Assembly: GCF_024213195.1 (NCBI RefSeq)
Contig: NZ_JANAVF010000001.1
Location: 806,001 to 870,000, forward strand
Direction of reading: 5' to 3'
DNA: 64,000 bases
Origin: Streptomyces sp. TBY4
GTDB lineage: Bacteria > Actinomycetota > Actinomycetes > Streptomycetales > Streptomycetaceae
Numbering within the stretch: position 1 is the stretch's first letter; each line of letters starts with the position of its first letter. This document shows positions 1 through 64,000 of the stretch, in pieces. The notes under the pieces were generated by a model. The model saw only the letters and a list, made by a program, of their open reading frames with translations. It ran no database searches and was not told where the DNA came from. Made by a program: the position numbers and the translations under genes.

Positions 1-2145
1 GGGATCGCCGGGGCGGTCACGACCGCCCTCGTCGGCGGCCTGCTCGCGCTGACCCCGTCCTCCCCCGCCGCCTCGGCCGAGCCGGCGCCGGTCTCCCAGG
101 GCAAGGCGGTCACGGCCTCCAGCCAGGAGCACTACGGCACCCCGGCCACCGGCGCCGTCGACGGCGACAACGGCTCGCGCTGGTCCAGCGCCGCCTCCGA
201 CGCCCAGTGGCTGCAGGTGGACCTCGGCGCCGCGACCGAGCTGAGCAAGGTCGTCCTGCAGTGGGAGGCCGCCTACGCCAAGGCCTACCGGATCGAGCTG
301 TCGGTCAACGGCACCGACTGGTCCACGGCCTACTCCACCGCCACCGGCGCCGGCGGCACCGAAACCGTGAACATCACCGGGACCGCCCGCTACGTCCGCA
401 TGCAGGGCGTCTCCAGGGCCACCGGATACGGCTACTCGCTCTGGGAGTTCAAGGTGTTCGGGACCACCGGGGGCGACGGGGGCGGGCCGACCCTGCCTGG
501 CGGCGGCGACCTCGGCCCCAACGTGCACATCGTGGATCCGTCGACCCCCGGCATCCAGGCCGAGCTGGACCGGGTCTTCCAGGAGCAGGAGTCGGCGCAG
601 TTCGGTAGCGGCCGGCACGCCTTCCTCCTCAAGCCGGGCACGTACAACAACATCAACGCCCAGATCGGCTTCTACACCCAGATCGCCGGCCTCGGCCTGC
701 GCCCGGGCGACACCACCATCAACGGTGACGTGACGGTCGATGCGGGCTGGTTCAACGGCAACGCGACCCAGAACTTCTGGCGCGGCGCGGAGGGTCTGAC
801 CCTCAACCCGGTCAGCGGCACCAACCGGTGGGCGGTCTCGCAGGCCTCCTCCTTCCGCCGCATGCACGTCAAGGGCGCGCTCAACCTGGCACCGGACGGC
901 TACGGCTGGGCCAGCGGCGGCTACATCGCCGACTCGAAGATCGACGGCCAGGTCGGCAACTACTCGCAGCAGCAGTGGTACACCCGCGACAGCTCCATCG
1001 GCGGCTGGTCCAACAGCGTGTGGAACCAGACCTTCTCCGGCGTCGAGGGCGCTCCGGCCAACGCGTTCCCCGAGCCCCGTTACACCACGCTCGACACCAC
1101 GCCCGTCTCCCGCGAGAAGCCCTACCTCTACCTCGACGGCAACGAGTACAAGGTGTTCGCGCCGGCCAAGCGCACCAACGCCCGCGGAACCAGCTGGGCC
1201 AACGGCACCCCGCAGGGCGAGTCCGTCCCGCTCAGCCGGTTCTACGTGGTCAAGCCCGGCGCCACCGCCGCCACGATCAACCAGGCACTGGCCCAGGGCC
1301 TGAACCTGTTGTTCACGCCCGGCGTCTACCACGTCGACCGGACGATCGACGTGAACCGCGCGAACACCATCGTGCTCGGCCTCGGCCTCGCCACGATCAT
1401 CCCGGACAACGGGGTGACCGCGATGAAGGTCGCCGACGTCGACGGCGTCCGTCTCGCCGGCTTCCTGATCGATGCGGGACCGGTCAACTCGCCGACCCTG
1501 CTGGAGCTCGGACCGCAGAACTCCTCCGCCGACCACGCCGCCAACCCCACCACCGTGCAGGACGTCTACATCCGCGTCGGCGGCGCCGGCGCGGGCAAGG
1601 CGACCACCAGCATGGTCGTCAACAGCGACGACACCATCGTCGACCACACCTGGGTGTGGCGCGCCGACCACGGCGAGGGCGTGGGCTGGGAGACCAACCG
1701 CGCCGACTACGGGGTGCGGGTGAACGGTGACGACGTCCTCGCGACGGGCCTGTTCGTCGAGCACTTCAACAAGTACGACGTGGAGTGGTTCGGCGAGCGC
1801 GGAAAGACGGTCTTCTACCAGAACGAGAAGGCCTACGACGCCCCGAACCAGGCCGCCATCCAGAACGGCGGCACCCGCGGATACGCCGCCTACCGGGTGG
1901 ACGACTCGGTCAACACCCACGAAGCCTGGGGCCTGGGCTCGTACAGCAACTACAACGTCGATCCGACGATCATCCAGGACCACGGCTTCAAGGCCCCGGT
2001 CAAGCCGGGAGTCAGGTTCCACAGCCTCCTGACGGTGTCGCTCGGCGGCAACGGCCACTACGCCCACGTCATCAACGACACCGGGGCGTCCACGGTCCCC
2101 GCCGGCACCTCGACCGTTCCCTCCACGGTGGTCTCCTTCCCCTGA
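1..2145 (+). CDS. Secreted discoidin plus beta-helix (GH55-like) protein, 5' partial
   Basis: The frame is open from base 1, so the start codon and part of the signal peptide lie outside the window; 714 residues are present. A hydrophobic stretch ends in an ASA cleavage-type site near residue 26. An F5/8 type C (discoidin, CBM32-like) domain follows at about residues 31-153, with the landmarks RWSS, QVDLG and YVRMQG. After a Gly/Pro linker comes a parallel beta-helix region of about 540 residues, with turns such as LLKPGTYNN and LFTPGVYHVD, like the pectate-lyase-3/GH55 proteins. These are sometimes labelled adenylyl cyclase in databases, which the sequence does not support. It probably binds and cleaves an extracellular glycan. 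The next gene carries the same discoidin module, which suggests a shared substrate. The exact substrate is not deducible. Confidence 0.8.
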   Translation, partial: GIAGAVTTALVGGLLALTPSSPAASAEPAPVSQGKAVTASSQEHYGTPATGAVDGDNGSRWSSAASDAQWLQVDLGAATELSKVVLQWEAAYAKAYRIELSVNGTDWSTAYSTATGAGGTETVNITGTARYVRMQGVSRATGYGYSLWEFKVFGTTGGDGGGPTLPGGGDLGPNVHIVDPSTPGIQAELDRVFQEQESAQFGSGRHAFLLKPGTYNNINAQIGFYTQIAGLGLRPGDTTINGDVTVDAGWFNGNATQNFWRGAEGLTLNPVSGTNRWAVSQASSFRRMHVKGALNLAPDGYGWASGGYIADSKIDGQVGNYSQQQWYTRDSSIGGWSNSVWNQTFSGVEGAPANAFPEPRYTTLDTTPVSREKPYLYLDGNEYKVFAPAKRTNARGTSWANGTPQGESVPLSRFYVVKPGATAATINQALAQGLNLLFTPGVYHVDRTIDVNRANTIVLGLGLATIIPDNGVTAMKVADVDGVRLAGFLIDAGPVNSPTLLELGPQNSSADHAANPTTVQDVYIRVGGAGAGKATTSMVVNSDDTIVDHTWVWRADHGEGVGWETNRADYGVRVNGDDVLATGLFVEHFNKYDVEWFGERGKTVFYQNEKAYDAPNQAAIQNGGTRGYAAYRVDDSVNTHEAWGLGSYSNYNVDPTIIQDHGFKAPVKPGVRFHSLLTVSLGGNGHYAHVINDTGASTVPAGTSTVPSTVVSFP

Positions 2146-2198
2146 GCCGCCGCGCCTCCCCCACCGGTTCCGCCGACCCGCCGGAACCGTCCCCGTCT

Positions 2199-2241
2199 CC
2201 CCTGGGCCGGGTGAACCGATCTCCGCGCCCCGGCCCAGGGG
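2199..2241 (+). terminator. Strong intergenic hairpin between the two discoidin genes
   Basis: Bases 2199-2211 and 2229-2241 form a perfect 13-bp GC-rich stem with a 17-base loop, 54 bases after the stop at 2145. A weaker 8-bp hairpin precedes it (2165-2172 with 2182-2189). There is no T-run, as is usual for Streptomyces terminators. It probably separates transcription of the two neighbouring secreted-protein genes. Confidence 0.65.
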
Positions 2242-2276
2242 CTCCGCACACCCCGCCATTGACACCAGGAGCCGCA

Positions 2277-4466
2277 ATGATCCCCCCTCCCTCCACCAGA
2301 ACGACGCCCCGCCGCACCCCCCGCCGCACGCGCGGCGCGGCCGCCCTCGTCACCCTGGGCGCGCTCTTCGCCTCCTCGCTCACCCTGGCCTCCGCCCCCA
2401 CCGCCGTCGCCGCGGAGACCCTGCTCTCCCAGGGGAAGCCGGCCACCGCCTCCTCCCAGGAGGGCGAGGGCTACTCCGCGGCCGCCGCCTTCGACGGGAA
2501 CCTCACCGGCACCCGCTGGGCCAGCCAGTGGCGCGACGCCGAATGGATCCAGGTGGACCTCGGCGCGAGCCGGAGCCTCAGCCGCGTCGTCCTCACCTGG
2601 GAGGGCGCCTTCGGCAAGAACTACGAGATCCAGGTCTCGGACGACGGCGCGAACTGGCGCACCGCCAAGTCCGTCACCGGCAGCGACGGCGGCACCGACG
2701 AGCTCGCGATCTCCGGCAGCGGCCGCTACGTACGGATGAACGGCCTGGTCCGCTCCGGCGGTTACGGCTACTCCCTCTGGGAGTTCCAGGTCTACGGCAC
2801 GGCCGAGGACGTGCCCCCGGGCCCCGGCGGCGCGGTGCGCGTGGCCGGCTCCCAGGCCAACTGGCAGCTGACCGTCGGCGGGCAGCCCTACACCGTCAAG
2901 GGCCTGACCTGGGGGCCGTCCGTCGCGGACGCCCCGAAGTACATGCCCGACGTGAAGTCCATGGGCGTCAATACCATCCGCACCTGGGGCACGGACGGCT
3001 CGACCAAGCCGCTCCTCGACACCGCCGCGGCGAACGGGATCCGGGTCATCAACGGGTTCTGGCTGCAGCCCGGCGGCGGCCCCGGCTCGGGCGGCTGCGT
3101 CAACTACGTGACGGACTCGGCGTACAAGAGCACCATGCTCACCGAGTTCGCGAAGTGGGTGGACGCCTACAAGTCGCACCCGGCCACGCTCATGTGGAAC
3201 GTGGGCAACGAGTCCGTCCTCGGTCTGCAGAACTGCTACAGCGGCACGGAGCTGGAGGCGCAGCGCAACGCCTACACCACCTTCGTGAACGACGTGGCCA
3301 AGAAGATCCACTCCATCGACCCGGACCACCCGGTCACCTCGACCGACGCCTGGACGGGCGCGTGGCCGTACTACAAGCGCAACTCCCCCGACCTCGACCT
3401 GTATTCGATGAACTCCTACGGGGACATCTGCGGGGTGAAGCAGGACTGGCTGGACGGCGGCTACACCAAGCCGTACATCATCACCGAGACGGGCCCGGCC
3501 GGTGAGTGGGAGGTCCCGAACGACGCCAACGGCATCCCCGACCAGAAGACCGACGTGCAGACCGCCGAGGGGTACACCACCGCCTGGAACTGCATCACCG
3601 GCCACCAGGGCGTGGCCCTGGGCGCCACGATGTTCCACTACGGCATCGAGCACGACTTCGGGGGCATCTGGTTCAACCTGCTGCCCGACGGGCTCAAGCG
3701 GCTCTCGTACTACGCGGTGAAGAAGGCGTACACCGGCTCGACCGCGGGCGACAACACGCCTCCGGTCATCAGCAACATGACCGTCGACCAGGCCTCGCAG
3801 GCCCCGGCCGGCGGTGAGTTCACGGTCCGCGCCAACATCAGCGACCCGCAGAACGACCCGCTGACCTACAAGGTCTTCCTCAGCGGCAACTACGCGAACG
3901 GCGACAAGCGCCTGGTCGAGGCGCAGTGGCGCTCGACCGGCAACGGAACCTTCGCCGTCACCGCTCCCGAGAAGCTCGGCGTCTGGAAGGTCTACATCCA
4001 GGCCGAGGACGGCCGCGGCAACGCGGGCATCGAGACGAAGTCCGTCAAGGTGGTCGCCCCGCCGGTGAGCGGCACGAACGTGGCGCTGAACAAGCCGACG
4101 ACCGCCTCCTCCTTCCAGGCCTCGTACGGCGACTGCCCGTGCGCACCGGCCAAGGCGACCGACGGCAACACCGGCACCCGCTGGGCCAGTGACTGGAGCG
4201 ACCCGCAGTGGATCCAGGTGGACCTGGGCGCTCCCACCGCGATCCGCACCCTGCAGCTGGTCTGGGACCCGGCCTACGCCAAGTCCTACGAGGTGCAGCT
4301 CTCCGACGACGGCGCCAACTGGCGCACCGTGCACACCACCACGACCGGCAACGGTGACATCGACACGGTCGGCCTCTCGGCGACCGCCCGCCACGTACGG
4401 CTGAACCTGACCGCACGCGGCACCGGCTGGGGCTACTCGCTCCACGAGTTCGGCGTCTACAGCTGA
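2277..4466 (+). CDS. Secreted clan-A (GH2-like) glycoside hydrolase with two discoidin domains
   Basis: A 729-residue protein. The ATG at 2277 was chosen because an AGGAG box lies just upstream and it begins an Arg-rich, hydrophobic Sec-type signal peptide (cleavage near VAAE). Domains in order: discoidin/F5-8 type C at about 45-178; a TIM-barrel glycosidase at about 190-490 with WNVGNES (probable acid/base Glu near 311) and IITETG (probable nucleophile Glu near 404), the spacing expected for clan GH-A; an Ig/Fn3-like domain at about 500-595; and a second discoidin domain at about 600-729 that resembles the first. The N-terminal discoidin module is also shared with the upstream gene. It likely acts outside the cell on a polysaccharide, with products passing to the GH3 enzyme encoded downstream. 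The family call is good; the substrate is unknown. Confidence 0.85.
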   Translation: MIPPPSTRTTPRRTPRRTRGAAALVTLGALFASSLTLASAPTAVAAETLLSQGKPATASSQEGEGYSAAAAFDGNLTGTRWASQWRDAEWIQVDLGASRSLSRVVLTWEGAFGKNYEIQVSDDGANWRTAKSVTGSDGGTDELAISGSGRYVRMNGLVRSGGYGYSLWEFQVYGTAEDVPPGPGGAVRVAGSQANWQLTVGGQPYTVKGLTWGPSVADAPKYMPDVKSMGVNTIRTWGTDGSTKPLLDTAAANGIRVINGFWLQPGGGPGSGGCVNYVTDSAYKSTMLTEFAKWVDAYKSHPATLMWNVGNESVLGLQNCYSGTELEAQRNAYTTFVNDVAKKIHSIDPDHPVTSTDAWTGAWPYYKRNSPDLDLYSMNSYGDICGVKQDWLDGGYTKPYIITETGPAGEWEVPNDANGIPDQKTDVQTAEGYTTAWNCITGHQGVALGATMFHYGIEHDFGGIWFNLLPDGLKRLSYYAVKKAYTGSTAGDNTPPVISNMTVDQASQAPAGGEFTVRANISDPQNDPLTYKVFLSGNYANGDKRLVEAQWRSTGNGTFAVTAPEKLGVWKVYIQAEDGRGNAGIETKSVKVVAPPVSGTNVALNKPTTASSFQASYGDCPCAPAKATDGNTGTRWASDWSDPQWIQVDLGAPTAIRTLQLVWDPAYAKSYEVQLSDDGANWRTVHTTTTGNGDIDTVGLSATARHVRLNLTARGTGWGYSLHEFGVYS

Positions 4467-4532
4467 CCCGCTGACGACGCGGTACCGAACGCGGCGCACC
4501 GGCCGCCCTGACACGGCCGGCGCTCCGTAGGG

Positions 4533-4577
4533 CCCGGCCCTCCCCGTCCGAACACCGGGGAGGGCCGGGTCTTCTTT
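4533..4577 (+). terminator. Rho-independent-type terminator after the discoidin glycosidase
   Basis: Bases 4533-4546 and 4556-4569 form a perfect 14-bp GC stem with a 9-base loop, followed by a T-rich stretch (TCTTCTTT). It lies 66 bases after the stop of the preceding gene. This is the clearest intrinsic terminator in the window. Confidence 0.85.
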
Positions 4578-4591
4578 GGCAAGCGCTCGCC
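4578..4591. promoter_or_regulatory. Candidate LacI-family operator upstream of the GH3 gene
   Basis: The 14-mer GGCAAGCGCTCGCC is a near palindrome (12 of 14 positions symmetric) centred on AGCGCT. LacI-family sugar regulators of actinomycetes bind sites with this kind of CG-centred core. It sits 22 bases before the proposed GTG start of the beta-glucosidase. No LacI regulator gene is seen nearby, so the regulator would act in trans. Confidence 0.4.
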
Positions 4592-4612
4592 CGTGGACGG
4601 GGAGCGGACGAC

Positions 4613-7084
4613 GTGATGGTGATGGGGGTGGGGATGGACGAGGACGTGCTCGGCCGGCTGCTGGAGAAGCTCGACCTGGTGCAGAAGGTGCGGCTGCTGT
4701 CCGGGGCCACGACGTGGCGGACGGCCGCCGAACCGGCCGTCGGCCTGCGCGAGATGGTGACCTCCGACGGTCCCGCCGGGGTGCGGGGAGAGGCCTGGGA
4801 CGAGCGGCTCACCTCCGCCCTGCTGCCGTCGGCGTCCGCGATCGGCGCGCTGTGGGACGAGGGCCTGACCGAGGAGCTCGGGGGTCTGCTCGCCTCGGAA
4901 GCGGTCCGCAAGGGCGTGGACGTCGTCCTGGCGCCCACGCTCAACCTGCACCGCACTCCGCTGGGCGGCCGGCACTTCGAGTGCTTCTCGGAGGATCCCG
5001 TACTGACCGGCCGTACGGGCGCGGCGCTGATCCGGGGCATCCAGGCCGCGGGGGTGGCGGCGACGGCCAAGCACTTCGTGGCCAACGACTCCGAGACCGG
5101 GCGGATGCACGTGGACGTACGGGCCTCCGCGCAAGTGCTGCGCGAGGTGTACCTGGCTCCGTTCGAGGCCGCCGTCGAGGCGGGCGTGTGGCTGGTGATG
5201 GCCGGCTACAACGGCGTGAACGGCGCGACCATGACCGCCAGCCCGCTGCTCGCGCAGCCCCTCAAGGGCGACTGGGGCTTCGACGGGGTGGTGGTCTCCG
5301 ACTGGGGCGCCCTGCGTTCGGCGAGGGAGCCGGCCCTCGCCGCGCTCGACCTGGCGATGCCGGGCCCCCAGGGCCCCTGGGAGGCCTCCCTCGTGCGGGC
5401 GGTGAAGGACGGGCACGTCCCCGAGGAGGCCGTCGACGAGAAGGTGCGGCGCCTGCTGCGGCTGGCCGGACGCGTGGGGGCCCTCGCGGCGGACCGGCAG
5501 CCGCGCACCCCGGTCCCGGCGCCCGCGCCGGACGGAGCGGACCGGACGCGCGCGCTGCTGCGCCGTACCGTGGCCGCGGGATGCGTGCTGCTGGCCAACC
5601 GCGGGGTGCTCCCGCTCGACCCCGGGTCCCTGGCGAAGGTCGCCGTCATCGGCGTGCACGCCGCCGCCCCGCGGGTGCAGGGCGGGGGCAGCGCGGGGGT
5701 CTTCCCCCCGCACGTGGTCACCCCCCTCGACGGGATCCGCGCCCGGCTGGACGGCCTCGCCGAGGTGGTCCACGTACCGGGTCCGGGACTGGGAGTTCCC
5801 CCCGCGCCCCTCGGCACCGACTGGTGCGCCGACCCCCGTTCGGGGAAGCCCGGTGTGCTGCTGCGCCTGCTGGACGGGGCGGGCCGCGAACTGCACGCGG
5901 AGCACCGGCTGTCCGGGACCCAGCTGGAGCCGCCCGTGGGTCCCGCCGCGCGGACCGTGGAGATCAGCGCGCTCGTACGGCCGCCGGCGACAGGCGAATG
6001 GACCTTCGGCATCGCGGGCTTCGGCCGCATGAGCCTCACCCTGGGCGGCCGGACCCTGCTGGACGGCGCCTTCCCGTGCACCACCGACGACCCGGCCGTC
6101 GTCCACGTGAACCCGCCCCTGCACACCGTGCGGGCGGCCGTGGACACGAGGGAGCCCGTCCTGCTGACCGCGCGGCGCGAGCTGGTGCCCGGGGCCGGGC
6201 GCGCCACGATCCTCGCGGCGGCTCCGCCGGAGCCCGAGCCGGTGGCCGCGCTGGCCGAAGCCGTCCGGGCGGCCCGCGACGCGGACGCCGTGATCGTGGT
6301 GGTCGGCACCACCGAGCACACCGAGACCGAGGGGCACGACCGCGTCGGCCTCTCCCTGGGCGGCCACCAGGACGCCCTGGTCGGCGCCGTGGCGGCCGTC
6401 AACCCGCGCACGATCGCCGTGGTCAACAGCGGCGGCCCCGTCGAGCTGCCCTGGCGGGACGGGGCGGGAGCGGTCCTGCTCACCTGGTTCCCCGGGCAGG
6501 AGGCCGGGACCGGGCTCGCCGACGTCCTGTTCGGGGACACCGAGCCGAGCGGCCGCCTCCCCACCACCTGGGCGGCCGCCCTGGCCGACGCCCCCGTCAC
6601 CGACGCCCGGCCCGTCGGCGGGCGGCTCGCCTACGAGGAGGGCGTGCACATCGGACACCGGGCCTGGCTCCTCAGCGGCAGGGAGCCCGCCTACTGGTTC
6701 GGGCACGGCCTGGGCTACACCACCTGGGAGTACGGGGCGGCGGACGCCCCCTCCGAGGTCGTGGCGGGATCACCGTTCACGGTCCGCGTACCGGTGCTCA
6801 ACACGGGCGCGCGGCCGGGCCGCGAGGTGGTGCAGGTGTACCTAGCCCGCCCGGAGTCCGCCGTCGAGCGGCCCGTCCGCTGGTTCGCGGGCTACGCGGC
6901 GGTGCGTGCGGAGCCCGGCACGTGGGCGACCGCCGTCGTGGAGGTCCCGGCCCGCGCACTGCGGCACTGGTCCGAGGCCGAGGAGGCGTGGTGCACCGAA
7001 CCCGGGCCGTACCGGGTCATGGTGGGCCGGTCGGCCGGTGACCTGTCGTGGGGCGGGACGCTGGAGGTCCTGGAGGCCCGGTGA
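4613..7084 (+). CDS. GH3 family beta-glucosidase with PA14 domain
   Basis: An 823-residue protein with no signal peptide, so probably cytoplasmic. The GH3 N-terminal barrel holds HFECFSEDP, AKHFVANDSE and the VVVSDWGA motif, whose Asp (about residue 230) is the family nucleophile. A PA14-like insert lies at about 400-490, the GH3 C-terminal domain carries VVVGTTEHTETEG, and a Fn3-like tail ends the protein. GGGGAG at 4599-4604 supports the GTG at 4613 or the ATG at 4616; another in-frame ATG at 4634 is also possible. The likely reaction is release of glucose or a related sugar from non-reducing ends of oligosaccharides. It follows two secreted discoidin proteins, consistent with a glycan-use locus, and a possible LacI-type operator precedes it. 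Confidence 0.9.
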   Translation: MMVMGVGMDEDVLGRLLEKLDLVQKVRLLSGATTWRTAAEPAVGLREMVTSDGPAGVRGEAWDERLTSALLPSASAIGALWDEGLTEELGGLLASEAVRKGVDVVLAPTLNLHRTPLGGRHFECFSEDPVLTGRTGAALIRGIQAAGVAATAKHFVANDSETGRMHVDVRASAQVLREVYLAPFEAAVEAGVWLVMAGYNGVNGATMTASPLLAQPLKGDWGFDGVVVSDWGALRSAREPALAALDLAMPGPQGPWEASLVRAVKDGHVPEEAVDEKVRRLLRLAGRVGALAADRQPRTPVPAPAPDGADRTRALLRRTVAAGCVLLANRGVLPLDPGSLAKVAVIGVHAAAPRVQGGGSAGVFPPHVVTPLDGIRARLDGLAEVVHVPGPGLGVPPAPLGTDWCADPRSGKPGVLLRLLDGAGRELHAEHRLSGTQLEPPVGPAARTVEISALVRPPATGEWTFGIAGFGRMSLTLGGRTLLDGAFPCTTDDPAVVHVNPPLHTVRAAVDTREPVLLTARRELVPGAGRATILAAAPPEPEPVAALAEAVRAARDADAVIVVVGTTEHTETEGHDRVGLSLGGHQDALVGAVAAVNPRTIAVVNSGGPVELPWRDGAGAVLLTWFPGQEAGTGLADVLFGDTEPSGRLPTTWAAALADAPVTDARPVGGRLAYEEGVHIGHRAWLLSGREPAYWFGHGLGYTTWEYGAADAPSEVVAGSPFTVRVPVLNTGARPGREVVQVYLARPESAVERPVRWFAGYAAVRAEPGTWATAVVEVPARALRHWSEAEEAWCTEPGPYRVMVGRSAGDLSWGGTLEVLEAR

Positions 7085-7125
7085 ACCCCCGGTCCGTCCG
7101 CGGCGGCCCGCAGGGCGTGCACTGC

Positions 7126-7461
7126 TCAGCGGCGGCCGCGGCCGAGGCCCCGCAGACGCCTGCGGGGTACGGGCAGGTCGTGCGCCACGGTGGCCGCCCG
7201 GGTCGGCTCGGCGCGGACCTCCGCGCTGTCGCAGTTCGCGCACCTGCGCGGCGCCGTGGGCGGCGGGACCACTTCTCCGTCGACGGTGAACACCTCGCGG
7301 TCCACCGCCAGGTTCCCCATCCGGCAGATCACCTCGTAGTCCCGCTCCGAGCGGTCCCCGCAGGCCAGGCAGGTGAAGGCGTACGGCTCCAGGATCACGT
7401 CACCGGGGCGGAAGGGTCCCGAAAGCGGTGCGAAGCACGTGTCGGACCGGGTGAAGTACAT
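7126..7461 (-). CDS. Small zinc-ribbon protein, paralogue A
   Basis: A 111-residue protein starting at the ATG complementary to 7459-7461, with a GGGAGG ribosome site about 7 bases upstream. It has two Cys pairs, TCLACG near residue 30 and RCANCD near residue 72, which could bind one Zn ion as a ribbon. The stretch between them includes FTVDGEVV. The C-terminus is rich in Arg and Gly. It aligns along about 70 residues with the divergent gene at 7939-8307 (shared pattern YAF-C-x2-CG, TVDG, C-x2-C, and a final AxTVxH). I do not recognise a named family. A nucleic-acid or protein-binding role is possible but unproven. Confidence 0.65.
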   Translation of the reverse strand: MYFTRSDTCFAPLSGPFRPGDVILEPYAFTCLACGDRSERDYEVICRMGNLAVDREVFTVDGEVVPPPTAPRRCANCDSAEVRAEPTRAATVAHDLPVPRRRLRGLGRGRR

Positions 7462-7938
7462 GGAGGCCTCCCTCACGGTGTTCCCTCCACCGGGTCGGGT
7501 GGCGGGAGGCACCGGCCGGCCGGGCCGGATGCCCACGTCCATCACACACCCCGGGGGCGCGGCCGGACGGCCGTGAAGGTCCCGGTTCCGGGGCCCACCG
7601 GCCCGCCCGGAGGGCCGCGCACGTGCGCGAAAGGGAGCGGGGAGAGGGACCCCGTACATGAGCTTGTCGTTGCGGGTGGTGGGCTGGAAGACGGCGGGCC
7701 GGCCGGAGGCGTGGCCGAGGAAGGCGCGCAGCGGCCCGGCGCGGCGGCTCACTTTCGTTGACGGATCGTCCCGGCGCGGTAGGCGGTGGACCCCCGAAGA
7801 CGGGTCGTTCGCGGCCCCCGCCACGGTGTCCGCGGGCGTTTCCTGGAAGAGGCCGGAGCGAGAGACCGGGCACCGGCCCCCGTTGGCACCGCAGCGGATG
7901 CGGACGAGACATCCACCACTGGTCACGAGGAACACGCG
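7462..7938. other. 477-bp divergent intergenic region of the zinc-ribbon pair
   Basis: No convincing gene is seen here; open frames on both strands are G+C artefacts. The region must hold promoters for both divergent genes. The only clear signal is the palindrome at 7616-7629. I could not place -35/-10 boxes with confidence. Confidence 0.5.
7616..7629. promoter_or_regulatory. Perfect 14-bp palindrome in the divergent region
   Basis: CGCGCACGTGCGCG is a perfect palindrome lying about 155 bases upstream of one zinc-ribbon gene and 310 upstream of the other. It could be an operator shared by the two paralogues. Short GC palindromes do arise by chance at this base composition, so the support is modest. 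Confidence 0.3.
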
Positions 7939-8307
7939 ATGACCGCGATCGACGCCTTCAGCACCTTCACCGACCTCACCCCGCGCACCGGGACCACCCC
8001 CCACACCGTTCCCGGGGTCCTCCACGAGTCCTACGCCTTCAGCTGCCTGGACTGCGGCTTCGGCTGGGAGAAGCAGTACGACGTCCAGCACTACATCGAC
8101 GCCACCGGCGTCCGGCGCACGCTCTGCACCGTGGACGGCGACCCGGTCCCCTCCCCGCTGACCCGCTCCGAATGCTCCGGCTGCGGCAGCCACGTCATCC
8201 GCATCCTGCGCGCCGGCACCGTCTCGCACGCCCACCGGGCCATGACCAGCGGCGCCCGCCCGATGGAGATCCCCTCCTTCCTCTCCCTCCTGCACGGAAG
8301 CAAGTAG
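7939..8307 (+). CDS. Small zinc-ribbon protein, paralogue B
   Basis: A 122-residue protein. The ATG at 7939 has a GAGGAA ribosome site 8 bases upstream. Two Cys pairs, SCLDCG near residue 35 and CSGCGS near residue 78, flank a segment containing CTVDGDPV. It is the divergent partner and paralogue of the gene at 7126-7461, but has a different, longer N-terminus and a C-terminus ending in SLLHGSK instead of an Arg-rich tail. There are no membrane segments or signal peptide. It may function as a small regulatory or scaffold protein; I cannot name it. The PucR-type gene follows on the same strand after 79 bases. Confidence 0.7.
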   Translation: MTAIDAFSTFTDLTPRTGTTPHTVPGVLHESYAFSCLDCGFGWEKQYDVQHYIDATGVRRTLCTVDGDPVPSPLTRSECSGCGSHVIRILRAGTVSHAHRAMTSGARPMEIPSFLSLLHGSK

Positions 8308-8350
8308 TGCTGTCCGGCACGGCGTCCGGTCCAGCACGGTGCCGGTTCGA

Positions 8351-8380
8351 TTGACGGCGTGCCCGGGGCGGTGTGACGAT
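8351..8380 (+). promoter_or_regulatory. Candidate promoter for the PucR gene, leaderless geometry
   Basis: TTGACG at 8351-8356 and GACGAT at 8375-8380 are separated by 18 bases. The second box ends 6 bases before the ATG at 8387, and no ribosome site is visible. That geometry fits a leaderless transcript starting at or next to the ATG. Confidence 0.4.
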
Positions 8381-8386
8381 GCGCCG

Positions 8387-9535
8387 ATGTCGGACCTGCA
8401 CGCCCGGATGGCCGCCCGGGTCGGTGACCTCACCGCCGTCGTGGTCGCGCGCTGCGCGGCGGAGGCGCCGTTCTACGGGGCGCTGCCCCCCGCCACCCTC
8501 CAGGGCGAGGTGTCGCGGTCGGTCGTGGCGGTGTACGCCCTGCTGCTCCGGGCCCTGCGCGAGGGCGGCGCGGGTGCGATGAGCCCGGGCGATCTGACCC
8601 GGCTCGTGGAATGGTCGGCGCGCCGGGCCGAGGAGCGCGTCCCCCTCGAAGCGGTGATCGCCGCGTACCTGATCGGCGCCGAGGTGTGGTGGCAGGCGCT
8701 GACGGAGGTCGCGGATCCCGGTGAGCTGGGCGGGGCGGGCGGCAGGCTGCTCTCCTGCCTGCACGCGGCGCTGCCCGCGGTCGTCCTCGCCCACCAGAAC
8801 GCCCAGGAGGACCTGTACGGCGAGGACAAGCGGGTACGGCGCGCCCTGCTCGGGGCCCTGCTGGCGGGACGCCCCTACGAGGAACTGGCCGCCGTGGCAC
8901 GGGTGACCGTGGCGGGCGAGCACGAGGTGCTCGCCCTCGCCTTCGCGTCCGATCCGCCGCCGCGGCTGGTGCAGTCCTCGCTCGACGCCTTCACCGGGAC
9001 CCCCGTGCTGGTGGACCACGTCGCCGGGATCGCCCTGCTGCCGGGCCGGCCCGACGTACCGGGGCTGGTGGCCCGGCTGGAGAAGGACGTGGGGCAGCCG
9101 GTGCTGGCCGCCGCCGCCCGCTCCTCCGCCCCGGCGGCCGTCCCGGTGGCTGCTCAGGAGGCGGGCCGCGTACTGGATCTCGTACGCCGCCTGGGCCGTC
9201 CGCCCGGGTGCTACCGCCTCGACGACGTACTGCTGGAGTACCAGATCGCGCGCCCCGGGCAGGGCCTCGTACGGCTGGCGGCCAAACTGGACCCCCTGGA
9301 GGAGCACCCCTTCCTGCTCCAGACGCTACGGGTGTTCGTGGAGCGGGGCCTCAACCGCCGCCGGACGGCGCTGGAGCTGTGCGTCCACCGCAACACCCTG
9401 GACTACCGGCTGCAGCGGGTCAGCGCGCTGACCGGCCTCGACCTCGCGGTACCGGAGCAGGCCCGGCTGATCCAGGCGGCCCTGGTCGCCAGGGACCTGG
9501 CCGGGCCCGCGGACGGGACGGCGGACGGCTGCTGA
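8387..9535 (+). CDS. PucR-type helix-turn-helix regulator
   Basis: A 382-residue cytoplasmic regulator. The N-terminal half (about 1-130) resembles the RsbRD-like sensory region of this group. The middle is a degenerate GGDEF-like PucR region, and the C-terminus (about 310-370) is the PucR-type HTH with FVERGLNRRRTA and CVHRNTLDYRLQRV. Family members sense a small molecule and switch nearby or catabolic genes. Upstream are the zinc-ribbon genes, and downstream is a convergent esterase gene only 21 bases away. The pyrimidine operon is 19 kb distant, so a link to purine or pyrimidine use is not implied by position. The start at 8387 is preferred because a -10-like box lies just before it; a GTG at 8339 is in frame but has no support. 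Confidence 0.85.
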   Translation: MSDLHARMAARVGDLTAVVVARCAAEAPFYGALPPATLQGEVSRSVVAVYALLLRALREGGAGAMSPGDLTRLVEWSARRAEERVPLEAVIAAYLIGAEVWWQALTEVADPGELGGAGGRLLSCLHAALPAVVLAHQNAQEDLYGEDKRVRRALLGALLAGRPYEELAAVARVTVAGEHEVLALAFASDPPPRLVQSSLDAFTGTPVLVDHVAGIALLPGRPDVPGLVARLEKDVGQPVLAAAARSSAPAAVPVAAQEAGRVLDLVRRLGRPPGCYRLDDVLLEYQIARPGQGLVRLAAKLDPLEEHPFLLQTLRVFVERGLNRRRTALELCVHRNTLDYRLQRVSALTGLDLAVPEQARLIQAALVARDLAGPADGTADGC

Positions 9536-9556
9536 GCCCGCCGAGCCCGTCTTCCG

Positions 9557-10972
9557 TCAGAGCCAGGCGCGCAGTTCCTCGTGGCGGGGTGCGAGGACCG
9601 GGCCCGCGCCCGGGTGGTCGAAGACCATGACGGGCCGCTCCGCGTTCCAGCCGGGCCAGCCGGGGTCCCCGGTCCTGGCGAAGGCGACCCAGGCCCGGTG
9701 CATGGCATCGGCCAGGGGCTGGGGGGCGCCCGGCCCGGTCAGGTCCTCGGCGGCGCGCAGGGTGTCGAAGACGAACCCGATCTCCAGGGCGTGGCAGGCG
9801 CCGAGCCCCATCACGGGTGAGCGCCAGGCGAACTCGTAGACGAAGGTGCGCTCGGGCCGGGAGTCGGCGAGCCGGTTGAGCGGCCCCCGCAGCAGCAGGT
9901 CGGTGGCCATCTCCCCGAGGATCTCACCGGGTACGGCGTCCGGCCGGGTGGCCCGGTACAGGCCTGCCACCCGCTGCGGGACGCGGAACTTCAGCAGGGC
10001 GAGGCGCAGGGTGAGCCGGCTGATCCGGTCGACGGTTCCACCGGGGACGAACCACAGCCGGTACTCCTCCCGGTTGCATCCCAGCAGCAGGTCGGCCCGG
10101 GGAAGGGCCGGGTCGGCGGGCACCACGTCGCCGTCGGTCACGATGTGGAAGCCGGGGCCGCCGCCGATGGGGTCGGCCCGGCCGGTCACGGCGGCCTGCG
10201 CGTCCAGCAGCAGCTCCCGGTCCACCGCCGCGAACGCCCCGGCGGTGGCCGGGATCCGCAGCCGCTTCGCCATCGCCCGTACGGTCTTCGCGCCCTCTCG
10301 GCGCGACACCGTGTGCGGCGGGCCGCTCTGCAGGACCGCCCTGCGGAACAGTCCGCTCGCGCGGGGGCTGGTCAGGAGGGCCGCGATGCTGATCGCTCCG
10401 GCGGACTCCCCGCACACGGTGACGTTCGCCGGGTCCCCGCCGAAGGCGGCGATGTTGTCGCGGACCCAGGTCAGGGCCGCGATCTGGTCGAGGAGGCCCC
10501 GGTTGTCGGGGGCGTCGGGGAAGACTCCGAACCCTTCCACGCCGAGCCGGTAGTTGACGGAGACCAGGACCACCCCGTCGCGGGCGAAGGCGCGCCCGTC
10601 GTAGAGGGGCAGGCTCGACGAGCCGTTGCGCAGCGAACCCCCGTGGATCCAGACCATGACGGGCAGCCGGCCCGCACCGGTGGACGGGGTCCAGACGTTG
10701 AGGTTGAGGCAGTCGTCCCCGGCGATGTCGGGGTCGGGGATCAGCCGGTCGAGGGGCGGGCGGTAGGGGCGTTTGGGGGCGGTGGGCCCGAACTCCCGCG
10801 CGTCCCGCACCCCTTCCCAGGGCTCGGCCGGGGCGGGCGCGCGGAAGCGGTGGGCGCCGAAGGGCGGGGCGGCGTACGGGATGCCGAGGAAGGCGGCGAT
10901 CCCGTCCTGGAAGCGGCCCCGGACCCTGCCCTGGCCGGTGGTCGCGACGAGGTCCGCGGAGGTCCCGGTCAC
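9557..10972 (-). CDS. Carboxylesterase, type B (COesterase) family
   Basis: A 471-residue cytoplasmic esterase of the carboxylesterase/lipase superfamily. Visible landmarks: GRFQDGIAAFLGIPYA near the N-terminus, the oxyanion-hole stretch MVWIHGGSL, the nucleophile elbow VTVCGESAGAIS (Ser near residue 195), and a His-containing block ALEIGF near the end that should supply the catalytic His. The GTG start at 10972 overlaps the TGA stop of the upstream hydrolase gene (GTGA), so the two are translationally coupled. It would hydrolyse carboxylic esters; the natural substrate is unknown. Convergent with the PucR-type gene. Confidence 0.88.
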   Translation of the reverse strand: MTGTSADLVATTGQGRVRGRFQDGIAAFLGIPYAAPPFGAHRFRAPAPAEPWEGVRDAREFGPTAPKRPYRPPLDRLIPDPDIAGDDCLNLNVWTPSTGAGRLPVMVWIHGGSLRNGSSSLPLYDGRAFARDGVVLVSVNYRLGVEGFGVFPDAPDNRGLLDQIAALTWVRDNIAAFGGDPANVTVCGESAGAISIAALLTSPRASGLFRRAVLQSGPPHTVSRREGAKTVRAMAKRLRIPATAGAFAAVDRELLLDAQAAVTGRADPIGGGPGFHIVTDGDVVPADPALPRADLLLGCNREEYRLWFVPGGTVDRISRLTLRLALLKFRVPQRVAGLYRATRPDAVPGEILGEMATDLLLRGPLNRLADSRPERTFVYEFAWRSPVMGLGACHALEIGFVFDTLRAAEDLTGPGAPQPLADAMHRAWVAFARTGDPGWPGWNAERPVMVFDHPGAGPVLAPRHEELRAWL

Positions 10973-11808
10973 CGGGTGGCGAGGGCGTTGCGGCGGACGT
11001 CGGACCAGGTGCCGCTGTCGGCGCAGATCCCGCAGGCCGCCCCGAGGAACTGTGCGCGGGCCGCCTGGTCCCCCATCAGGTGGGCCTTGAACCAGGCGGT
11101 GGTGGGCGCGGCGAACGGGCCGGGGTCGCCCACGACCGTGAAGTGGTCGGCGCCGCGCAGTTCCCCGTAGACGGCCGGGATGTGGTCGGCGTCCTCGTAG
11201 AAGGCCTTGACCAGGAAGGGGAAGACGATGCTGTCCTTCTGACCGGCCAGGAGGAGCGCGGGGACGCGCACGTCGTCGATGTCGGCGAGCGGCCCGGGCT
11301 GGATGGGCAGGACGGTGTCGATGCGCGGGTCGGCGCCGACGACGATGGCGGCGGCTCCGCCCTGCGAGTGGCCGGAGGCGCCGATGTGCTCCAGGTCGAC
11401 CCTGCCGTGGAAGGGGCTGGCGGGATCGGCGTCGCGGCGGGCGAGCAGGTCGATGCCGGCCCGCATGGAGATGCCGAGGTTGGACTGCGGGGTGTTGGCG
11501 GCGGCGACGATGAAGCCCTGGCTCGCCCAGTGCAGCAGCAGGTCGCGGTAGACGACCGGGAAGGCGAAGGTGCCGTTCCCCCACACGATCACGGGGTGGC
11601 GGCGGTCGCTGGTCGCGATGTCCCGCGGGTAGTAGAGGGTGGTGACCACCCCGACCTCCACCTCGGTGGCGTACGGGCCGGGCGCGCCGTAGCCGGCCGG
11701 GGCTGCCACGGCCGCGGTGTCGGCCGGTGCTGCCGCCGCCGCGCCGGCGGAGGCCGTCAGCAGGAGCAGGAACGCGGTCAGGGGGACGAGCGGTTTTCTC
11801 CAGAACAC
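10969..11808 (-). CDS. Secreted alpha/beta hydrolase (cutinase/PETase-like fold)
   Basis: A 279-residue protein with an N-terminal signal peptide (KPLVPLTAFLLLLTASAGA then several Ala). The nucleophile elbow is IGASGHSQGGAA (Ser near residue 146), PALLLAGQKDSIVF gives a probable catalytic Asp, and GADHFTVVG the His. That order and spacing match secreted dienelactone-hydrolase or cutinase-like enzymes. A CGIC pair lies near the C-terminus and could form a disulphide after export. The GTG start at 11808 has GGGAGT about 6 bases upstream. The downstream carboxylesterase overlaps it by 4 bases, so the two form one operon of an exported and an intracellular ester hydrolase. Confidence 0.8.
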   Translation of the reverse strand: MFWRKPLVPLTAFLLLLTASAGAAAAAPADTAAVAAPAGYGAPGPYATEVEVGVVTTLYYPRDIATSDRRHPVIVWGNGTFAFPVVYRDLLLHWASQGFIVAAANTPQSNLGISMRAGIDLLARRDADPASPFHGRVDLEHIGASGHSQGGAAAIVVGADPRIDTVLPIQPGPLADIDDVRVPALLLAGQKDSIVFPFLVKAFYEDADHIPAVYGELRGADHFTVVGDPGPFAAPTTAWFKAHLMGDQAARAQFLGAACGICADSGTWSDVRRNALATR

Positions 11809-12172
11809 AGCGGACTCCCGATGCCGTCACGGTGAACCGGACGTCCCGCCCGGCTCGTGCCTTGTCTGAGCGCACATCCTGGAGCACGCCGCACGGCCCG
11901 TCTCTGCGCCGGCGCGGCAAGCGGGGGCGCCCCGGTTCGTGCAACCTGCCGAGAGCCACGGGCGCGGCGGAGGTGCCATGCTCGGGGCCGCCCCGGCCGT
12001 GTGGGCCCCCGCCCGTCAGTGATCCGTATGGACTGGGCCGGTGGCCGTCAAGGTCACGTCATGGGGGGACCACAGGGGCCGGGAGGCGGGGATAGCTTCG
12101 GTGTCACGCCCCGGACTGCCTCCCCGCACCCGGGGCCCCACCTGCCACCAGTGGTTCCTCCGGGAGGGCCCC
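11809..12172. other. 364-bp intergenic region
   Basis: This lies between divergent genes and should hold promoters in both directions. A -10-like TAGCTT is present at 12093-12098 for the + strand genes, but no good -35 box is visible. I saw no RNA gene, repeat or small ORF with a credible ribosome site. Confidence 0.4.
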
Positions 12173-12583
12173 ATGTGTTTGTTCCGCTACGAAGACGACC
12201 CCGAGCCCGAGGAACGGGTCCCGGCCGGGCCCCGGTGCGTACCGGCCCTGTACGTGCCGGCCCGGCCGGGACCCGCGTCGCGGAGGGTGGTGCGCCTGTT
12301 CCGCACCCCGCTGGGAGCCCGTACCGCGGTCGGCTTCACCAGTGCCCGGCTGCTCGCCGCCACCCTCGGCGACGGGCAGCCGTGGATCCGGCTCTCCGAG
12401 GCAGCGCTGCGCTCGATGGCCGAACCGCTCGGGGCATCCCTGGTCACCGTCGACCCCACCCTCACCGCGCCGGCGGTCACCCCGGCACCGGCCGCGGCAC
12501 CGGCCACGCCGGCCGGTCCCGTCTCCGTCGCCGCTGTTCCGCAGGCGCCCGAGAGCCCTGCCCGGACCGCCCGAAGGGCCTGA
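12173..12583 (+). CDS. SAV_915-like small protein
   Basis: A 136-residue protein starting at the ATG at 12173, with GGGAGGG about 6 bases upstream. The core contains LFRTPLGARTAVGFTSA, then WIRLSEAALRSMAEPLG, a pattern I recognise from the Streptomyces SAV_915 / SseB-like family of small cytoplasmic proteins. The last 40 residues are Ala/Pro-rich and probably disordered. Its function is unknown. The stop is 4 bases before the ATG of the lysA-type gene, so they are very likely co-transcribed. Confidence 0.7.
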   Translation: MCLFRYEDDPEPEERVPAGPRCVPALYVPARPGPASRRVVRLFRTPLGARTAVGFTSARLLAATLGDGQPWIRLSEAALRSMAEPLGASLVTVDPTLTAPAVTPAPAAAPATPAGPVSVAAVPQAPESPARTARRA

Positions 12584-12587
12584 GGCC

Positions 12588-13922
12588 ATGACCATCACCG
12601 CCCTCCCGGAGATTCCGGCCGGCACCGACGACCTGTCCATATGGCCCGCTTCCACCACCCGCCTCCCGCACGGGGGCCTGGCCGTCGGCGGGGTGTCGCT
12701 GGCGGAGATCGCCGAGCGGTTCGACACCCCGGCCTACGTGGTGGACGAGGGCGAGGTGCGGGAGCGCTGCCGCACCTACCGCGCCGCCTTCCCCGACTCC
12801 CCCGTCCTGTACGCCGCCAAGGCGTTCCTCTCCCGCGCGATGGTGCGCTGGATCCGCAAGGAGGGCCTCGGCCTGGACGTCTGCTCCGCCGGGGAGCTGG
12901 AACTCGCCGTGACCGCGGGGTTCCCTCCCGAGCGCATCGTGCTGCACGGCAACGCCAAGTCGCCCCGGGACATCGAGACCGCGCTGCGGCTCGGGGTGGG
13001 TCGGATCGTCATCGACAGCCCCGCCGAGATCGCCCGGATCGCGGCCTCCGTGGGCCCCCGGGGCCACCAGAAGGTCATGGTGCGGGTCGTGCCGGGCGTC
13101 TCGGCCGGCGGCCACGACAAGATCCGCACCGGTACCGAGGGCCAGAAGTTCGGCCTGTCCCTCACCGACGGGGGCGCCCAGCACGCCATCGCCAAGATCC
13201 TGGGACAGCCGCAGCTCGAACTGACCGGCCTGCACTGCCACATCGGCTCGCAGATCACCGAGGTCAAGCCGTACGTGGTGGCCCTGCGCCGGATGGTGGG
13301 ACTGATGGCCCGCGTCCGCGACGCGCACGGCATCGTCCTGCCCGAGCTGGACATGGGCGGCGGCCACGGCATCGCCTACCGGCCGGGCGAACCCGCCCTC
13401 GACCTCACCGCGCTCGCCCGCAAGCTGCGGACCGAGCTCGCCGAGAGCTGCGCCGCCGCCCGGCTGGCCGTGCCCCGGCTCGCCATCGAACCGGGCCGGG
13501 CGATCGCCGGGCCGGCGGGAGTCGCCCTGTACCGCGTGCTCGCCGTCAAGCACACCGGCGAAAAGGTCTTCGTGGCGGTCGACGGCGGGATGAGCGACAA
13601 CCCGCGCCCCGCCCTGTACGGGGTGCGGTACGCGCCCCGGCTCGTGGGGCGCCACTCCACGGCCGGAGTCCGCACCGCCACGGTCGTGGGCCGGCACTGC
13701 GAGGCGGGCGACGTCCTCGCCGCCGACGTGGAACTGCCGGCCGACATCCACCCCGGCGACCTGCTCGCCGTGCCGGTGGCGGGCGCGTACCAGCTATCCA
13801 TGGCCTCCGGTTACAACCTGGTCGGCCGTCCCCCGGTCATCGCGGTCCACGAGGCCACGGCCCGGCTGCTGGTCCGGCGCGAGACGCTGGACGACTTCCG
13901 CAGCCGCGACGTCGGCGACTGA
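12588..13922 (+). CDS. lysA: Diaminopimelate decarboxylase-type PLP enzyme
   Basis: A 444-residue protein of the alanine-racemase-like fold-III PLP decarboxylases. The PLP Lys lies in VLYAAKAFL (near residue 73); HCHIGSQI, the glycine loop MGGGHGIAY and EPGRAIAG are the expected phosphate- and substrate-binding motifs; HCEAGDVLA and GAYQLSMAS complete the C-terminal domain. The family reaction is meso-diaminopimelate to L-lysine plus CO2. The gene follows a SAV_915-like gene by 4 bases rather than argS, thrA or other lysine/threonine genes, so this may be a second copy with a specialised role. Related decarboxylases acting on carboxynorspermidine or ornithine are less likely, because the length and motifs fit LysA. 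Confidence 0.85.
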   Translation: MTITALPEIPAGTDDLSIWPASTTRLPHGGLAVGGVSLAEIAERFDTPAYVVDEGEVRERCRTYRAAFPDSPVLYAAKAFLSRAMVRWIRKEGLGLDVCSAGELELAVTAGFPPERIVLHGNAKSPRDIETALRLGVGRIVIDSPAEIARIAASVGPRGHQKVMVRVVPGVSAGGHDKIRTGTEGQKFGLSLTDGGAQHAIAKILGQPQLELTGLHCHIGSQITEVKPYVVALRRMVGLMARVRDAHGIVLPELDMGGGHGIAYRPGEPALDLTALARKLRTELAESCAAARLAVPRLAIEPGRAIAGPAGVALYRVLAVKHTGEKVFVAVDGGMSDNPRPALYGVRYAPRLVGRHSTAGVRTATVVGRHCEAGDVLAADVELPADIHPGDLLAVPVAGAYQLSMASGYNLVGRPPVIAVHEATARLLVRRETLDDFRSRDVGD

Positions 13923-14025
13923 CCGGGACGATCAACCCCGTCACCGCTCTGGGCAGTTGTGCGGAGGGCCGCGATGATGGGCCGTCGGTGCGGTCCGGAC
14001 GCGGGTGACGGGGGCGGGGGCGGTC

Positions 14026-14859
14026 ATGGAATCGGTCGTGGTGGGAGGCGTACGCATCGCCTACGAGCGGGCGGGCGCGGGCCGGCCGGTCGTGCTGGCC
14101 GGGGGCACCGGCATGCCGCCGGTGGCATGGGAGTTCTCCGGGCTGCGGGGCGCGCTGGTGGCTGCGGGCTTCGAGGTGGTGACGTACGCGGCGCGCGGGG
14201 TCGCCCCCTCGGACGCGCCCCCGGCCCCGTACACGATGGCCCAGCTCACCGGCGACCTCGCCGGCCTCATGGACCACCTGGCGCTCCGGGACGCGGCGGT
14301 GGTCGGCTACTCGCTCGGCAGTTTCACCGCGGAGCTCCTCGCCCGGACCCGCCCGGACCTGGTCGGGGCGCTGGTCCTGATGGCGGGGGCCGGTCCCCTG
14401 ACCGGTGTCGTGGACGCGGTCCTGGACGCCGAGGCCGAGCTGATCGGCCTCTTCGGGCATCTGCCCCCGGCGTTCGCGGCGTTGCAGACGCTGCTGACCA
14501 CGCTGCCGCCGGCGGTGCTCCGCGACGACGCCGAGCAGGTGGCGGCCTGGCGGGAGCTGCTGGGCGGGCAGGAATCGGTGTGGGCTGCGCCCGCGGGCGA
14601 GGCCGGGCAGTCGGCGGCGTCCAGCGGCTGGCTGCGCGATCCGAGTCGCATGGCCGCCCTCGCCGAGGTACGGGCACCCGCACTGGCGGTGGCGTTCGAG
14701 CACGACCTGTACTTCCCCCCGCACACCGGGCGCGCCGCGGCCGCGGTGCTGCCGCGCGGGGAGTTCGCCCAGGTGGACGGGGCCGCCCACGGCGGGCTGC
14801 TGACGCACCCGGGCGAGACCGCCGAGGTCCTGCTGCGCTTCCTCACCGCGGAGCGCTGA
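14026..14859 (+). CDS. Alpha/beta hydrolase
   Basis: A 277-residue single-domain alpha/beta hydrolase. The nucleophile elbow is VVGYSLGSFTAE (Ser near residue 94), the probable acid is in VAFEHDLYF, and the His is in DGAAHGGLL near the C-terminus. LAGGTGMPP supplies an oxyanion-hole-like segment. I chose the ATG at 14026 because the fold begins there (VVVGGVRIAYERAG). An in-frame start at 14005 would add 7 residues, and neither start has a good ribosome site. No signal peptide. The substrate is unknown. It stands alone between the decarboxylase and the broken metal-transport locus. Confidence 0.8.
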   Translation: MESVVVGGVRIAYERAGAGRPVVLAGGTGMPPVAWEFSGLRGALVAAGFEVVTYAARGVAPSDAPPAPYTMAQLTGDLAGLMDHLALRDAAVVGYSLGSFTAELLARTRPDLVGALVLMAGAGPLTGVVDAVLDAEAELIGLFGHLPPAFAALQTLLTTLPPAVLRDDAEQVAAWRELLGGQESVWAAPAGEAGQSAASSGWLRDPSRMAALAEVRAPALAVAFEHDLYFPPHTGRAAAAVLPRGEFAQVDGAAHGGLLTHPGETAEVLLRFLTAER

Positions 14860-14874
14860 CCCCGGGCGGGGTGG

Positions 14875-15231
14875 TCAGGAACAGCAGGTGCAGCCCGGCG
14901 CGCAGCCGCAGGCGTCCGCGTCCTGGGCGGCCGGGGCGGGGCTGTGGGCGCCGGGTGCGCAGCAGCCCTTGCCCTGCCAGGCGTCGCGGCCTTCCTTGAC
15001 GGCGATCGCGGCGATGACGAGGGCGGCGACGGGGTCGGCCCAGGACCAGCCGAGGGTGGCGTTGAGGGCGAGGCCCACCAGGAGGACGGCGGACAGGTAG
15101 GTGCACAGCAGGGTCTGCTGGGAGTCCGCGACCGCGCTCGCGGAGCCGAGTTCACGGCCCGCCCTGCGCTGGGCGGCGGAGAGGAACGGCATGACGGCCA
15201 GGGAGAGGGCGGCGATGACGATGCCGGGACC
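14875..15231 (-). pseudogene. C-terminal fragment of a CDF metal-ion exporter
   Basis: Minus-strand frame with the C-terminal half of a cation-diffusion-facilitator protein: IVIAALSLAVMPFLSAAQRR, then SASAVADSQQTLLCTYL, LALNATLGWSWADP and a Cys-rich tail ending in CTCCS. The N-terminal membrane helices are missing. A piece of the missing part sits immediately upstream but in the opposite orientation (15232-15352). No start codon with a ribosome site precedes this fragment. It therefore looks like a rearrangement-broken gene and not a short functional protein. Confidence 0.8.
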
Positions 15232-15352
15232 CGAGCCACCTCCGCCGCCGCGGTCGCCTGGCAGTTCTCCGCCCGCGACCACGCCCTGCGCGAGGCCCGG
15301 GAGAAGACCACGCTGCGGATCGTCGCAGGCTCCTTCTTCGCCCTCGCCGCCT
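15232..15352 (+). pseudogene. Inverted internal fragment of the same CDF exporter
   Basis: On the + strand the frame reads AAAVAWQFSARDHALREA followed by KTTLRIVAGSFFALAA, which matches the middle of Streptomyces CDF exporters (the segment that normally precedes the part found at 14875-15231). Here it is encoded on the opposite strand. Homology stops at about 15352, where the + strand sequence becomes the complement of an ArsR fragment. This places an inversion of about 120 bp between two CDF pieces. Confidence 0.7.
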
Positions 15353-15434
15353 GGTTCGACATCCGGGTCCGCGAGACCCCCAGGGCCTCGGCGAGGTCGG
15401 CCGGGTAGGCGGGCGCCTGCGACGCCGCACTCAC
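15353..15434 (-). pseudogene. Fragment of an ArsR-family regulator (HTH segment)
   Basis: The minus strand encodes APAYPADLAEALGVS followed by RTRMSN, the recognition-helix region of ArsR/CmtR-like metal regulators. It is cut off at about 15353 and lacks everything downstream. A GTG overlaps the stop of the response-regulator gene at 15431-15434, but the encoded piece is only about 27 residues and starts in mid-domain. arsR genes of this type normally precede CDF exporter genes, which explains its position beside the CDF fragments. Confidence 0.65.
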
Positions 15435-16117
15435 GCGTCGAAGCGGTACCCCATGCCGGGGGCGGTGATCAGGTGGCGCGGGTGCGAGGGGTCCGCCTCC
15501 AGCTTGCGCCGCAGGTGCGCCATGTACACGCGCAGGTAGTTGGTCTGCGTGCCGTACGAGGAGCCCCAGACCTCCTGGAGCAGCCGCCGCTGGCTGACGA
15601 GCCGGCCCCGGTTCCTGATCAGGACCTCCAGGAGGTGCCATTCCGTCGGCGTGAGCCGGATGGTCACCCCCGCGCGCCTGGCCTTCTTCGCGACCAGGTC
15701 GACGGTGAACCCCTCGGTCTCGACGACCGCCTCGCCGCCGGCGTCCGGGCCCTGCGCCGACGTCCGCCGGGTGACGGATCCCAGCCGGGCCAGCAGCTCG
15801 TCCATGCTGAACGGTTTGGTGATGTAGTCGTCGGCCCCGGCGTCCAGGGCCCGGACCTTCTCCTCGGAGCCGTGGCGGGCGGAGACCACCAGGACGGGCA
15901 CCTGGGACCACACGCGCAGCCGCTCGATCACCTCGATGCCGTCCATGTCGGGCAGTCCGAGATCGAGCAGCACCACGTCCGGGCGCCGGGCCGCCACCGC
16001 GTCCAGGGCCGCGCCACCGCCCTCCGCGCAGTCCACTTCGTACTTCCGGGCCCTCAGATTGATGGCCATCAGCCGCGCGAGCCGCGGCTCGTCGTCCACC
16101 ACCAGTACCCGGGTCAT
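15431..16117 (-). CDS. KdpE-type response regulator, second copy without its own kinase
   Basis: A 228-residue OmpR-family regulator. The receiver domain (1-120) has the acidic pocket VVDDEP, phospho-acceptor Asp in VVLLDLGLPD (near residue 52), and the Lys of DDYITKPFSM. The winged-helix DNA-binding domain (130-228) has RLTPTEWHLLEVL and LRVYMAHLRRKLEADP, closely like the KdpE encoded at 22943-23626. No kinase gene adjoins it. The only hint is a GAF-like remnant at 17659-17943. A perfect inverted repeat lies 25 bases upstream of the ATG. It may respond to KdpD or another kinase, or act unphosphorylated. The start has GGAAGG about 10 bases upstream. Confidence 0.88.
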   Translation of the reverse strand: MTRVLVVDDEPRLARLMAINLRARKYEVDCAEGGGAALDAVAARRPDVVLLDLGLPDMDGIEVIERLRVWSQVPVLVVSARHGSEEKVRALDAGADDYITKPFSMDELLARLGSVTRRTSAQGPDAGGEAVVETEGFTVDLVAKKARRAGVTIRLTPTEWHLLEVLIRNRGRLVSQRRLLQEVWGSSYGTQTNYLRVYMAHLRRKLEADPSHPRHLITAPGMGYRFDA

Positions 16118-16142
16118 CGGCGTGCCGCCTTCCGCTCGTCGT

Positions 16143-16170
16143 CATGCCGTACGTCATCCCGTACGGCATG
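16143..16170. promoter_or_regulatory. Perfect 11-bp inverted repeat upstream of the orphan KdpE-like gene
   Basis: CATGCCGTACG at 16143-16153 is matched by CGTACGGCATG at 16160-16170, separated by 6 bases. It begins 25 bases before the ATG of the response regulator. It could be an operator for autoregulation or a hairpin in the 5' leader. Confidence 0.5.
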
Positions 16171-16299
16171 CACCGTCAGCTCGATGAAACAGCCGGTTCC
16201 GGCCCGTTCGGCACGCCTTGACCACGTCCATACGGCGAGGGCCGCAACCTTGACGCACCCCATACGGTCCGCGGGGCCCGCGGTCGCCCCGCGACGGGT

Positions 16300-16959
16300 T
16301 CAGTGGTCCTTGACGGTGATGCCGGCCTGCCGGGCCAGCGCCGGTGCGAGCTCGAACAGCTGGGTCGTGCTGATGGTGGCGCCCTTGAGGGCCTCCACGC
16401 CCGAAGCGATCTCCAGGCCGGCGGCGTCGCGCAGGTCGACGCGGCTCATCACGGCCCGGTCGAACCGGGCCCGGTCCAGGGTGGTCCCGGGGAATGTGAC
16501 GTCCGTCAGCGTGGACTGGCCGAAGTCCACGTCCCGCAGGAGACAGTCCACGAAGGTGACGTTGCGCAGGTCGGTCGCGCGGAAGTTGACGGAGTCGAGC
16601 TTGCACTGGTGGAAGACGATCCGACGGAACTCGGCCCCGTGGGCCTCCACCCCGGCCCAGACGCCGGCGGTGATCGTACTGTCCAGCCAGGTGCTCTCGG
16701 CGGCGTCGACACCGACCAGGCGGGGGGTGTGCCACCAGGTGTCGTCGAACCTGGCCCGCCGCAGCCGGGTCCGGTCGAGGCTCACCGAGGAGAACACCGA
16801 CTCCCCGAACCGGCAGCTCCCCGCGTCGGCGGAGTCGAAGACCTCACCCTCGAACCGGATCCACTCGTAGGTCTCCTCGCGCTCGATCCGCCCCGCGAAC
16901 GGCTCCAGGCGGTGCGCGTAGGAGAGCTGGGACGGATCCTGGGGAACGCCGACGACCAT
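16300..16959 (-). CDS. Pentapeptide-repeat protein
   Basis: A 219-residue protein. Residues 40-185 show repeated five-residue units with the A(D/N)LxX-type pattern, for example CRFGESVFSSVSLDRTRLRR, NFRATDLRNVTF and DFGQSTLTDVTF, which predict a right-handed quadrilateral beta-helix. The N-terminus (DPSQLSYAHRLEPFAGR) and the C-terminus (ISTTQLFELAPALARQAG) flank it; the C-terminal end recalls MfpA/Qnr-type relatives. The ATG at 16959 is preceded by GGAGG. Some pentapeptide proteins mimic DNA and protect gyrase from quinolones, but many have no such role and nothing here decides it. It appears to be a single-gene unit. Confidence 0.85.
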   Translation of the reverse strand: MVVGVPQDPSQLSYAHRLEPFAGRIEREETYEWIRFEGEVFDSADAGSCRFGESVFSSVSLDRTRLRRARFDDTWWHTPRLVGVDAAESTWLDSTITAGVWAGVEAHGAEFRRIVFHQCKLDSVNFRATDLRNVTFVDCLLRDVDFGQSTLTDVTFPGTTLDRARFDRAVMSRVDLRDAAGLEIASGVEALKGATISTTQLFELAPALARQAGITVKDH

Positions 16960-17084
16960 GACCACATCCTCCGGGGAGCGCACTGGGCAGTCTCCACCGG
17001 CACGGCGAGCCGGCCCGGGAGACACCTCCATCTTGTCGACAAGTCCCCAATTCACCCAAATCGCATGGCCGGGGGCCGGTCGGG

Positions 17085-17420
17085 TCAGTGGCTGCGGGGC
17101 GCGTACATGATCACGGCCATCCCCGCGAGGCAGACCAGGGCGCCGATCACGTCGTAGCGGTCGGGGCGGTAGCCGTCGGCGACCATGCCCCAGGCGATCG
17201 AACCGGCCACGAAGATCCCGCCGTACGCGGCGAGGATGCGCCCGAAGTCGTCGTCCGACTGGAAGGTGGCCACCACGCCGTAGAGGCCGAGGGCGATGAC
17301 GCCGGCGCCGATCCAGATCCAGCCCTTGTGCTCGCGGATGCCCTGCCAGACCAGCCAGGCGCCACCGATCTCGAACAGGGCGGCGACGGCGAACAGCGCG
17401 ACGGAACGAGCGACGGTCAT
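17085..17420 (-). CDS. YnfA/UPF0060-type four-helix membrane protein
   Basis: A 111-residue integral membrane protein with four predicted helices starting at about residues 5, 33, 62 and 89. The motifs [31 protein letters not shown] and [13 protein letters not shown] are typical of the UPF0060 family, which belongs to the drug/metabolite transporter superfamily. The ATG at 17420 was chosen because it begins the first helix. The length equals the family norm. The transported substrate, if any, is unknown. Confidence 0.9.
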
Positions 17421-17658
17421 ACCGGCCGACTGTACCGGCGGGGCCCGGGCCGGCGGCCACGCACCCGGAGCCCGCGCCCGGCGGGGGCCCGCCTGCCCCG
17501 GGCCGGCCCGCCCGATCGCGTCGAGCGGGTCGACCGGACCCGCCTCGCAGCAGTCCTCGCCCGCTTCCCCGCTCCCGGACACCGCCGCGCCGGTGAAGGC
17601 CCGGCGCAGCTCCTCCACGCCCGGCGCGCCGTCCGTACGGCCGTCCGGGCTGCGGTAG

Positions 17659-17943
17659 ATGCGGCAGCTCGATCAGCTCCACCTCGGCCGCCCGGCCGTC
17701 CAGCGCGGCGCTGATCCGCTCGTGCGGCTGCGCCGGGGGAACCGGATCACGGAGTGCGTGGACCGGCCCGAGGGCGGGACCGAGCTCCGTGCCGTCGGCG
17801 GCGGCCCCTACTACGGCCGCTTCCTCCTCGACCCGGCCCCGGGAAGCCCGCTGCCCTCCGAGGAAGCCCGCCTGGTGGCCGTCGCCCTGGCCGCGCAGGC
17901 CGGCACTGCACTGGACACGGCGGGGCTGTCCCACCAGGGCTGA
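17659..17943 (+). pseudogene. GAF-domain C-terminal remnant, probably of a sensor kinase
   Basis: A 94-codon frame whose last 45 residues (YYGRFLLDPAPGSPLP, then EEARLVAVALAAQAG) look like the end of a GAF domain and resemble the GAF segment of KdpD encoded at 23635-26178. There is no kinase domain after it and no credible ribosome site before it. It lies between the orphan KdpE-type regulator and kdpF, so it may be what remains of a KdpD-like partner. The bases between 17421 and 17658 hold no gene that I can support. It could also be a short unknown protein. Confidence 0.4.
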
Positions 17944-18006
17944 CCACCCGCCGACCCGCCGAGCACCCGCCGGCCACCCCTCGGGCGACCGTGTCGCGTA
18001 AGGGTG

Positions 18007-18047
18007 CCGTCAAGGGTTCCCGTCCGGCCGTAAGGACCCCGTCAAGG
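18007..18047 (+). promoter_or_regulatory. Direct repeats upstream of the kdp operon
   Basis: CCGTCAAGG occurs at 18007-18015 and again at 18039-18047, 32 bases (about three DNA turns) apart, with a partial third copy CCGTAAGG at 18028-18035. OmpR-family regulators such as KdpE bind direct repeats, so this is a candidate KdpE site about 87-127 bases before the first small ORF. Confidence 0.45.
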
Positions 18048-18084
18048 CGTCTTAACACCCGGGTGAAGACGGGGTTGTCTCGTC

Positions 18085-18102
18085 ATCGGCCAGCTGGCCG
18101 AT
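18085..18102. promoter_or_regulatory. Perfect 18-bp palindrome in the kdp leader
   Basis: ATCGGCCAGCTGGCCGAT is a perfect palindrome starting 49 bases before the first ATG of the kdp region, followed by a pyrimidine-rich stretch. It could be an operator or a leader hairpin. No match to the c-di-AMP riboswitch pattern was recognised. Confidence 0.45.
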
Positions 18103-18133
18103 TCATTTCTTCCTCTTCACTCAGGAGCTCACG

Positions 18134-18217
18134 ATGGCCGATCTGGCCTTCGTCGTCACCACGGTCGCGGTGTTCGCGCTGGTGGCTCTCATCGCCCGAG
18201 GGGTGGCCAAGCTGTGA
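18134..18217 (+). CDS. 27-residue single-helix membrane peptide before kdpF
   Basis: The ATG at 18134 follows CAGGAG by 7 bases and encodes 27 residues: MADLAFVVTTVAVFALVA, then a few more hydrophobic residues and the basic end RGVAKL. This predicts one membrane helix with a positively charged C-terminus. Its stop overlaps the GTG start of kdpF (GTGA), so the two are translationally coupled. It is about the size of KdpF but is a separate reading frame. It may stabilise the Kdp complex; no function is established here. Confidence 0.7.
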   Translation: MADLAFVVTTVAVFALVALIARGVAKL

Positions 18218-18303
18218 CCGTCGAAAACATCGTCGGCCTCGCCGTGGCCGTCTCCCTGCTGGGATACCTCGTCCTCGCCCTTGTGTACCCGGAGAGGTTC
18301 TAG
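18214..18303 (+). CDS. kdpF: KdpF small subunit of the K+-transporting ATPase
   Basis: A 29-residue peptide starting at the GTG at 18214, which overlaps the stop of the preceding small ORF. It has a single hydrophobic helix (IVGLAVAVSLLGYLVLALVY) and the short end PERF, both typical of KdpF. KdpA starts 7 bases after the stop. KdpF is a lipid-like stabilising subunit of the Kdp complex. Confidence 0.85.
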   Translation: MTVENIVGLAVAVSLLGYLVLALVYPERF

Positions 18304-18309
18304 CCACCG

Positions 18310-19989
18310 ATGAGCCCCGTACTCGCTGGTGTGCTCCAGCTCCTCGCACTGACCGCAGCACTCGCACTGGCCTACCGCCCCCTCGGCGACTACATGGCCC
18401 GCGTCTACTCCTCCGAGAAGCACTACGCCCCGGAGAAGTGGATCTACAAGGCCATCGGCGCCAACCCGTCGGCCGAAATGCGCTGGCCCGCCTACCTCCG
18501 CGGCGTCCTCGCCTTCTCGGCGGTGAGCGTCCTCTTCCTCTACGGCCTGCAGCGCGCCCAGGGCATCCTGCCCGGCTCGCTCGGCTTCGCCGCCATCGAC
18601 CCGGACCAGGCCTTCAACACGGCCGCCTCCTTCGTGGCGAACACCAACTGGCAGTCGTACTACGGCGAGCAGGCCATGGGCCACGTCGTCCAGACCGGCG
18701 GCCTCGCGGTGCAGAACTTCGTCTCCGCCGCCGTGGGCATGGCCGTGGCCGTGGCCCTCGTACGGGGCTTCGCGCGCTCCCGTACCGGTGAGCTCGGCAA
18801 CTTCTGGTCGGACCTGGTGCGCGGCACCGTCCGCATCCTGCTGCCGATCGCGGTCATCGGCGCGCTCATCCTGGTCGCCTGCGGGGTCATCCAGAACTTC
18901 GCCGGGATCCACGAGGTCGGCCAGTTTTTGAATGGGCACGGCTTCGGCGGCACGCAGCAGTGGAACGGCGGGGCCGTGGCCTCGCAGGAGGTCATCAAGG
19001 AACTCGGCACGAACGGCGGCGGCTACTTCAACGCCAACTCCGCCCACCCCTTCGAGAATCCGACCCCCTTCTCGAACCTCTTCGAGATCTTCCTGATCCT
19101 CCTCATCCCCTTCGCCATGACCCGCACCTTCGGCCGCATGGTCGGAAACCTGCGCCAGGGCTACGCGATCCTCGCGACGATGGTCACCATCTGGCTCGTC
19201 TTCACCGGTCTGATGATGTGGACCGAGTTCAACCACCACGGTCCGGCGCTCGACGCGGCCGGCGGTGCGATGGAGGGCAAGGAGACCCGGTACGGCATTG
19301 CCGCGTCCTCGATCTTCTCGGTGGCGACCACGCTCACCTCCACGGGCGCGGTCAACTCCTTCCACTCCTCCTACACCGGCCTGGGCGGCGGCATCCAGCT
19401 GCTCGGCATGCAGCTCGGCGAGATCGCGCCCGGCGGCGTCGGCTCCGGGCTCTACGGCATGCTGATCATGGCGATCATCGCGGTGTTCATCGCCGGCCTC
19501 ATGGTCGGCCGCACCCCCGAGTACCTCGGCAAGAAGATCGGCACCCGCCAGATCAAGTTCGCCGCCTGCTACATCCTCATCACCCCGGCCCTGGTCCTGT
19601 GCTTCACCGCGGCCGCCATGGCGCTGCCCACCCCGGGCAACTCCATGACGAACTCCGGGGCGCACGGCTTCTCCGAGATCCTGTACGCCTACACCTCGGG
19701 CGCCAACAACAACGGCTCCGCGTTCGCGGGCCTGAACGCCGACACCCAGTGGTTCAACAGCACCATCGGCATCGCCATGCTGCTGGGCCGCTTCCTGCCG
19801 ATGGTGTTCGTCCTCGCGCTGGCCGGCTCCCTCGCCGAGCAGAAGCCCGTCCCCGAGACCGCGGGAACGCTCCGCACCGACAAGCCCCTCTACGCGGGCC
19901 TGCTGGTCGGCACGATCATCATCATCACCGGTCTGACCTACTTCCCGGCCCTGGCGCTGGGTCCGCTCGCCGAAGGGCTCGCCTCATGA
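18310..19989 (+). CDS. kdpA: K+-transporting ATPase subunit A (channel subunit)
   Basis: A 559-residue polytopic membrane protein of normal KdpA length. The repeated pore-loop signatures are visible: [35 protein letters not shown] and [11 protein letters not shown], each contributing to the K+ selectivity filter. KdpA binds and conducts K+ while KdpB hydrolyses ATP. The stop overlaps the kdpB ATG (ATGA). The operon is expected to be induced under K+ limitation or osmotic stress through KdpD/KdpE, encoded just downstream. Confidence 0.97.
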
Positions 19990-22085
19990 GCACCGCCACC
20001 CCTACGAGGGCTCCGCACCAGGACGTGCCCACCGGCCACAAGCCGGACTCCGGACGCGTGGGCGGCGGCCTCTTCGACCCCAAGCAGCTGCTGAAGTCCT
20101 TCCCCGACGCCGTCCGCAAGCTCGACCCGCGCGTGATGATCAAGTCGCCGGTCATGTTCGTGGTCCTGATCGGCTCGGTCGTCACCACGGTGCTGGCGAT
20201 CAAGGACCCGACCGACTGGTTCGGCTGGGCGATCACCGCCTGGCTGTGGCTGACCACCATCTTCGCCAACCTCGCCGAGGCGGTGGCGGAGGGCCGCGGC
20301 AAGGCCCAGGCCGAAACCCTGCGCAAGGCCAAGACCGACACCGTGGCCCGCCGCCTGAGCGGCTCGGTGGAAGAACAGGTCCCGGGCACGGAGCTCCGTA
20401 TCGGCGACCTCGTGGTCTGCGAGGCCGGCGACATCATCCCCGGCGACGGCGACGTCGTCGAAGGCGTGGCGTCCGTGGACGAGTCCGCCATCACCGGCGA
20501 ATCCGCCCCCGTCATCCGCGAGTCGGGCGGCGACCGCTCGGCCGTAACCGGTGGCACCAAGGTGCTCTCCGACCGCATCGTCATCAAGATCATGACGAAG
20601 CCCGGCGAAACCTTCATCGACCGCATGATCAACCTGGTCGAGGGCGCCGCCCGGCAGAAGACACCCAACGAGATCGCGCTGAACATCCTCCTCGCCTCGC
20701 TGACCATCGTCTTCCTGCTCGCCGTCGTCACCCTCCAGCCGTTCGCCATGTACGCGGGCGCCAAGCAGTCGATGATCGTGCTCACGGCCCTGCTGGTCTG
20801 CCTGATCCCGACCACGATCGGCGCCCTGCTCTCCGCCATCGGCATCGCCGGCATGGACCGGCTCGTGCAGCGCAACGTGCTCGCCATGTCCGGACGGGCG
20901 GTGGAGGCCGCCGGCGACGTCTCGACGCTGCTGCTCGACAAGACCGGCACGATCACCCTCGGCAACCGCCAGGCCTCCGAGTTCGTCCCCGTGACCGGCG
21001 CCAAGGCCGCCGAACTGGCCGACGCCGCACAGCTCTCCTCCCTCGCGGACGAGACCCCCGAGGGCCGCTCGATCGTGGTCCTCGCGAAGGAGAAGTACGG
21101 CCTGCGCGAACGCCACCAGGGCGAACTGGCCCACGCCGAATGGATCCCCTTCACTGCACAGACCCGTATGTCGGGCGTGGACGTGGACGGCAAGAAGACC
21201 CGTAAGGGCGCGGCCGGTTCGGTCATCACCTGGGTCAAGGAGCAGGGCGGCCTGGTCTCCGAGGACGCCGACCTCCTCGCCAACGGCATCTCCGAGGCCG
21301 GCGGTACGCCGCTGCTCGTCGCGGTGGAGGACGAGAAGGGGGCCCGGGTCCTGGGTGTCATCCACCTCAAGGACGTGGTCAAGGAGGGCATGCGCGAACG
21401 CTTCGACGAGCTGCGCCGCATGGGCATCAAGACCATCATGATCACGGGCGACAACCCGCTCACCGCCAAGGCCATCGCCGAAGAGGCGGGCGTCGACGAC
21501 TTCCTCGCCGAGGCCACCCCCGAGGACAAGATGGCCCTCATCAAACGGGAACAGGCCGGCGGCAAGCTCGTCGCCATGACCGGCGACGGGACGAACGACG
21601 CACCCGCGCTGGCCCAGGCGGACGTGGGTGTCGCGATGAACACCGGCACCTCGGCCGCCAAAGAGGCCGGGAACATGGTGGACCTCGACTCCAACCCCAC
21701 CAAGCTCATCGAGATCGTCGAGATCGGCAAGCAGCTCCTGATCACCCGCGGAGCCCTGACCACCTTCTCCATCGCCAACGACGTCGCGAAGTACTTCGCA
21801 ATCATCCCGGCCATGTTCGCGGCGGTCTACCCGGGCCTGGACAAGCTCAACATCATGGGCCTGGCCTCTCCCGAGTCGGCGATCCTCTCCGCGGTCATCT
21901 TCAACGCGCTGATCATCATCGCGCTGGTCCCGCTCGCCCTCAAGGGCGTCCAGTACAAGCCGACCAGCGCCGACAAGATGCTCCGCCGGAACATCGGGAT
22001 CTACGGACTCGGCGGCCTCATCGCCCCGTTCATCGGCATCAAGGTCATCGACATGCTCATCACCCTCATCCCCGGCCTCTCCTGA
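19986..22085 (+). CDS. kdpB: K+-transporting P-type ATPase subunit B
   Basis: A 699-residue P-type ATPase. The phosphorylation site is [12 protein letters not shown] (Asp near residue 318), the actuator loop is [11 protein letters not shown], and the hinge is [21 protein letters not shown]. The membrane helices in front and behind match KdpB. The start at 19986 overlaps the kdpA stop; the frame is open much further upstream but inside kdpA. KdpB powers K+ uptake with KdpA, KdpC and KdpF. kdpC follows after 19 bases. Confidence 0.97.
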
Positions 22086-22104
22086 TTAGGAACGTGCTGA
22101 CCCC

Positions 22105-22821
22105 ATGAACAACTCCGTAGGCAACACAGCACGGTTGATCGGGGCAGGCCTGCGGGCCCTGCTGGTCCTCACGATCGTGTGCGGCGTGATCTACCCGCTC
22201 GCCGTCACCGGCATCGCCCAGGCCGCCTTCGGCCGGAAGGCCAACGGCTCCGAGATCAAGGACGAGAGCGGCCAGGTCGTCGGCTCCTCCCTCATCGGGC
22301 AGAGCTACCACCTGCCGAAGAAGGACCCCGACGACGCCGAAGAAGCGGTCGAGCCGGACCTGAAGTGGTTCCAGCCGCGCCCCTCCAACGGCCTGGGCAG
22401 CAACAGCGTCAACACCCAATACTCGCTGATCCTCTCGGGCGCCACCAACCGCTCCGCCGACAACGGCGCGGTCAACGGCAAGTGCACCGACCAGGCCGAA
22501 GAGGGCACCCTCTGCGCCCAGGTCCTCGCCGCCAAGAAATCCGTGATCGCGGACAACTCCACGGACTCCTACGAGGTCAGGCCCGAGGACGTGCCGGCCG
22601 ACGCCGTCACCTCCTCCGGCTCCGGCCTCGACCCGGACATCTCCCCCGCGTACGCCGAGCTCCAGATCCACCGCGTCGCCGAGCAGAACAAGCTCGACGT
22701 CAAGCAGGTCGAGAAGCTCGTCGCCGACCACACGACCGGCCGCACCCTCGGCTTCATGGGCGAGCCCCGCGTCAACGTCCTCGAGCTCAACATCGCTCTG
22801 AAGGCACTGTCCAAGAGCTGA
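22105..22821 (+). CDS. kdpC: K+-transporting ATPase subunit C
   Basis: A 238-residue protein with one N-terminal membrane helix (residues 12-34, ALLVLTIVCGVIYPLAVTGI) and an outward domain containing KWFQPRPSNGLGSNS, DAVTSSGSGLDPDISP and LGFMGEPRVNVLELN, all KdpC landmarks. It is longer than the roughly 190-residue E. coli protein because of an insert at about residues 60-145, common in actinobacteria. It raises ATP affinity of KdpB. A 121-base gap with a strong hairpin separates it from kdpE. Confidence 0.95.
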   Translation: MNNSVGNTARLIGAGLRALLVLTIVCGVIYPLAVTGIAQAAFGRKANGSEIKDESGQVVGSSLIGQSYHLPKKDPDDAEEAVEPDLKWFQPRPSNGLGSNSVNTQYSLILSGATNRSADNGAVNGKCTDQAEEGTLCAQVLAAKKSVIADNSTDSYEVRPEDVPADAVTSSGSGLDPDISPAYAELQIHRVAEQNKLDVKQVEKLVADHTTGRTLGFMGEPRVNVLELNIALKALSKS

Positions 22822-22841
22822 CGTTGCGCACTGCGAGGGTC

Positions 22842-22907
22842 CGGAGCCGGCGAGACACGAAGCTCCCCAGCCGCCGCTGGGAGGCGGCCCGCGTCCCGCC
22901 GGCTCCG
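22842..22907 (+). promoter_or_regulatory. Large hairpin between kdpC and kdpE
   Basis: CGGAGCCGGCG at 22842-22852 pairs perfectly with CGCCGGCTCCG at 22897-22907. Inside lies a second stem (CCCAGC at 22866-22871 with GCTGGG at 22876-22881). The element sits in the only sizeable gap of the kdp cluster. It could terminate part of the transcripts, so that kdpED is made at a lower level than kdpFABC, or protect the upstream message. Confidence 0.5.
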
Positions 22908-22942
22908 CCCCGTACCCACCGAAAGAGGAAGGCCGCACACCG

Positions 22943-23626
22943 ATGACCAAGGTGCTGGTGGTGGAGGACGACGCCCAGCTCGTACGTGCGCTCAGGATCA
23001 ACCTCGAGGCGCGGAAGTTCGAGGTGGAGACGGCTTCCGACGGAAACACCGCCCTGAGGCTCACGGTCGTCCGCAAGCCGGACGTCATCCTGCTGGACCT
23101 CGGTCTGCCGGACATGGACGGCATCGACGTGATCAAGGACGTACGGGAGGGCAGCGGCGTGCCGATCCTCGTCCTCTCGGCCCGGCACACGTCCGAGGAG
23201 AAGATCCGCGCCCTGGACGCGGGCGCCGACGACTACGTCACCAAGCCGTTCAGCATGGACGAGCTCCTCGCCCGGCTGCGGGCCGCCGTGCGCCGCCGGG
23301 AGGTCCCGGCCCCCACCCACGAGATCTCGGTGGTCACGACGGAGGACTTCAGCGTCGACCTCGTCGCGAAGAAGGTCGTGCGGGGCGGCCGCGGCGTGCG
23401 TCTGACGCCCACCGAGTGGCACCTCCTGGAGATCCTGATCACCCACCCCGGCCGGCTGATCAGCCAGCGCAAGCTCCTGCTGGACGTCTGGGGACCGACG
23501 TACTCCGAGCACACCAACTACCTGCGGGTCTACATGGCCCAGCTGCGCCGCAAGCTGGAAGCGGACCCCTCGCACCCGAGGTACCTGATCACCGAGCCCG
23601 GCATGGGCTACCGCTTCGAGGGATGA
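22943..23626 (+). CDS. kdpE: KdpE response regulator
   Basis: A 227-residue OmpR-family regulator: receiver domain with VVEDDA, phospho-acceptor Asp in VILLDLGLPD (near residue 52) and DDYVTKPFSM, then a winged-helix domain with RLTPTEWHLLEIL and NYLRVYMAQLRRKLEAD. GAAAGAGGAAGG upstream of the ATG supplies the ribosome site. kdpD follows after 8 bases. It should activate kdpFABC when phosphorylated by KdpD. The order regulator-kinase is reversed relative to E. coli kdpDE, as is common in actinobacteria. Confidence 0.95.
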   Translation: MTKVLVVEDDAQLVRALRINLEARKFEVETASDGNTALRLTVVRKPDVILLDLGLPDMDGIDVIKDVREGSGVPILVLSARHTSEEKIRALDAGADDYVTKPFSMDELLARLRAAVRRREVPAPTHEISVVTTEDFSVDLVAKKVVRGGRGVRLTPTEWHLLEILITHPGRLISQRKLLLDVWGPTYSEHTNYLRVYMAQLRRKLEADPSHPRYLITEPGMGYRFEG

Positions 23627-23634
23627 CGTAAACA

Positions 23635-26178
23635 ATGGGACGCGGCAAGTTTCGTATCTACCTGGGCTCGGCCCCCGGCGTCGGCAAGACGTACGCGATG
23701 CTCTCGGAGGGCCACCGCCGGGTGGAGCGCGGCACCGATGTCGTCGTCGCCTTCGTGGAGCACCACAACCGCCCCCGCACCGAGGTGATGCTGCACGGGC
23801 TGGAGCAGATCTCCCGGCGCGAACTGGAGTACCGGGACACCACCTTCACCGAGATGGACGTGGACGCGATCCTCGCGCGCCGCCCCGCCGTCGCGCTCGT
23901 GGACGAGCTCGCCCACACCAACGTGCCGGGCTCGCGCAACACCAAGCGCTGGCAGGACGTGGAGGAGCTGCTCCGGGCCGGCATCGATGTCGTCTCGACC
24001 GTCAACATCCAGCACCTCGAATCCCTCGGCGACGTCGTCGAGACGATCACCGGGGTGCGGCAGCGCGAGACGGTCCCCGACGAGGTCGTACGGCGCGCCG
24101 ACCAGATCGAGCTGGTCGACATGTCCCCGCAGGCCCTGCGCCGCCGCATGGCCCACGGCAACATCTACAAGCCGGACAAGGTCGACGCGGCCCTGTCCAA
24201 CTACTTCCGCCCCGGGAACCTCACCGCCCTGCGCGAGCTCGCCCTGCTCTGGGTCGCCGACCGCGTCGACGAGTACCTCCAGGAGTACCGCGGCGAGCAC
24301 AACATCCGCTCCACCTGGCAGGCCCGCGAACGCATCGTCGTCGGCCTCACCGGCGGACCGGAGGGCCGCACCCTCATCCGGCGCGCCGCCCGCCTCGCCG
24401 AGAAGGGATCGGGTGGTGAGGTCCTGGCCGTGTACATCGCTCGCAGCGACGGGCTGACCGCCGCCTCCCCCAAGGAACTCGCCGTCCAGCGCACCCTGGT
24501 CGAGGATCTCGGCGGCACCTTCCACCACGTCATAGGGGACAACGTCCCCGACGCCCTGCTGGAGTTCGCCCGCGGGTGCAACGCCACGCAGATCGTCCTC
24601 GGCGTCAGCCGCCGGCGTTCCTGGCAGTCGGTGCTCCGGCCCGGCGTGAGCGCCACCGTCGCCCGGGAATCCGGTCCGGACCTCGACGTCCACATCGTCA
24701 CCCACGACGAGATGGCCAAGGGCCGGATCCTGCCCGTCGCGCGCGGCGCGCGGCTCGGCAGGCTGCGGGTCGTCTGGGGCTGGCTCGTCGGTGTCGTCGG
24801 CCCGGCGCTGCTCACGGTCCTGCTCAACCAGGTCGTGCCCGGCCTCGGGCTCGCCAACGACATGCTGCTGTTCCTCACCTTCACGGTGGCGGCCGCCATG
24901 CTCGGCGGGCTCCTGCCCGCCCTGGCCTCGGCGGCCTTCGGCTCCCTGCTGCTGAACTACTGGTTCACCCCGCCGCTCCACGAGTTCACGATCTCCGACC
25001 CCAAGAACATCCTCGCCATAGCGATCTTCGTGGGCGTCGCGGTGTCGGTGGCCTCCGTCGTCGACCTGGCCGCCCGGCGCACCCACCAGGCCGCCCGGCT
25101 CCGCGCCGAGTCCGAGATCCTCTCCTTCCTCGCCGGCAGCATCCTGCGCGGTGAAACCGCCCTGGACGCCCTGCTGGAGCGGGTCCGCGAGACCTTCGCC
25201 ATGGAATCGGTCGCCCTCCTGGAACGCGGCAGCGAAGTCGACCCGTGGACCTGCGCGGGCAGCACCGGCCGGAATCCGGTGACCCGCCCCGAGGACGCCG
25301 CCGTCGACATGCCCATCGGCGAGAACATGGCGCTGGCCCTGACCGGCCGGGTCCTGCCGGCCGAGGACCGGCGCGTCCTCGGGGCCTTCGCCGCCCAGGC
25401 AGCCGTCGTACTCGACCGCCAGCGCCTCGTCGACGAGGCCGAGGAGGCCCGCCGCCTCATCGAAGGCAACCAGATCCGCACCGCGCTCCTCGCCGCAGTC
25501 AGCCACGACCTGCGCACCCCGCTCGCCGGCATCAAGGTCTCGGTCACTTCCCTCCGATCCACCGACGTCGACTGGTCCGAGGAGGACCGGGCCGACCTCC
25601 TGGAAGGCATCGAGGACGGCGCCGACCGCCTCGACCACCTGATCGGGAACCTGCTCGACATGTCCCGCCTGCAGACCGGGACCGTCGTCCCGCTCATCCG
25701 CGAGACCGACCTCGACGAGGTGGTCCCGATGGCCCTGGCCGGGGTACCCGACGACAGCGCGGTCCTCGACATCCCCGAGACGCTGCCCATGGTCGCCGTC
25801 GACCGCGGCCTCCTCGAACGGGCCGTGGCCAACATCGTCGAGAACGCCGTCAAGTACAGCCCCGCCGGTCAGAGCGTCCTCGTCTCCGCCAGCTCCCTGG
25901 CCGAGCGGCTCGAACTGCGCGTCGTGGACCGCGGCCCGGGCGTCCCCGACGAGGCCAAGGACCGCATATTCGAACCCTTCCAGCGGTACGGGGACGCCCC
26001 CGCCGGTGCCGGAGTGGGCCTGGGCCTGGCGGTCGCCCGAGGTTTCCTGGAGGCCATGGACGGCACCCTGACCGCCGAGGACACCCCCGGCGGCGGCCTG
26101 ACGATGGTCCTCACCCTCCCCCTGGCCGGCAGCGCCCGCCCGACGACCGCCGAACTCCCGGCCGACTCCATGACCTGA
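23635..26178 (+). CDS. kdpD: KdpD sensor histidine kinase
   Basis: An 847-residue kinase. The N-terminal KdpD domain (1-210) has the Walker-A-like GSAPGVGKTYAML and LVDELAHTNVPG; a UspA-like domain follows (about 235-355); four membrane helices form the DUF4118 region (about 380-480); a GAF domain covers about 500-600; the HisKA domain has AVSHDLRTPLAGI (His near residue 624); and the ATPase domain has NIVENAVKYSPAG and GVGLGLAVARGF. The full length shows it is intact. It senses K+ limitation or ionic stress and phosphorylates KdpE. The gene debris begins 8 bases after its stop, with no obvious terminator between. Confidence 0.96.
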   Translation: MGRGKFRIYLGSAPGVGKTYAMLSEGHRRVERGTDVVVAFVEHHNRPRTEVMLHGLEQISRRELEYRDTTFTEMDVDAILARRPAVALVDELAHTNVPGSRNTKRWQDVEELLRAGIDVVSTVNIQHLESLGDVVETITGVRQRETVPDEVVRRADQIELVDMSPQALRRRMAHGNIYKPDKVDAALSNYFRPGNLTALRELALLWVADRVDEYLQEYRGEHNIRSTWQARERIVVGLTGGPEGRTLIRRAARLAEKGSGGEVLAVYIARSDGLTAASPKELAVQRTLVEDLGGTFHHVIGDNVPDALLEFARGCNATQIVLGVSRRRSWQSVLRPGVSATVARESGPDLDVHIVTHDEMAKGRILPVARGARLGRLRVVWGWLVGVVGPALLTVLLNQVVPGLGLANDMLLFLTFTVAAAMLGGLLPALASAAFGSLLLNYWFTPPLHEFTISDPKNILAIAIFVGVAVSVASVVDLAARRTHQAARLRAESEILSFLAGSILRGETALDALLERVRETFAMESVALLERGSEVDPWTCAGSTGRNPVTRPEDAAVDMPIGENMALALTGRVLPAEDRRVLGAFAAQAAVVLDRQRLVDEAEEARRLIEGNQIRTALLAAVSHDLRTPLAGIKVSVTSLRSTDVDWSEEDRADLLEGIEDGADRLDHLIGNLLDMSRLQTGTVVPLIRETDLDEVVPMALAGVPDDSAVLDIPETLPMVAVDRGLLERAVANIVENAVKYSPAGQSVLVSASSLAERLELRVVDRGPGVPDEAKDRIFEPFQRYGDAPAGAGVGLGLAVARGFLEAMDGTLTAEDTPGGGLTMVLTLPLAGSARPTTAELPADSMT

Positions 26179-26185
26179 CCCCAGA

Positions 26186-26260
26186 TCAGCCGAACGCCGG
26201 AATGACCCCGGAGCCGTACGCATCGGGGACCATCGAGGAGTGTCCGCCGTAGCGGGAGAC
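26186..26260 (-). pseudogene. Deleted remnant of an LLM flavin oxidoreductase gene
   Basis: On the minus strand the frame reads VSRYGGHSSMVP directly followed by DAYGSGVIPAFG and a stop. The first half matches VSRYGEHSSMVP and the second matches DAYGSDIIPSFS, the last residues of the LLM enzyme encoded at 28522-29535. In that intact gene these parts are about 80 codons apart. The remnant is therefore a paralogous copy with an in-frame deletion. The nucleotide junction lies at about 26219-26224 in a TCG shared by both parental ends. Confidence 0.75.
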
Positions 26261-26297
26261 ATCTCCTTCGTGCGGCTCCCACGGTCTTGGGAGAGGC

Positions 26298-26459
26298 TCA
26301 GCTGACCGCCGCGCTGCGGTCCTTGAGGGTCAGGGACAGTCCGTGGCGGTTATTGGACTGGTCAGCCGACGAGCCCTCGACGCAGCGGACGGACAGGTCG
26401 CGCGCACCGCGCAACCCTGCGGCGCGCAGCCGGTGCATGCCGTCAACAACGCGGCCGAA
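26298..26459 (-). pseudogene. Fragment of a ParB-like (StrR-type) regulator gene
   Basis: Minus-strand codons give RVVDGMHRLRAAGLRGA, then DLSVRCVEGSSAD, and GLSLTLKDRSAA before a stop. This is the signature core of ParB-N-domain regulators of the StrR/NovG kind in Streptomyces. About 7 residues usually found after the SAD are missing, and the DNA-binding C-terminus is gone. The upstream frame (26460-26549) shows no clear homology. Confidence 0.6.
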
Positions 26460-27174
26460 CGCGGGGGCGCTCGCCAAGGGGTCGGCCGTGGCCTGACCAC
26501 TCAGCTCCCGGCAGTGGCACGCCACCCCATCCATACCTGATCCGGCCACCAGCGACTCCTTCCGCGGCCTGCCCGCGGTCCTGCTGCGCAGACGCCCTGG
26601 AATCCTCCGGCCGCCCGACCTTCAGAGCCGCCTCACGCTTCCGCATCGGCCCCGGGCGCCCCACTCCATCCATCCGCCCAGCCACGAAGCTCTGCCCTGG
26701 TCAAACTCGGCCGCCTGGATCCGTCCACCCATGGCGAACCTTCTCATTCCGTTTCAGCGCTCGACATGAGCCACGGCTTGATCATTTTCTGGATTCCCAG
26801 CCTGGATTGAACAGCCGATTCAAGACAGATAAGACAGTTTCCAGACATCCCTTCCTGACGCAATCCCGCTCCCCTCGCAGAGTTTGATGGACTAAGTTGG
26901 GGGCGTTCCCGCGCAGAACGGGCGCCAACGACCAGTGCCTTTGCTGATCCGGGCCCGAGATATCGGCACAATTCCAGACGCCCCGACCCCTTGCGTGCCC
27001 GGCTGCGCTACAGCCTCTGCGTCCGCTTCCAGTGGCGAGTGCGTAGCGACTTATCGCGTCCACTTCTCGTCGCATCCGGGTGTCAGCTGCGTCGGCCAGA
27101 AGATCTGAGGATTGCCAAGTCAGGCGAGCTCCGCCTGCTGGAACTCTCCAATCAACTCTCAAGAAAGGGACTTC
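26460..27174. other. Gene-poor, lower-G+C stretch
   Basis: No supportable gene is present. The part from about 26730 to 27170 is visibly richer in A+T than the rest of the window and its ORFs lack the usual third-position bias. It resembles decayed or acquired DNA between broken genes. No transposase, integrase, tRNA or terminal repeat was recognised. Confidence 0.55.
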
Positions 27175-27717
27175 GTGGCTGACGAGAAGGTGCTGCACGC
27201 CCAAAGGTTCATCAACACAACTTACGACAACGGCGCAACGCTCGGCATATCAAAGCTCGCCGAGAACGGAAAGACCAGCTGGACCGTAATGCAGCCCTCA
27301 CTCGGGCGTTGCAGTACGAGACGGGAATCCGCTCACTGTCGGACTCCTTCGGTCAACTTCTGTCGCATCATTCAATCTGCCCTCCACAGCATCAAGCAGG
27401 GCGTCGCCGACCGCATGAGCGCTGCGCACAAGGCCGAGGAGCACGGATTCCAGCCCGGTTCGCGGACCTACTTCGCGGTGGACTACGACGCCGTCAACGA
27501 TGAGGTCACCGCGCATACCCTGCCCTACTTCCGGAGCGTCAAGAATCAGATGCAGCGGATGGGGAACCCGTACCAGACTGGCACTGACGGTCCGCGCAAC
27601 GTGCGCTCCCGCGTCGCCAAGGAGGGCTACGTCGAACCGGCCTTCATCGACGCGCAGTTGCGCATCCCGCTGTACGACATCTTCGAGAATTGCAACCGCA
27701 TCATCCGAGGGGCCTGA
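27175..27717 (+). pseudogene. Decayed DUF1906 / Rv2525c-like glycoside-hydrolase-like gene
   Basis: A GTG at 27175 follows AAAGGGA and begins VADEKVLHAQRFINTTYD, then KLAENGKTSW, the usual start of Streptomyces DUF1906 proteins. A one-base loss near 27290 shifts the frame: the expected ALTRALQYETGIRSLSDSFG is encoded in the +2 frame at about 27293-27352. The original frame resumes with VNFCRIIQSAL, then jumps to AHKAEEHGFQPGSRTYFAVD, NQMQRMGNPYQTGTDGPRNV and SRVAKEGY. Intact relatives are several hundred residues longer, so large internal parts are gone. The 180-codon open frame is fortuitous. Confidence 0.75.
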
Positions 27718-27720
27718 CTG

Positions 27721-28206
27721 GTGGCAATCGCATCCGACCCATACCAGGGACACGGCTTCCCCGCCCTGTTCACGATCGCGTTCGTCGGGGCTGCGCTCCT
27801 GGTCAGTCTGCTCGTCTACCTCGGCTCACGCCTGTCCCGGAAGCATGTGCGGGGCGGCACCCCGGCCACTGCGTGCCGGGACCTGTCCCTGACGGCCGCG
27901 GCCGGCGCGCTCGCCATGTATCTCTGGGGCTGCCTCCACCTCCTGTTCGTCGAGCGCCAGGAGCGCGGGGTGGAGTGCGCCAAGGTGCAGGGCGTGGCAG
28001 AGGGGCCGGGAGCGGAAGCCATCACCGGTGACTTCATCCCTCTGCAACTGGTCTGCCACATGCCCGGCGGCCGCACTCACACCGTGCTCGTACCCGACTA
28101 CATCAACCCCTCGGTGGCCGTACTGCTGGCACTCGCCCTGACGGCGGCCGTCACGTCCGTCGCCCTCGGCCGCAAGCAGAACACGGCACAACGGAAGGAA
28201 GGCTGA
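27721..28206 (+). CDS. Small membrane protein of unknown function
   Basis: A 161-residue protein starting at the GTG at 27721, with GAGGGG about 9 bases upstream inside the end of the DUF1906 remnant. Three hydrophobic segments are predicted (about 15-37, 55-75 and 125-148), with a polar middle part (75-120) containing two Cys (ECAKVQG and LVCHMPGG) that could form an extracytoplasmic disulphide. The C-terminus is basic (GRKQNTAQRKEG). I do not recognise a family. It may have been the operon partner of the now broken upstream gene. Confidence 0.6.
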   Translation: MAIASDPYQGHGFPALFTIAFVGAALLVSLLVYLGSRLSRKHVRGGTPATACRDLSLTAAAGALAMYLWGCLHLLFVERQERGVECAKVQGVAEGPGAEAITGDFIPLQLVCHMPGGRTHTVLVPDYINPSVAVLLALALTAAVTSVALGRKQNTAQRKEG

Positions 28207-28476
28207 CCCGTTGATTCGAGGTCGAGACTCTCGGGCTGCGCGGGGAGCCGAACCCGATAGCCGGCTGGCTCCACCCGTCAGAGGTGCGCGACAGTCACCT
28301 CCGGAATCCAACCGGGCATCGGGCGCACTGCAGTGGTGATCCGGCCGGGCTCCTATCCGCCCGGTGTGGGCGGGGGGACGGCACCGATCGGCGCCCTCAC
28401 GAAGGCCTGTTCCACCTCCCGGCGTCACCGTGCCGCGCAGTACCGGTGAGCCTCCACAAGCCCCCCGCGGGACGTC
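28207..28476. other. Intergenic stretch after the small membrane gene
   Basis: This 270-base stretch between convergent genes shows no gene with a ribosome site or codon bias. The hairpin at 28477-28510 marks its right end. Confidence 0.4.
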
Positions 28477-28510
28477 GGCGCAGGGCCGGCTTCCTGGTCG
28501 GCCCTGCGCC
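28477..28510 (-). terminator. Terminator of the pyrimidine-degradation operon
   Basis: GGCGCAGGGCCG at 28477-28488 pairs perfectly with CGGCCCTGCGCC at 28499-28510, a 12-bp stem with a 10-base loop. It lies 11 bases beyond the stop of the last operon gene and could serve both strands. Confidence 0.75.
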
Positions 28511-28521
28511 ACCAGCGAGAG

Positions 28522-29535
28522 TCAGCTGAACGACGGGATGATGTCGGAGCCGTACGCGTCGATGGTCGCCTCGCGGGCGTCGTGCATGTCGTACAGGGCG
28601 AACTGGTCCACGCCGAGGTCGCGCAGGGCGCGCAGCTTCTCGATGTGGGCCTCGGCGGGGCCCAGGAGGCAGAAGCGGTCGACGATCTCGTCGGGGACGA
28701 AGTCGGTGGAGGGGTTCCCTGCGCGGCCGTGGTGGCTGTAGTCGTAGCCGTGGCGGGACTTGATGTACTCGGTCAGTTCCTCGGGGACCATCGAGGAGTG
28801 TTCGCCGTAGCGGGAGACGAGGTCGGCGACGTGGTTGCCGACCATGCCGCCGAACCAGCGGCACTGGTCGCGGGCGTGGGCCAGGGCCCGCGCGGAGTCG
28901 TCGGCCGTGACGTACGCCGGGGCCGCCACGCAGATGGTGATCGTGGACGGGTCCCGGCCGGCCGCGGCGGCGGCCTCGCGGACCGCCTTGATCATCCATT
29001 CCGTGAGGTAGAGGTCGGCGAGCTGGAGGATGAAGCCGTCGGCCTTCTGGCCGGCGAGCGCGAGGGCCTTGGGCCCGTACGCGGCCATCCAGACGGGCAG
29101 CTTCCCGTCCGTGATCCACGGGATGCGGATCGGATTGCCGTCCACGACCGCCTCGCGGCCCTCCGCCAGGTCACGGATGACCTCGATGGCCTCGCCGAGG
29201 CGGGCCAGGGTGTTGGGGGCGCGCCCGGCGACCCGCATCGCCGAGTCGCCGCGGCCGATCCCGCAGACGGTGCGGTTCCCGTACATGTCGTTGAGGGTGG
29301 CGAAGGTGGAGGCGGTCACTTCCCAGGTGCGGGTGCCCGGGTTGGTGACCATCGGTCCGACGTGCATGCGCTGGGTGTTGGCCAGGATCTGGCTGTAGAT
29401 GACGAACGGCTCCTGCCACAGGACCGCCGAGTCGAAGGTCCAGCCGTAGCGGAAGCCGTTGCGCTCCGCGCGCTTCATGAGGCTGACCACCTGCGAGGCG
29501 GGCGGGTCGGTCTGCAGGACGAGGCCGAAGTCCAT
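28522..29535 (-). CDS. LLM-class flavin-dependent oxidoreductase of the hydantoinase-linked group
   Basis: A 337-residue luciferase-like monooxygenase-fold protein: MDFGLVLQTDPPASQVV at the start, TVCGIGRGDSAMRVAG, LPVWMAAYGPKALALAGQ and a C-terminal DAYGSDIIPSFS. This subgroup (TIGR03842-like) is known to occur beside dihydropyrimidinase genes in actinomycetes. It is the last gene of the operon hydrolase-aminotransferase-dihydropyrimidinase-LLM. It probably oxidises or reduces a pyrimidine-pathway intermediate with FMN or F420; the substrate is not established. A deleted paralogue lies at 26186-26260. Confidence 0.85.
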   Translation of the reverse strand: MDFGLVLQTDPPASQVVSLMKRAERNGFRYGWTFDSAVLWQEPFVIYSQILANTQRMHVGPMVTNPGTRTWEVTASTFATLNDMYGNRTVCGIGRGDSAMRVAGRAPNTLARLGEAIEVIRDLAEGREAVVDGNPIRIPWITDGKLPVWMAAYGPKALALAGQKADGFILQLADLYLTEWMIKAVREAAAAAGRDPSTITICVAAPAYVTADDSARALAHARDQCRWFGGMVGNHVADLVSRYGEHSSMVPEELTEYIKSRHGYDYSHHGRAGNPSTDFVPDEIVDRFCLLGPAEAHIEKLRALRDLGVDQFALYDMHDAREATIDAYGSDIIPSFS

Positions 29536-29590
29536 GCGTCGCTCCTTGCTGGGGAGTACGGGTGCCGGGGCGTGCGGGCCCCGGCAGCCC

Positions 29591-30994
29591 CTAGAGGTAT
29601 TGGCAGGTGGAGCGGTGGATGAAGGCCCCGTGGCCGGCGCGGCCGGTGAACTCGCGCCGGTCGATGACGAGTTCGCCCCGGGACAGGACCGTGTCGACGC
29701 GTCCGGTGATCCGCTTGCCCTCGTACGCCGAGTAGTCCACGTTCATGTGGTGCGTCTCGGCGGAGATGACCTGCTCGGCGTGCGGATCGTAGAGGACGAT
29801 GTCGGCGTCGGAGCCCGGCGCGATGGTGCCCTTCTGCGGGTAGAGGCCGAACATCCGGGCCGGGGTCGCGCACGCGATCTCGATCCAGCGCCGGCGGCCG
29901 ATGTGCCCGTCCAGGACGGCCTGGTGGAGGAGGTCCATGCGGTTCTCCACCCCCGGCAGCCCGTTCGGGATCTTCGAGAAGTCGCCCCGGCCCAGCTCCT
30001 TCTGGCCCCGGAAGCAGAAGGGGCAGTGGTCGGTGGAGACCACCTGGAGGTCGTTCGTGCGCAGCCCCCGCCACAGCGCCGCCTGGTGCTCGCGCGGCCG
30101 GAGCGGGGTGGAGCAGACGTACTTGGCGCCCTGGAAGTCGGGCTCCGCCAGGTTGTCGGTGGACAGGAAGAGGTACTGCGGGCACGTCTCGCCGAACACC
30201 GGCAGACCCTTGTCCCGGGCCGCCGCCAGCTCGGCGACCGCCTCCTCCGCCGAGACGTGGACCACGTAGAGAGGCGAACCGGCCACCCGCGCCAGCTGGA
30301 TGGCGCGGTGCGTGGCCTCCGCCTCCAGCAGCACCTTGCGGACCTCGCCGTGGTGGCGGGGGTCCGTCTCCCCGCGGGCCAGGGCCTGTTCGACGAGCAC
30401 GTCGATCGCGATGCCGTTCTCGGCGTGCATCATGATCAGCCCGCTGTTGCCGGAGGCCCGCTGCATCGCGCGCAGGATCTGGCCGTCGTCGCTGTAGAAG
30501 ACCCCGGGGTACGCCATGAACAGCTTGAAGGAGGTGACCCCCTCCCCCACCAGGTGGTCCATCTCCTTCAGGGTCCGCTCGTTGACGTCCGAGAGGATCA
30601 TGTGGAAGGCGTAGTCGACGGCGCACTTGCCGTCGGCCTTGGCGTACCAGGTGTCGAGGCCCTCGCGCAGGGCGTGCCCCGGTGTCTGGACGGCGAAGTC
30701 CACGATGGTGGTGGTGCCGCCCCAGGCGGCGGCCCGGGTGCCGGTCTCGAAGGTGTCGGAGGCCGCCGTGCCGCCGAACGGCAGCTCCATGTGGGTGTGG
30801 GCATCGACTCCGCCGGGGATGACGTACTTCCCGCTCGCGTCGATCGTCCGGTCGGCCGTCCAGGTCGCGGCGGCCGCCGTGCCGTGCGCCGCGAGGGCGG
30901 CGACCCGGCCGTCCTCGATCAGCACGTCGGCGTGGAGCTCGTCGGACGCGGTGATGACGAGCCCGCCGCGGATCAGGGTGCGGATGCTGCTCAT
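29591..30994 (-). CDS. hydA: Dihydropyrimidinase / D-hydantoinase
   Basis: A 467-residue amidohydrolase. Metal-binding motifs are visible: GGVDAHTHMELPFGG (first His pair), VTSFKLFMAYPG (Lys expected to be carboxylated), MMHAENG and VVHVSAEEAV. The length is normal for the family. It opens the ring of dihydrouracil or dihydrothymine to N-carbamoyl-beta-amino acids, the second step of reductive pyrimidine breakdown. The aminotransferase gene ends 17 bases upstream and the LLM gene begins 55 bases downstream, all in one direction. The amidohydrolase encoded at 32304-33146 would take the product. Confidence 0.93.
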   Translation of the reverse strand: MSSIRTLIRGGLVITASDELHADVLIEDGRVAALAAHGTAAAATWTADRTIDASGKYVIPGGVDAHTHMELPFGGTAASDTFETGTRAAAWGGTTTIVDFAVQTPGHALREGLDTWYAKADGKCAVDYAFHMILSDVNERTLKEMDHLVGEGVTSFKLFMAYPGVFYSDDGQILRAMQRASGNSGLIMMHAENGIAIDVLVEQALARGETDPRHHGEVRKVLLEAEATHRAIQLARVAGSPLYVVHVSAEEAVAELAAARDKGLPVFGETCPQYLFLSTDNLAEPDFQGAKYVCSTPLRPREHQAALWRGLRTNDLQVVSTDHCPFCFRGQKELGRGDFSKIPNGLPGVENRMDLLHQAVLDGHIGRRRWIEIACATPARMFGLYPQKGTIAPGSDADIVLYDPHAEQVISAETHHMNVDYSAYEGKRITGRVDTVLSRGELVIDRREFTGRAGHGAFIHRSTCQYL

Positions 30995-31011
30995 GTACGT
31001 CTCCCCCGGTG

Positions 31012-32307
31012 CTAGTTGAGGGTGCGGAGGGCCTCGGCGAGGATTTCTGCGCCCTCTTCCGCCTCGGCGACGGTGAGGGAGAGCGGCGGCGCGATGCGCA
31101 GCACGCTGGTGTTGTGGCCGCCGCCCTTGCCGAGCAGCAGGCCGCCGGCCCGGGCGGCCTCCAGTACGGCGGCGGCCGCGTCCGGGTCGGCCCGGTCGGT
31201 GCCCGGCTCCGTCAGCTCCAGGCCGGCCATCAGGCCCCGGCCGCGTACCTCCCGTACGGCGGGCACGGTCGCGGCGATGGCCCGCAGCCGCTCGAGCAGC
31301 AGGCCGCCGACGCGGCGGGCGTTGCCCTGGAGGTCGTGTTCGAGGAGGTAGGAGAGGTTGGCCACGCCGGCCGCCATGGTGACCGGTGAACCGCCGAAGG
31401 TGGAGATGGAGTTGGAGTCGAGGCAGTTCATCACCTCGGCGCGGGCCACGACTCCGCCGATGGACATGCCGTTGCCGATGCCCTTGGCGAAGGTGATGAT
31501 GTCCGGCGGGCCGTTCTGGGCGTGGGCCTGCCAGCCCCAGAAGTGCTCGCCGGTACGGCCCCAGCCGGTCTGCACCTCGTCGCTGATCCAGAGGATGCCG
31601 TGCCGGTCGAGGACCTCGCGGAAGGACCCGTAGAGCCCGTCGGGCGGTGAGGTGAACCCGCCGACGCCCTGCACCGGTTCGGCGATGAGCGCGGCGACCC
31701 CGCCGCGCGCCTGGCCGAGCACGTCCTCCAGGTCGGCGACGGCAGCGGCGGTGAAGGCGGTGTCGTCGAGGTGGGCGAAGGGGCCGCGGGTGCGGACCGC
31801 GCCGTGCACGTAGTACGTCTGGAGCGGCGAGAGGCTGGTCGGGGACCAGCCGCGGTTGCCGGTGATCGAGACGGTGGAGAAGGACCGGCCGTGGTAGCTG
31901 TTGCGCATCGCCAGGATCTGGTTGGAGCGGCGGTACGTCGTCGCGAGCAGCAGGGCGGTGTCGTTGGCCTCGGTGCCGGAGGTGGTGAAGAAGACCCGGG
32001 CGTCGGGGATGCCGGACAACGCCGAGACGCGCTCGGCCAGTTCGATCATCGGGCGGTTGAGGTAGAGGGTGGAGGAGTGGATGATCCGCCCGGCCTGTTC
32101 GGAGACGGCCTTGGTGACCTCGGGCAGGGCGTGGGCGGTCATCGTGGTGAGGATGCCGCCGAAGAAGTCGAGGTAGCGGTTGCCGTCCGCGTCCCAGACG
32201 TGGCGGCCCTCGCCGTGGGTGAGTTCGAGGGGGCGGTCGTAGTAGAGCGCGAGCCAGTCGGGCAGGACGGAGCGGTGCCGGCTGTGCAGGGGGATCGGGT
32301 TGGTCAC
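31012..32307 (-). CDS. Class III PLP aminotransferase, probably beta-alanine type
   Basis: A 431-residue omega-aminotransferase. Visible motifs: YLDFFGGILTTMTAH near the N-terminus, FFTTSGTEANDTAL, SYHGRSFSTVSITG, ISDEVQTGWGRTGEHFWGW and the PLP Lys in ITFAKGIGNGMSIGG. The GTG start at 32307 overlaps the stop of the upstream amidohydrolase gene (GTGA). In this operon the natural substrate is probably beta-alanine or beta-aminoisobutyrate made by the beta-ureidopropionase, transferring the amino group to pyruvate or 2-oxoglutarate. AGXT2-like enzymes are the closest type by memory. Confidence 0.88.
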   Translation of the reverse strand: MTNPIPLHSRHRSVLPDWLALYYDRPLELTHGEGRHVWDADGNRYLDFFGGILTTMTAHALPEVTKAVSEQAGRIIHSSTLYLNRPMIELAERVSALSGIPDARVFFTTSGTEANDTALLLATTYRRSNQILAMRNSYHGRSFSTVSITGNRGWSPTSLSPLQTYYVHGAVRTRGPFAHLDDTAFTAAAVADLEDVLGQARGGVAALIAEPVQGVGGFTSPPDGLYGSFREVLDRHGILWISDEVQTGWGRTGEHFWGWQAHAQNGPPDIITFAKGIGNGMSIGGVVARAEVMNCLDSNSISTFGGSPVTMAAGVANLSYLLEHDLQGNARRVGGLLLERLRAIAATVPAVREVRGRGLMAGLELTEPGTDRADPDAAAAVLEAARAGGLLLGKGGGHNTSVLRIAPPLSLTVAEAEEGAEILAEALRTLN

Positions 32308-33146
32308 GGCTGTACGAGTCCTCCGTAGGCGTCGGGGCGGCGGTCGCGGTAGAAGGCCCACTGGTCGCGGACCTCCTTGATGAGGTCGAAGTCGAGGTCG
32401 CGGACGAGGAGTTCCTCCTCCTTGTCGCTGGCGACCTCCCCGACGAACTGGCCGCGCGGGTCGACGAAGTAGCTGGTGCCGTAGAAGTCGTTGTCGCCGT
32501 ACTCCTCCTGGCCGACGCGGTTGATGGCGGCGACGAAGTACTCGTTGGCGACGGCGGAGGCGGGCTGCTCCAGCTGCCACAGGTAGCCGGAGAGGCCCCG
32601 GGAGGTGGCGGAGGGGTTGTAGACCAACTGGGCGCCGTTCAGCCCGAGTTCGCGCCAGCCCTCCGGAAAGTGGCGGTCGTAGCAGATGTAGACGCCGACC
32701 TTGCCGACCGCGGTGTCGAAGACGGGGAAGCCGAGGTTGCCCGGGCGGAAGTAGTACTTCTCCCAGAAGCCCCTGACCTGGGGGATGTGGTGCTTGCGGT
32801 ACTTGCCGAGGTAGCTTCCGTCGGCGTCGATGACCGCGGCGGTGTTGTAGTAGAACCCCTCGGACTCCAGCTCGAAGACAGGCACGACGATCACCATGCC
32901 GGTCTCGCGGGCGAGGGCCTGCATCCGCCGGACGGTGGGGCCGTCGGGGACGGCCTCGGCCCAGCGGTAGTGCTCGGGCTCCTGGACCTGGCAGAAGTAG
33001 GGGGCGTTGAAGACTTCCTGGAAGCCGATGATCTTCGCGCCCTGGGCGGCGGCCCGGCGGGCGTGCTCCTCGTGTTTGGCGATCATCGACTCGGTGTCTC
33101 CGGTCCAGGTGGCCTGGACGAGTGCGGCGCGGACGACTTGGGCCAT
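32304..33146 (-). CDS. Nitrilase-superfamily amidohydrolase, N-carbamoyl-beta-alanine (beta-ureidopropionase) type
   Basis: A 280-residue carbon-nitrogen hydrolase with the complete catalytic set: Glu44 in GFQEVFNAPYF, Lys118 in GKYRKHHIP and Cys155 in VYICYDRHFPEGW. GFWEKYYFRPGN and VFDTAVGKVGV match beta-ureidopropionases. It should cleave N-carbamoyl-beta-alanine to beta-alanine, CO2 and ammonia, the third step of reductive pyrimidine breakdown. It is the first gene of a four-gene operon; the next start overlaps its stop. No dihydropyrimidine dehydrogenase (first step) is in the window. Two inverted repeats upstream are candidate operators. Confidence 0.92.
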   Translation of the reverse strand: MAQVVRAALVQATWTGDTESMIAKHEEHARRAAAQGAKIIGFQEVFNAPYFCQVQEPEHYRWAEAVPDGPTVRRMQALARETGMVIVVPVFELESEGFYYNTAAVIDADGSYLGKYRKHHIPQVRGFWEKYYFRPGNLGFPVFDTAVGKVGVYICYDRHFPEGWRELGLNGAQLVYNPSATSRGLSGYLWQLEQPASAVANEYFVAAINRVGQEEYGDNDFYGTSYFVDPRGQFVGEVASDKEEELLVRDLDFDLIKEVRDQWAFYRDRRPDAYGGLVQP

Positions 33147-33177
33147 GAGCTGCTCCTCGCGACGGGGTACGCCGGCT

Positions 33178-33191
33178 TCTACGCACGTAGA
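33178..33191. promoter_or_regulatory. Inverted repeat close to the pyrimidine operon start
   Basis: TCTACGCACGTAGA at 33178-33191 is an inverted repeat with 6-bp arms and a 2-base centre, 31 bases before the ATG of the first operon gene. Its position near the expected transcription start suits a repressor site. Confidence 0.45.
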
Positions 33192-33265
33192 GGGTGTACG
33201 ACGGCTGCGCGTAGGGAGTTGAAGGTAGGCCTCGGTCAGGCCGGGGGCAAGACCGCGTTGCGCGG

Positions 33266-33285
33266 TTGGAGTAGTCGATCTCCAA
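33266..33285. promoter_or_regulatory. Second inverted repeat upstream of the pyrimidine operon
   Basis: TTGGAG at 33266-33271 and CTCCAA at 33280-33285 form an inverted repeat with an 8-base centre about 120 bases upstream of the operon. GCG and CGC flanks extend the symmetry with small gaps. An activator or repressor site is possible. Confidence 0.35.
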
Positions 33286-33320
33286 ACGCAGGAGTTACGT
33301 CGGCACGCAGTCGTTTCCGA

Positions 33321-35492
33321 TCATCCGACGGGCAGATTCGCGACTCGAAGGGCATGCAACAGGTCGCGGTGATGGGCCCCCGAGAGGGCTTCGGCGGCGC
33401 GCAGCAGCCGGGGCGCGAACCACCGGGGGTCCCGGCGGGCGAGCCGGGCCGACTCCTCGGCGGTGCGGACCCGGACGAAGGCGGCGAGCAGGGCGTCGGC
33501 CTGCGGAGTGTGGCCGGCGTCCGCGAGGACGAGGACGGCCTCGGCGATCTCTGCGGCCGGCCGGGCCACGCCCTGGCGCAGCAGGGCTTCGCGGTCGGCC
33601 GGCCCGAGCGCGGCGGCGGCCGCGGCGAACCGGGCGGGCGGCAGCGAGGCCGCCTCCCAGAGCAGGGTCGCCCAGTCCGCGGCCAGCCCGGCGCGCGCCA
33701 GCTCCTCCCCCAGCCGCACCAACTGCCCGGCGGGCCCGGCGGCGGCCTCGCAGAGCAACGCGTGCGCCTCCCCACTCCGCCCCTGCCCCCGCAGCCCCAC
33801 CAGCCCCTCCACAAACCCGAGGACATCCCCCACCCCCCGCTCCGCACCACCCGACGCCTCTTGGCCGGGGGCCGGAGCGATCCACGGAGCGGGCGCGCCC
33901 TGCGGAGCCTCGGCGGACGCGGGGCCGCCGTGCACGCCGGTGCCGGGGGCCGGAGCGTGCCACTGGGCGGACGCGCCTCCCTGGGAACCCGCGGCGGAGG
34001 CGGGGTCGCCGGGCACACCGTGTGCACCGGGGCCGGAGGCCGCAGCGAGCCACTCGGCGGACACGCCGCCCTGCACCCCCGCGGCGGAGGCGGAGCCGCC
34101 GAACTCCCCCTGAGCACCGGGGCCGGAGGCCGCAGCGTGCCACTCGGTGGACGCGCCTCCCTGCGCACCCGCGGCGGGGTTGCCCCACGTGCCGGGCGGG
34201 CCGGTGTCGGGGGTCGGGGCGGAGGCCCCGTCCGGCCAGGGGGCGGGCTCGCCCTGCGGGTGGGGCCGGGGCCCCGGGGCGGCGGCGCTGCCGGGTCCGG
34301 GGGTGTGCTCCGTACTCCAGGCCGGGACGCCGGGGCGTGTCGCTGCGACGGGGGCGGGGCCTCCCGCCGCAGCGCCCTGCTCCGGCCCCGGATCCCCCGC
34401 CGGGGCGGGCCCGGCGGCCGGTCGGGCGGGCCGCCCGAAGCGGGCGCCGCGCAGGGGCGTGGCGGACGAAGGATCCTCCGGGGGCAGGGCGACGGCTCGG
34501 GCTCCGGCTGCCTCCACCCCCGCCCCCGCGTACCGGGCCCCGCCGCCGCGCCGCGCACCGCGCAGCCACCGCCCCTCGGCCCGCCCGACCGGCCGCCCGG
34601 CCCCTTCCGGCGCCGTGTCCGATCCCCGGCCCGATTCCCTGTCTGCTGCCATGTCCGACATCGCGCCCGGAGCCGCGCCCTGCGCCTCCGCGGGCGCCCC
34701 GGCCCAGGACTCTGCCCGCGCGCCGCCCCACACCCCCGCGGCCCCCGCCGGCGCCTCCGCCCGCGCCCCGGCTCGGGATCCCGTCCGCGCGACGGGCCGC
34801 ATTCCTTCGCGCGGCCCCGGCCACACCGCCGCAGCCTCCACCCCGCCACTCGCTCCCGCCGATCCCCCGGCAGGCTCCGCACCCCGCGCCCCGCCCCGTA
34901 CCCCCGGCCAAGCCGCCGCAGGCGTCCCGCGCTGTGCCGGTACCGCGTGCAGGGGGTCCGGCCGGGACGGGGGTCCGGGGCGGTCGCCGTCCGGGGTCAC
35001 CGCCTCCAGGCGGGCCGCGAGGTCCTCGTGGCGGGCCGTCGCGCGGGCGGCGTCGTCGCGGGTCCAGGAGAGTTCCCGGGACAGGGCCTCCGCCTCCGCC
35101 GGGTCCACCGCTTCCGCGAGCCGCGCGGTCAGCAGGCGCTGGGCCGTCCGGGCCCGGGCCCGCTGCTCCGCGGCCGACGCGAGCAGCGTGCGCAGTTCCT
35201 CCTCCCCGCCCGGCAGCCGGTCCCAGATCCCGACCGCGGCGGCCCGCAGTCCGGCCGCGTACCGCGTCTCGCGTTCGAGCGCCGCCGCGCCCGTCGTGGC
35301 CGCCAAGTCGGCGAGCAGTGACTCCAGTACGTCCCACGGCGGCATCGCCGCCCCGTCCAGGCAGGCCCGCATTCCCTCCGGGTCCCGCCGCAGGAACTCC
35401 CCGTACCAACCCGCCCCGGAATCCAGTCGCTGCGTCAACCCCCGCATGTATCCGGAGAGTTGGCCGATCACCTGCGAAGTCGCGGTCTCCAT
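33321..35492 (-). CDS. Large Ala/Gly/Pro-rich protein with tandem repeats and two folded ends
   Basis: A protein of about 723 residues (ATG at 35492; a GTG at 35510 is an alternative). The N-terminal part (about 1-165) is predicted mainly helical, with WYGEFLRRDPEGMRACLDG and a charged, possibly coiled-coil stretch (TARLAEAVDPAEAEALSREL). A long disordered Ala/Gly/Pro/Arg region (about 170-540) ends in a tandem repeat of 30, 30 and 26 residues anchored by Trp. The C-terminal part (about 555-723) is helical, with LLCEAAAGPAG and LARRDPRWFAPRLLRAAEAL. No membrane segment or signal peptide. Databases may label such proteins UL36-like from low complexity alone. The function is unknown. It is divergent in content from the pyrimidine operon downstream. 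Confidence 0.7.
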   Translation of the reverse strand: METATSQVIGQLSGYMRGLTQRLDSGAGWYGEFLRRDPEGMRACLDGAAMPPWDVLESLLADLAATTGAAALERETRYAAGLRAAAVGIWDRLPGGEEELRTLLASAAEQRARARTAQRLLTARLAEAVDPAEAEALSRELSWTRDDAARATARHEDLAARLEAVTPDGDRPGPPSRPDPLHAVPAQRGTPAAAWPGVRGGARGAEPAGGSAGASGGVEAAAVWPGPREGMRPVARTGSRAGARAEAPAGAAGVWGGARAESWAGAPAEAQGAAPGAMSDMAADRESGRGSDTAPEGAGRPVGRAEGRWLRGARRGGGARYAGAGVEAAGARAVALPPEDPSSATPLRGARFGRPARPAAGPAPAGDPGPEQGAAAGGPAPVAATRPGVPAWSTEHTPGPGSAAAPGPRPHPQGEPAPWPDGASAPTPDTGPPGTWGNPAAGAQGGASTEWHAAASGPGAQGEFGGSASAAGVQGGVSAEWLAAASGPGAHGVPGDPASAAGSQGGASAQWHAPAPGTGVHGGPASAEAPQGAPAPWIAPAPGQEASGGAERGVGDVLGFVEGLVGLRGQGRSGEAHALLCEAAAGPAGQLVRLGEELARAGLAADWATLLWEAASLPPARFAAAAAALGPADREALLRQGVARPAAEIAEAVLVLADAGHTPQADALLAAFVRVRTAEESARLARRDPRWFAPRLLRAAEALSGAHHRDLLHALRVANLPVG
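33870..34160 (-). repeat. In-frame tandem repeat inside the low-complexity protein gene
   Basis: Three unit boundaries can be placed by a conserved Trp codon: the periods are 90, 90 and 78 bases, all multiples of three. Each unit reads roughly ASGPGAxG, then a Gly/Ser/Ala segment, then GG(A/V)S(A/T)(E/Q)W. The two 90-base units are closely similar and the 78-base unit is more diverged, so the array probably grew by slippage or unequal exchange. Confidence 0.7.
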
Positions 35493-35537
35493 CCCTGCAT
35501 TGGATCCCACCCGTGTTACGGGCGGACTACAGGAGTC

Positions 35538-35936
35538 TCAAAGGTTGACGGCGGGCGGGGCAAGCCTGACTGCGATCGCGGTGTGAGGCCGCCCGCGCCG
35601 GACCACCGCGGCCGGCACGTCCAGCAGCCAGAACTGCCAGGTGTACTTGCGCAGCATCAGCTTCCGCACCCGCTTCAGCCCCGCCGCGTCCAGCAGCCGC
35701 GCCTCGCCCTCGGCGACCGCGGCCCCTTCGGCCACCCGCCCGCGCACGTCGCAGGCCACGACCGTGGCCCGCCCGTTGTTGCGGATCCGCTTCACCTTCC
35801 AGGCGTCGTCGCGCGTCCAGACGTACAGCTCGTCGCCGTCCGCCACCGCCCACACCGGCGTGGCCACCGGCGTGCCGTCCTTGCGGAAGGTGGTGAGACT
35901 GACGTACTTCGCCCTGCCCAGCTCCTCGATCGTCAT
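35538..35936 (-). CDS. PPOX-class (pyridoxamine-oxidase-fold) F420- or FMN-binding protein
   Basis: A 132-residue split-barrel protein: YVSLTTFRKDGTPVATPVWAV near the N-terminus, ELYVWTRDDAWKVKRIRNN and VVACDVRG in the middle, and WLLDVPAAVVRRGRP near the end. This pattern is typical of actinobacterial PPOX-class F420-dependent enzymes that reduce small aromatic or quinone-like substrates. The ATG at 35936 begins MTIEELGRAKYV. The MarR gene upstream on the same strand ends 23 bases before it, so they may be co-transcribed. Confidence 0.85.
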   Translation of the reverse strand: MTIEELGRAKYVSLTTFRKDGTPVATPVWAVADGDELYVWTRDDAWKVKRIRNNGRATVVACDVRGRVAEGAAVAEGEARLLDAAGLKRVRKLMLRKYTWQFWLLDVPAAVVRRGRPHTAIAVRLAPPAVNL

Positions 35937-35959
35937 GCGCCAGACCCTACGCGGCCCGC

Positions 35960-36388
35960 TCAGCGGGAGGTGACGGCCCGCTCCAGCAGGGCCCGCAGTA
36001 CGTCCTGCTCCTCCGGGGCGAGCCCGGACACCGGCGAGTCCACGGCGAGCAGGCCGAGGAGCCGGGCACGCAGGGCGGCCCCCTCGGGGGTGAGGACGAG
36101 CTGCCGGGCACGGCGGTCGGTGGGGTGCGGGTGCCGCTCGATCAGGAGCTGCTTCTCCAGCTTGTCGACGACGAAGGTGGCGTTGGAGGGCTCGCAGCTC
36201 ATGCGTTCGGCGAGCTCCCTCATGGTCATCGGACCGCTCATCTCCCGCAGCGCGGTCGCCTGGGAGGCGGTGAGGCCCAGGGTGGCGGCCCGCTCCCGTA
36301 CGTGTTCGGCGATCCGGTGGGCCAGCCCGTCCACCAGCCCGCACAGCTGCCGTTCGGCGATGGCCTGGCGCTCGGGGGGTGTCGTCAT
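35960..36388 (-). CDS. MarR-family transcriptional regulator
   Basis: A 142-residue MarR protein. The winged helix covers about residues 35-105, with LTASQATALREM, MRELAERMSCEPSNATFVVDKLE and the wing PTDRRARQLVLT; dimerisation helices flank it. It is divergent from the metallo-hydrolase gene at 36522. The palindrome at 36431-36443 between the two starts is a likely operator through which it would repress both the hydrolase and itself. The PPOX gene follows on the same strand. Confidence 0.92.
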   Translation of the reverse strand: MTTPPERQAIAERQLCGLVDGLAHRIAEHVRERAATLGLTASQATALREMSGPMTMRELAERMSCEPSNATFVVDKLEKQLLIERHPHPTDRRARQLVLTPEGAALRARLLGLLAVDSPVSGLAPEEQDVLRALLERAVTSR

Positions 36389-36430
36389 GGCGCCAGTTTA
36401 GCAAGTCCCTCAAGCCAGAATAATTACAGC

Positions 36431-36443
36431 TTGAATGATTCAA
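36431..36443. promoter_or_regulatory. Probable MarR operator
   Basis: TTGAATGATTCAA is a perfect 13-bp palindrome in an unusually A+T-rich divergent region, 42 bases from the MarR start and 78 bases from the metallo-hydrolase start. Partial copies (TTGA and TCAA half sites) surround it, including CTCAAG and ACTTGA. Size and position fit MarR-family operators. Confidence 0.65.
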
Positions 36444-36521
36444 ACTTGATGCTTATGGTTGGCGCACCGCCCCGGCAGACCGGCCGGCGGCAGCCTGATG
36501 GCACTTCACCAAGGAGCCCCC

Positions 36522-37412
36522 ATGCCCGAATTGACGACGACTGCGGCGCACGAAGGACGGCTGAACCGCCCCGCGGGAATCCGCTCCCTGTGGCTGGGCG
36601 ACACGAAGGTCTCGTACGTGCCGGACGGCGACGTACGGCTCCGGCCCCGGCCGCTGCTCCCGGACACCACCGACGAGGTGTGGGCCGCCCACCCGGAGTA
36701 CCTGGACGGCACGGGCCACCTCGTGGCGAGCGTCGGCGGTCTGCTGGTCGAGCACGGCGGCCGGGCGCTGCTGATCGACGCGGGCTTCGGCCCGCAGACG
36801 TTCCGGACTCCGGACGGACCCCTCGGCGTGATCCACGGAGGCGCGCTCCCCGGCAGCCTGGCCGGACTCGGCCTCGCCCCGGAGGACATCGAGGCGGTGG
36901 CCTTCACCCACCTCCACTCCGACCACATCGGCTGGGCCGTCCACCCCGTCCCGGGCGAGGACCGGCCCCTCTTCCCCCGCGCCGAGTACCTGATCGCCGC
37001 GCCCGAATGGGACCGGCTCGACCTCCTCGCCGCCGAGGGCACGACCGAGCGGGTCGCCGCCCTCGCACCGCGCGTGCGCACCTTCGACGACGGCCAGGAG
37101 ATCTTCCCCGGGGTCCGCGTACGGATCACCCCCGGCCACACCGTCGGCCACGCCGAGTACGTGATCACCGGCGGCGGCCGGCGCCTGATCGCCTTCGGCG
37201 ACGCCGTCCATTCGCCGATCCAGATCGACCACCCCGAGTGGTCCGCGGCCTTCGACCACGACCTCGCCCGGACGGCCGAGCACCGCCGCCGCCTGGTCGC
37301 CGAGCTGGCGGAGCCGGACACCATCGGCTTCGGCGTCCACTTCGCGGACGTGGTGTTCGGACGGGTCCGGCAGGACGGGACCGGCCCGGCCTGGCAGCCC
37401 GTGGACGCCTGA
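36522..37412 (+). CDS. Metallo-beta-lactamase-fold hydrolase
   Basis: A 296-residue MBL-fold enzyme. The metal-binding motif is THLHSDHIGW (His and Asp near residues 130-135); further ligands come from PGHTVGHAEYV and FGDAVHSPIQ. LLVEHGGRALLIDAGFG marks the first strands. The ATG at 36522 has AAGGAG 6 bases upstream; an earlier in-frame ATG at 36459 lacks one. It resembles quorum-quenching lactonase-like and related hydrolases, but the substrate cannot be named. It is probably repressed by the divergent MarR protein. Confidence 0.85.
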   Translation: MPELTTTAAHEGRLNRPAGIRSLWLGDTKVSYVPDGDVRLRPRPLLPDTTDEVWAAHPEYLDGTGHLVASVGGLLVEHGGRALLIDAGFGPQTFRTPDGPLGVIHGGALPGSLAGLGLAPEDIEAVAFTHLHSDHIGWAVHPVPGEDRPLFPRAEYLIAAPEWDRLDLLAAEGTTERVAALAPRVRTFDDGQEIFPGVRVRITPGHTVGHAEYVITGGGRRLIAFGDAVHSPIQIDHPEWSAAFDHDLARTAEHRRRLVAELAEPDTIGFGVHFADVVFGRVRQDGTGPAWQPVDA

Positions 37413-37433
37413 GAACGGCCGGGCCCGAGCACC

Positions 37434-38479
37434 TCAGACGACCGGCGCCGCCTCCCCGTGCGTCAGGGTCTCCCACGCCACGAACAGGTCGTCCGTCCCG
37501 GCCGGCCGGGTCTTCTCGACCAGCTCGCGGGTGTACGGGAGTTCCGCGCCCGTCCGCACCGCGTAGTGCTGGAGCGCGACCTCCAGGTCGGGTCCCATCG
37601 TGCGCTCCAGCTTGCCGCCGCACAGCCAGCCGGGGGCCTCTTCCCCCAGCTGGTACTTCGCGTGGAACTCCAGCGCCGCCCGGAGCCGCTCGCCCTGCTC
37701 CCGGTAGAGGTCGACGCCCTGGTGCCAGGCCGTCTCCGCGATGTGCGCGGAGGCCGCGAGCGCGTAGCCGACGTGCATCAGGTTGCGGCAGGTCTCCTGG
37801 GCCATGCCGTCGGCGTACGCCCCCTGGCCGAACCAGTACGCCGCCACCTTCTCCGGCGAGTCGATGCCGATGCGCGGCGGGGCCAGCGGGTGCGCGCCGT
37901 CCCGCCGGAGGTAGAAGTAGGCCGGGACGCGCTCCCGGAACCGCTCCAGGGACTCCCGGAAGACGTCCTGGTCCTCCAGGAGGACGGAGATGCTCAAGGC
38001 GGCGTCGGTCATGGCCAGTTCCCAGTTGCCGTTGTACGCCGGCACCTGCGTGCGGACGGCCGGGAGGTAGGCGGTGCGCAGCATCTCCTTGAAGCGGGCG
38101 ACCCGCTCGTCCCCCCAGTGCGGGTAGCCGGCGTGGACGATCTCGGCGGCGCGGGCCCAGGTGGAGCCGGACCAGGCGGCCTGGAGGCCCGCGTTGTCCT
38201 CGGTGTGACGCTTCATCGCGGCCGACCAGCCGTCCATGATCTGCACGGCCTTGCGGGCATGGGAGGCCTTGCCGTTCACCGACCACAGCAGGGCGTGGGT
38301 GTACGCGGCTGGAGCCCGGTGTGGCTGACGACGACTCCCGGGTGGCGGAAGACCACCTGGCCCGGGTCCCTGCCGTGGGCCCGGCCCTCGGGGGCGGCGC
38401 ATGCCGCGAGCAGCAGGCCGCCCGCGAGGAGGGCGCCCACGAGTCCGAGGCCGAGTCGCTTGGATGTGGATGCGTTCAT
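37434..38479 (-). pseudogene. Alginate-lyase-family lipoprotein gene with internal deletion and frameshift
   Basis: The first part, from the ATG at 38479, encodes a lipoprotein signal (LGLGLVGALLAGGLLLAAC) and then FRHPGVVVSHTGLQ, the expected start of an alginate-lyase-family protein. At about 38315 this frame runs into nonsense. Homology continues in another frame with AYTHALLWSVNGKASHARKA and runs to the end (NGNWELAMTDAALSIS, GGKLERTMGPDLEVALQHY). About 60-70 residues normally found between these parts are missing. The gene should therefore be non-functional unless a frameshift is programmed. The downstream open frame lacks a credible start. Confidence 0.8.
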
Positions 38480-38532
38480 GTCTGACACGCCTTCACGCTT
38501 GCCCCGCGTCCCGGTCCTCCCACCGCCGATTG

Positions 38533-38598
38533 GGCCGTTCGGCCCGCCGGGCCCGCCCTAAGGGCACGCCGGAGGGCGGGCCCGTCGGCCGAACGGCC
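38533..38598 (-). terminator. Very long hairpin terminator behind the XRE gene
   Basis: The left arm at 38533-38558 pairs with 38574-38598 in a stem of about 25 bp with one small internal mismatch, around a 15-base loop. It lies 25 bases after the stop of the XRE gene and 54 bases before the start of the broken lyase gene on the same strand. Confidence 0.75.
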
Positions 38599-38622
38599 GC
38601 GACCCGCCCGCTCCCCCGGACC

Positions 38623-38874
38623 TCACACGGAGACGAGGGCGCAGCGCCGCATCACTTCGTCCAGGGAGAGGCCCAGGGCCTCCGCCAGGGCGGCGACGGT
38701 GAAGAAGGCCGGGGTCGGGGCCCGGCCGGTCTCGATCTTGCGGAGGGTTTCGGCGGAGAGCCCGGCGCTGGCCGCGACCTCGACCATGCTGCGGCCACCG
38801 CGGGCCGTGCGCAACAGGGCGCCGAGCCGCTCGCCGCGCTCGCGCTCTTCGGGGGTGAGGGGGGTACGGACCAT
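38623..38874 (-). CDS. Small XRE-family HTH regulator
   Basis: An 83-residue single-domain regulator. The HTH spans about residues 17-72, with GALLRTARGGRSMVEVAASA, LSAETLRKIETGRAPTP and VAALAEALGLSLDEVM. The ATG at 38874 is preceded at 6 bases by a perfect -10 box (TAGGAT on the minus strand) and has no ribosome site, so the message is probably leaderless. It is divergent from the methionine aminopeptidase gene, with a palindrome over that gene's -10 region. It probably represses the aminopeptidase gene, itself, or both. Confidence 0.88.
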   Translation of the reverse strand: MVRTPLTPEERERGERLGALLRTARGGRSMVEVAASAGLSAETLRKIETGRAPTPAFFTVAALAEALGLSLDEVMRRCALVSV

Positions 38875-38880
38875 GCCCTC

Positions 38881-38886
38881 ATCCTA
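38881..38886 (-). promoter_or_regulatory. -10 box of the XRE gene
   Basis: The minus strand reads TAGGAT here, the optimal Streptomyces -10 hexamer, ending 6 bases before the ATG at 38874. This is the standard layout for leaderless transcripts. No good -35 is visible. Confidence 0.6.
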
Positions 38887-38917
38887 CCCCGCAGCCCAAT
38901 AAGTATCCCGTTACAGT

Positions 38918-38931
38918 TATACCGGTATAGT
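38918..38931 (+). promoter_or_regulatory. Operator palindrome overlapping the -10 box of the aminopeptidase gene
   Basis: TATACCGGTATA at 38918-38929 is a perfect 12-bp palindrome. It overlaps TATAGT at 38926-38931, a good -10 hexamer ending 7 bases before the ATG at 38939. A repressor bound here would block the promoter. AGTTAT is repeated at 38915 and 38929. The transcript would be leaderless. Confidence 0.55.
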
Positions 38932-38938
38932 TATTGGC

Positions 38939-39706
38939 ATGGTGGAACTGAAGACAGACCGATCGATCGACCGGATGCGCGCCGCGGGCCGCGTCGTCGC
39001 GCACGCCCTCGCCGCCGTCCGGGACCGGGCCGCCGTCGGGGTGTCCCTGCTGGAGCTCGACCTGGCCGCGCGCGAGGTGCTCCGCGAGGCCGGCGCGAGC
39101 TCGCCCTTCCTCGGCTACCGGCCGCGGTTCGCCCCGGTGCCCTTCCCCGCCGTCATCTGCGCCTCCGTCAACGACGCGATCGTGCACGGCATCCCCGACG
39201 GCTACCGGCTGCGCGACGGCGACCTGGTCAGCATCGACTGCGGCGCGAAACTGGACGGCTGGGTCGGCGACGCGGCCGTCAGCTTCACCGTGGGCCGGGC
39301 CCGCCCCGAGGACCTGCGGCTGATCCGGACCGCCGAGGCCGCCCTCGCGGCGGGCATCGCCGCCGCGCGGCCCGGCAACCGCGTCGGCGACATCGCCCAC
39401 GCCATCGGCACCGTCTGCCGCGCCGCCGGGTACGGCATCCCCGACGGCTTCGGCGGCCACGGCGTCGGGCGCTCCATGCACGAGGAGCCGGGCGTGCCCA
39501 ACGAGGGCCCGGCCGGCCAGGGTACGAAGCTGCGCGCCGGCATGGTGATCGCGATCGAGCCGATGCTCGTCGCGGGCGGCACCGACGACTACGCCTGCGA
39601 CGCGGACGGCTGGACCCTGCGGACCGTCGACGGCAGCCGCGCCGCGCACGCCGAGCACACGGTCGCGATCACCGCCGCCGGTCCGAGGATCCTCACCGCC
39701 CTGTAG
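38939..39706 (+). CDS. map: Methionine aminopeptidase, type I
   Basis: A 255-residue enzyme that removes the initiator Met. Metal ligands and active-site motifs are in place: ASVNDAIVHGIP, VSIDCGAKLDGWVGDAAVSF (two Asp), GGHGVGRSMHEEP (His), IAIEPMLV (Glu) and HAEHTVAIT (Glu). The length matches the basic type I class without the N-terminal zinc extension. It is not in the usual secY-adk-map ribosomal cluster, so it is likely an extra copy. It is divergent from a small XRE regulator and probably controlled by it. The stop is 6 bases from the convergent gamma-glutamyltransferase stop. Confidence 0.93.
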   Translation: MVELKTDRSIDRMRAAGRVVAHALAAVRDRAAVGVSLLELDLAAREVLREAGASSPFLGYRPRFAPVPFPAVICASVNDAIVHGIPDGYRLRDGDLVSIDCGAKLDGWVGDAAVSFTVGRARPEDLRLIRTAEAALAAGIAAARPGNRVGDIAHAIGTVCRAAGYGIPDGFGGHGVGRSMHEEPGVPNEGPAGQGTKLRAGMVIAIEPMLVAGGTDDYACDADGWTLRTVDGSRAAHAEHTVAITAAGPRILTAL

Positions 39707-39712
39707 GGCGTG

Positions 39713-41509
39713 CTACCTCCGCTGCGGGTGCACCACCATCGCCGAGCCGCCGCCCCGCCGCGTCGTCTCGGCCGCGGCCAGCCAGCGCCCGTCGGGCAGC
39801 CGCTGGACCCCGGTGGCCGCGCCGATCTCCGGGTTCTGCCGGAAGCCCTGGCCGAGGGCCTCCAGCTCGGCCCGGACCGGGCTGTTCCACAGGCCCGGCT
39901 CCAGCTCGGTGGTGGTCTGGTTGCGCTGGCTGGCCCGCGGCGCCGCGATGGCCTCGACCAGCGGGAGCCCGCGGTCCAGGTGCCCGGTCAGGGTCTGCAG
40001 CACAGTGGTGATGATGGTCGCCCCGCCCGGGGAGCCCAGCGCCAGCACCGGGCGTCCGTCCTCCAGCACGATGGTCGGGGACATCGACGAGCGCGGCCGC
40101 TTGCCGGGACCCGGCAGGTTGGGGTCGGGGACCCCGGCCGCGGCCGGGGCGAAGGAGAAGTCGGTCAGCTCGTTGTTGAGCAGGAAGCCGCGCCCCGGGA
40201 CGGTGATGGCGCTGCCGCCGGTGGACTCGATGGTCAGCGTGTAGGAGACCACGTTGCCCCAGCGGTCGGCGACGGTCAGGTGCGTGGTGTTCTCCCCCTC
40301 GTAGGTGGTCGGGGCGGCCTGCCCCGAGCCGCCGCAGGCGACCGGGTTGCGGGGGTCCCCGGGGGCCAGCGGGCTGGTCAGCGCCTTGGCCGGGTCGATG
40401 AGGCAGCCGCGCGAGTCCGCGTACCGCTGCGAGAGCAGCTCCTTCGTGGGGACGTCCTCGGCGGCCGGGTCGCCGACCCAGCGGCCCCGGTCGGCGAAGG
40501 AGATCCGGGAGGACTCGATGAACCGGTGCAGGTACTGGGCCTCGGTGAGGGCGCCGAGGTCGGTGCGCTCCAGGATGTTCAGCGCCTCGCCGACGGTGGT
40601 GCCGCCGGAGGAGGACGGGGCCATGCTGTACACGTCCAGGCCGCGGTAGCGGACCCGGGTCGGGTCCTGGCGCTTGGTCTCGTACTCGCGCAGGTCCGCG
40701 GTGGTCAGATCGCCGGGGCGGACCACGCGGGTGGCGGCCGGGTCCACCGGAGGCGTGCGCACGGTGCGGACGATGTCCTCGGCCAGCCGGCCCCGGTAGA
40801 GCGCGCCGGCGCCCTTGCGGCCGAGCTCGGCGTACGTGGCGGCCAGGTCGGGGTTCTTGAAGGTGGAGCCGACCACCGGGAGGTCACCGCCGGGCAGGAA
40901 GAGTTCCCGCGTGTCGGGGAAGTCCCTGAACCGGGCCTCGTTGGAAGCGGTCTGGGCCCGGAAGGTGCTGTCCACCGTGAAGCCCTCGCGGGCCAGTTTC
41001 TCGGCGGGCTTGATGAGCTGGCCCAGCGAGCGGGTGCCCCAGGCCTCCAACGCGCTCTGCCAGGTCGCCGGGGTGCCGGGCACTCCGACGCCCAGGCCGC
41101 TGGTCTGGCCCTCGGCGAAGGGGATCGGCCGGCCGTTCTCCTGGAACAGCCCAGCGGTGGCCGAAGCCGGGGCGGTCTCGCGGCCGTCGATGGTGCGCAC
41201 CCGGCCGGACCGGGCGTCGTAGTACACGAAGTACCCGCCCCCGCCGATGCCGGCGGAGTACGGCTCGGTGACCCCGAGTGCGGCCGCCGTCGCGACGGCG
41301 GCGTCCACCGCGTTGCCGCCGGAGCGCAGCACGGCGATGCCGACCGCACTGGCGTCGGCGTCGACGCTGGCGACGGCGCCGCCGTAGCCGGTGGCGACCG
41401 GGACCTTCGGCGGGGCGTCGCCCTGCGACCTCGGGGCATCGGCCCCGGTCGAGACGAGCGCCCCGGCGAGCGCGACGAGCGCTAACTGACGTGCGGCGGG
41501 ACCACGCAT
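39713..41509 (-). CDS. ggt: Gamma-glutamyltransferase, exported
   Basis: A 598-residue Ntn-hydrolase with an N-terminal signal peptide (LALVALAGALVSTGADA). The proenzyme cuts itself before the first Thr of TTHLTVADRWG (near residue 395), which becomes the nucleophile of the small subunit. NELTDFSF, SSMSPTIVLEDG and LGSPGGATIITTVLQ form the gamma-glutamyl site. It hydrolyses or transfers gamma-glutamyl groups, for example from glutathione-like peptides or poly-gamma-glutamate, outside the cell. Single-gene unit; the map gene is convergent on its 3' side. Confidence 0.95.
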   Translation of the reverse strand: MRGPAARQLALVALAGALVSTGADAPRSQGDAPPKVPVATGYGGAVASVDADASAVGIAVLRSGGNAVDAAVATAAALGVTEPYSAGIGGGGYFVYYDARSGRVRTIDGRETAPASATAGLFQENGRPIPFAEGQTSGLGVGVPGTPATWQSALEAWGTRSLGQLIKPAEKLAREGFTVDSTFRAQTASNEARFRDFPDTRELFLPGGDLPVVGSTFKNPDLAATYAELGRKGAGALYRGRLAEDIVRTVRTPPVDPAATRVVRPGDLTTADLREYETKRQDPTRVRYRGLDVYSMAPSSSGGTTVGEALNILERTDLGALTEAQYLHRFIESSRISFADRGRWVGDPAAEDVPTKELLSQRYADSRGCLIDPAKALTSPLAPGDPRNPVACGGSGQAAPTTYEGENTTHLTVADRWGNVVSYTLTIESTGGSAITVPGRGFLLNNELTDFSFAPAAAGVPDPNLPGPGKRPRSSMSPTIVLEDGRPVLALGSPGGATIITTVLQTLTGHLDRGLPLVEAIAAPRASQRNQTTTELEPGLWNSPVRAELEALGQGFRQNPEIGAATGVQRLPDGRWLAAAETTRRGGGSAMVVHPQRR

Positions 41510-41597
41510 TCGGTTCCTCCAGTCGACTGCCTGTCAGACCTTGGAGCGGCAGCGTAACTTCCGTGCACCCACCGCGTCATGACGGCCGCGTGACGGC

Positions 41598-41603
41598 TAC
41601 GAT
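41598..41603 (+). promoter_or_regulatory. -10 box for a leaderless conserved hypothetical gene
   Basis: TACGAT matches the Streptomyces -10 pattern and ends 7 bases before the ATG at 41611. No ribosome site is present between them, which supports a leaderless message. Confidence 0.5.
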
Positions 41604-41610
41604 CCGCCGC

Positions 41611-42336
41611 ATGAATGACGACGTCCGCAACATCGTGCTCGGGGTCATAGCCACCGCGTGCAGCGGCGGGTTCGGCTGGTTCACCCGGACCTATCTGTGG
41701 CGCCGCGACCTGCGCCGCAAGCAGGCCTTCTTCGGCCTGCCGACCGGTTCCGACTGCCTGTTCGTGGTCAACCGGCACATGAGCGGCAGCGAGGGGTCGG
41801 TGCACCGCAAGGACACCTTCGCCCTGCTGGAGATCGCCGGGCTGATCAAGGACTGCGGGGCGAACCTGCAGATCGTCACCCACGACGGGGCACGCCAGGG
41901 CTTCGGCGAGCGCGCCGAGTTCTGTGTCGGCGGCCCGGTCTCCAACGCCCGCACGGCGGCCCATCTGACCTCCATGCTGCCGGGAGTCCACTTCGACGAC
42001 AGCCGTGAGCGCACCCCGGAGCGGGGTGCGCTCACCCTCGGCGGGGAGACGTACCGGTGGCAGGAGGGCCTGGTCGAGCACGTCCTGCTGGCCCGGCTGA
42101 CGGCCGGTTCCGGCACGCGCCCGGTGTTCCTCATGGCGGGCCAGACCGCCAACAGCAATCACGCCGCGGCCCGTTACCTCGCCAGACACCACAAGTCCCT
42201 GGCCCGCACCTACGGCCGGGACTCCTTCTGCATCCTGCTGAAGGTGGTCAACTCCAACGCCTACGGCCCCGACGTGACGGAACTGATCGCCGACGTCACC
42301 CGGCCGGCCCGGACACCCGCAGTGGCAGCCGCGTGA
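41611..42336 (+). CDS. Conserved membrane-anchored protein of unknown function
   Basis: A 241-residue protein. The N-terminal helix (IVLGVIATACSGGFGWFTRTYLW, about residues 7-29) is followed by the basic RRDLRRKQAFFGLP, giving a cytoplasmic domain by the positive-inside rule. The rest looks like an alternating alpha/beta fold with DCLFVVNRHMSG, VFLMAGQTANSNHAAARYLA and VVNSNAYGPDVTELIADV. Similar proteins are widespread in Streptomyces, but I know no function. The start at 41611 is supported by a leaderless-type promoter; the frame is open further upstream. Its last 41 bases overlap the convergent P450 gene. Confidence 0.8.
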   Translation: MNDDVRNIVLGVIATACSGGFGWFTRTYLWRRDLRRKQAFFGLPTGSDCLFVVNRHMSGSEGSVHRKDTFALLEIAGLIKDCGANLQIVTHDGARQGFGERAEFCVGGPVSNARTAAHLTSMLPGVHFDDSRERTPERGALTLGGETYRWQEGLVEHVLLARLTAGSGTRPVFLMAGQTANSNHAAARYLARHHKSLARTYGRDSFCILLKVVNSNAYGPDVTELIADVTRPARTPAVAAA

Positions 42337-43552
42337 TCCCGTTGATGAAGTTCGACACCAACCGGCGGGGCGCGCCCGCCAGTTCCGACGCCGGCATGGC
42401 GGCGATCCACTCCTCGTAGAGGACGCGCAGCTGGAGCCGGGCGAAGTGGGCGCCCAGGCAGACGTGCGGGCCGTCCCCGAAGGAGACGTGCGGGTTGGGG
42501 GCGCGGCCGAGGTCGAGGCGGTCCGGGTCGGTGAAGACGCGCTCGTCGTGGTTGGCGGCGGCGTGGAAGACCACCACCTTGTCCCCGGCCCGGATCCGCT
42601 GTCCGGCGAGCTCGGTGTCGGCGGCGGCGGTGCGGCGGAAGCTGAGCACCGGCGGGTGGACGCGCAGGAGTTCCTCCACGGCCCGGTCCAACGGCGCCCG
42701 GCCGGCCGCGAGTCCGGCGTAGGCGTCCGGGTCGCGGGCCAGGGCGAGCAGGCCGCCGGGCGCGGCGCTGCGCACGGTGTCGTTGCCCGCGACGGTGAGC
42801 AGGAAGAAGAACATCTCCAGCTCGGCGTCCTCCAGTCCGGCGTGCGCGAGGGTGGTCATCACGTCGTCGCCGGGGTGGGCCCGCTTGTACGCGGCCAGTT
42901 CGCGGGCGTACCCGAACATCTCCCCCAGCAGCGCGGGTGAGCGCGGGTTCAGCGGCTTCCCGTCCGGGCCGAGCAGCGGAGCCGGGGCGTCCTCGGGATC
43001 CTGGTACCCGATGATCCGTACGGTCCACTCCAGCAGCAGCCCCCGGTCGGCGGCCGGAACGCCCAGCAGGTCGGTGAGGTTGAGCAGCGCGTACTCGTCG
43101 GTGACGGTGCGCACCAGGTCGGCGGACCCGTCCTCGGCGCCGTCGCGGGCGGCGCGCAGCAGCGTACGGGCGCGGCCGCGGACCCGGGCGGCGAAGGCGT
43201 CGACCCGGGCCGGGGTGAAGGCGCGGGCCACGGTCCGGCGCAGGGTCCCGTGCTCGGGCGGATCCTGGTTGAGTATGGTGCGCCGCAGGAAGGGCAGGTC
43301 GGCCGGGTCGGGGTCGCGGATCTGGGTGGCGCCCAGGTGCGAGGAGTACGTGCGGTGGTCGCGCAGGACCCGGACCACGTCGGCGTGCCGGGTGACGGCC
43401 CAGAAGCCGGGGCCGGCGGGCCAGCCGAGCACTTCCGGCTCGCTCTGCCGGGCCACCGGGTGGTGGTCGCGCAGCAGGCGGTAGCGCGCGTACGGGACGC
43501 CTTCGGCGTAGAGGCGCGGGTCGAAGACGTCGGGGGCCGGTCCGTGGTCCAT
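42296..43552 (-). CDS. Cytochrome P450
   Basis: A 418-residue bacterial class I P450. The heme-ligand loop is VSFGDGPHVCLGAHFARL (Cys near residue 355), the K-helix ExxR is EELLR with the following RVHPP, and the I-helix oxygen-binding motif AGNDTV is intact. The ATG at 43552 was chosen because it starts the usual N-terminus (DVFDPRLYAEGVPYARY); the longer frame to 43588 has no support. No ferredoxin or reductase gene adjoins it, so redox partners act in trans. The substrate is unknown. The lipoprotein gene of the two-component cluster ends 64 bases upstream on the same strand. Confidence 0.93.
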   Translation of the reverse strand: MDHGPAPDVFDPRLYAEGVPYARYRLLRDHHPVARQSEPEVLGWPAGPGFWAVTRHADVVRVLRDHRTYSSHLGATQIRDPDPADLPFLRRTILNQDPPEHGTLRRTVARAFTPARVDAFAARVRGRARTLLRAARDGAEDGSADLVRTVTDEYALLNLTDLLGVPAADRGLLLEWTVRIIGYQDPEDAPAPLLGPDGKPLNPRSPALLGEMFGYARELAAYKRAHPGDDVMTTLAHAGLEDAELEMFFFLLTVAGNDTVRSAAPGGLLALARDPDAYAGLAAGRAPLDRAVEELLRVHPPVLSFRRTAAADTELAGQRIRAGDKVVVFHAAANHDERVFTDPDRLDLGRAPNPHVSFGDGPHVCLGAHFARLQLRVLYEEWIAAMPASELAGAPRRLVSNFINGITRLPLRVSGPAG

Positions 43553-43616
43553 GCGCCACACGGTGGCGGCGGGCGGCCCGGCCCGCAAGGGGCCACCGGG
43601 TGTCGTGCCCCGGGTG

Positions 43617-44174
43617 TCACTCCCCGGGCGGCCTGATCTCGCAGGTGGCCGGCTCCTCCTTGCCGTCGGAGCCGATGAGGAGGATCTGGGGGGCCGGCCT
43701 GACGAGCACCGCCGCGAGGGCCGTGCACGCCAGCTGGCGGCGGGCCGGTCCGGACAGCGGCGCGACCGGGAGGGGCAGGACCACGCGGACGGTCGTGCCG
43801 TCGTCGGCGACCCTGACCGGTCGCCAGGCGTTCGCCCTGGAGTCCTCGGACTTGGGGTCCGGGGACTTGGCCTCCGGCGCCGGGACCTCGGTGGTCAGCC
43901 CGGCCTCCCGCACAGCCGCGCTCGGCCCCTCCAGCAGGACGCCGATCGTGAAGCCGACGTCGGGCCGCTGCATCCGGTCGGAGACCGGGACCGGGACGAG
44001 CGAGCCGTCGGGCGCGAGGAAGTACAGCAGGCCCGGGTCCGGAGCGGTGGCCAGCTTCACGGTGCCGGCGCGGCCGCTCTCGACGACCCCGCTGGTGGCG
44101 ATGCCGCAGCCGGTGGCGAGCAGTAGCGGGACGGTCAGCGCGGCCGCGGTCGCGGCCTGGCGCAGCCGGTTCAT
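43617..44174 (-). CDS. GerMN-domain lipoprotein of a two-component cluster
   Basis: A 185-residue lipoprotein: signal and lipobox LTVPLLLATGCGIATSG (Cys near residue 23), then a GerMN-like domain with GLLYFLAPDGSLVPV, FTIGVLLEGPS and LACTALAAVLV. The start overlaps the stop of the kinase gene (ATGA), so it is translated with the kinase. Like CseA near the sigma-E stress system or LpqB near MtrAB, it could modulate the sensor kinase from outside the membrane. The order regulator-kinase-lipoprotein differs from cseABC. Confidence 0.82.
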   Translation of the reverse strand: MNRLRQAATAAALTVPLLLATGCGIATSGVVESGRAGTVKLATAPDPGLLYFLAPDGSLVPVPVSDRMQRPDVGFTIGVLLEGPSAAVREAGLTTEVPAPEAKSPDPKSEDSRANAWRPVRVADDGTTVRVVLPLPVAPLSGPARRQLACTALAAVLVRPAPQILLIGSDGKEEPATCEIRPPGE

Positions 44175-45625
44175 ACGCGGGCCTCCAGCGGCATGTCGAG
44201 GGTGAAGAGCGCCCCGCCGCCGGGGCCGTTGGCCGCGTGCAGGGTGCCCCCGTGCAGGCGGACGTTCTCCAGGGTGATGGCCAGGCCCAGGCCGCTGCCC
44301 GTGGAGCGGGTGCGGGCGGCGTCGGCCTTGAAGAAGCGGTCGAAGATGTGCGGCAGCACCTCGGGGGCGATGCCGGGCCCGCTGTCGGCGACCTCGACGA
44401 GCAGCCGCGGGCCATCGGGTCCGCTCCCGGCGCGGACGGTGACGCGGACGGGGGCCCCGCCGTGCTTGAGGGCGTTGCCCACGAGGTTGGCGAGGACCAC
44501 GTCGAAGCGGCGCGGGTCGAGCCGGGCGCGGAGGTCCGGGGGCAGGTCGGTGGTGACCCGCCCGTCGGTCCAGTGGCGGCGCTCCAGGGTCTTGGTGACG
44601 GTCTCGGCGACGTCCACCTCGTCGAGGTTGAGTTCGGCGGCGCGGGCGTCGAAGCGGGAGATCTCCATGAGGTCCTCGACGAGCACGGCGAGCTTCCCGG
44701 TCTCGGCGCTGACCAGGCGCAGGGCCTTGGCGGTGTCGGGGTCGAGGTCCTCGGCGCCCTCGTCGAGGACCTCGGTGACGGCGAGCATTCCGGCGAGCGG
44801 GGTGCGCAGTTCGTGGGAGACGTCGGCGGCGAAGCGGCGGGCCCGGGCCTCGGCCTCCCGGAGCTCGCTGACCGACTCTTCGAGGGCCCGGGCCGTCTCG
44901 TTGAAGGTGCGGGCCAGTCCCGCGAGTTCGTCGGCTCCGCGCACCTCGATCCGGGTGTCGAGCCGGCCGCGTCCCAGCCGCTGGGCGGCCTTGCGCATGT
45001 CCCGTACGGGCCTCAGGACGCTGCGCGCCGCGAGCAGGGCGGGGATCAGGGCGATCGCCAGGCCCGGTACGGCGCCCCGCTGGGCGGCGGTCACCAGGGC
45101 CTCCACGGTCGCCTGCTCGGTGTTCAGCGGCACGACGGCGTAGAAGACCGCTCCGGTGGTCTCGTAGCTCTCGTCGTACTTGAAGACGGCGGGCATGCCG
45201 ACGACGAGGGAGAGGTTGCCGGCACGGTCCTGCGTGCGCTGGAAGGCCCCGTGCGGATGGGAGTTCACCTGGCGGCGGAGCTGTTCGGTGATGGCGCTGG
45301 AGGTGGTCGCGCCGCCCGGATTGGAGGTGGCGCGGAGCTTTCCGTACTCCCCGTAGACGATCCAGGGGTGCGGCTGGCCGCGCTTGCCCAGTTCCCCGAC
45401 GAGCCGCTGGAGTTCCGCCTGTCCCATGGGCAGTTGGGTGTACTGGGAGTCGACCAGGTCGCGCAGGGTGCTGACGGCGGTGTCCTGGCTCTGCTTGAGG
45501 ATCGCGTTGCGGGCCTGCTGGTAGGTGAGCGCGGCCGTGCTCACCGCGCAGATGGCGGCGACCAGCAGGAAGGCGGCGATCAGCCGGGTGCGCAGGCCCA
45601 GCGGTGCGAAACGTCTCATGCGCAC
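44171..45625 (-). CDS. Membrane sensor histidine kinase
   Basis: A 484-residue kinase (GTG at 45625; ATG at 45619 is an alternative). Two membrane helices (about 12-34 and 185-207) enclose a roughly 150-residue extracytoplasmic sensor region. Then follow a HAMP domain (about 208-260), HisKA with ADVSHELRTPLAGML (His near residue 276), and an ATPase domain with LANLVGNALKHGG, ADSGPGIAPE and GSGLGLAITL. It partners the regulator encoded 3 bases upstream. The stimulus is unknown; the neighbours suggest cell-envelope state. Confidence 0.92.
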   Translation of the reverse strand: MRMRRFAPLGLRTRLIAAFLLVAAICAVSTAALTYQQARNAILKQSQDTAVSTLRDLVDSQYTQLPMGQAELQRLVGELGKRGQPHPWIVYGEYGKLRATSNPGGATTSSAITEQLRRQVNSHPHGAFQRTQDRAGNLSLVVGMPAVFKYDESYETTGAVFYAVVPLNTEQATVEALVTAAQRGAVPGLAIALIPALLAARSVLRPVRDMRKAAQRLGRGRLDTRIEVRGADELAGLARTFNETARALEESVSELREAEARARRFAADVSHELRTPLAGMLAVTEVLDEGAEDLDPDTAKALRLVSAETGKLAVLVEDLMEISRFDARAAELNLDEVDVAETVTKTLERRHWTDGRVTTDLPPDLRARLDPRRFDVVLANLVGNALKHGGAPVRVTVRAGSGPDGPRLLVEVADSGPGIAPEVLPHIFDRFFKADAARTRSTGSGLGLAITLENVRLHGGTLHAANGPGGGALFTLDMPLEARV

Positions 45626-45628
45626 CGC

Positions 45629-46312
45629 TTACAGCGGGCCGAAGCGGTAGCCGAAGCCGCGCACGGTCTGGATGTAGCGGGGGGCGGCGTCGGGGTCCTC
45701 GATCTTGTGGCGCAGGCGCCGCACGCAGGCGTCCACCAGCCGGGCGTCGGCGTGGTAGCTGTGGTCCCACACGTATTCGAGGAGCTGCTGGCGGGAGAAG
45801 ACCTGCTCGGGCGAGGCCGACAGGTGCAGCAGGAGCTTGATCTCGCTGGGGGCCAGGGGGAGGCGCTCGCCGTTCTTGGCGACGGTGAGCCCGGCGCGGT
45901 CGACGGCCAGCTCTCCGTGGAACTCCACGTCGGGGCGGCCGCCGGAGGGCTCGCTGAGGCGGCGCAGCACGGCCTTGATGCGGGCTTCGATGACCTCGGT
46001 GCGGGCGGGTTTGACGATGTAGTCGTCGGCGCCGGCCTCGAGGCCGACGACTATGTCGAAGTCGTCCCCGCGCGCGGTGAGCATGATGATCGGGACCTGG
46101 CTGGTCTCGCGTATCCGACGGCAGACCTGGACCCCGTTGATGCCGGGCAGCATGAGGTCGAGCAGGACGAGCTCGGGGTGGAAGCTCGACATGAGCTCGA
46201 GTCCCTCCTCGCCGGTCTCGGCGGCGCTCACGTCGTGCCCCCGGCGGCGCAGGCCGAGGCCCACGCCCTCCCTGATGGAAGGGTCGTCCTCGATCAGCAG
46301 TACGCGTGGCAT
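45629..46312 (-). CDS. OmpR-family response regulator
   Basis: A 227-residue regulator: receiver domain with LIEDDPSIREGV, phospho-acceptor Asp in LVLLDLMLPGINGV (near residue 52) and DDYIVKPART, and a winged-helix C-terminus with LAPSEIKLLLHL, ARLVDACVRRLRHKIED and VRGFGYRFG. It recalls AfsQ1/CseB-type regulators, without being assignable to either. It lies 76 bases downstream of the MurJ-like gene and just ahead of its kinase gene. It is likely part of an envelope-response cluster. Confidence 0.92.
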   Translation of the reverse strand: MPRVLLIEDDPSIREGVGLGLRRRGHDVSAAETGEEGLELMSSFHPELVLLDLMLPGINGVQVCRRIRETSQVPIIMLTARGDDFDIVVGLEAGADDYIVKPARTEVIEARIKAVLRRLSEPSGGRPDVEFHGELAVDRAGLTVAKNGERLPLAPSEIKLLLHLSASPEQVFSRQQLLEYVWDHSYHADARLVDACVRRLRHKIEDPDAAPRYIQTVRGFGYRFGPL

Positions 46313-46388
46313 CGGGTCAGTATTCCAGGGTCGTCGATCGGTCCCCTCCCGCTTTCGGCCGATATCGGCGGCCTTCAGCAGGTATGGC

Positions 46389-48095
46389 CTAGCGGCCGGT
46401 TCTGCGGCGTACGGAGGCCAGCAGGTCGGTGATCTCCGTGATCCGCAGGGGGCGGGCGAGGAGTACGACGACGAGGACGATCACCGCGGTTCCCGCCGCG
46501 GCCCCGGTGATGTTCCCGAGGATCCCGGGGAGGTCCGCGTACCGGTCCGTGGCGCGCGCCGCGGCGTACCCGGCGGCGGCCGCCGGGGCGCAGGCGGCGA
46601 TGAGCCGCAGGTGGGTCCGTGCGGCGGTGCTCCGGCGTTCGGTACGGGTCCCCGTGCGCGGGCCGAGCCTCCGGGCGAGGACGTACGCGGTGACGGCGGC
46701 GCCCGCGGCGTAGGCGACCGAGCAGGCCGCGGCCATGCCCGTGACCGCCCAGCGCGGCGGCAGCAGAAGGTAGGCGGTGGCCGAGAGCCCGGCGTTGAGG
46801 GCGGCGATGGTGAGGTTGAGGAAGAAGGGGGTCCGGGTGTCGGAGAGGGCGTAGAAGCCGCGGGAGAGCACGTACTGCGCGGAGTAGGCGATGAGGCCCG
46901 GTGCGAAGGCGGCGAGCATGCCGGCCATGACGGCGACGTCGGCGGGGCCGGTCTTGCCGTGCTCGAAGACGGCGCCCATCACCCAGGGGGCGAGGGCCGT
47001 GTAGAGCGCGGCGGCGGGGACGACCAGGGCGGCGCTGGAGCGCAGCGCGTAGGAGACGTCCTTGCGGACGGCCGCGAGGTCCCCGTCGGTGGCGGAGGCG
47101 CTCATCCGGGGCATGAGGGCGGTGACGAGGGAGACGGTGACGATGCCCTGCGGGACCATCCACAGCAGGTAGGCGTTGCTGTAGGCGAGGTAGCCGGCGC
47201 CGCCCGCGACCCCCTCGGCGACGGCGTGCCGGCCGGTGGTGGTGGAGAGCCGGGTCACGACCCAGTACGCGATCTGGTTGGTCAGGACGAGCATGACGAG
47301 CCAGCCCGCGTTGCGCAGCGGGCGGGCCAGTCCGCTGCCGCGCCAGTCGAAGCGGGGGCGCCAGCGGAAGCGGGCGGCGCGCAGCGAGGGGATCAGGCCG
47401 AGGGCCTGGACGACGATGCCGGCGGTGGTGCCGATGCCCAGCAGCCGGGTGTCGGAGGCGCTCAGCGTCCCTCCGGAGCCATTCGAGACGGCGAGGAACA
47501 GCGCGAAGACGGCGATGACGACGAGGTTGTTGAGGACCGGGGTCCACATCATGGCGCCGAACCGGCCGCGGGCGTTCAGCACCTGCCCCAGCAGCGTGAA
47601 CAGCCCGTAGAACAGGATCTGCGGGAGGCAGTAGCGGGCCAGGGCCACGGTGGTGGACTCCTGGCCGCCGCTGTAGCCGGTGTACGCCGAGACGATCAGC
47701 GGCGCGGCCACCACGGCGGCGGCGGTGAGCACCACCAGCGCGGCCGTGCAGGCGGTGAGCAGCCGGTCGGTGTAGGCGGCGCCGCCGTCCGCGTGCTCCT
47801 TGGCGGCGCGGACCAGCTCGGGCACGAAGACGGCGTTGAGGGCGCCGCCGATGAGCAGGATGTACAGGATGTTCGGGACGGTGTTGGCGACCGCGTAGCC
47901 GTCGCCGAGCAGCGCGGTGCCCAGCGCGGCGCCGATCACGGCGGAGCGGACGAAGCCGGTGGCGCGCGAGACGATCGAGCCGGCGGCCATGAGCGCGCCG
48001 CTGCGCAGCACCGAGGTCTTCTCCGGTGCTGCGCTGTCGGTTCGGGTCCCTGTTTCCGTGGCGGTCGTGGCCGCTCTGGGGTCTGCGAGGGTCAC
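46389..48095 (-). CDS. murJ: MurJ-like lipid II flippase
   Basis: A 568-residue protein with about 14 membrane helices of the MurJ/MviN family. SIVSRATGFVRSAVIGAAL near the N-terminus, NTVPNILYILLIGGALNAVFVPEL and YVLSRGFYALSDTRTPFF are conserved family blocks. The GTG start at 48095 overlaps the stop of the FemX-like gene. It should flip lipid-linked peptidoglycan precursor to the outer face. Actinomycetes usually have another MurJ with a large C-terminal kinase-like extension; this one lacks that extension, so it is probably a paralogue. Confidence 0.9.
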   Translation of the reverse strand: MTLADPRAATTATETGTRTDSAAPEKTSVLRSGALMAAGSIVSRATGFVRSAVIGAALGTALLGDGYAVANTVPNILYILLIGGALNAVFVPELVRAAKEHADGGAAYTDRLLTACTAALVVLTAAAVVAAPLIVSAYTGYSGGQESTTVALARYCLPQILFYGLFTLLGQVLNARGRFGAMMWTPVLNNLVVIAVFALFLAVSNGSGGTLSASDTRLLGIGTTAGIVVQALGLIPSLRAARFRWRPRFDWRGSGLARPLRNAGWLVMLVLTNQIAYWVVTRLSTTTGRHAVAEGVAGGAGYLAYSNAYLLWMVPQGIVTVSLVTALMPRMSASATDGDLAAVRKDVSYALRSSAALVVPAAALYTALAPWVMGAVFEHGKTGPADVAVMAGMLAAFAPGLIAYSAQYVLSRGFYALSDTRTPFFLNLTIAALNAGLSATAYLLLPPRWAVTGMAAACSVAYAAGAAVTAYVLARRLGPRTGTRTERRSTAARTHLRLIAACAPAAAAGYAAARATDRYADLPGILGNITGAAAGTAVIVLVVVLLARPLRITEITDLLASVRRRTGR

Positions 48096-49252
48096 CGGCG
48101 GGCCATGTACGCCTGGAACGCCTTGTAGAGGGCCGTGTTGGCGCATCCGTCCATCGAGGTCTCCCACTCGCCGAGGGTTTCGACGACCTGCCCGCCGGTG
48201 CCGAGCTTCCAGCGCAGCAGTCCGAAGGAGCGTTCGTCGGGGTCGAGGGTGGAGGGTACCCCGCGCATGTCGTATTCGTCCGCTCCGAGTGCATGTGCGT
48301 CACACATCATGCGCCACTGCAGGGCGTTGCTGGGGCGGACCTCGCGGCGGTGGTCGGCGGAGGCGCCGGTCTGGTACCAGACCCGGCTGCCGGCCACGAT
48401 CATGGTGTGCGCGGCGAGGATCTCGCCCTGGTGAACGCCCAGGTAGAGCCGCATGCGTCCGGGTTCCTCGGCGTTCAGGACCTCGTACTGCTGCTGGTAG
48501 TACGCGAGCGAGCGACCGAGCCGGAAGCCGTCGCGCTCCTCGGTGATGCGCAGCAGCCGGTAGAACTCGGGGAGGTCGGCGGCCGTGCCGAGGACCGTCT
48601 CGACCCCCGCCTTCGTGGCCTTGCGCACATTGCGCCGCCACTCCTGGTTGAGGCCCGACCACAGGTCGTCGAGGGTGCGCCCGGCGAGCGGGACGCGGAA
48701 GACGTGGCGGGGCTGGGCGTCGCCGTCGTCCTCGCCCCCGCAGCGCTTCCAGCCGCGGGTGCGCAGCCGGTCGGCGAGCGCGGCGCCGACCGGGTCCACT
48801 TCGGTGGCGAGCACGTCGGACATCTGCCGGCCGGGGCCGGTGCCGGCCTTGGCGGTGGCCGCGTCCCAGCGGCGGTAGGCGGGGGTGGGCCCGATGCGGA
48901 CGGCGAAGGCGCCGGAGGCCTTGAGGTGGTTCTTCAGGGGCGTCAGCCAGCGGTCGATGTCGGGGTCGGTCCAGTCGGCGACGGGCCCCTCGGGGAGGTA
49001 GGCGAAGTATTTGCGGGTGCCGGGGAATTGACGGTAGAGAACGAGGCCGGCCCCCTCCATTTCACCGCCGGGACAGTGCCATCCGACCCTTTCCGACCGC
49101 CAAAGGTCCTTTACTCCGGCCCAGGACGGGTACTGGAGAAAGCTGGCCCGGCCATGCTTGGAAAGGAAACCCTGATATTCCGCTTCGGACAGCGTGCGCA
49201 CGGTGAGCTCGCTGCCCCGGCTTCGGGTCGGGTACTGCTGGGTGGGGGTCAC
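48092..49252 (-). CDS. FemX-like peptidoglycan bridge aminoacyltransferase
   Basis: A FemABX/GNAT-fold protein of about 386 residues. Visible blocks: SFLQYPSWAGVKDLWRSE, YFAYLPEGPVADW, LNQEWRRNVRKATKAGV (typical FemX loop), GEILAAHTMIVAG, and YDMRGVPSTLDPDERSFGLL near the end. Streptomyces FemX attaches the first glycine to lipid II using Gly-tRNA. The start is uncertain: the GTG at 49252 is preferred by length, but the frame is open to an ATG at 49393. Its stop overlaps the MurJ-like gene, and an L,D-transpeptidase gene is divergent from it, all cell-wall functions. Confidence 0.85.
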   Translation of the reverse strand: MTPTQQYPTRSRGSELTVRTLSEAEYQGFLSKHGRASFLQYPSWAGVKDLWRSERVGWHCPGGEMEGAGLVLYRQFPGTRKYFAYLPEGPVADWTDPDIDRWLTPLKNHLKASGAFAVRIGPTPAYRRWDAATAKAGTGPGRQMSDVLATEVDPVGAALADRLRTRGWKRCGGEDDGDAQPRHVFRVPLAGRTLDDLWSGLNQEWRRNVRKATKAGVETVLGTAADLPEFYRLLRITEERDGFRLGRSLAYYQQQYEVLNAEEPGRMRLYLGVHQGEILAAHTMIVAGSRVWYQTGASADHRREVRPSNALQWRMMCDAHALGADEYDMRGVPSTLDPDERSFGLLRWKLGTGGQVVETLGEWETSMDGCANTALYKAFQAYMARR

Positions 49253-49494
49253 GAGCAGTGCACACACGGCTGACCGGCCTTCCTGTACGTCCTGTACGCC
49301 CAAATGCGGTGGATGCACAGGACTCTCACAGGTGTCCATGACGGCAGTGCGCGGCGATTGTGACCGGACGATGACCGTATTGCTGCGGTCCATGTCACAA
49401 CCGAAATCCTGATCTTTTCCGCATCTTGCGCAACCTAGAGTTGTTCCGTTCGCATCTTCTCCTGCGGACGATCATTACTTCGGAGGGGTTTTCG

Positions 49495-50706
49495 TTGAGC
49501 CGCACACGCCGGGTCTTCTCTGTACGCAGCCGCACCGCCGTGGCGGCCGGAACCGCATTGCTGGCGGCCTCGCTGGCCGCCTGCGGGGGCGGCGCCGCTT
49601 CGGGCGGCGCGGCCAAGGCGGAGATGAAGCAGAAGCCGGACATGGCGGTTTCGGTGAACCTCACCGGCGACCAGGTCAAGGCGGGTCAGCCGGTGACCGT
49701 GACGATCGCCGAGGGGAAGCTCGCGGCGGTGAAGGTCACGGACGCCAAGGGCGGTGAACTGGCCGGGCAGATATCCGCCGACGGGAAGACCTGGACCTCG
49801 CAGGGCAATGCCCTGCCCTCGGCCGACTACAAGGTCGAGGCCCAGAACACGGACAGCCAGAGCGCCACGACCACGTTCAAGACCTCGGCTCCCGACAAGG
49901 TGAACAAGGTCTCGATCAACATCCCCAAGGGCACCACCGTGGGCGTGGCCATGCCGGTCTCGATCGTCTTCGACAACCCGGTGAAGGACAAGGCGGCGGT
50001 CGAGAAGCAGCTGAAGGTCACCACCTCGAACAACACCGAGGGCTCCTGGGGCTGGATCAAGGACTACTCGGGCAAGGACCGGGTGGACTGGCGGCCCAAG
50101 GAGTACTGGAAGTCCGGCACCGACGTGAAGGTCCAGATGAACCTGAACGGCGTCGACTCCGGCCCCGGGGGCGGGATGTTCGTCAAGGACTACTCCACCG
50201 AGTTCAAGATCGGCAAGGACCGCGAGGTGAAGGTGGACCTCGACACGAAGAAGGCGACGGTCACCGAAGGCGGCCAGGTCGTCAACACCATCCCGATCTC
50301 GGCGGGCACGCCCGGCGGCAAGAAGGCCTCCTGGGACGGGAAGATGGTGATGATGGCCAAGGAGGGCACCATCCGGATGGACTCCCAGACGGTGGGCCTG
50401 GGCGACTCCTACGACAAGATGGTCGACTACTCGATCCGGCTGACCTGGTCGGGCATGTACGTGCACGCCGCCCCGTGGAACACCGCCAACTTCGGCCGCG
50501 CCAACACCAGTTCCGGCTGCGTGGGCATGTCGGACGAGAACGCCAAGGCGTTCTTCGCGGCGGCCCAGGCCGGCGATCCCTTCGAGGTCGTGGGGCAGGG
50601 CTCCAAGGGCAACCCGGACGTCGGCAACGGCTACGGCGAGTGGAACCTCACCTGGGAGCAGTGGCAGGGCAAGAGCGCCCTGGCCGGAACCCCGCAGGTG
50701 GGCTGA
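49495..50706 (+). CDS. L,D-transpeptidase lipoprotein
   Basis: A 403-residue LdtMt2-like enzyme. The TTG at 49495 is chosen because CGGAGGGG lies 7 bases upstream, while the ATG at 49426 has none. The lipoprotein signal ends AASLAACGGG. Two Ig-like domains (about 55-240) precede the YkuD domain (about 255-380), whose HAAPW and NTSSGCVGMS supply the catalytic His and Cys. A C-terminal tail with WNLTWEQWQG follows. It forms 3-3 crosslinks in peptidoglycan outside the membrane. It is divergent from the FemX-MurJ operon. The TTG start may lower translation. Confidence 0.92.
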   Translation: MSRTRRVFSVRSRTAVAAGTALLAASLAACGGGAASGGAAKAEMKQKPDMAVSVNLTGDQVKAGQPVTVTIAEGKLAAVKVTDAKGGELAGQISADGKTWTSQGNALPSADYKVEAQNTDSQSATTTFKTSAPDKVNKVSINIPKGTTVGVAMPVSIVFDNPVKDKAAVEKQLKVTTSNNTEGSWGWIKDYSGKDRVDWRPKEYWKSGTDVKVQMNLNGVDSGPGGGMFVKDYSTEFKIGKDREVKVDLDTKKATVTEGGQVVNTIPISAGTPGGKKASWDGKMVMMAKEGTIRMDSQTVGLGDSYDKMVDYSIRLTWSGMYVHAAPWNTANFGRANTSSGCVGMSDENAKAFFAAAQAGDPFEVVGQGSKGNPDVGNGYGEWNLTWEQWQGKSALAGTPQVG

Positions 50707-50738
50707 GCACTTCTGTGAAGTTGACCATCATTCAATCG

Positions 50739-50777
50739 TTACCGGCACGTAACTTACTCACGGGTTACTTCCGGTAA
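50739..50777. promoter_or_regulatory. Repeated GTTAC-type motifs upstream of the exported hydrolase gene
   Basis: TTACCGG at 50739-50745 and CCGGTAA at 50771-50777 are exact inverted copies 25 bases apart. Further GTTAC/GTAAC copies lie between and after them (near 50750, 50764 and 50788). The cluster sits 57-95 bases before the ATG and may be a regulator binding region. Confidence 0.4.
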
Positions 50778-50833
50778 GCCCCTCCCGTTACCGTCGGGTC
50801 ACTTTGACACCCGGCATACGCGAGGAGCGATCG

Positions 50834-52441
50834 ATGGTCCGCACGGTCCGCACCACCAGCACCGCGACCGCCATGGCGGCCGTACTGGCAGCAGCCGCCC
50901 TGGGCCTGGCCCCCCATCAGGCCCAGGCGGCGCCCACCCGTACGACCGCCGCCGTCCCGGCAGCCTCGGAAGCCGCACCGGAACTCCGCTTCCACGACAT
51001 CCCCGGCTCCGGCGGCATCACCCTCAAGGGCAACGTCTTCACCCCGGCGGGCGCCGGGGCCGGCGCGAAGTATCCGCTGATCGTCCTGCCGACCAGCTGG
51101 GGCATGCCTCAGATCGAATACATCGCGCAGGCGAAGAAGCTCGCCGACTCCGGTTACGTGGTGGTCAGTTACACCTCCCGCGGCTTCTGGCTCTCCGGTG
51201 GCCAGATCGAGACCGCCGGCCCCGCGGACACCGCCGACGTCTCGGCCGTCATCGACTGGGCGCTCGCCAACACCCCGGCCGACGCCGCACACATCGGCCT
51301 GGGCGGGGTCTCGTACGGCGCGGGCATCAGCCTGCTGGCCTCCGCGAACGATCCGCGCATCAAGGCCGTGGTCGCGCTCAGCGGCTGGGCCGATCTCATC
51401 GAGTCCATCTACTCCGGCCGCACCCAGCACCTCCAGGCCGCCGCCCTGCTCGGCGGCGCCGGCTTCCTCACCGGGCGCCCCGGCCCCGAACTCCAGCAGA
51501 TCCTCGGCGACTTCCTCGGCTCGAACCTGGACCGGGAACCGCAGATGATCGAGTGGGGCAAGAAGCGCTCCGCCGCCGAGAAGGTGGAGCAGATCAACGC
51601 CAACGGCGCCGCGATCATGCTCGGCAACGCCTGGGGAGACACCATCTTCCCGCCCAACCAGTACGCCAAGTTCTTCGAGAAGCTGACCGGCCCCAAGCGC
51701 CTGGAGTTCCGCCCCGGCGACCACGCCACCGCCGAGCTGACGGGGCTCCTCGGACTGCCCAACGACACCTGGACCAACGCCCACCGCTGGTTCGACCGCT
51801 ACCTCAAGGGCACCGCCAACGGCATCGACTCCGAGGCCCCGGTGCAGATCAAGCCGCGCAGCGACGGCGGGTACGAGGGGTACGCCGACTGGCAGTCGGT
51901 CGGCTCCGGCGGCACCGAGAAGCTGATGCTCTCCGACAGCGAGCACCTCTTCACCGGCATCGACTCCGGCGCCAACGGCGGGATCGTCATGCTCTCCAGC
52001 CTGCTCGACCAGATCGCCCAGGCCCCGCCCGCCGCCTCCATCCCGCTGCTCCCCCGCGCCTTCGCCGCCGTGTGGCAGTCCCCGCGCTACGAGGAGGAGC
52101 GCCGGGTCCGCGGCACGGTGAAGCTGCACACCACCGTCACCCCCTCGAAGTCCGACGGCACCTTCGTCGCGTACCTCTACGACGTGGGCCCGCTCGGCAT
52201 CGGGAAGCTGATCAGCAACGCCCCGTACACCTTCCACGACCAGCAGGCCGGCCGGCCCTTCGGCGTGGACCTGGAGCTCTTCTCCACCGCCTACGACGTC
52301 CCCGCCGGGCACCGCCTCGCGGTGGTCGTCGACACCGTCGACCCGCTGTACATCGAGCACAACCCGACCGGCGGGCAGCTGACCTTCTCCTCGCCGCGCA
52401 CCGATCCCTCGTACGTCTCGGTGCCGCTGCGCGAGCAGTGA
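50834..52441 (+). CDS. Exported CocE/NonD (S15-like) hydrolase
   Basis: A 535-residue protein with a signal peptide (TATAMAAVLAAAALGLAPHQAQA). The alpha/beta-hydrolase core (about 50-340) has PLIVLPTSWGM, the nucleophile elbow GLGGVSYGAGIS (Ser near residue 160) and a GNAWGD-type Asp loop; PGDHATAEL may carry the His. The C-terminal beta-sandwich (about 370-535), with VRGTVKLHTTVTPS and FVAYLYDVGP, matches the S15/CocE C-terminal domain. It could act as a peptidase or esterase. GAGGAG precedes the ATG by 8 bases. Convergent with gluD. Confidence 0.85.
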   Translation: MVRTVRTTSTATAMAAVLAAAALGLAPHQAQAAPTRTTAAVPAASEAAPELRFHDIPGSGGITLKGNVFTPAGAGAGAKYPLIVLPTSWGMPQIEYIAQAKKLADSGYVVVSYTSRGFWLSGGQIETAGPADTADVSAVIDWALANTPADAAHIGLGGVSYGAGISLLASANDPRIKAVVALSGWADLIESIYSGRTQHLQAAALLGGAGFLTGRPGPELQQILGDFLGSNLDREPQMIEWGKKRSAAEKVEQINANGAAIMLGNAWGDTIFPPNQYAKFFEKLTGPKRLEFRPGDHATAELTGLLGLPNDTWTNAHRWFDRYLKGTANGIDSEAPVQIKPRSDGGYEGYADWQSVGSGGTEKLMLSDSEHLFTGIDSGANGGIVMLSSLLDQIAQAPPAASIPLLPRAFAAVWQSPRYEEERRVRGTVKLHTTVTPSKSDGTFVAYLYDVGPLGIGKLISNAPYTFHDQQAGRPFGVDLELFSTAYDVPAGHRLAVVVDTVDPLYIEHNPTGGQLTFSSPRTDPSYVSVPLREQ

Positions 52442-52490
52442 TCCGCGGCTGCTGCCGTGCCGGGTGTGGCTCTGGGGTGCGCCCCGCGGG

Positions 52491-53378
52491 TCAGATCCGG
52501 CCCGGCAGCGCCGTTCCGGGGTCGGCCGCGTCGATGTCGATGTCGACCGCCTTCGTCTTGGGATTGCGGCGCTCGCGCTTCGCCACCCAGGTGGCGAACC
52601 AGGACAGGAGCATGCACATCCCGATGTAGATCGGGGAGATGATCATCACGACGGGGATGAAGGGCAGGTCGTAGTCGAGGTTGGAGGCGATCAGCTTGCC
52701 CGCGTGCAGGAACTCCTCGTAGGTGATCAGGTAGCCGAGCGAGGTGTCCTTCAGGGCGACCACGAGCTGGCTGATGATGGTGGGCAGCATCGCCCGGACC
52801 CCCTGCGGGGCCAGGACGTAGGTCATCACCTGGGTCTTGCGCATGCCCAGGGCGTACGCGGCCTCGCGCTGGCCCTTCTCGACGGAGTTGATGCCCGTCC
52901 GGAAGACCTCCGCCAGCACCGAGCCGTTGTACAGGGTCAGTCCGGCGACCAGCGCGGGCAGCGGCTGGACCTTGAGCGCGACGAAGATGAAGAAGATCAT
53001 CACCAGCACCGGCATGGCCCGGAAGAACTCCACGCACAGCGTGGACAGCCAGCGCACCGGCCGGTGGACCGAGAGCCGGCCCGTGGCGAGCACCGCGCCG
53101 AGCAGGAGCGAGAGCACCGAGGCGTAGGCGAAGGCCTTGAGGGTGTTCCAGAGCCCCTTGAGCAGCAGCTCCTGGATGCCCTGGTAGGTGAAGGGGCTCC
53201 ACTTGGCGGCGGTGAACTGGTTCGTGTCGAAGAGCAGGTAGAGCAGCCAGCCGAGCAGCCCGAGGATGACGGCCGTCGAGGCGATCCCGTAGAAGAGGTG
53301 GCGGCGCTGGGCGCGCGGGCCCGGCAGGTCGTAGAGGGCGGTGGACTCCAGGTCACCGCGGAGCGCGTGCGCGGTCAT
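52491..53378 (-). CDS. gluD: Glutamate ABC transporter permease GluD
   Basis: A 295-residue polar-amino-acid permease. An N-terminal cytoplasmic stretch with PGPRAQRRHLFYG precedes about five membrane helices. The EAA loop that contacts the ATPase is REAAYALGMRKTQVMTYVLAPQ. The C-terminal tail is charged (KRERRNPKTKAVDIDID). Its start overlaps the gluC stop. With GluC it forms the transmembrane channel of the gluABCD importer; it is the last gene of the operon. Confidence 0.92.
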   Translation of the reverse strand: MTAHALRGDLESTALYDLPGPRAQRRHLFYGIASTAVILGLLGWLLYLLFDTNQFTAAKWSPFTYQGIQELLLKGLWNTLKAFAYASVLSLLLGAVLATGRLSVHRPVRWLSTLCVEFFRAMPVLVMIFFIFVALKVQPLPALVAGLTLYNGSVLAEVFRTGINSVEKGQREAAYALGMRKTQVMTYVLAPQGVRAMLPTIISQLVVALKDTSLGYLITYEEFLHAGKLIASNLDYDLPFIPVVMIISPIYIGMCMLLSWFATWVAKRERRNPKTKAVDIDIDAADPGTALPGRI

Positions 53379-54019
53379 CGGGCGACTCCGAAGCGCTTTT
53401 CGAGCACGTTGAACAGCGCGCTGATGGACAGGGTGATGATCAGGTAGCCCACCGCGATCCAGACGAAGGTCCAGATGATGCTGTAGCCCAGCTCGTTGAG
53501 GGTCTTGTACGTCCCCAGCAGCTCGGTGACGCTGAAGGCCCCGGCGATCGCCGAGTTCTTGGCGAGCGCGATGAGCGTGGAGCCGATCGGCGGGATGACG
53601 GACCGGAAGGCCTGGGGCAGGACGACCGTGCCCAGGGTCTGCCCGAAGGACATGCCGAGGCTGCGGGCCGCCTCCCCCTGTCCCTTGGGCACGGTGTTGA
53701 TGCCGGAGCGCAGCGCCTCGCAGATGAAGGCCGAGGTGTAGCAGCCCAGGGCCAGGACGGCGAAGAGCTCGAAGGGCAGGACCAGGCCGAAGCGCGGCAG
53801 GCCGAGCAGGACGGCGAAGAAGAGCAGGGTGAGTGGGGTGTTGCGCAGGATGGTCACCCAGACGGTGCCGAAGACCCGGAAGGAGCCGACGGGGGCGACG
53901 CGGAAGGAGGCCATCAGGAAGCCGAGGACCAGGGCCAGCAGGGAGGAGTAGACCGTGAGTTCCACGGTGCCGAGGAAGCCCTTCCCGTAGAGCGAGAAGT
54001 TTTCGGTGAGTACGTCCAT
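53375..54019 (-). CDS. gluC: Glutamate ABC transporter permease GluC
   Basis: A 214-residue permease with about five membrane helices. VWVTILRNTPLTLLFFAVLL and the EAA loop GEAARSLGMSFGQTLGTVVLPQ are typical of the HisM/GltK type. It pairs with GluD. It lies 17 bases after gluB and overlaps gluD by 4 bases. Confidence 0.92.
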   Translation of the reverse strand: MDVLTENFSLYGKGFLGTVELTVYSSLLALVLGFLMASFRVAPVGSFRVFGTVWVTILRNTPLTLLFFAVLLGLPRFGLVLPFELFAVLALGCYTSAFICEALRSGINTVPKGQGEAARSLGMSFGQTLGTVVLPQAFRSVIPPIGSTLIALAKNSAIAGAFSVTELLGTYKTLNELGYSIIWTFVWIAVGYLIITLSISALFNVLEKRFGVAR

Positions 54020-54036
54020 GGCGGTGCGCTCTCCCC

Positions 54037-54942
54037 TCAGCTCGCCGGGTAGCGGTCGATGGGCGGCGGCGTGGGCGCGGGCTGGCCGGAGAGGCCGAGC
54101 GTGGCCTCGTAGGCCTTCTTCCAGTTGCCGTTCTTCTCGTTCGCGGCGAGGGCGTCGTCGAGGGCGAACCGCAGCGCGTTGTCGGAGCGCGGGACGCCGA
54201 TGCCGTAGGGCTCCTCGGAGAAGGGCTTGCCGACCACCTTGAGCTCCTCGGGCACCTTGGCCGCGTAGCCGAGGAGGATGGAGTCGTCGGTGGAGACCGC
54301 GTCGACCTGGTAGGTCAGCAGGTTGTCCACACAGACCGAGTACGTGTCGTAGGCGACGAGGACGGCCCGCGGGAACTCCTTCTGGAGCCGCTGGTAGGGA
54401 GTGGAGCCGGCGGCGGAGCAGACCTTCTTGCCGGCCAGGTCCTCGGGGCCCTTGATCTCCGTCTCCCCCTTGCGCACGAGCAGGGACTGTCCGGCGAGGA
54501 AGTAGGGCCCGGCGAAGCCGACCTGCTTCTTGCGGTTGTCGTTGATCGTGTAGGTGCCGACGTAGTAGTCGATCTGGCCGTTCTGCAGGGCCGTCTCGCG
54601 GTTGGCCGAGGCGATGGTCTTGAACTCGATCGTCTTGGGGTCGAAGCCCAGCGAGGCCGACATCATCTTGGCGATCTCGATGTCGAAGCCGGAGTAGCGG
54701 CCGCTCGCGGGGTCCTTCTCCCCCATGTAGGGCTGGTCCTCCTTGGCGCCGACCACGAGGTGGCCGCGCTTCCTGGCCTTCTCCCAGGTCGGGGAGTCGG
54801 GCAGCTGGAAGCCGGTGGCGACCTGGTAGACGGGCAGGTCCTCGGGCTGCGGGCCCTTGACCGGCGGACTGCCGGACTTCCCGCAGGCGGTGGCGGCCAG
54901 CAGCAACGCGGCCACGGCCAGTACGCGCAGGGTGTGCTTCAT
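54037..54942 (-). CDS. gluB: Glutamate-binding lipoprotein GluB
   Basis: A 301-residue solute-binding lipoprotein: signal and lipobox AVAALLLAATACGKSG (Cys near residue 20), then a periplasmic-binding-protein type II fold with GAKEDQPYMG, YSGFDIEIAKMM, YYVGTYTINDNRKKQVGFAGP and CSAAGSTPYQRL. Two Cys (in KKVCSAAG and DTYSVCVDN) may form a disulphide. It delivers glutamate, perhaps also aspartate or glutamine, to GluCD. The ATG at 54942 lies 11 bases after the gluA stop. Confidence 0.92.
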   Translation of the reverse strand: MKHTLRVLAVAALLLAATACGKSGSPPVKGPQPEDLPVYQVATGFQLPDSPTWEKARKRGHLVVGAKEDQPYMGEKDPASGRYSGFDIEIAKMMSASLGFDPKTIEFKTIASANRETALQNGQIDYYVGTYTINDNRKKQVGFAGPYFLAGQSLLVRKGETEIKGPEDLAGKKVCSAAGSTPYQRLQKEFPRAVLVAYDTYSVCVDNLLTYQVDAVSTDDSILLGYAAKVPEELKVVGKPFSEEPYGIGVPRSDNALRFALDDALAANEKNGNWKKAYEATLGLSGQPAPTPPPIDRYPAS

Positions 54943-54953
54943 CGGGCCGCCCC

Positions 54954-55697
<744 letters not shown>

Positions 55698-55737
55698 ACG
55701 CTGCCCTGCCCACTTGTCGGTGTGTCGAGGTCAGCGC

Positions 55738-55767
55738 AAACTATCCAGCCGCGGAAGGGCACTTCAC
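55738..55767 (-). promoter_or_regulatory. Candidate promoter of gluABCD
   Basis: On the minus strand GTGAAG (55767-55762) and TAGTTT (55743-55738) are 18 bases apart. The -10 is close to consensus; the -35 is weaker. It would give a leader of about 35 bases before the gluA ATG. Confidence 0.4.
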
Positions 55768-55804
55768 CGCGACACGCCTAAAAGCCGCATAAAGGGCTGC
55801 GAGG

Positions 55805-56245
55805 TCAGCCTTCCGAGGCCTCGGCGTACGCCTGGCTGAGCTCGGGGGATCCCGTCATCGCCCAGGACACCCCCGACTCGACCACGTTCAGCTCGCGCCC
55901 CGAGGCCAGCCGGATCATCGGCTGGCCGTTGGGCCACACCTGCCAGGCAGCGCCCGGAACGGAGCGGATGATCACGGTCCCGAGGTAGAAGCCCGCGTCG
56001 TTGCCGAGCCACGGGGTGATCTCGGGATCCCGGCGCCAGCGCGGCATCAGCTGGTCGATCTCCTCCAACGAGCGCGGGCTCTCGTCGAGTTCGAGCCCGG
56101 CCGAGCGCGCCTGGGCGCGCAGCATCTCGCATTCCGCGAACATCTCGTTGATGCCCTCGGGATCGTCCGCGAGGGCCGCGGCGAGTCCCGCGCCCGGTTC
56201 CGTTTCGTGTCGGTTGATCCAGTTGGCCAGAAAAGGGATGTTCAT
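55805..56245 (-). CDS. Conserved hypothetical protein (DUF6278-like)
   Basis: A 146-residue soluble protein: MNIPFLANWINRHETEPG at the start, then NEMFAECEMLRAQARSAG, ITPWLGNDAGFYLGTVIIRS and GRELNVVESGVSWAM. From memory, proteins of this type sit next to glu genes in other Streptomyces (DUF6278-like), but no function is known. It is encoded just upstream of gluA in the same direction, 107 bases away, with a promoter-like sequence between. Confidence 0.7.
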   Translation of the reverse strand: MNIPFLANWINRHETEPGAGLAAALADDPEGINEMFAECEMLRAQARSAGLELDESPRSLEEIDQLMPRWRRDPEITPWLGNDAGFYLGTVIIRSVPGAAWQVWPNGQPMIRLASGRELNVVESGVSWAMTGSPELSQAYAEASEG

Positions 56246-56336
56246 GGCCCCAGCCTGACACCCGGATCCCGGCCGGGCGACAGGACGCGCGCGGACTGTG
56301 ACAGATCGGGGACGGCCGCGCCGTCCCCCGGAACCA

Positions 56337-57116
56337 CTAGACCTCCAGGTCCACGACGACCGGGGCGTGGTCGGAGGCGCCCTTGCCCTTGCGCTCCTCG
56401 CGGTCCACGTAGGAGTCGGTGACGGCCTTGGCGAAGGCCTCGTTCCCGTAGACCAGGTCGATGCGCATGCCCTTGTTCTTCGGGAAGGCCAGCATCCGGT
56501 AGTCCCAGAAGGTGTACGGGCGGTCGTACTTGAGCGCGCGCGGGAAGACGTCGGAGAGCCCGGCCGTACGCAGCTGCTCCAGGGCGGACCGCTCGGCCGG
56601 GGTGACGTGGGTGAGACCCTCGAAGACCGCCGGGTCGTAGACGTCCTCGTCGGTCGGGGCCACGTTGAAGTCGCCGAGCACCGCGAAGGGACGCTCGCCC
56701 GCGGCGTCTTCCGCGACGGCGGCGGACAGGGCCCGGAACCAGTCCAGCTTGTAGCCGTAGTGGTCGTGCTCGACCTCGCGCCCGTTGGGCACGTACACCG
56801 ACCAGACGCGCACGCCGCCGCAGGTGGCGGAGATGGCGCGGGGCTCCTGGACCCCCTCGTAGTCGGGCCCGCCGGGCAGGCCCGTGACCACGTCCTCCAG
56901 GCCCACCTTGGAGAGCAGGGCCACCCCGTTCCACCGGCCGGTGGCGTTGACGGCCGACTCGTAGCCCAGCGCGCGGAGCTCCTCGTACGGGAACTGCTCG
57001 GCGGAGCACTTGGTCTCCTGGATGCACAGGACGTCGGTGCCGGAGCTCTCCAGCCAGGCCAGCAGGCGCGGCAGCCGGGCGGTGATCGAGTTGACGTTGA
57101 ACGTGGCGATACGCAT
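56337..57116 (-). CDS. xthA: Exodeoxyribonuclease III
   Basis: A 259-residue endonuclease/exonuclease/phosphatase-fold enzyme. Active-site blocks are complete: RIATFNVNSITAR, CIQETKCS (Glu), NGVALLSK, LGDFNVAPTDEDVYDP (Asp/Asn) and KGASDHAPVVVDL (Asp-His). It removes nucleotides 3' to 5' and cuts DNA at abasic sites during base-excision repair. The ATG at 57116 begins the catalytic fold; the longer frame to 57140 adds 8 unsupported residues. The metallo-hydrolase gene ends 30 bases upstream on the same strand. Confidence 0.94.
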   Translation of the reverse strand: MRIATFNVNSITARLPRLLAWLESSGTDVLCIQETKCSAEQFPYEELRALGYESAVNATGRWNGVALLSKVGLEDVVTGLPGGPDYEGVQEPRAISATCGGVRVWSVYVPNGREVEHDHYGYKLDWFRALSAAVAEDAAGERPFAVLGDFNVAPTDEDVYDPAVFEGLTHVTPAERSALEQLRTAGLSDVFPRALKYDRPYTFWDYRMLAFPKNKGMRIDLVYGNEAFAKAVTDSYVDREERKGKGASDHAPVVVDLEV

Positions 57117-57146
57117 GACGTCCAACCTACCGCCCGGCACCGACAG

Positions 57147-57779
57147 TCACAGGTCGGCGACGTGCCCCGGGGTGAGCCGGCCGTACTCGGCGCCGCCCAG
57201 GTTGCCGATCTGGTTCGCGTAGATCGGCAGCACCACGTCCGTCAGTCCGGCGTCGTGGATGGCGAGGGTCCGGCGCGGCTCGACCTCGCGGACGTAGTCG
57301 ATCACTTCGGCGATCTTGTTCCAGGGCGCGTGCACCGGGAGCATGAGGGTCTCGACGGAGGCCCCGGGCACGGTCAGCGCGTCCCCCGGGTGGAAGACGG
57401 AGCCGTCCACCAGGTAGCCGACATTGGTGATCCGCGGGATGTCCGGATGGATCACGGCGTGCAGTTCGCCGTGCACCTGGATCTCGAACCCGGCCGCGGT
57501 GAAGGCGTCGCCGTGGCCCACGGTGTGGACGCGGCCCGGATATGCGGGGGCGAGCTGCTCCGCGACGCTGCGCAGGGTCCACAGCTGCGCCGCCGGATTC
57601 GCGTCGAGGGCGGCCCGCAGCCGGCCCTCCTCGAAGTGGTCGGGGTGCTCGTGGGTGACGAGCAGGACGTCGGCGCCGAGCCCGGCGTCCGGTTCGCTGA
57701 AGGCGCCCGGGTCGATGACGAGCACGAGCCCGTCCTTCTCCAGCTGGACACAGGAGTGCAGCCGCTTGGTGAGCTTCAT
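57147..57779 (-). CDS. Metallo-beta-lactamase-fold hydrolase (UlaG-like)
   Basis: A 210-residue MBL-fold protein. THEHPDHFEE carries the metal-binding His/Asp set, with further ligands in SVFHPGDAL and LAIHDAGLTD. It is short and starts directly with the fold (KLTKRLHSCVQLEKDG), as in the UlaG-like group of MBL hydrolases. The substrate is unknown. It is followed by xthA on the same strand. Confidence 0.85.
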   Translation of the reverse strand: MKLTKRLHSCVQLEKDGLVLVIDPGAFSEPDAGLGADVLLVTHEHPDHFEEGRLRAALDANPAAQLWTLRSVAEQLAPAYPGRVHTVGHGDAFTAAGFEIQVHGELHAVIHPDIPRITNVGYLVDGSVFHPGDALTVPGASVETLMLPVHAPWNKIAEVIDYVREVEPRRTLAIHDAGLTDVVLPIYANQIGNLGGAEYGRLTPGHVADL

Positions 57780-57812
57780 GATCCAAGGCTAGCGGCGCGG
57801 GGCCCACCGGGC

Positions 57813-58406
57813 CTACGGGACGGCCGTGGAGACCACGTAGACCTTGGGGTAGCCGGGGTGGCTGAGGTCGACGGTGATGTCGCGGGTGGGCCGGGGGTCC
57901 GGGGCGTCCAGGGTGGTCCCGTACCAGCTGCCCTTCGAGCCCCAGTGCCAGCCCGCGGTCGCGGTGTCGGACGGGGAGATGGACACCCCGGGGGTCAGGT
58001 CCTCGCGGCTCGTGCCCACCTCGGCCAGGAACGTGTCGAGCTCCTCCGGGGTGACCCCGAACTGCACGTACAGGCGGCTGGTGTGCCAGTTGTTGGTCTC
58101 CAGGTACCCGACGCGCGAGGCCTTCACCGGGATCGGGACCTCGTAGATGCTGCGCTGCACCTTGGAGGGCCAGGCGGTGCGGACCTTGGCGGCGCCGACC
58201 TTGGAGGCCTTGTCGCGGCCGCTCTGGCGGCTCTGCTGGGCGGAGACGGCGAGGTAGCCCGCCGGGACGCCGATCAGCAGCAGGATGATGATCGCCGTGA
58301 TCCAGCGGCGCCGCACCACGTGCTTGCGGTCCTCGACGGGGGTCGGCTCGCCGGACCCTCCCTCGGGGGACGGGGCCTGGCGGGGCAGAGTGGGCGGCGG
58401 TGTCAC
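57813..58406 (-). CDS. Single-pass membrane protein of unknown function
   Basis: A 197-residue protein starting at the GTG at 58406, which overlaps the stop of the ROK kinase gene (GTGA). A Pro-rich cytoplasmic N-terminus (about 1-32) leads to one helix (WITAIIILLLIGVPAGYLAV) and an extracytoplasmic domain with NNWHTSRLYVQFGVTPEEL, TATAGWHWGSKGSWYGT and a closing HPGYPKVYVVSTAVP. I do not recognise the domain. The coupling suggests production together with the sugar-kinase operon. Confidence 0.72.
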   Translation of the reverse strand: MTPPPTLPRQAPSPEGGSGEPTPVEDRKHVVRRRWITAIIILLLIGVPAGYLAVSAQQSRQSGRDKASKVGAAKVRTAWPSKVQRSIYEVPIPVKASRVGYLETNNWHTSRLYVQFGVTPEELDTFLAEVGTSREDLTPGVSISPSDTATAGWHWGSKGSWYGTTLDAPDPRPTRDITVDLSHPGYPKVYVVSTAVP

Positions 58407-59566
58407 TGCGTTTCCTGGTCCTCGGGGCCGGTGGCGGTGTCGCGCCGGCCGAACTGCGCGTAGCGCTCGTACCGCTCGACGCGCCGGCGCGTGGCGCGGC
58501 GGAAGCGGCGGGCGACGAGCCGGGAGAGGTCGGCGGCGCCGACCATGCCGGCCTCGGGGCCGAGCTGGGCCTTGGCGATGCGCGCCTCGGGGCGGTAGCC
58601 GCGGCCGGTGAGGTGGCGCCGGAAGGCGTCGCGGGCCGGGCCGATCAGCAGGTCGTCGGCGGCGCTGACGCCGCCGCCGATGACGAAGCAGGAGGGGTCG
58701 AGGGCGGCCGCGAGGTTGGCGATGCCGACGCCGAGCCACTGGCCGATGTCCTGGAGGAGCTCGACGCACATGGCGTCGCCCTCCCGGGCCAGCTCGGTGA
58801 TGAGCGGCCCGGTGATCTCGTGGACGTTGCCGCCGACCCGGGCGATGAGGTTGTACGCGACCGGGGAGTCGGCGGCGGCCAGCTCGCGGGCCTCGCGGAC
58901 CAGGGCGTTGCCGGAGCTGTACTGCTCCCAGCAGCCGCGGTTGCCGCAGGGGCAGCGGTGGCCCCCGGGGACCACCTGCATGTGGCCGAACTCGCCGGCG
59001 ACCCCGTAGCGGCCCCGCTTGACCTGGCCGCCTTCGAGGATGGCCCCGCCGATCCCGGTGCCCAGGGTGATCATGACGAGGTGGTCCTCGCCGCGGCCGG
59101 CGCCGAAGCGCCACTCGGCCCAGGCGGCGGTGTTGGCATCGTTGTCCACCATGACCGGGACCGCGAGCCGGGACTGGAGCGCGTCGCGCAGCGGTTCGTC
59201 GCGCCAGGCCAGGTGCGGGGCGAACAGCACGCGGGAGCGGTCGGCGTCGACCCAGCCGGCGGCGCCGATGCCCACGGCGTGCACGTCGTGCCGGTCGGAG
59301 AGGTCGAGGACCAGCTCGACGATGGTGTCCTCGACCACCTTGGGGCTCTTGGACTTGTCCGGGGTCTCGGTCCGGATCTTCTCCAGGATGACCCCGTCGG
59401 CGTCGACGACCCCGGCCATCACCTTGGTGCCGCCGATGTCGATGCCGACGGTCGGAACGCGCGGGGCGGTCAGGTGCGACCTGCGCTCACGGGTCCCGAT
59501 GGTCCGCAGGACGGTGCCCCGCGCCGCCCCCCGGTGGGCGAGCGTGAAGTCCCGGTACGTGCTCAT
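58403..59566 (-). CDS. ROK-family sugar kinase
   Basis: A 387-residue kinase. The ATP site is VGIDIGGTKVMAG, the catalytic Asp is in VMVDNDANTAAWAEW, the phosphate loop is TLGTGIGGAI, and the ROK zinc motif is CPCGNRGCWEQYSSG with GEFGHMQV before it. An N-terminal extension of about 40 residues precedes the fold and lacks a helix-turn-helix, so this is a kinase and not a ROK repressor. Its place behind a sugar ABC importer suggests it phosphorylates the imported sugar, glucose or a relative. Confidence 0.9.
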   Translation of the reverse strand: MSTYRDFTLAHRGAARGTVLRTIGTRERRSHLTAPRVPTVGIDIGGTKVMAGVVDADGVILEKIRTETPDKSKSPKVVEDTIVELVLDLSDRHDVHAVGIGAAGWVDADRSRVLFAPHLAWRDEPLRDALQSRLAVPVMVDNDANTAAWAEWRFGAGRGEDHLVMITLGTGIGGAILEGGQVKRGRYGVAGEFGHMQVVPGGHRCPCGNRGCWEQYSSGNALVREARELAAADSPVAYNLIARVGGNVHEITGPLITELAREGDAMCVELLQDIGQWLGVGIANLAAALDPSCFVIGGGVSAADDLLIGPARDAFRRHLTGRGYRPEARIAKAQLGPEAGMVGAADLSRLVARRFRRATRRRVERYERYAQFGRRDTATGPEDQETQ

Positions 59567-59582
59567 CGAGTCGTGTCGTCCC

Positions 59583-60445
<863 letters not shown>

Positions 60446-60446
<1 letters not shown>

Positions 60447-61501
60447 CACTTCGCCTCCGCCCGCTTGCGGACCCATGCGTTGAGCAGCGTGGCCAGCAGC
60501 AGCATCGCGCCGAGGAAGAACTTGAACCAGTCGGGGTTCCACTGGGCGTAGACGATGCCGTTGCTGGTCATGCCGAAGATGAAGGCGCCCACGGCGGAGC
60601 CGATGGCCGAGCCGTAGCCGCCGGTCATCAAGCAGCCGCCGATCACGGCCGCGATGATGTAGAGGAACTCGTTGCCGACGCCCTCGCCCGACTGGACCAC
60701 GTCGAACGAGAAGAGGATGTGCTGCCCGGAGATCCAGGCGCACAGGGCGACGCCCATGTAGAGGCCGATGCGGGTCTTGACGACCGGGACGCCGGTCGCG
60801 CGGGCCGCGTCCGCGCCGCCGCCCACGGCGAAGATCCAGTTGCCGGCGCGGGTGCGCAGCAGGATCCAGGTGGCGACGGCGACCAGGAGCAGCCACCACA
60901 GGATGGTGACCTTGAGGGTGACCGAGCCGAAGGTCCACTGCGAGGCGAAGAGGGCCCGGGCGGAGGGGAAGCCCTCCATGTCGGCGATGGTCTTGGTGGA
61001 GACCGAGCCGCTGATCAGCTTGGTGAAGCCGAGGTTCAGGCCGGTCAGCATCAGGAAGGTGCCGAGCGTGATGATGAAGCTGGGCAGTTTCGTGCGGGTC
61101 AGCATGAACCCGTTGAAGAACCCGATCGCCAGGGTGACCAGCAGCGATACGAGGACGCCCACCCAGACGTTCGCGGTCATCTGGTAGCTGAACATCGAGC
61201 TGACCAGCGCCGAGGTGGTGACCATGACACCGGCGGACAGGTCGAACTCGCCGCCGATCATGAGCAGGGCCACCGGGACGGCCATGATGCCGATGGTGGA
61301 GGCCGAGTACAGGATCGTGCTCAGGCTGGAGGCCCGCAGGAAGCTGTCGGCGGCGAAGGAGAAGAAGACGAAGACGGCGGCCGCGCCGACCACGGCGCCG
61401 AGCTCGGGGCGGCCGAGCAGGCGGCGCAGCAGCGAGGTGGGCGCGAGCCGCTCGTCGCGCGGGGCGGGAGCCGGAGCGGGGGGCCGGGTGGCGGTGGTCA
61501 T
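60446..61501 (-). CDS. Ribose-type sugar ABC permease
   Basis: A 351-residue permease of the RbsC/AraH (CUT2) family with 8-10 membrane helices. [39 protein letters not shown] and [19 protein letters not shown] are family hallmarks. The start overlaps the stop of the binding-protein gene (ATGA), giving tight coupling. Confidence 0.92.
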
Positions 61502-62517
61502 CGGCTGCCCCGGTTGATGAACTTCTCCAGGGTGGCCGCCTCGGCGCCCGTGACGATCTGCGGCCCGGTGAGCACCGGCCGGCCGCCGCCGAGCACGTCG
61601 GCGTTGTAGCGGTAGAGCCAGAGCAGGTCGACGGCCTCGTAGCCCTGTAGGTAGGGCTGCTGGTCGACGGCGAAGCCGAGGGCGCCGGACTTCAGGTCGC
61701 GGGCCACGGAGGCGTTCAGGTCGAAGGTGTCGATCTCTGCCTTGCTGCCCGCCGCCTCCTTGGCCTTGACGGCCGTGGGCGCGAAGGGCGCGCCGAGGGT
61801 GACGACCGCGTCCACGGAGGGGTCGGCCTGCAGCTTGGCCTGGAGGGCGGACTGCACGGACGGCATGTTGGTGCCCTCGACGTACAGGTTCTCCATGGTC
61901 CCGCCGGATTCGGCGAAGGTCTTCTTCGCTCCGGCGCAGCGCTGCTCGTGGCCCACGTTGCCCTGCTCGTGCAGGACGCAGACGGCCTTCTTGCGGCCGC
62001 GCTTGCCGAGCTCGGTGCCGACCGCCTCGCCGGCGATCTCCTCGTCCTGGCCGATGTGGGTGAGCGCCCCGTACGCGGCGGACTGGGCGGATCCGGAGTT
62101 GACCGTGATCACCGGGATGCCGGCCGCGACGGCCTTGGCGAGCACGTCCTTGAGCGCCTCGGGCTTGGCGAGGGAGACGATCAGCCCGTCGACCTTCTGG
62201 TCGATGGCGTTCTGGACGAACTGGGCCTGCTGCTGCGCCTGGTCGTCGTGGGCGTAGACGAAGTTGATGTTGTCCTTCGCCGCGGCCTCCTTCGCCCCCT
62301 TCTGCACGATGTCCCAGAAGGTGTCGCCGTCTCCCGCGTGAGTGACCATCGCGAAGGTCCAGCGCGGGGTGGACACGGCGGGCCGGCCCGCCGCCTCGGC
62401 CTTCGCGCGGTCCTCGGCGCGCTTGCCGCCCGTACTGCTGCATCCCGCGAGGGAGGCACCGAGTACCGCCGCGAGCACCGCGCCCACGAGGCGTACGCCT
62501 GTCCGAACCCTAGCCAC
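61498..62517 (-). CDS. Sugar-binding lipoprotein of the ABC importer
   Basis: A 339-residue type I periplasmic-binding protein: signal and lipobox [16 protein letters not shown] (Cys near residue 26), then [45 protein letters not shown] and [12 protein letters not shown]. It starts at a GTG at 62517. It heads the operon binding protein-permease-ATPase-ROK kinase-membrane protein. The ligand may be a pentose, hexose or inositol. A Gfo/Idh/MocA gene is divergent 159 bases away. Confidence 0.9.
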
Positions 62518-62641
62518 GTCTGCCCGTGCCTTTCGTCAAAACGGTCATTTGTTTCAAGCCGCAGCCGCCCAGTATCCGTCACAGTGCACCATGCAAGGTC
62601 ATCGGGGCCATTGCGGACCGTGCCGGACACAGCGGGACAGA

Positions 62642-62670
62642 TTGACAGCTCCCCCGGACGGGGCCACGTT
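62642..62670 (+). promoter_or_regulatory. Promoter of the dehydrogenase gene, leaderless type
   Basis: TTGACA at 62642-62647 (perfect -35) and CACGTT at 62665-62670 are 17 bases apart. The -10 ends 6 bases before the ATG at 62677 and there is no ribosome site, so transcription should begin at or beside the ATG. Confidence 0.6.
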
Positions 62671-62676
62671 GAGTGC

Positions 62677-63681
62677 ATGCGCATCGGGCTCATCGGAACG
62701 GGCCGGATCGGTTCCTTCCACGCGGCGGCACTGGCCCGGCAGGCGGACGCGGGATCGCTCCTGCTCGCCGACGCCGACCCCGCGCGGGCGGTGCGCCTGG
62801 CCGACCGGCTCGGGGCCACCGCCGCGCCCTCCGTCGAGCAGATCTTCACCTGGGGCGTGGACGCGCTGGTGGTGGCCTGCGCCACCGAGGGCCACGCCGA
62901 CCTGGTCGTACGGGCGGTACGCGGCGGGCTGCCGGTCTTCTGCGAGAAGCCGGTCGCCCCGGACCTGGACCGCACCCTGGCGGTGCTGCGCGAGGTGGCG
63001 GCGGTCGGCGGGGTGCTCCAGCTCGGGTTCATGCGCCGCTTCGACGCGGGCTGCGCGACGGCGCGCGAGCTGGTCCGCTCCGGAGCCCTGGGCCGGCTGC
63101 ACACCGTACGGACCATGACCGCGGATCCCTCGCCGCCGGACGCCGCGTACCTGCGGACCTCCGGCGGGCTGTTCCGGGACTGCCTGGTGCACGACTTCGA
63201 CATGGTCCGCTGGGTGACGGGGCACGAGGTGAGCGAGGTGTACGCGACCGGGTCGGATGCGGGGCCGGCCCGGTTCCGGGAGGCGGGCGACATCGACACC
63301 GCGGCCGCGCTCCTCACCCTGGACGACGGGACGCTGGTCTCCAGTACCGGAACGCGGTGCAACGGCGCCGGGTACGACGTACGGATGGAGCTGGCCGGGG
63401 AGCTGGACCAGGTCTCCACCGGGCTGGACGACCGTACGCCGATCGCCTCGACCGAACCGCACGGCCCGCCCCCGGCGACCAAGCCGTGGGCGGGGTTCCT
63501 GGAACGGTTCGCCCCCGCCTACGAGGCCGAGCTGGCGGCCTTCGTCCGGCTGGTGCGCGGCGAGGGCCCCAATCCGTGCGACGGCGTGGAGGCGCTGGCC
63601 GCGTTCCGGGTGGCGGAGGCCTGCGAGCTCTCGCGGCGGGAGCGGCGCCGGGTCGTGCTGGAGGAGCTCCCGGGTCTGTAA
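62677..63681 (+). CDS. Gfo/Idh/MocA-family dehydrogenase
   Basis: A 334-residue NAD(P)-dependent oxidoreductase: Rossmann motif IGLIGTGRIGSFHA, the conserved FCEKPVAPDL loop (Lys near residue 90), GFMRRFDAG and GGLFRDCLVHDFDMVRW, which holds the family's D-x3-H type catalytic region. Such enzymes act on inositols or sugars. Divergence from a sugar importer fits a role in oxidising the imported compound, perhaps as an inositol 2-dehydrogenase, though this is inference. The message appears leaderless. Confidence 0.9.
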   Translation: MRIGLIGTGRIGSFHAAALARQADAGSLLLADADPARAVRLADRLGATAAPSVEQIFTWGVDALVVACATEGHADLVVRAVRGGLPVFCEKPVAPDLDRTLAVLREVAAVGGVLQLGFMRRFDAGCATARELVRSGALGRLHTVRTMTADPSPPDAAYLRTSGGLFRDCLVHDFDMVRWVTGHEVSEVYATGSDAGPARFREAGDIDTAAALLTLDDGTLVSSTGTRCNGAGYDVRMELAGELDQVSTGLDDRTPIASTEPHGPPPATKPWAGFLERFAPAYEAELAAFVRLVRGEGPNPCDGVEALAAFRVAEACELSRRERRRVVLEELPGL

Positions 63682-63700
63682 CGCCGTCACGGCCGGCGGC

Positions 63701-64000
63701 CTACCAGCGGACCGGCAGGCGCTTGACGCCCCGGATGAGGGTGCCGGGGATCCACTCCCGGGGGCCCGCCTCCGGGTCCTCCGCCAGGCCGGGGAACCGT
63801 TCCAGCAGGGCCCGGATCGCGATGCGGCCCTCCATCCGGGCCAGCGGGGCGCCGAGGCAGAAGTGGATGCCGTGGCCGAAGGCCAGGTGGCTCTGGCCGG
63901 CCCGGCGGATGTCGAACGCCTCGGGGCCGGGCCGGCCGGGCTCCGCGAAGCGGGCCGGGTCGCGGTCGGCCCCCGCGAGGGAGACCAGCACGGGCGAGCC
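63701..64000 (-). CDS. Cytochrome P450, C-terminal part only
   Basis: The minus-strand frame is open to the window edge; about 99 residues are visible. LAFGHGIHFCLGAPLARMEG is the heme-ligand loop with the invariant Cys, preceded by VSLAGADRDPARF and followed by LLERFPGL and the usual end RGVKRLPVRW. The form is that of Streptomyces CYP105/107-like enzymes. The N-terminal three quarters lie outside the window. Convergent with the dehydrogenase gene. Confidence 0.93.
   Translation of the reverse strand, partial: GSPVLVSLAGADRDPARFAEPGRPGPEAFDIRRAGQSHLAFGHGIHFCLGAPLARMEGRIAIRALLERFPGLAEDPEAGPREWIPGTLIRGVKRLPVRW

Follow-up and report, generated by a model that had tools for sequence, protein, structure and literature searches.

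The window, a 64,000-nucleotide stretch of Streptomyces sp. TBY4, very likely carries a real, rearranged and null arsR-CDF metal-efflux locus, in which the middle of the CDF gene is inverted between the 3′ part of the same gene and a scrap of arsR. Judged by alignment with relatives, this scrambling of the pieces is far beyond chance. The source genome is a draft of 8.47 Mb in 61 contigs, and the window covers C15:806001-870000, on a contig of 940 kb. The initial annotation, which had read a broken locus of this kind from the letters, had itself proposed comparison with intact loci as the test, and alignment put the pieces where it had placed them. They lie between an alpha/beta hydrolase gene and a gene for a KdpE-type response regulator:

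14005 to 14859, plus strand: alpha/beta hydrolase, frame unbroken (284-aa open frame; Pfam Abhydrolase_1, E = 2.5e-16)
14875 to 15236, minus strand: 3′ part of a CDF-type cation efflux gene, in frame to its own stop (71-91% DNA identity over 231-394 bp to matched loci)
15236 to 15237: junction 1, between the CDF 3′ part and the inverted CDF middle, with about 52 bp of CDF missing (junction alignments; CGAG near-homology)
15237 to 15351, plus strand: CDF middle, inverted, 115 bases (82-93% identity)
15351 to 15352: junction 2, between the inverted CDF middle and arsR, with about 340-390 bp (arsR 3′ and CDF 5′ parts) missing (junction alignments; 1-2 bp shared)
15352 to 15418, minus strand: scrap of an ArsR/SmtB-type regulator gene, about 22 codons of the helix-turn-helix region (75-92% DNA identity to arsR genes)
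15417 to 15423: junction 3, between the arsR scrap and the 3′ flank of the kdpE-like gene, with the 5′ third of arsR missing (arsR 5′ alignments; kdpE-like flanks of genomes G281 and G293)
15431 to 16117, minus strand: KdpE-type response regulator, intact (228-aa open frame; Pfam Response_reg and Trans_reg_C)

The pattern emerged from a DNA search of 61 genomes and BLAST of the retrieved loci. In relatives, positions 14873-15236 and 15352-15418 of the window match one strand, and 15239-15352, lying between them, matches the opposite one. One collinear arsR-CDF locus, L010, is 90.0% identical over 281 bp at 14956-15236, 89.3% identical over 112 bp at 15239-15350 on the opposite strand, and 87.7% identical over 65 bp at 15352-15416. 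In all ten loci from L009 to L018, the three pieces are parts of a single collinear arsR-CDF locus. We then compared 36 loci from 36 other genomes of the genus, leaving aside loci of the TBY4 genome itself, two duplicates (L053 and L063), two truncated loci (L061 and L025), and six from outside the genus (L019-L024). In all 36, the two CDF pieces follow one another on a single strand, and 35 also have the arsR piece in its proper position; the exception is L065, where the arsR piece was not found and the arsR match lacks residues 1-64. None of the 36 has the inverted piece. Both genes are full-length and free of stops in 32 of them. L042 does not pass this test, solely on account of a second arsR nearby, and the damaged loci are L017 (stop in arsR), L056 (CDF spread over two frames), and L065 (no arsR 5′ part). 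Outside the genus, the two CDF pieces of the window match on opposite strands in L019, L022, and L024, and only the 3′ piece matches in the other three.

The inverted segment had been put at about 120 bp on the plus strand; it measures 115 bp, has CDF similarity, and runs opposite to the CDF 3′ part by comparison with all 36 loci. Its two boundaries, first placed near 15232 and 15352, hold up and can be refined to 15236|15237 and 15351|15352. We add a third junction at about 15417-15423, beyond which arsR genes stop matching; the bases beside kdpE there are most like the 3′ flanks of kdpE-like genes in G293. The bases equivalent to 15228 and 15352 are 59 bp apart in 35 loci and 65 bp apart in one, which puts the loss at the true junctions at about 52 bp. 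Beyond the other edge of the inverted piece, relatives except L065 have 343-390 bp between the pieces, and the window thus lacks about 340-390 bp there. The proposal of a deletion plus an inversion thus stands as to the inversion, and the single deletion gives way to two losses beside the inverted piece and a third at the arsR 5′ end. Relative to relatives, the window therefore has a segment opposite in orientation to its neighbors, with loss on its flanks.

The junctions, which are those of one draft assembly of one strain, share 1-6 bp overall, a homology that appears at best slightly above chance. At junction 1, relatives have CGAG or a similar motif on both sides and in the right orientation, and the shared run, allowing a slip of one base, is 2-6 bp (mean 3.66; at least 4 bp in 11 of 35 relatives), compared with a mean of 2.18 at random position pairs (at least 4 bp in 12% and at least 3 bp in 31%); the excess is slight at best because the relatives are not independent. 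Some imperfect GC-rich repeats, 10-18 nt long, begin or end close to junction 1 or 2 (pairs I5, I6, I7, I13, and I14); many others do so at other places. At junction 3, 15412-15424 is the reverse complement of 15321-15333 in the inverted piece at 12 of 13 bases (pair I8), which is perhaps chance or a trace of template switching.

Protein-level searches agree with this partition. The open frame carrying the CDF 3′ part takes its GTG start (15282) from within the inverted piece, and Pfam PF01545 (Cation_efflux) matches its product (14878-15282, minus strand) above the cut-off (E = 7.8e-9, profile positions 104-187 of 198), as it does the CDF proteins of L010 and L097; matches to the NCBIfam CDF superfamily model, at 43.3 and 35.8 bits, are below its cut-off of 82.35. 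A search of the TBY4 genome with the L010 CDF protein matched residues 117-214 at E = 1.8e-49 on the minus strand; the plus-strand match covers residues 60-110 at E = 1.3e-14 and slightly overruns the junction. There is thus no whole CDF gene in one frame: its middle is on the plus strand, residues from about 117 onward are on the minus strand, and about the first 60 residues are gone. Nor do the roughly 22 codons left of arsR make a complete winged helix-turn-helix regulator. This scrap, too short for any Pfam hit, aligns with residues 30-64 of the L010 ArsR protein (60%, E = 3.2e-7) in a match that extends into the kdpE flank. The L010 ArsR itself matches HTH_5 and, above the cut-off, the metalloregulator subfamily model; its CmtR score of 139.4 bits is below the cut-off of 150.

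We searched 392 genomes of the genus with window 15150-15440, and 152 match at E = 1e-12 or better; among the matches listed, a continuous one-piece match over all 291 bases occurs in the TBY4 genome only (E = 1.1e-149; next, 1.1e-43). Two listed matches overrun junction 2, one in G313 (L041) and one in G262 (L068). A shared scramble was considered for each and rejected, given that the CDF end and the arsR piece are at their normal places and strands in the former and both genes are full-length on one strand in the latter; the overruns look like chance because both come from collinear loci. Scanning a species collection, in which the TBY4 genome is possibly not included, for exact matches at specified bases of junction 2 returned nothing. 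Within the TBY4 genome, the L010 CDF query (E = 1e-5) gave no further copy of this CDF beyond the two fragments here, and none of the remaining ArsR-like matches exceeds 40% identity to the L010 ArsR; the pair therefore appears to be lost from the genome unless a distant relative substitutes for it. Three other Cation_efflux genes were found there by a family search and were not retrieved with the L010 CDF query.

The break is probably recent. We counted changes private to the window at columns at least 90% conserved among relatives, with nine control rows for each piece (every fourth row of the set); the rows numbered 34 of 36 for the CDF end (those above 80% identity), 36 for the inverted piece, and 35 for the arsR piece. 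The CDF end has no window-only change in 189 columns (272 bases; controls 0-4), the inverted piece has one in 83 columns (113 bases; controls 0-3), and the arsR piece has one in 41 columns (65 bases; 0 in all nine controls). Such counts suggest little or no decay or relaxed evolution in the pieces, which a recent event fits; against recency there is only a hint, from the one private change in the arsR piece. The lack of decay, measured on 272 + 113 + 65 bases, could alternatively reflect constraint.

What is left would yield neither protein. After the arsR scrap, the frame from the GTG overlapping the kdpE stop enters wrong-strand and out-of-frame sequence, so that an ArsR product should be impossible, and a CDF product should be equally so because the CDF end comes without the first half of the protein. 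The remaining CDF frame might still be in use as a small membrane protein: it is open over 135 aa, and 272 bases of it show no private change at conserved columns. We regard such use as highly improbable, since the start codon is in the inverted piece, the first 15 or so residues would come from the wrong CDF strand, the first half of the protein is gone, and recency accounts equally for the open frame.

The best NCBIfam model for the regulator beside the remnant is KdpE (233 bits, below the cut-off of 325), and at least three KdpE-type response regulators are present in the TBY4 genome: this one, one in the kdp operon (22943-23626), and one on another contig (G000:C10:215722-216416). G293 has several as well, and the kdp operon near the remnant aligns to G293 as a single 6.5-kb block at 86%. 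The hydrolase is rare, with matches in six of the 392 genus genomes at E = 1e-75, TBY4 included, a count that misses a frameshifted copy in G351; the gene also appears frameshifted in G375. A hydrolase relative is linked to arsR-CDF in four genomes (TBY4 included; loci L098, L099, and L100) in three arrangements: it is divergent beside arsR-CDF in G281 and G351, it is 3′ of CDF on the same strand in G375, and it faces the CDF end in the window. In G293, arsR-CDF is on the plus strand between a kdpE-like gene and a decarboxylase-like gene (named by eye) that is the same as the window's. Because the G293 pair is in opposite orientation between the same kinds of neighbors, the history may include more than one inversion.

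Other apparent remnants of the CDF gene occur. L025 (G030:C43) and L061 (G032:C242) are truncated and out of frame; they resemble the window in having the same CDF subfamily in fragments and differ from it in lacking an inverted piece. L061 adjoins an open frame that resembles a transposase by eye. In G293, an apparent scrap of a CDF 3′ end (L096, 12190-12361; 79% over 176 bp) lies near another kdpE-like gene, also with no inverted piece. The initial annotation had called the window's route an unusual path of decay; the absence of the inversion from the 36 loci and from L025 and L061 agrees with this, and the agreement extends as far as these loci. The inverted piece might also have been a mobile mini-element, an idea that was dropped when the two occurrences of the piece without a CDF 3′ part, L025 and L061, turned out to be truncated CDF genes.

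The varied hydrolase and arsR-CDF arrangements, the orientation in G293, and the L096 scrap together indicate a neighborhood prone to rearrangement. The region of the window also looks like a mosaic of two clusters, since its YnfA/UPF0060 gene (17088-17420) has 98% protein identity to that at L098 9641-9973, beside arsR-CDF and the hydrolase in G281. One might go further and take the stretch from the decarboxylase-like gene to the kdp operon as a hot spot of very local flips, because the hydrolase, the arsR-CDF pair, and the CDF middle differ in orientation across the few genomes holding them. We consider this a long shot; if true, it could mean that template switching recurs there and affects pieces the size of a gene as well as smaller ones.

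The most economical reading of the locus is a local event in which two stretches were dropped and the intervening piece was turned around. In relatives, the order is the arsR helix-turn-helix region, the rest of arsR with the CDF start, the CDF middle, about 52 bp, and the CDF end; in the window, it is the arsR scrap, the inverted CDF middle, and the CDF end, with both intervening stretches lost and the arsR 5′ end absent beside the kdpE flank. Junctions 1 and 2 would have been made in one local break-and-rejoin. A fragment released by two breaks could have turned over before end joining, or replication could have switched template and copied about 115 bases from the other strand; loss of the arsR 5′ end may belong to the same event or be separate. 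Ku-type end joining and replication template switching are both capable of such a rearrangement. The TBY4 genome has two Ku loci above the Pfam cut-off, one of them partial. The 1-6 bp of junction homology fits either process, and the evidence favors neither of them over the other, nor one step over two; we put the odds of one event rather than two steps at about even.

A two-step variant, which overlaps the local-event reading, is possible though on the unlikely side: the CDF middle and the adjoining 52 bp would have inverted between small inverted repeats (of the ATCGAG/CTCGAT type), and one deletion would then have removed those 52 bp, by now inverted, along with the arsR 3′ and CDF 5′ parts. 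It has the merit that a single deletion covers both losses, and the shared run at junction 1, with its higher mean than in random pairs, is as long as 6 bp at the expected site, with a slip of one base allowed, in 6 of 35 relatives. Runs of at least 4 bp are, however, common enough in random pairs, the relatives are not independent, and a genome with the inversion only is absent among the 36 loci; no intermediate state of any kind was found among the compared genomes. The middle piece might instead be the unturned part, the arsR-CDF pair having flipped from a G293-like ancestor (arsR and CDF on the plus strand, ending against kdpE) while the middle kept or regained its old orientation. The locus in G293, where the middle is on the plus strand between those same neighbors, suggests as much, but that order is known in one genome only, the kdpE-like gene there has 77.6% protein identity whereas two other G293 kdpE-like genes have 86%, the window has the hydrolase at the site and none was found in L097, and a kdpE-like match occurs in the short flanks of 0 of the 36 loci; we find this doubtful. 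Less probable again is an assembly or library artefact, a local chimera. The structure is known from a single draft assembly, and short inverted joins with small homologies are a known type of library chimera; the GC-rich repeats near the junctions are like those at many other places. Against this, the assembly has no other copy of the CDF gene, the contig is long, and the adjacent kdp operon aligns to G293 in one piece.

The rearranged locus is very probably real, and would add one more case to a known class of mutation, with ordinary gene loss having taken a less usual path. Its value is that of a clean, apparently young gene inactivation through a compound local rearrangement, and not through a frameshift or plain deletion, with relatives near enough to resolve the junctions almost to the base. 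It changes nothing in the understanding of metal efflux and adds one data point on how breaks are rejoined in high-GC actinobacterial genomes.

The gene order fits that of pairs of an ArsR/SmtB metalloregulator (CmtR-like) and a CDF gene in Streptomyces sp. Je 1-79 (L108) and Streptomyces sp. AP-93 (L103), to which the window pieces have about 71-93% DNA identity. Unlike in those pairs, both genes of the window are incomplete, the two internal stretches and the arsR 5′ end being gone, and the CDF middle is inverted. The results of a literature search listed no such structure in Streptomyces. Small deletion-inversion-deletion rearrangements, attributed to end joining or template switching, are alike in having a short inverted segment between two losses with little homology at the junctions; in the present case, the mechanism is a proposed one.
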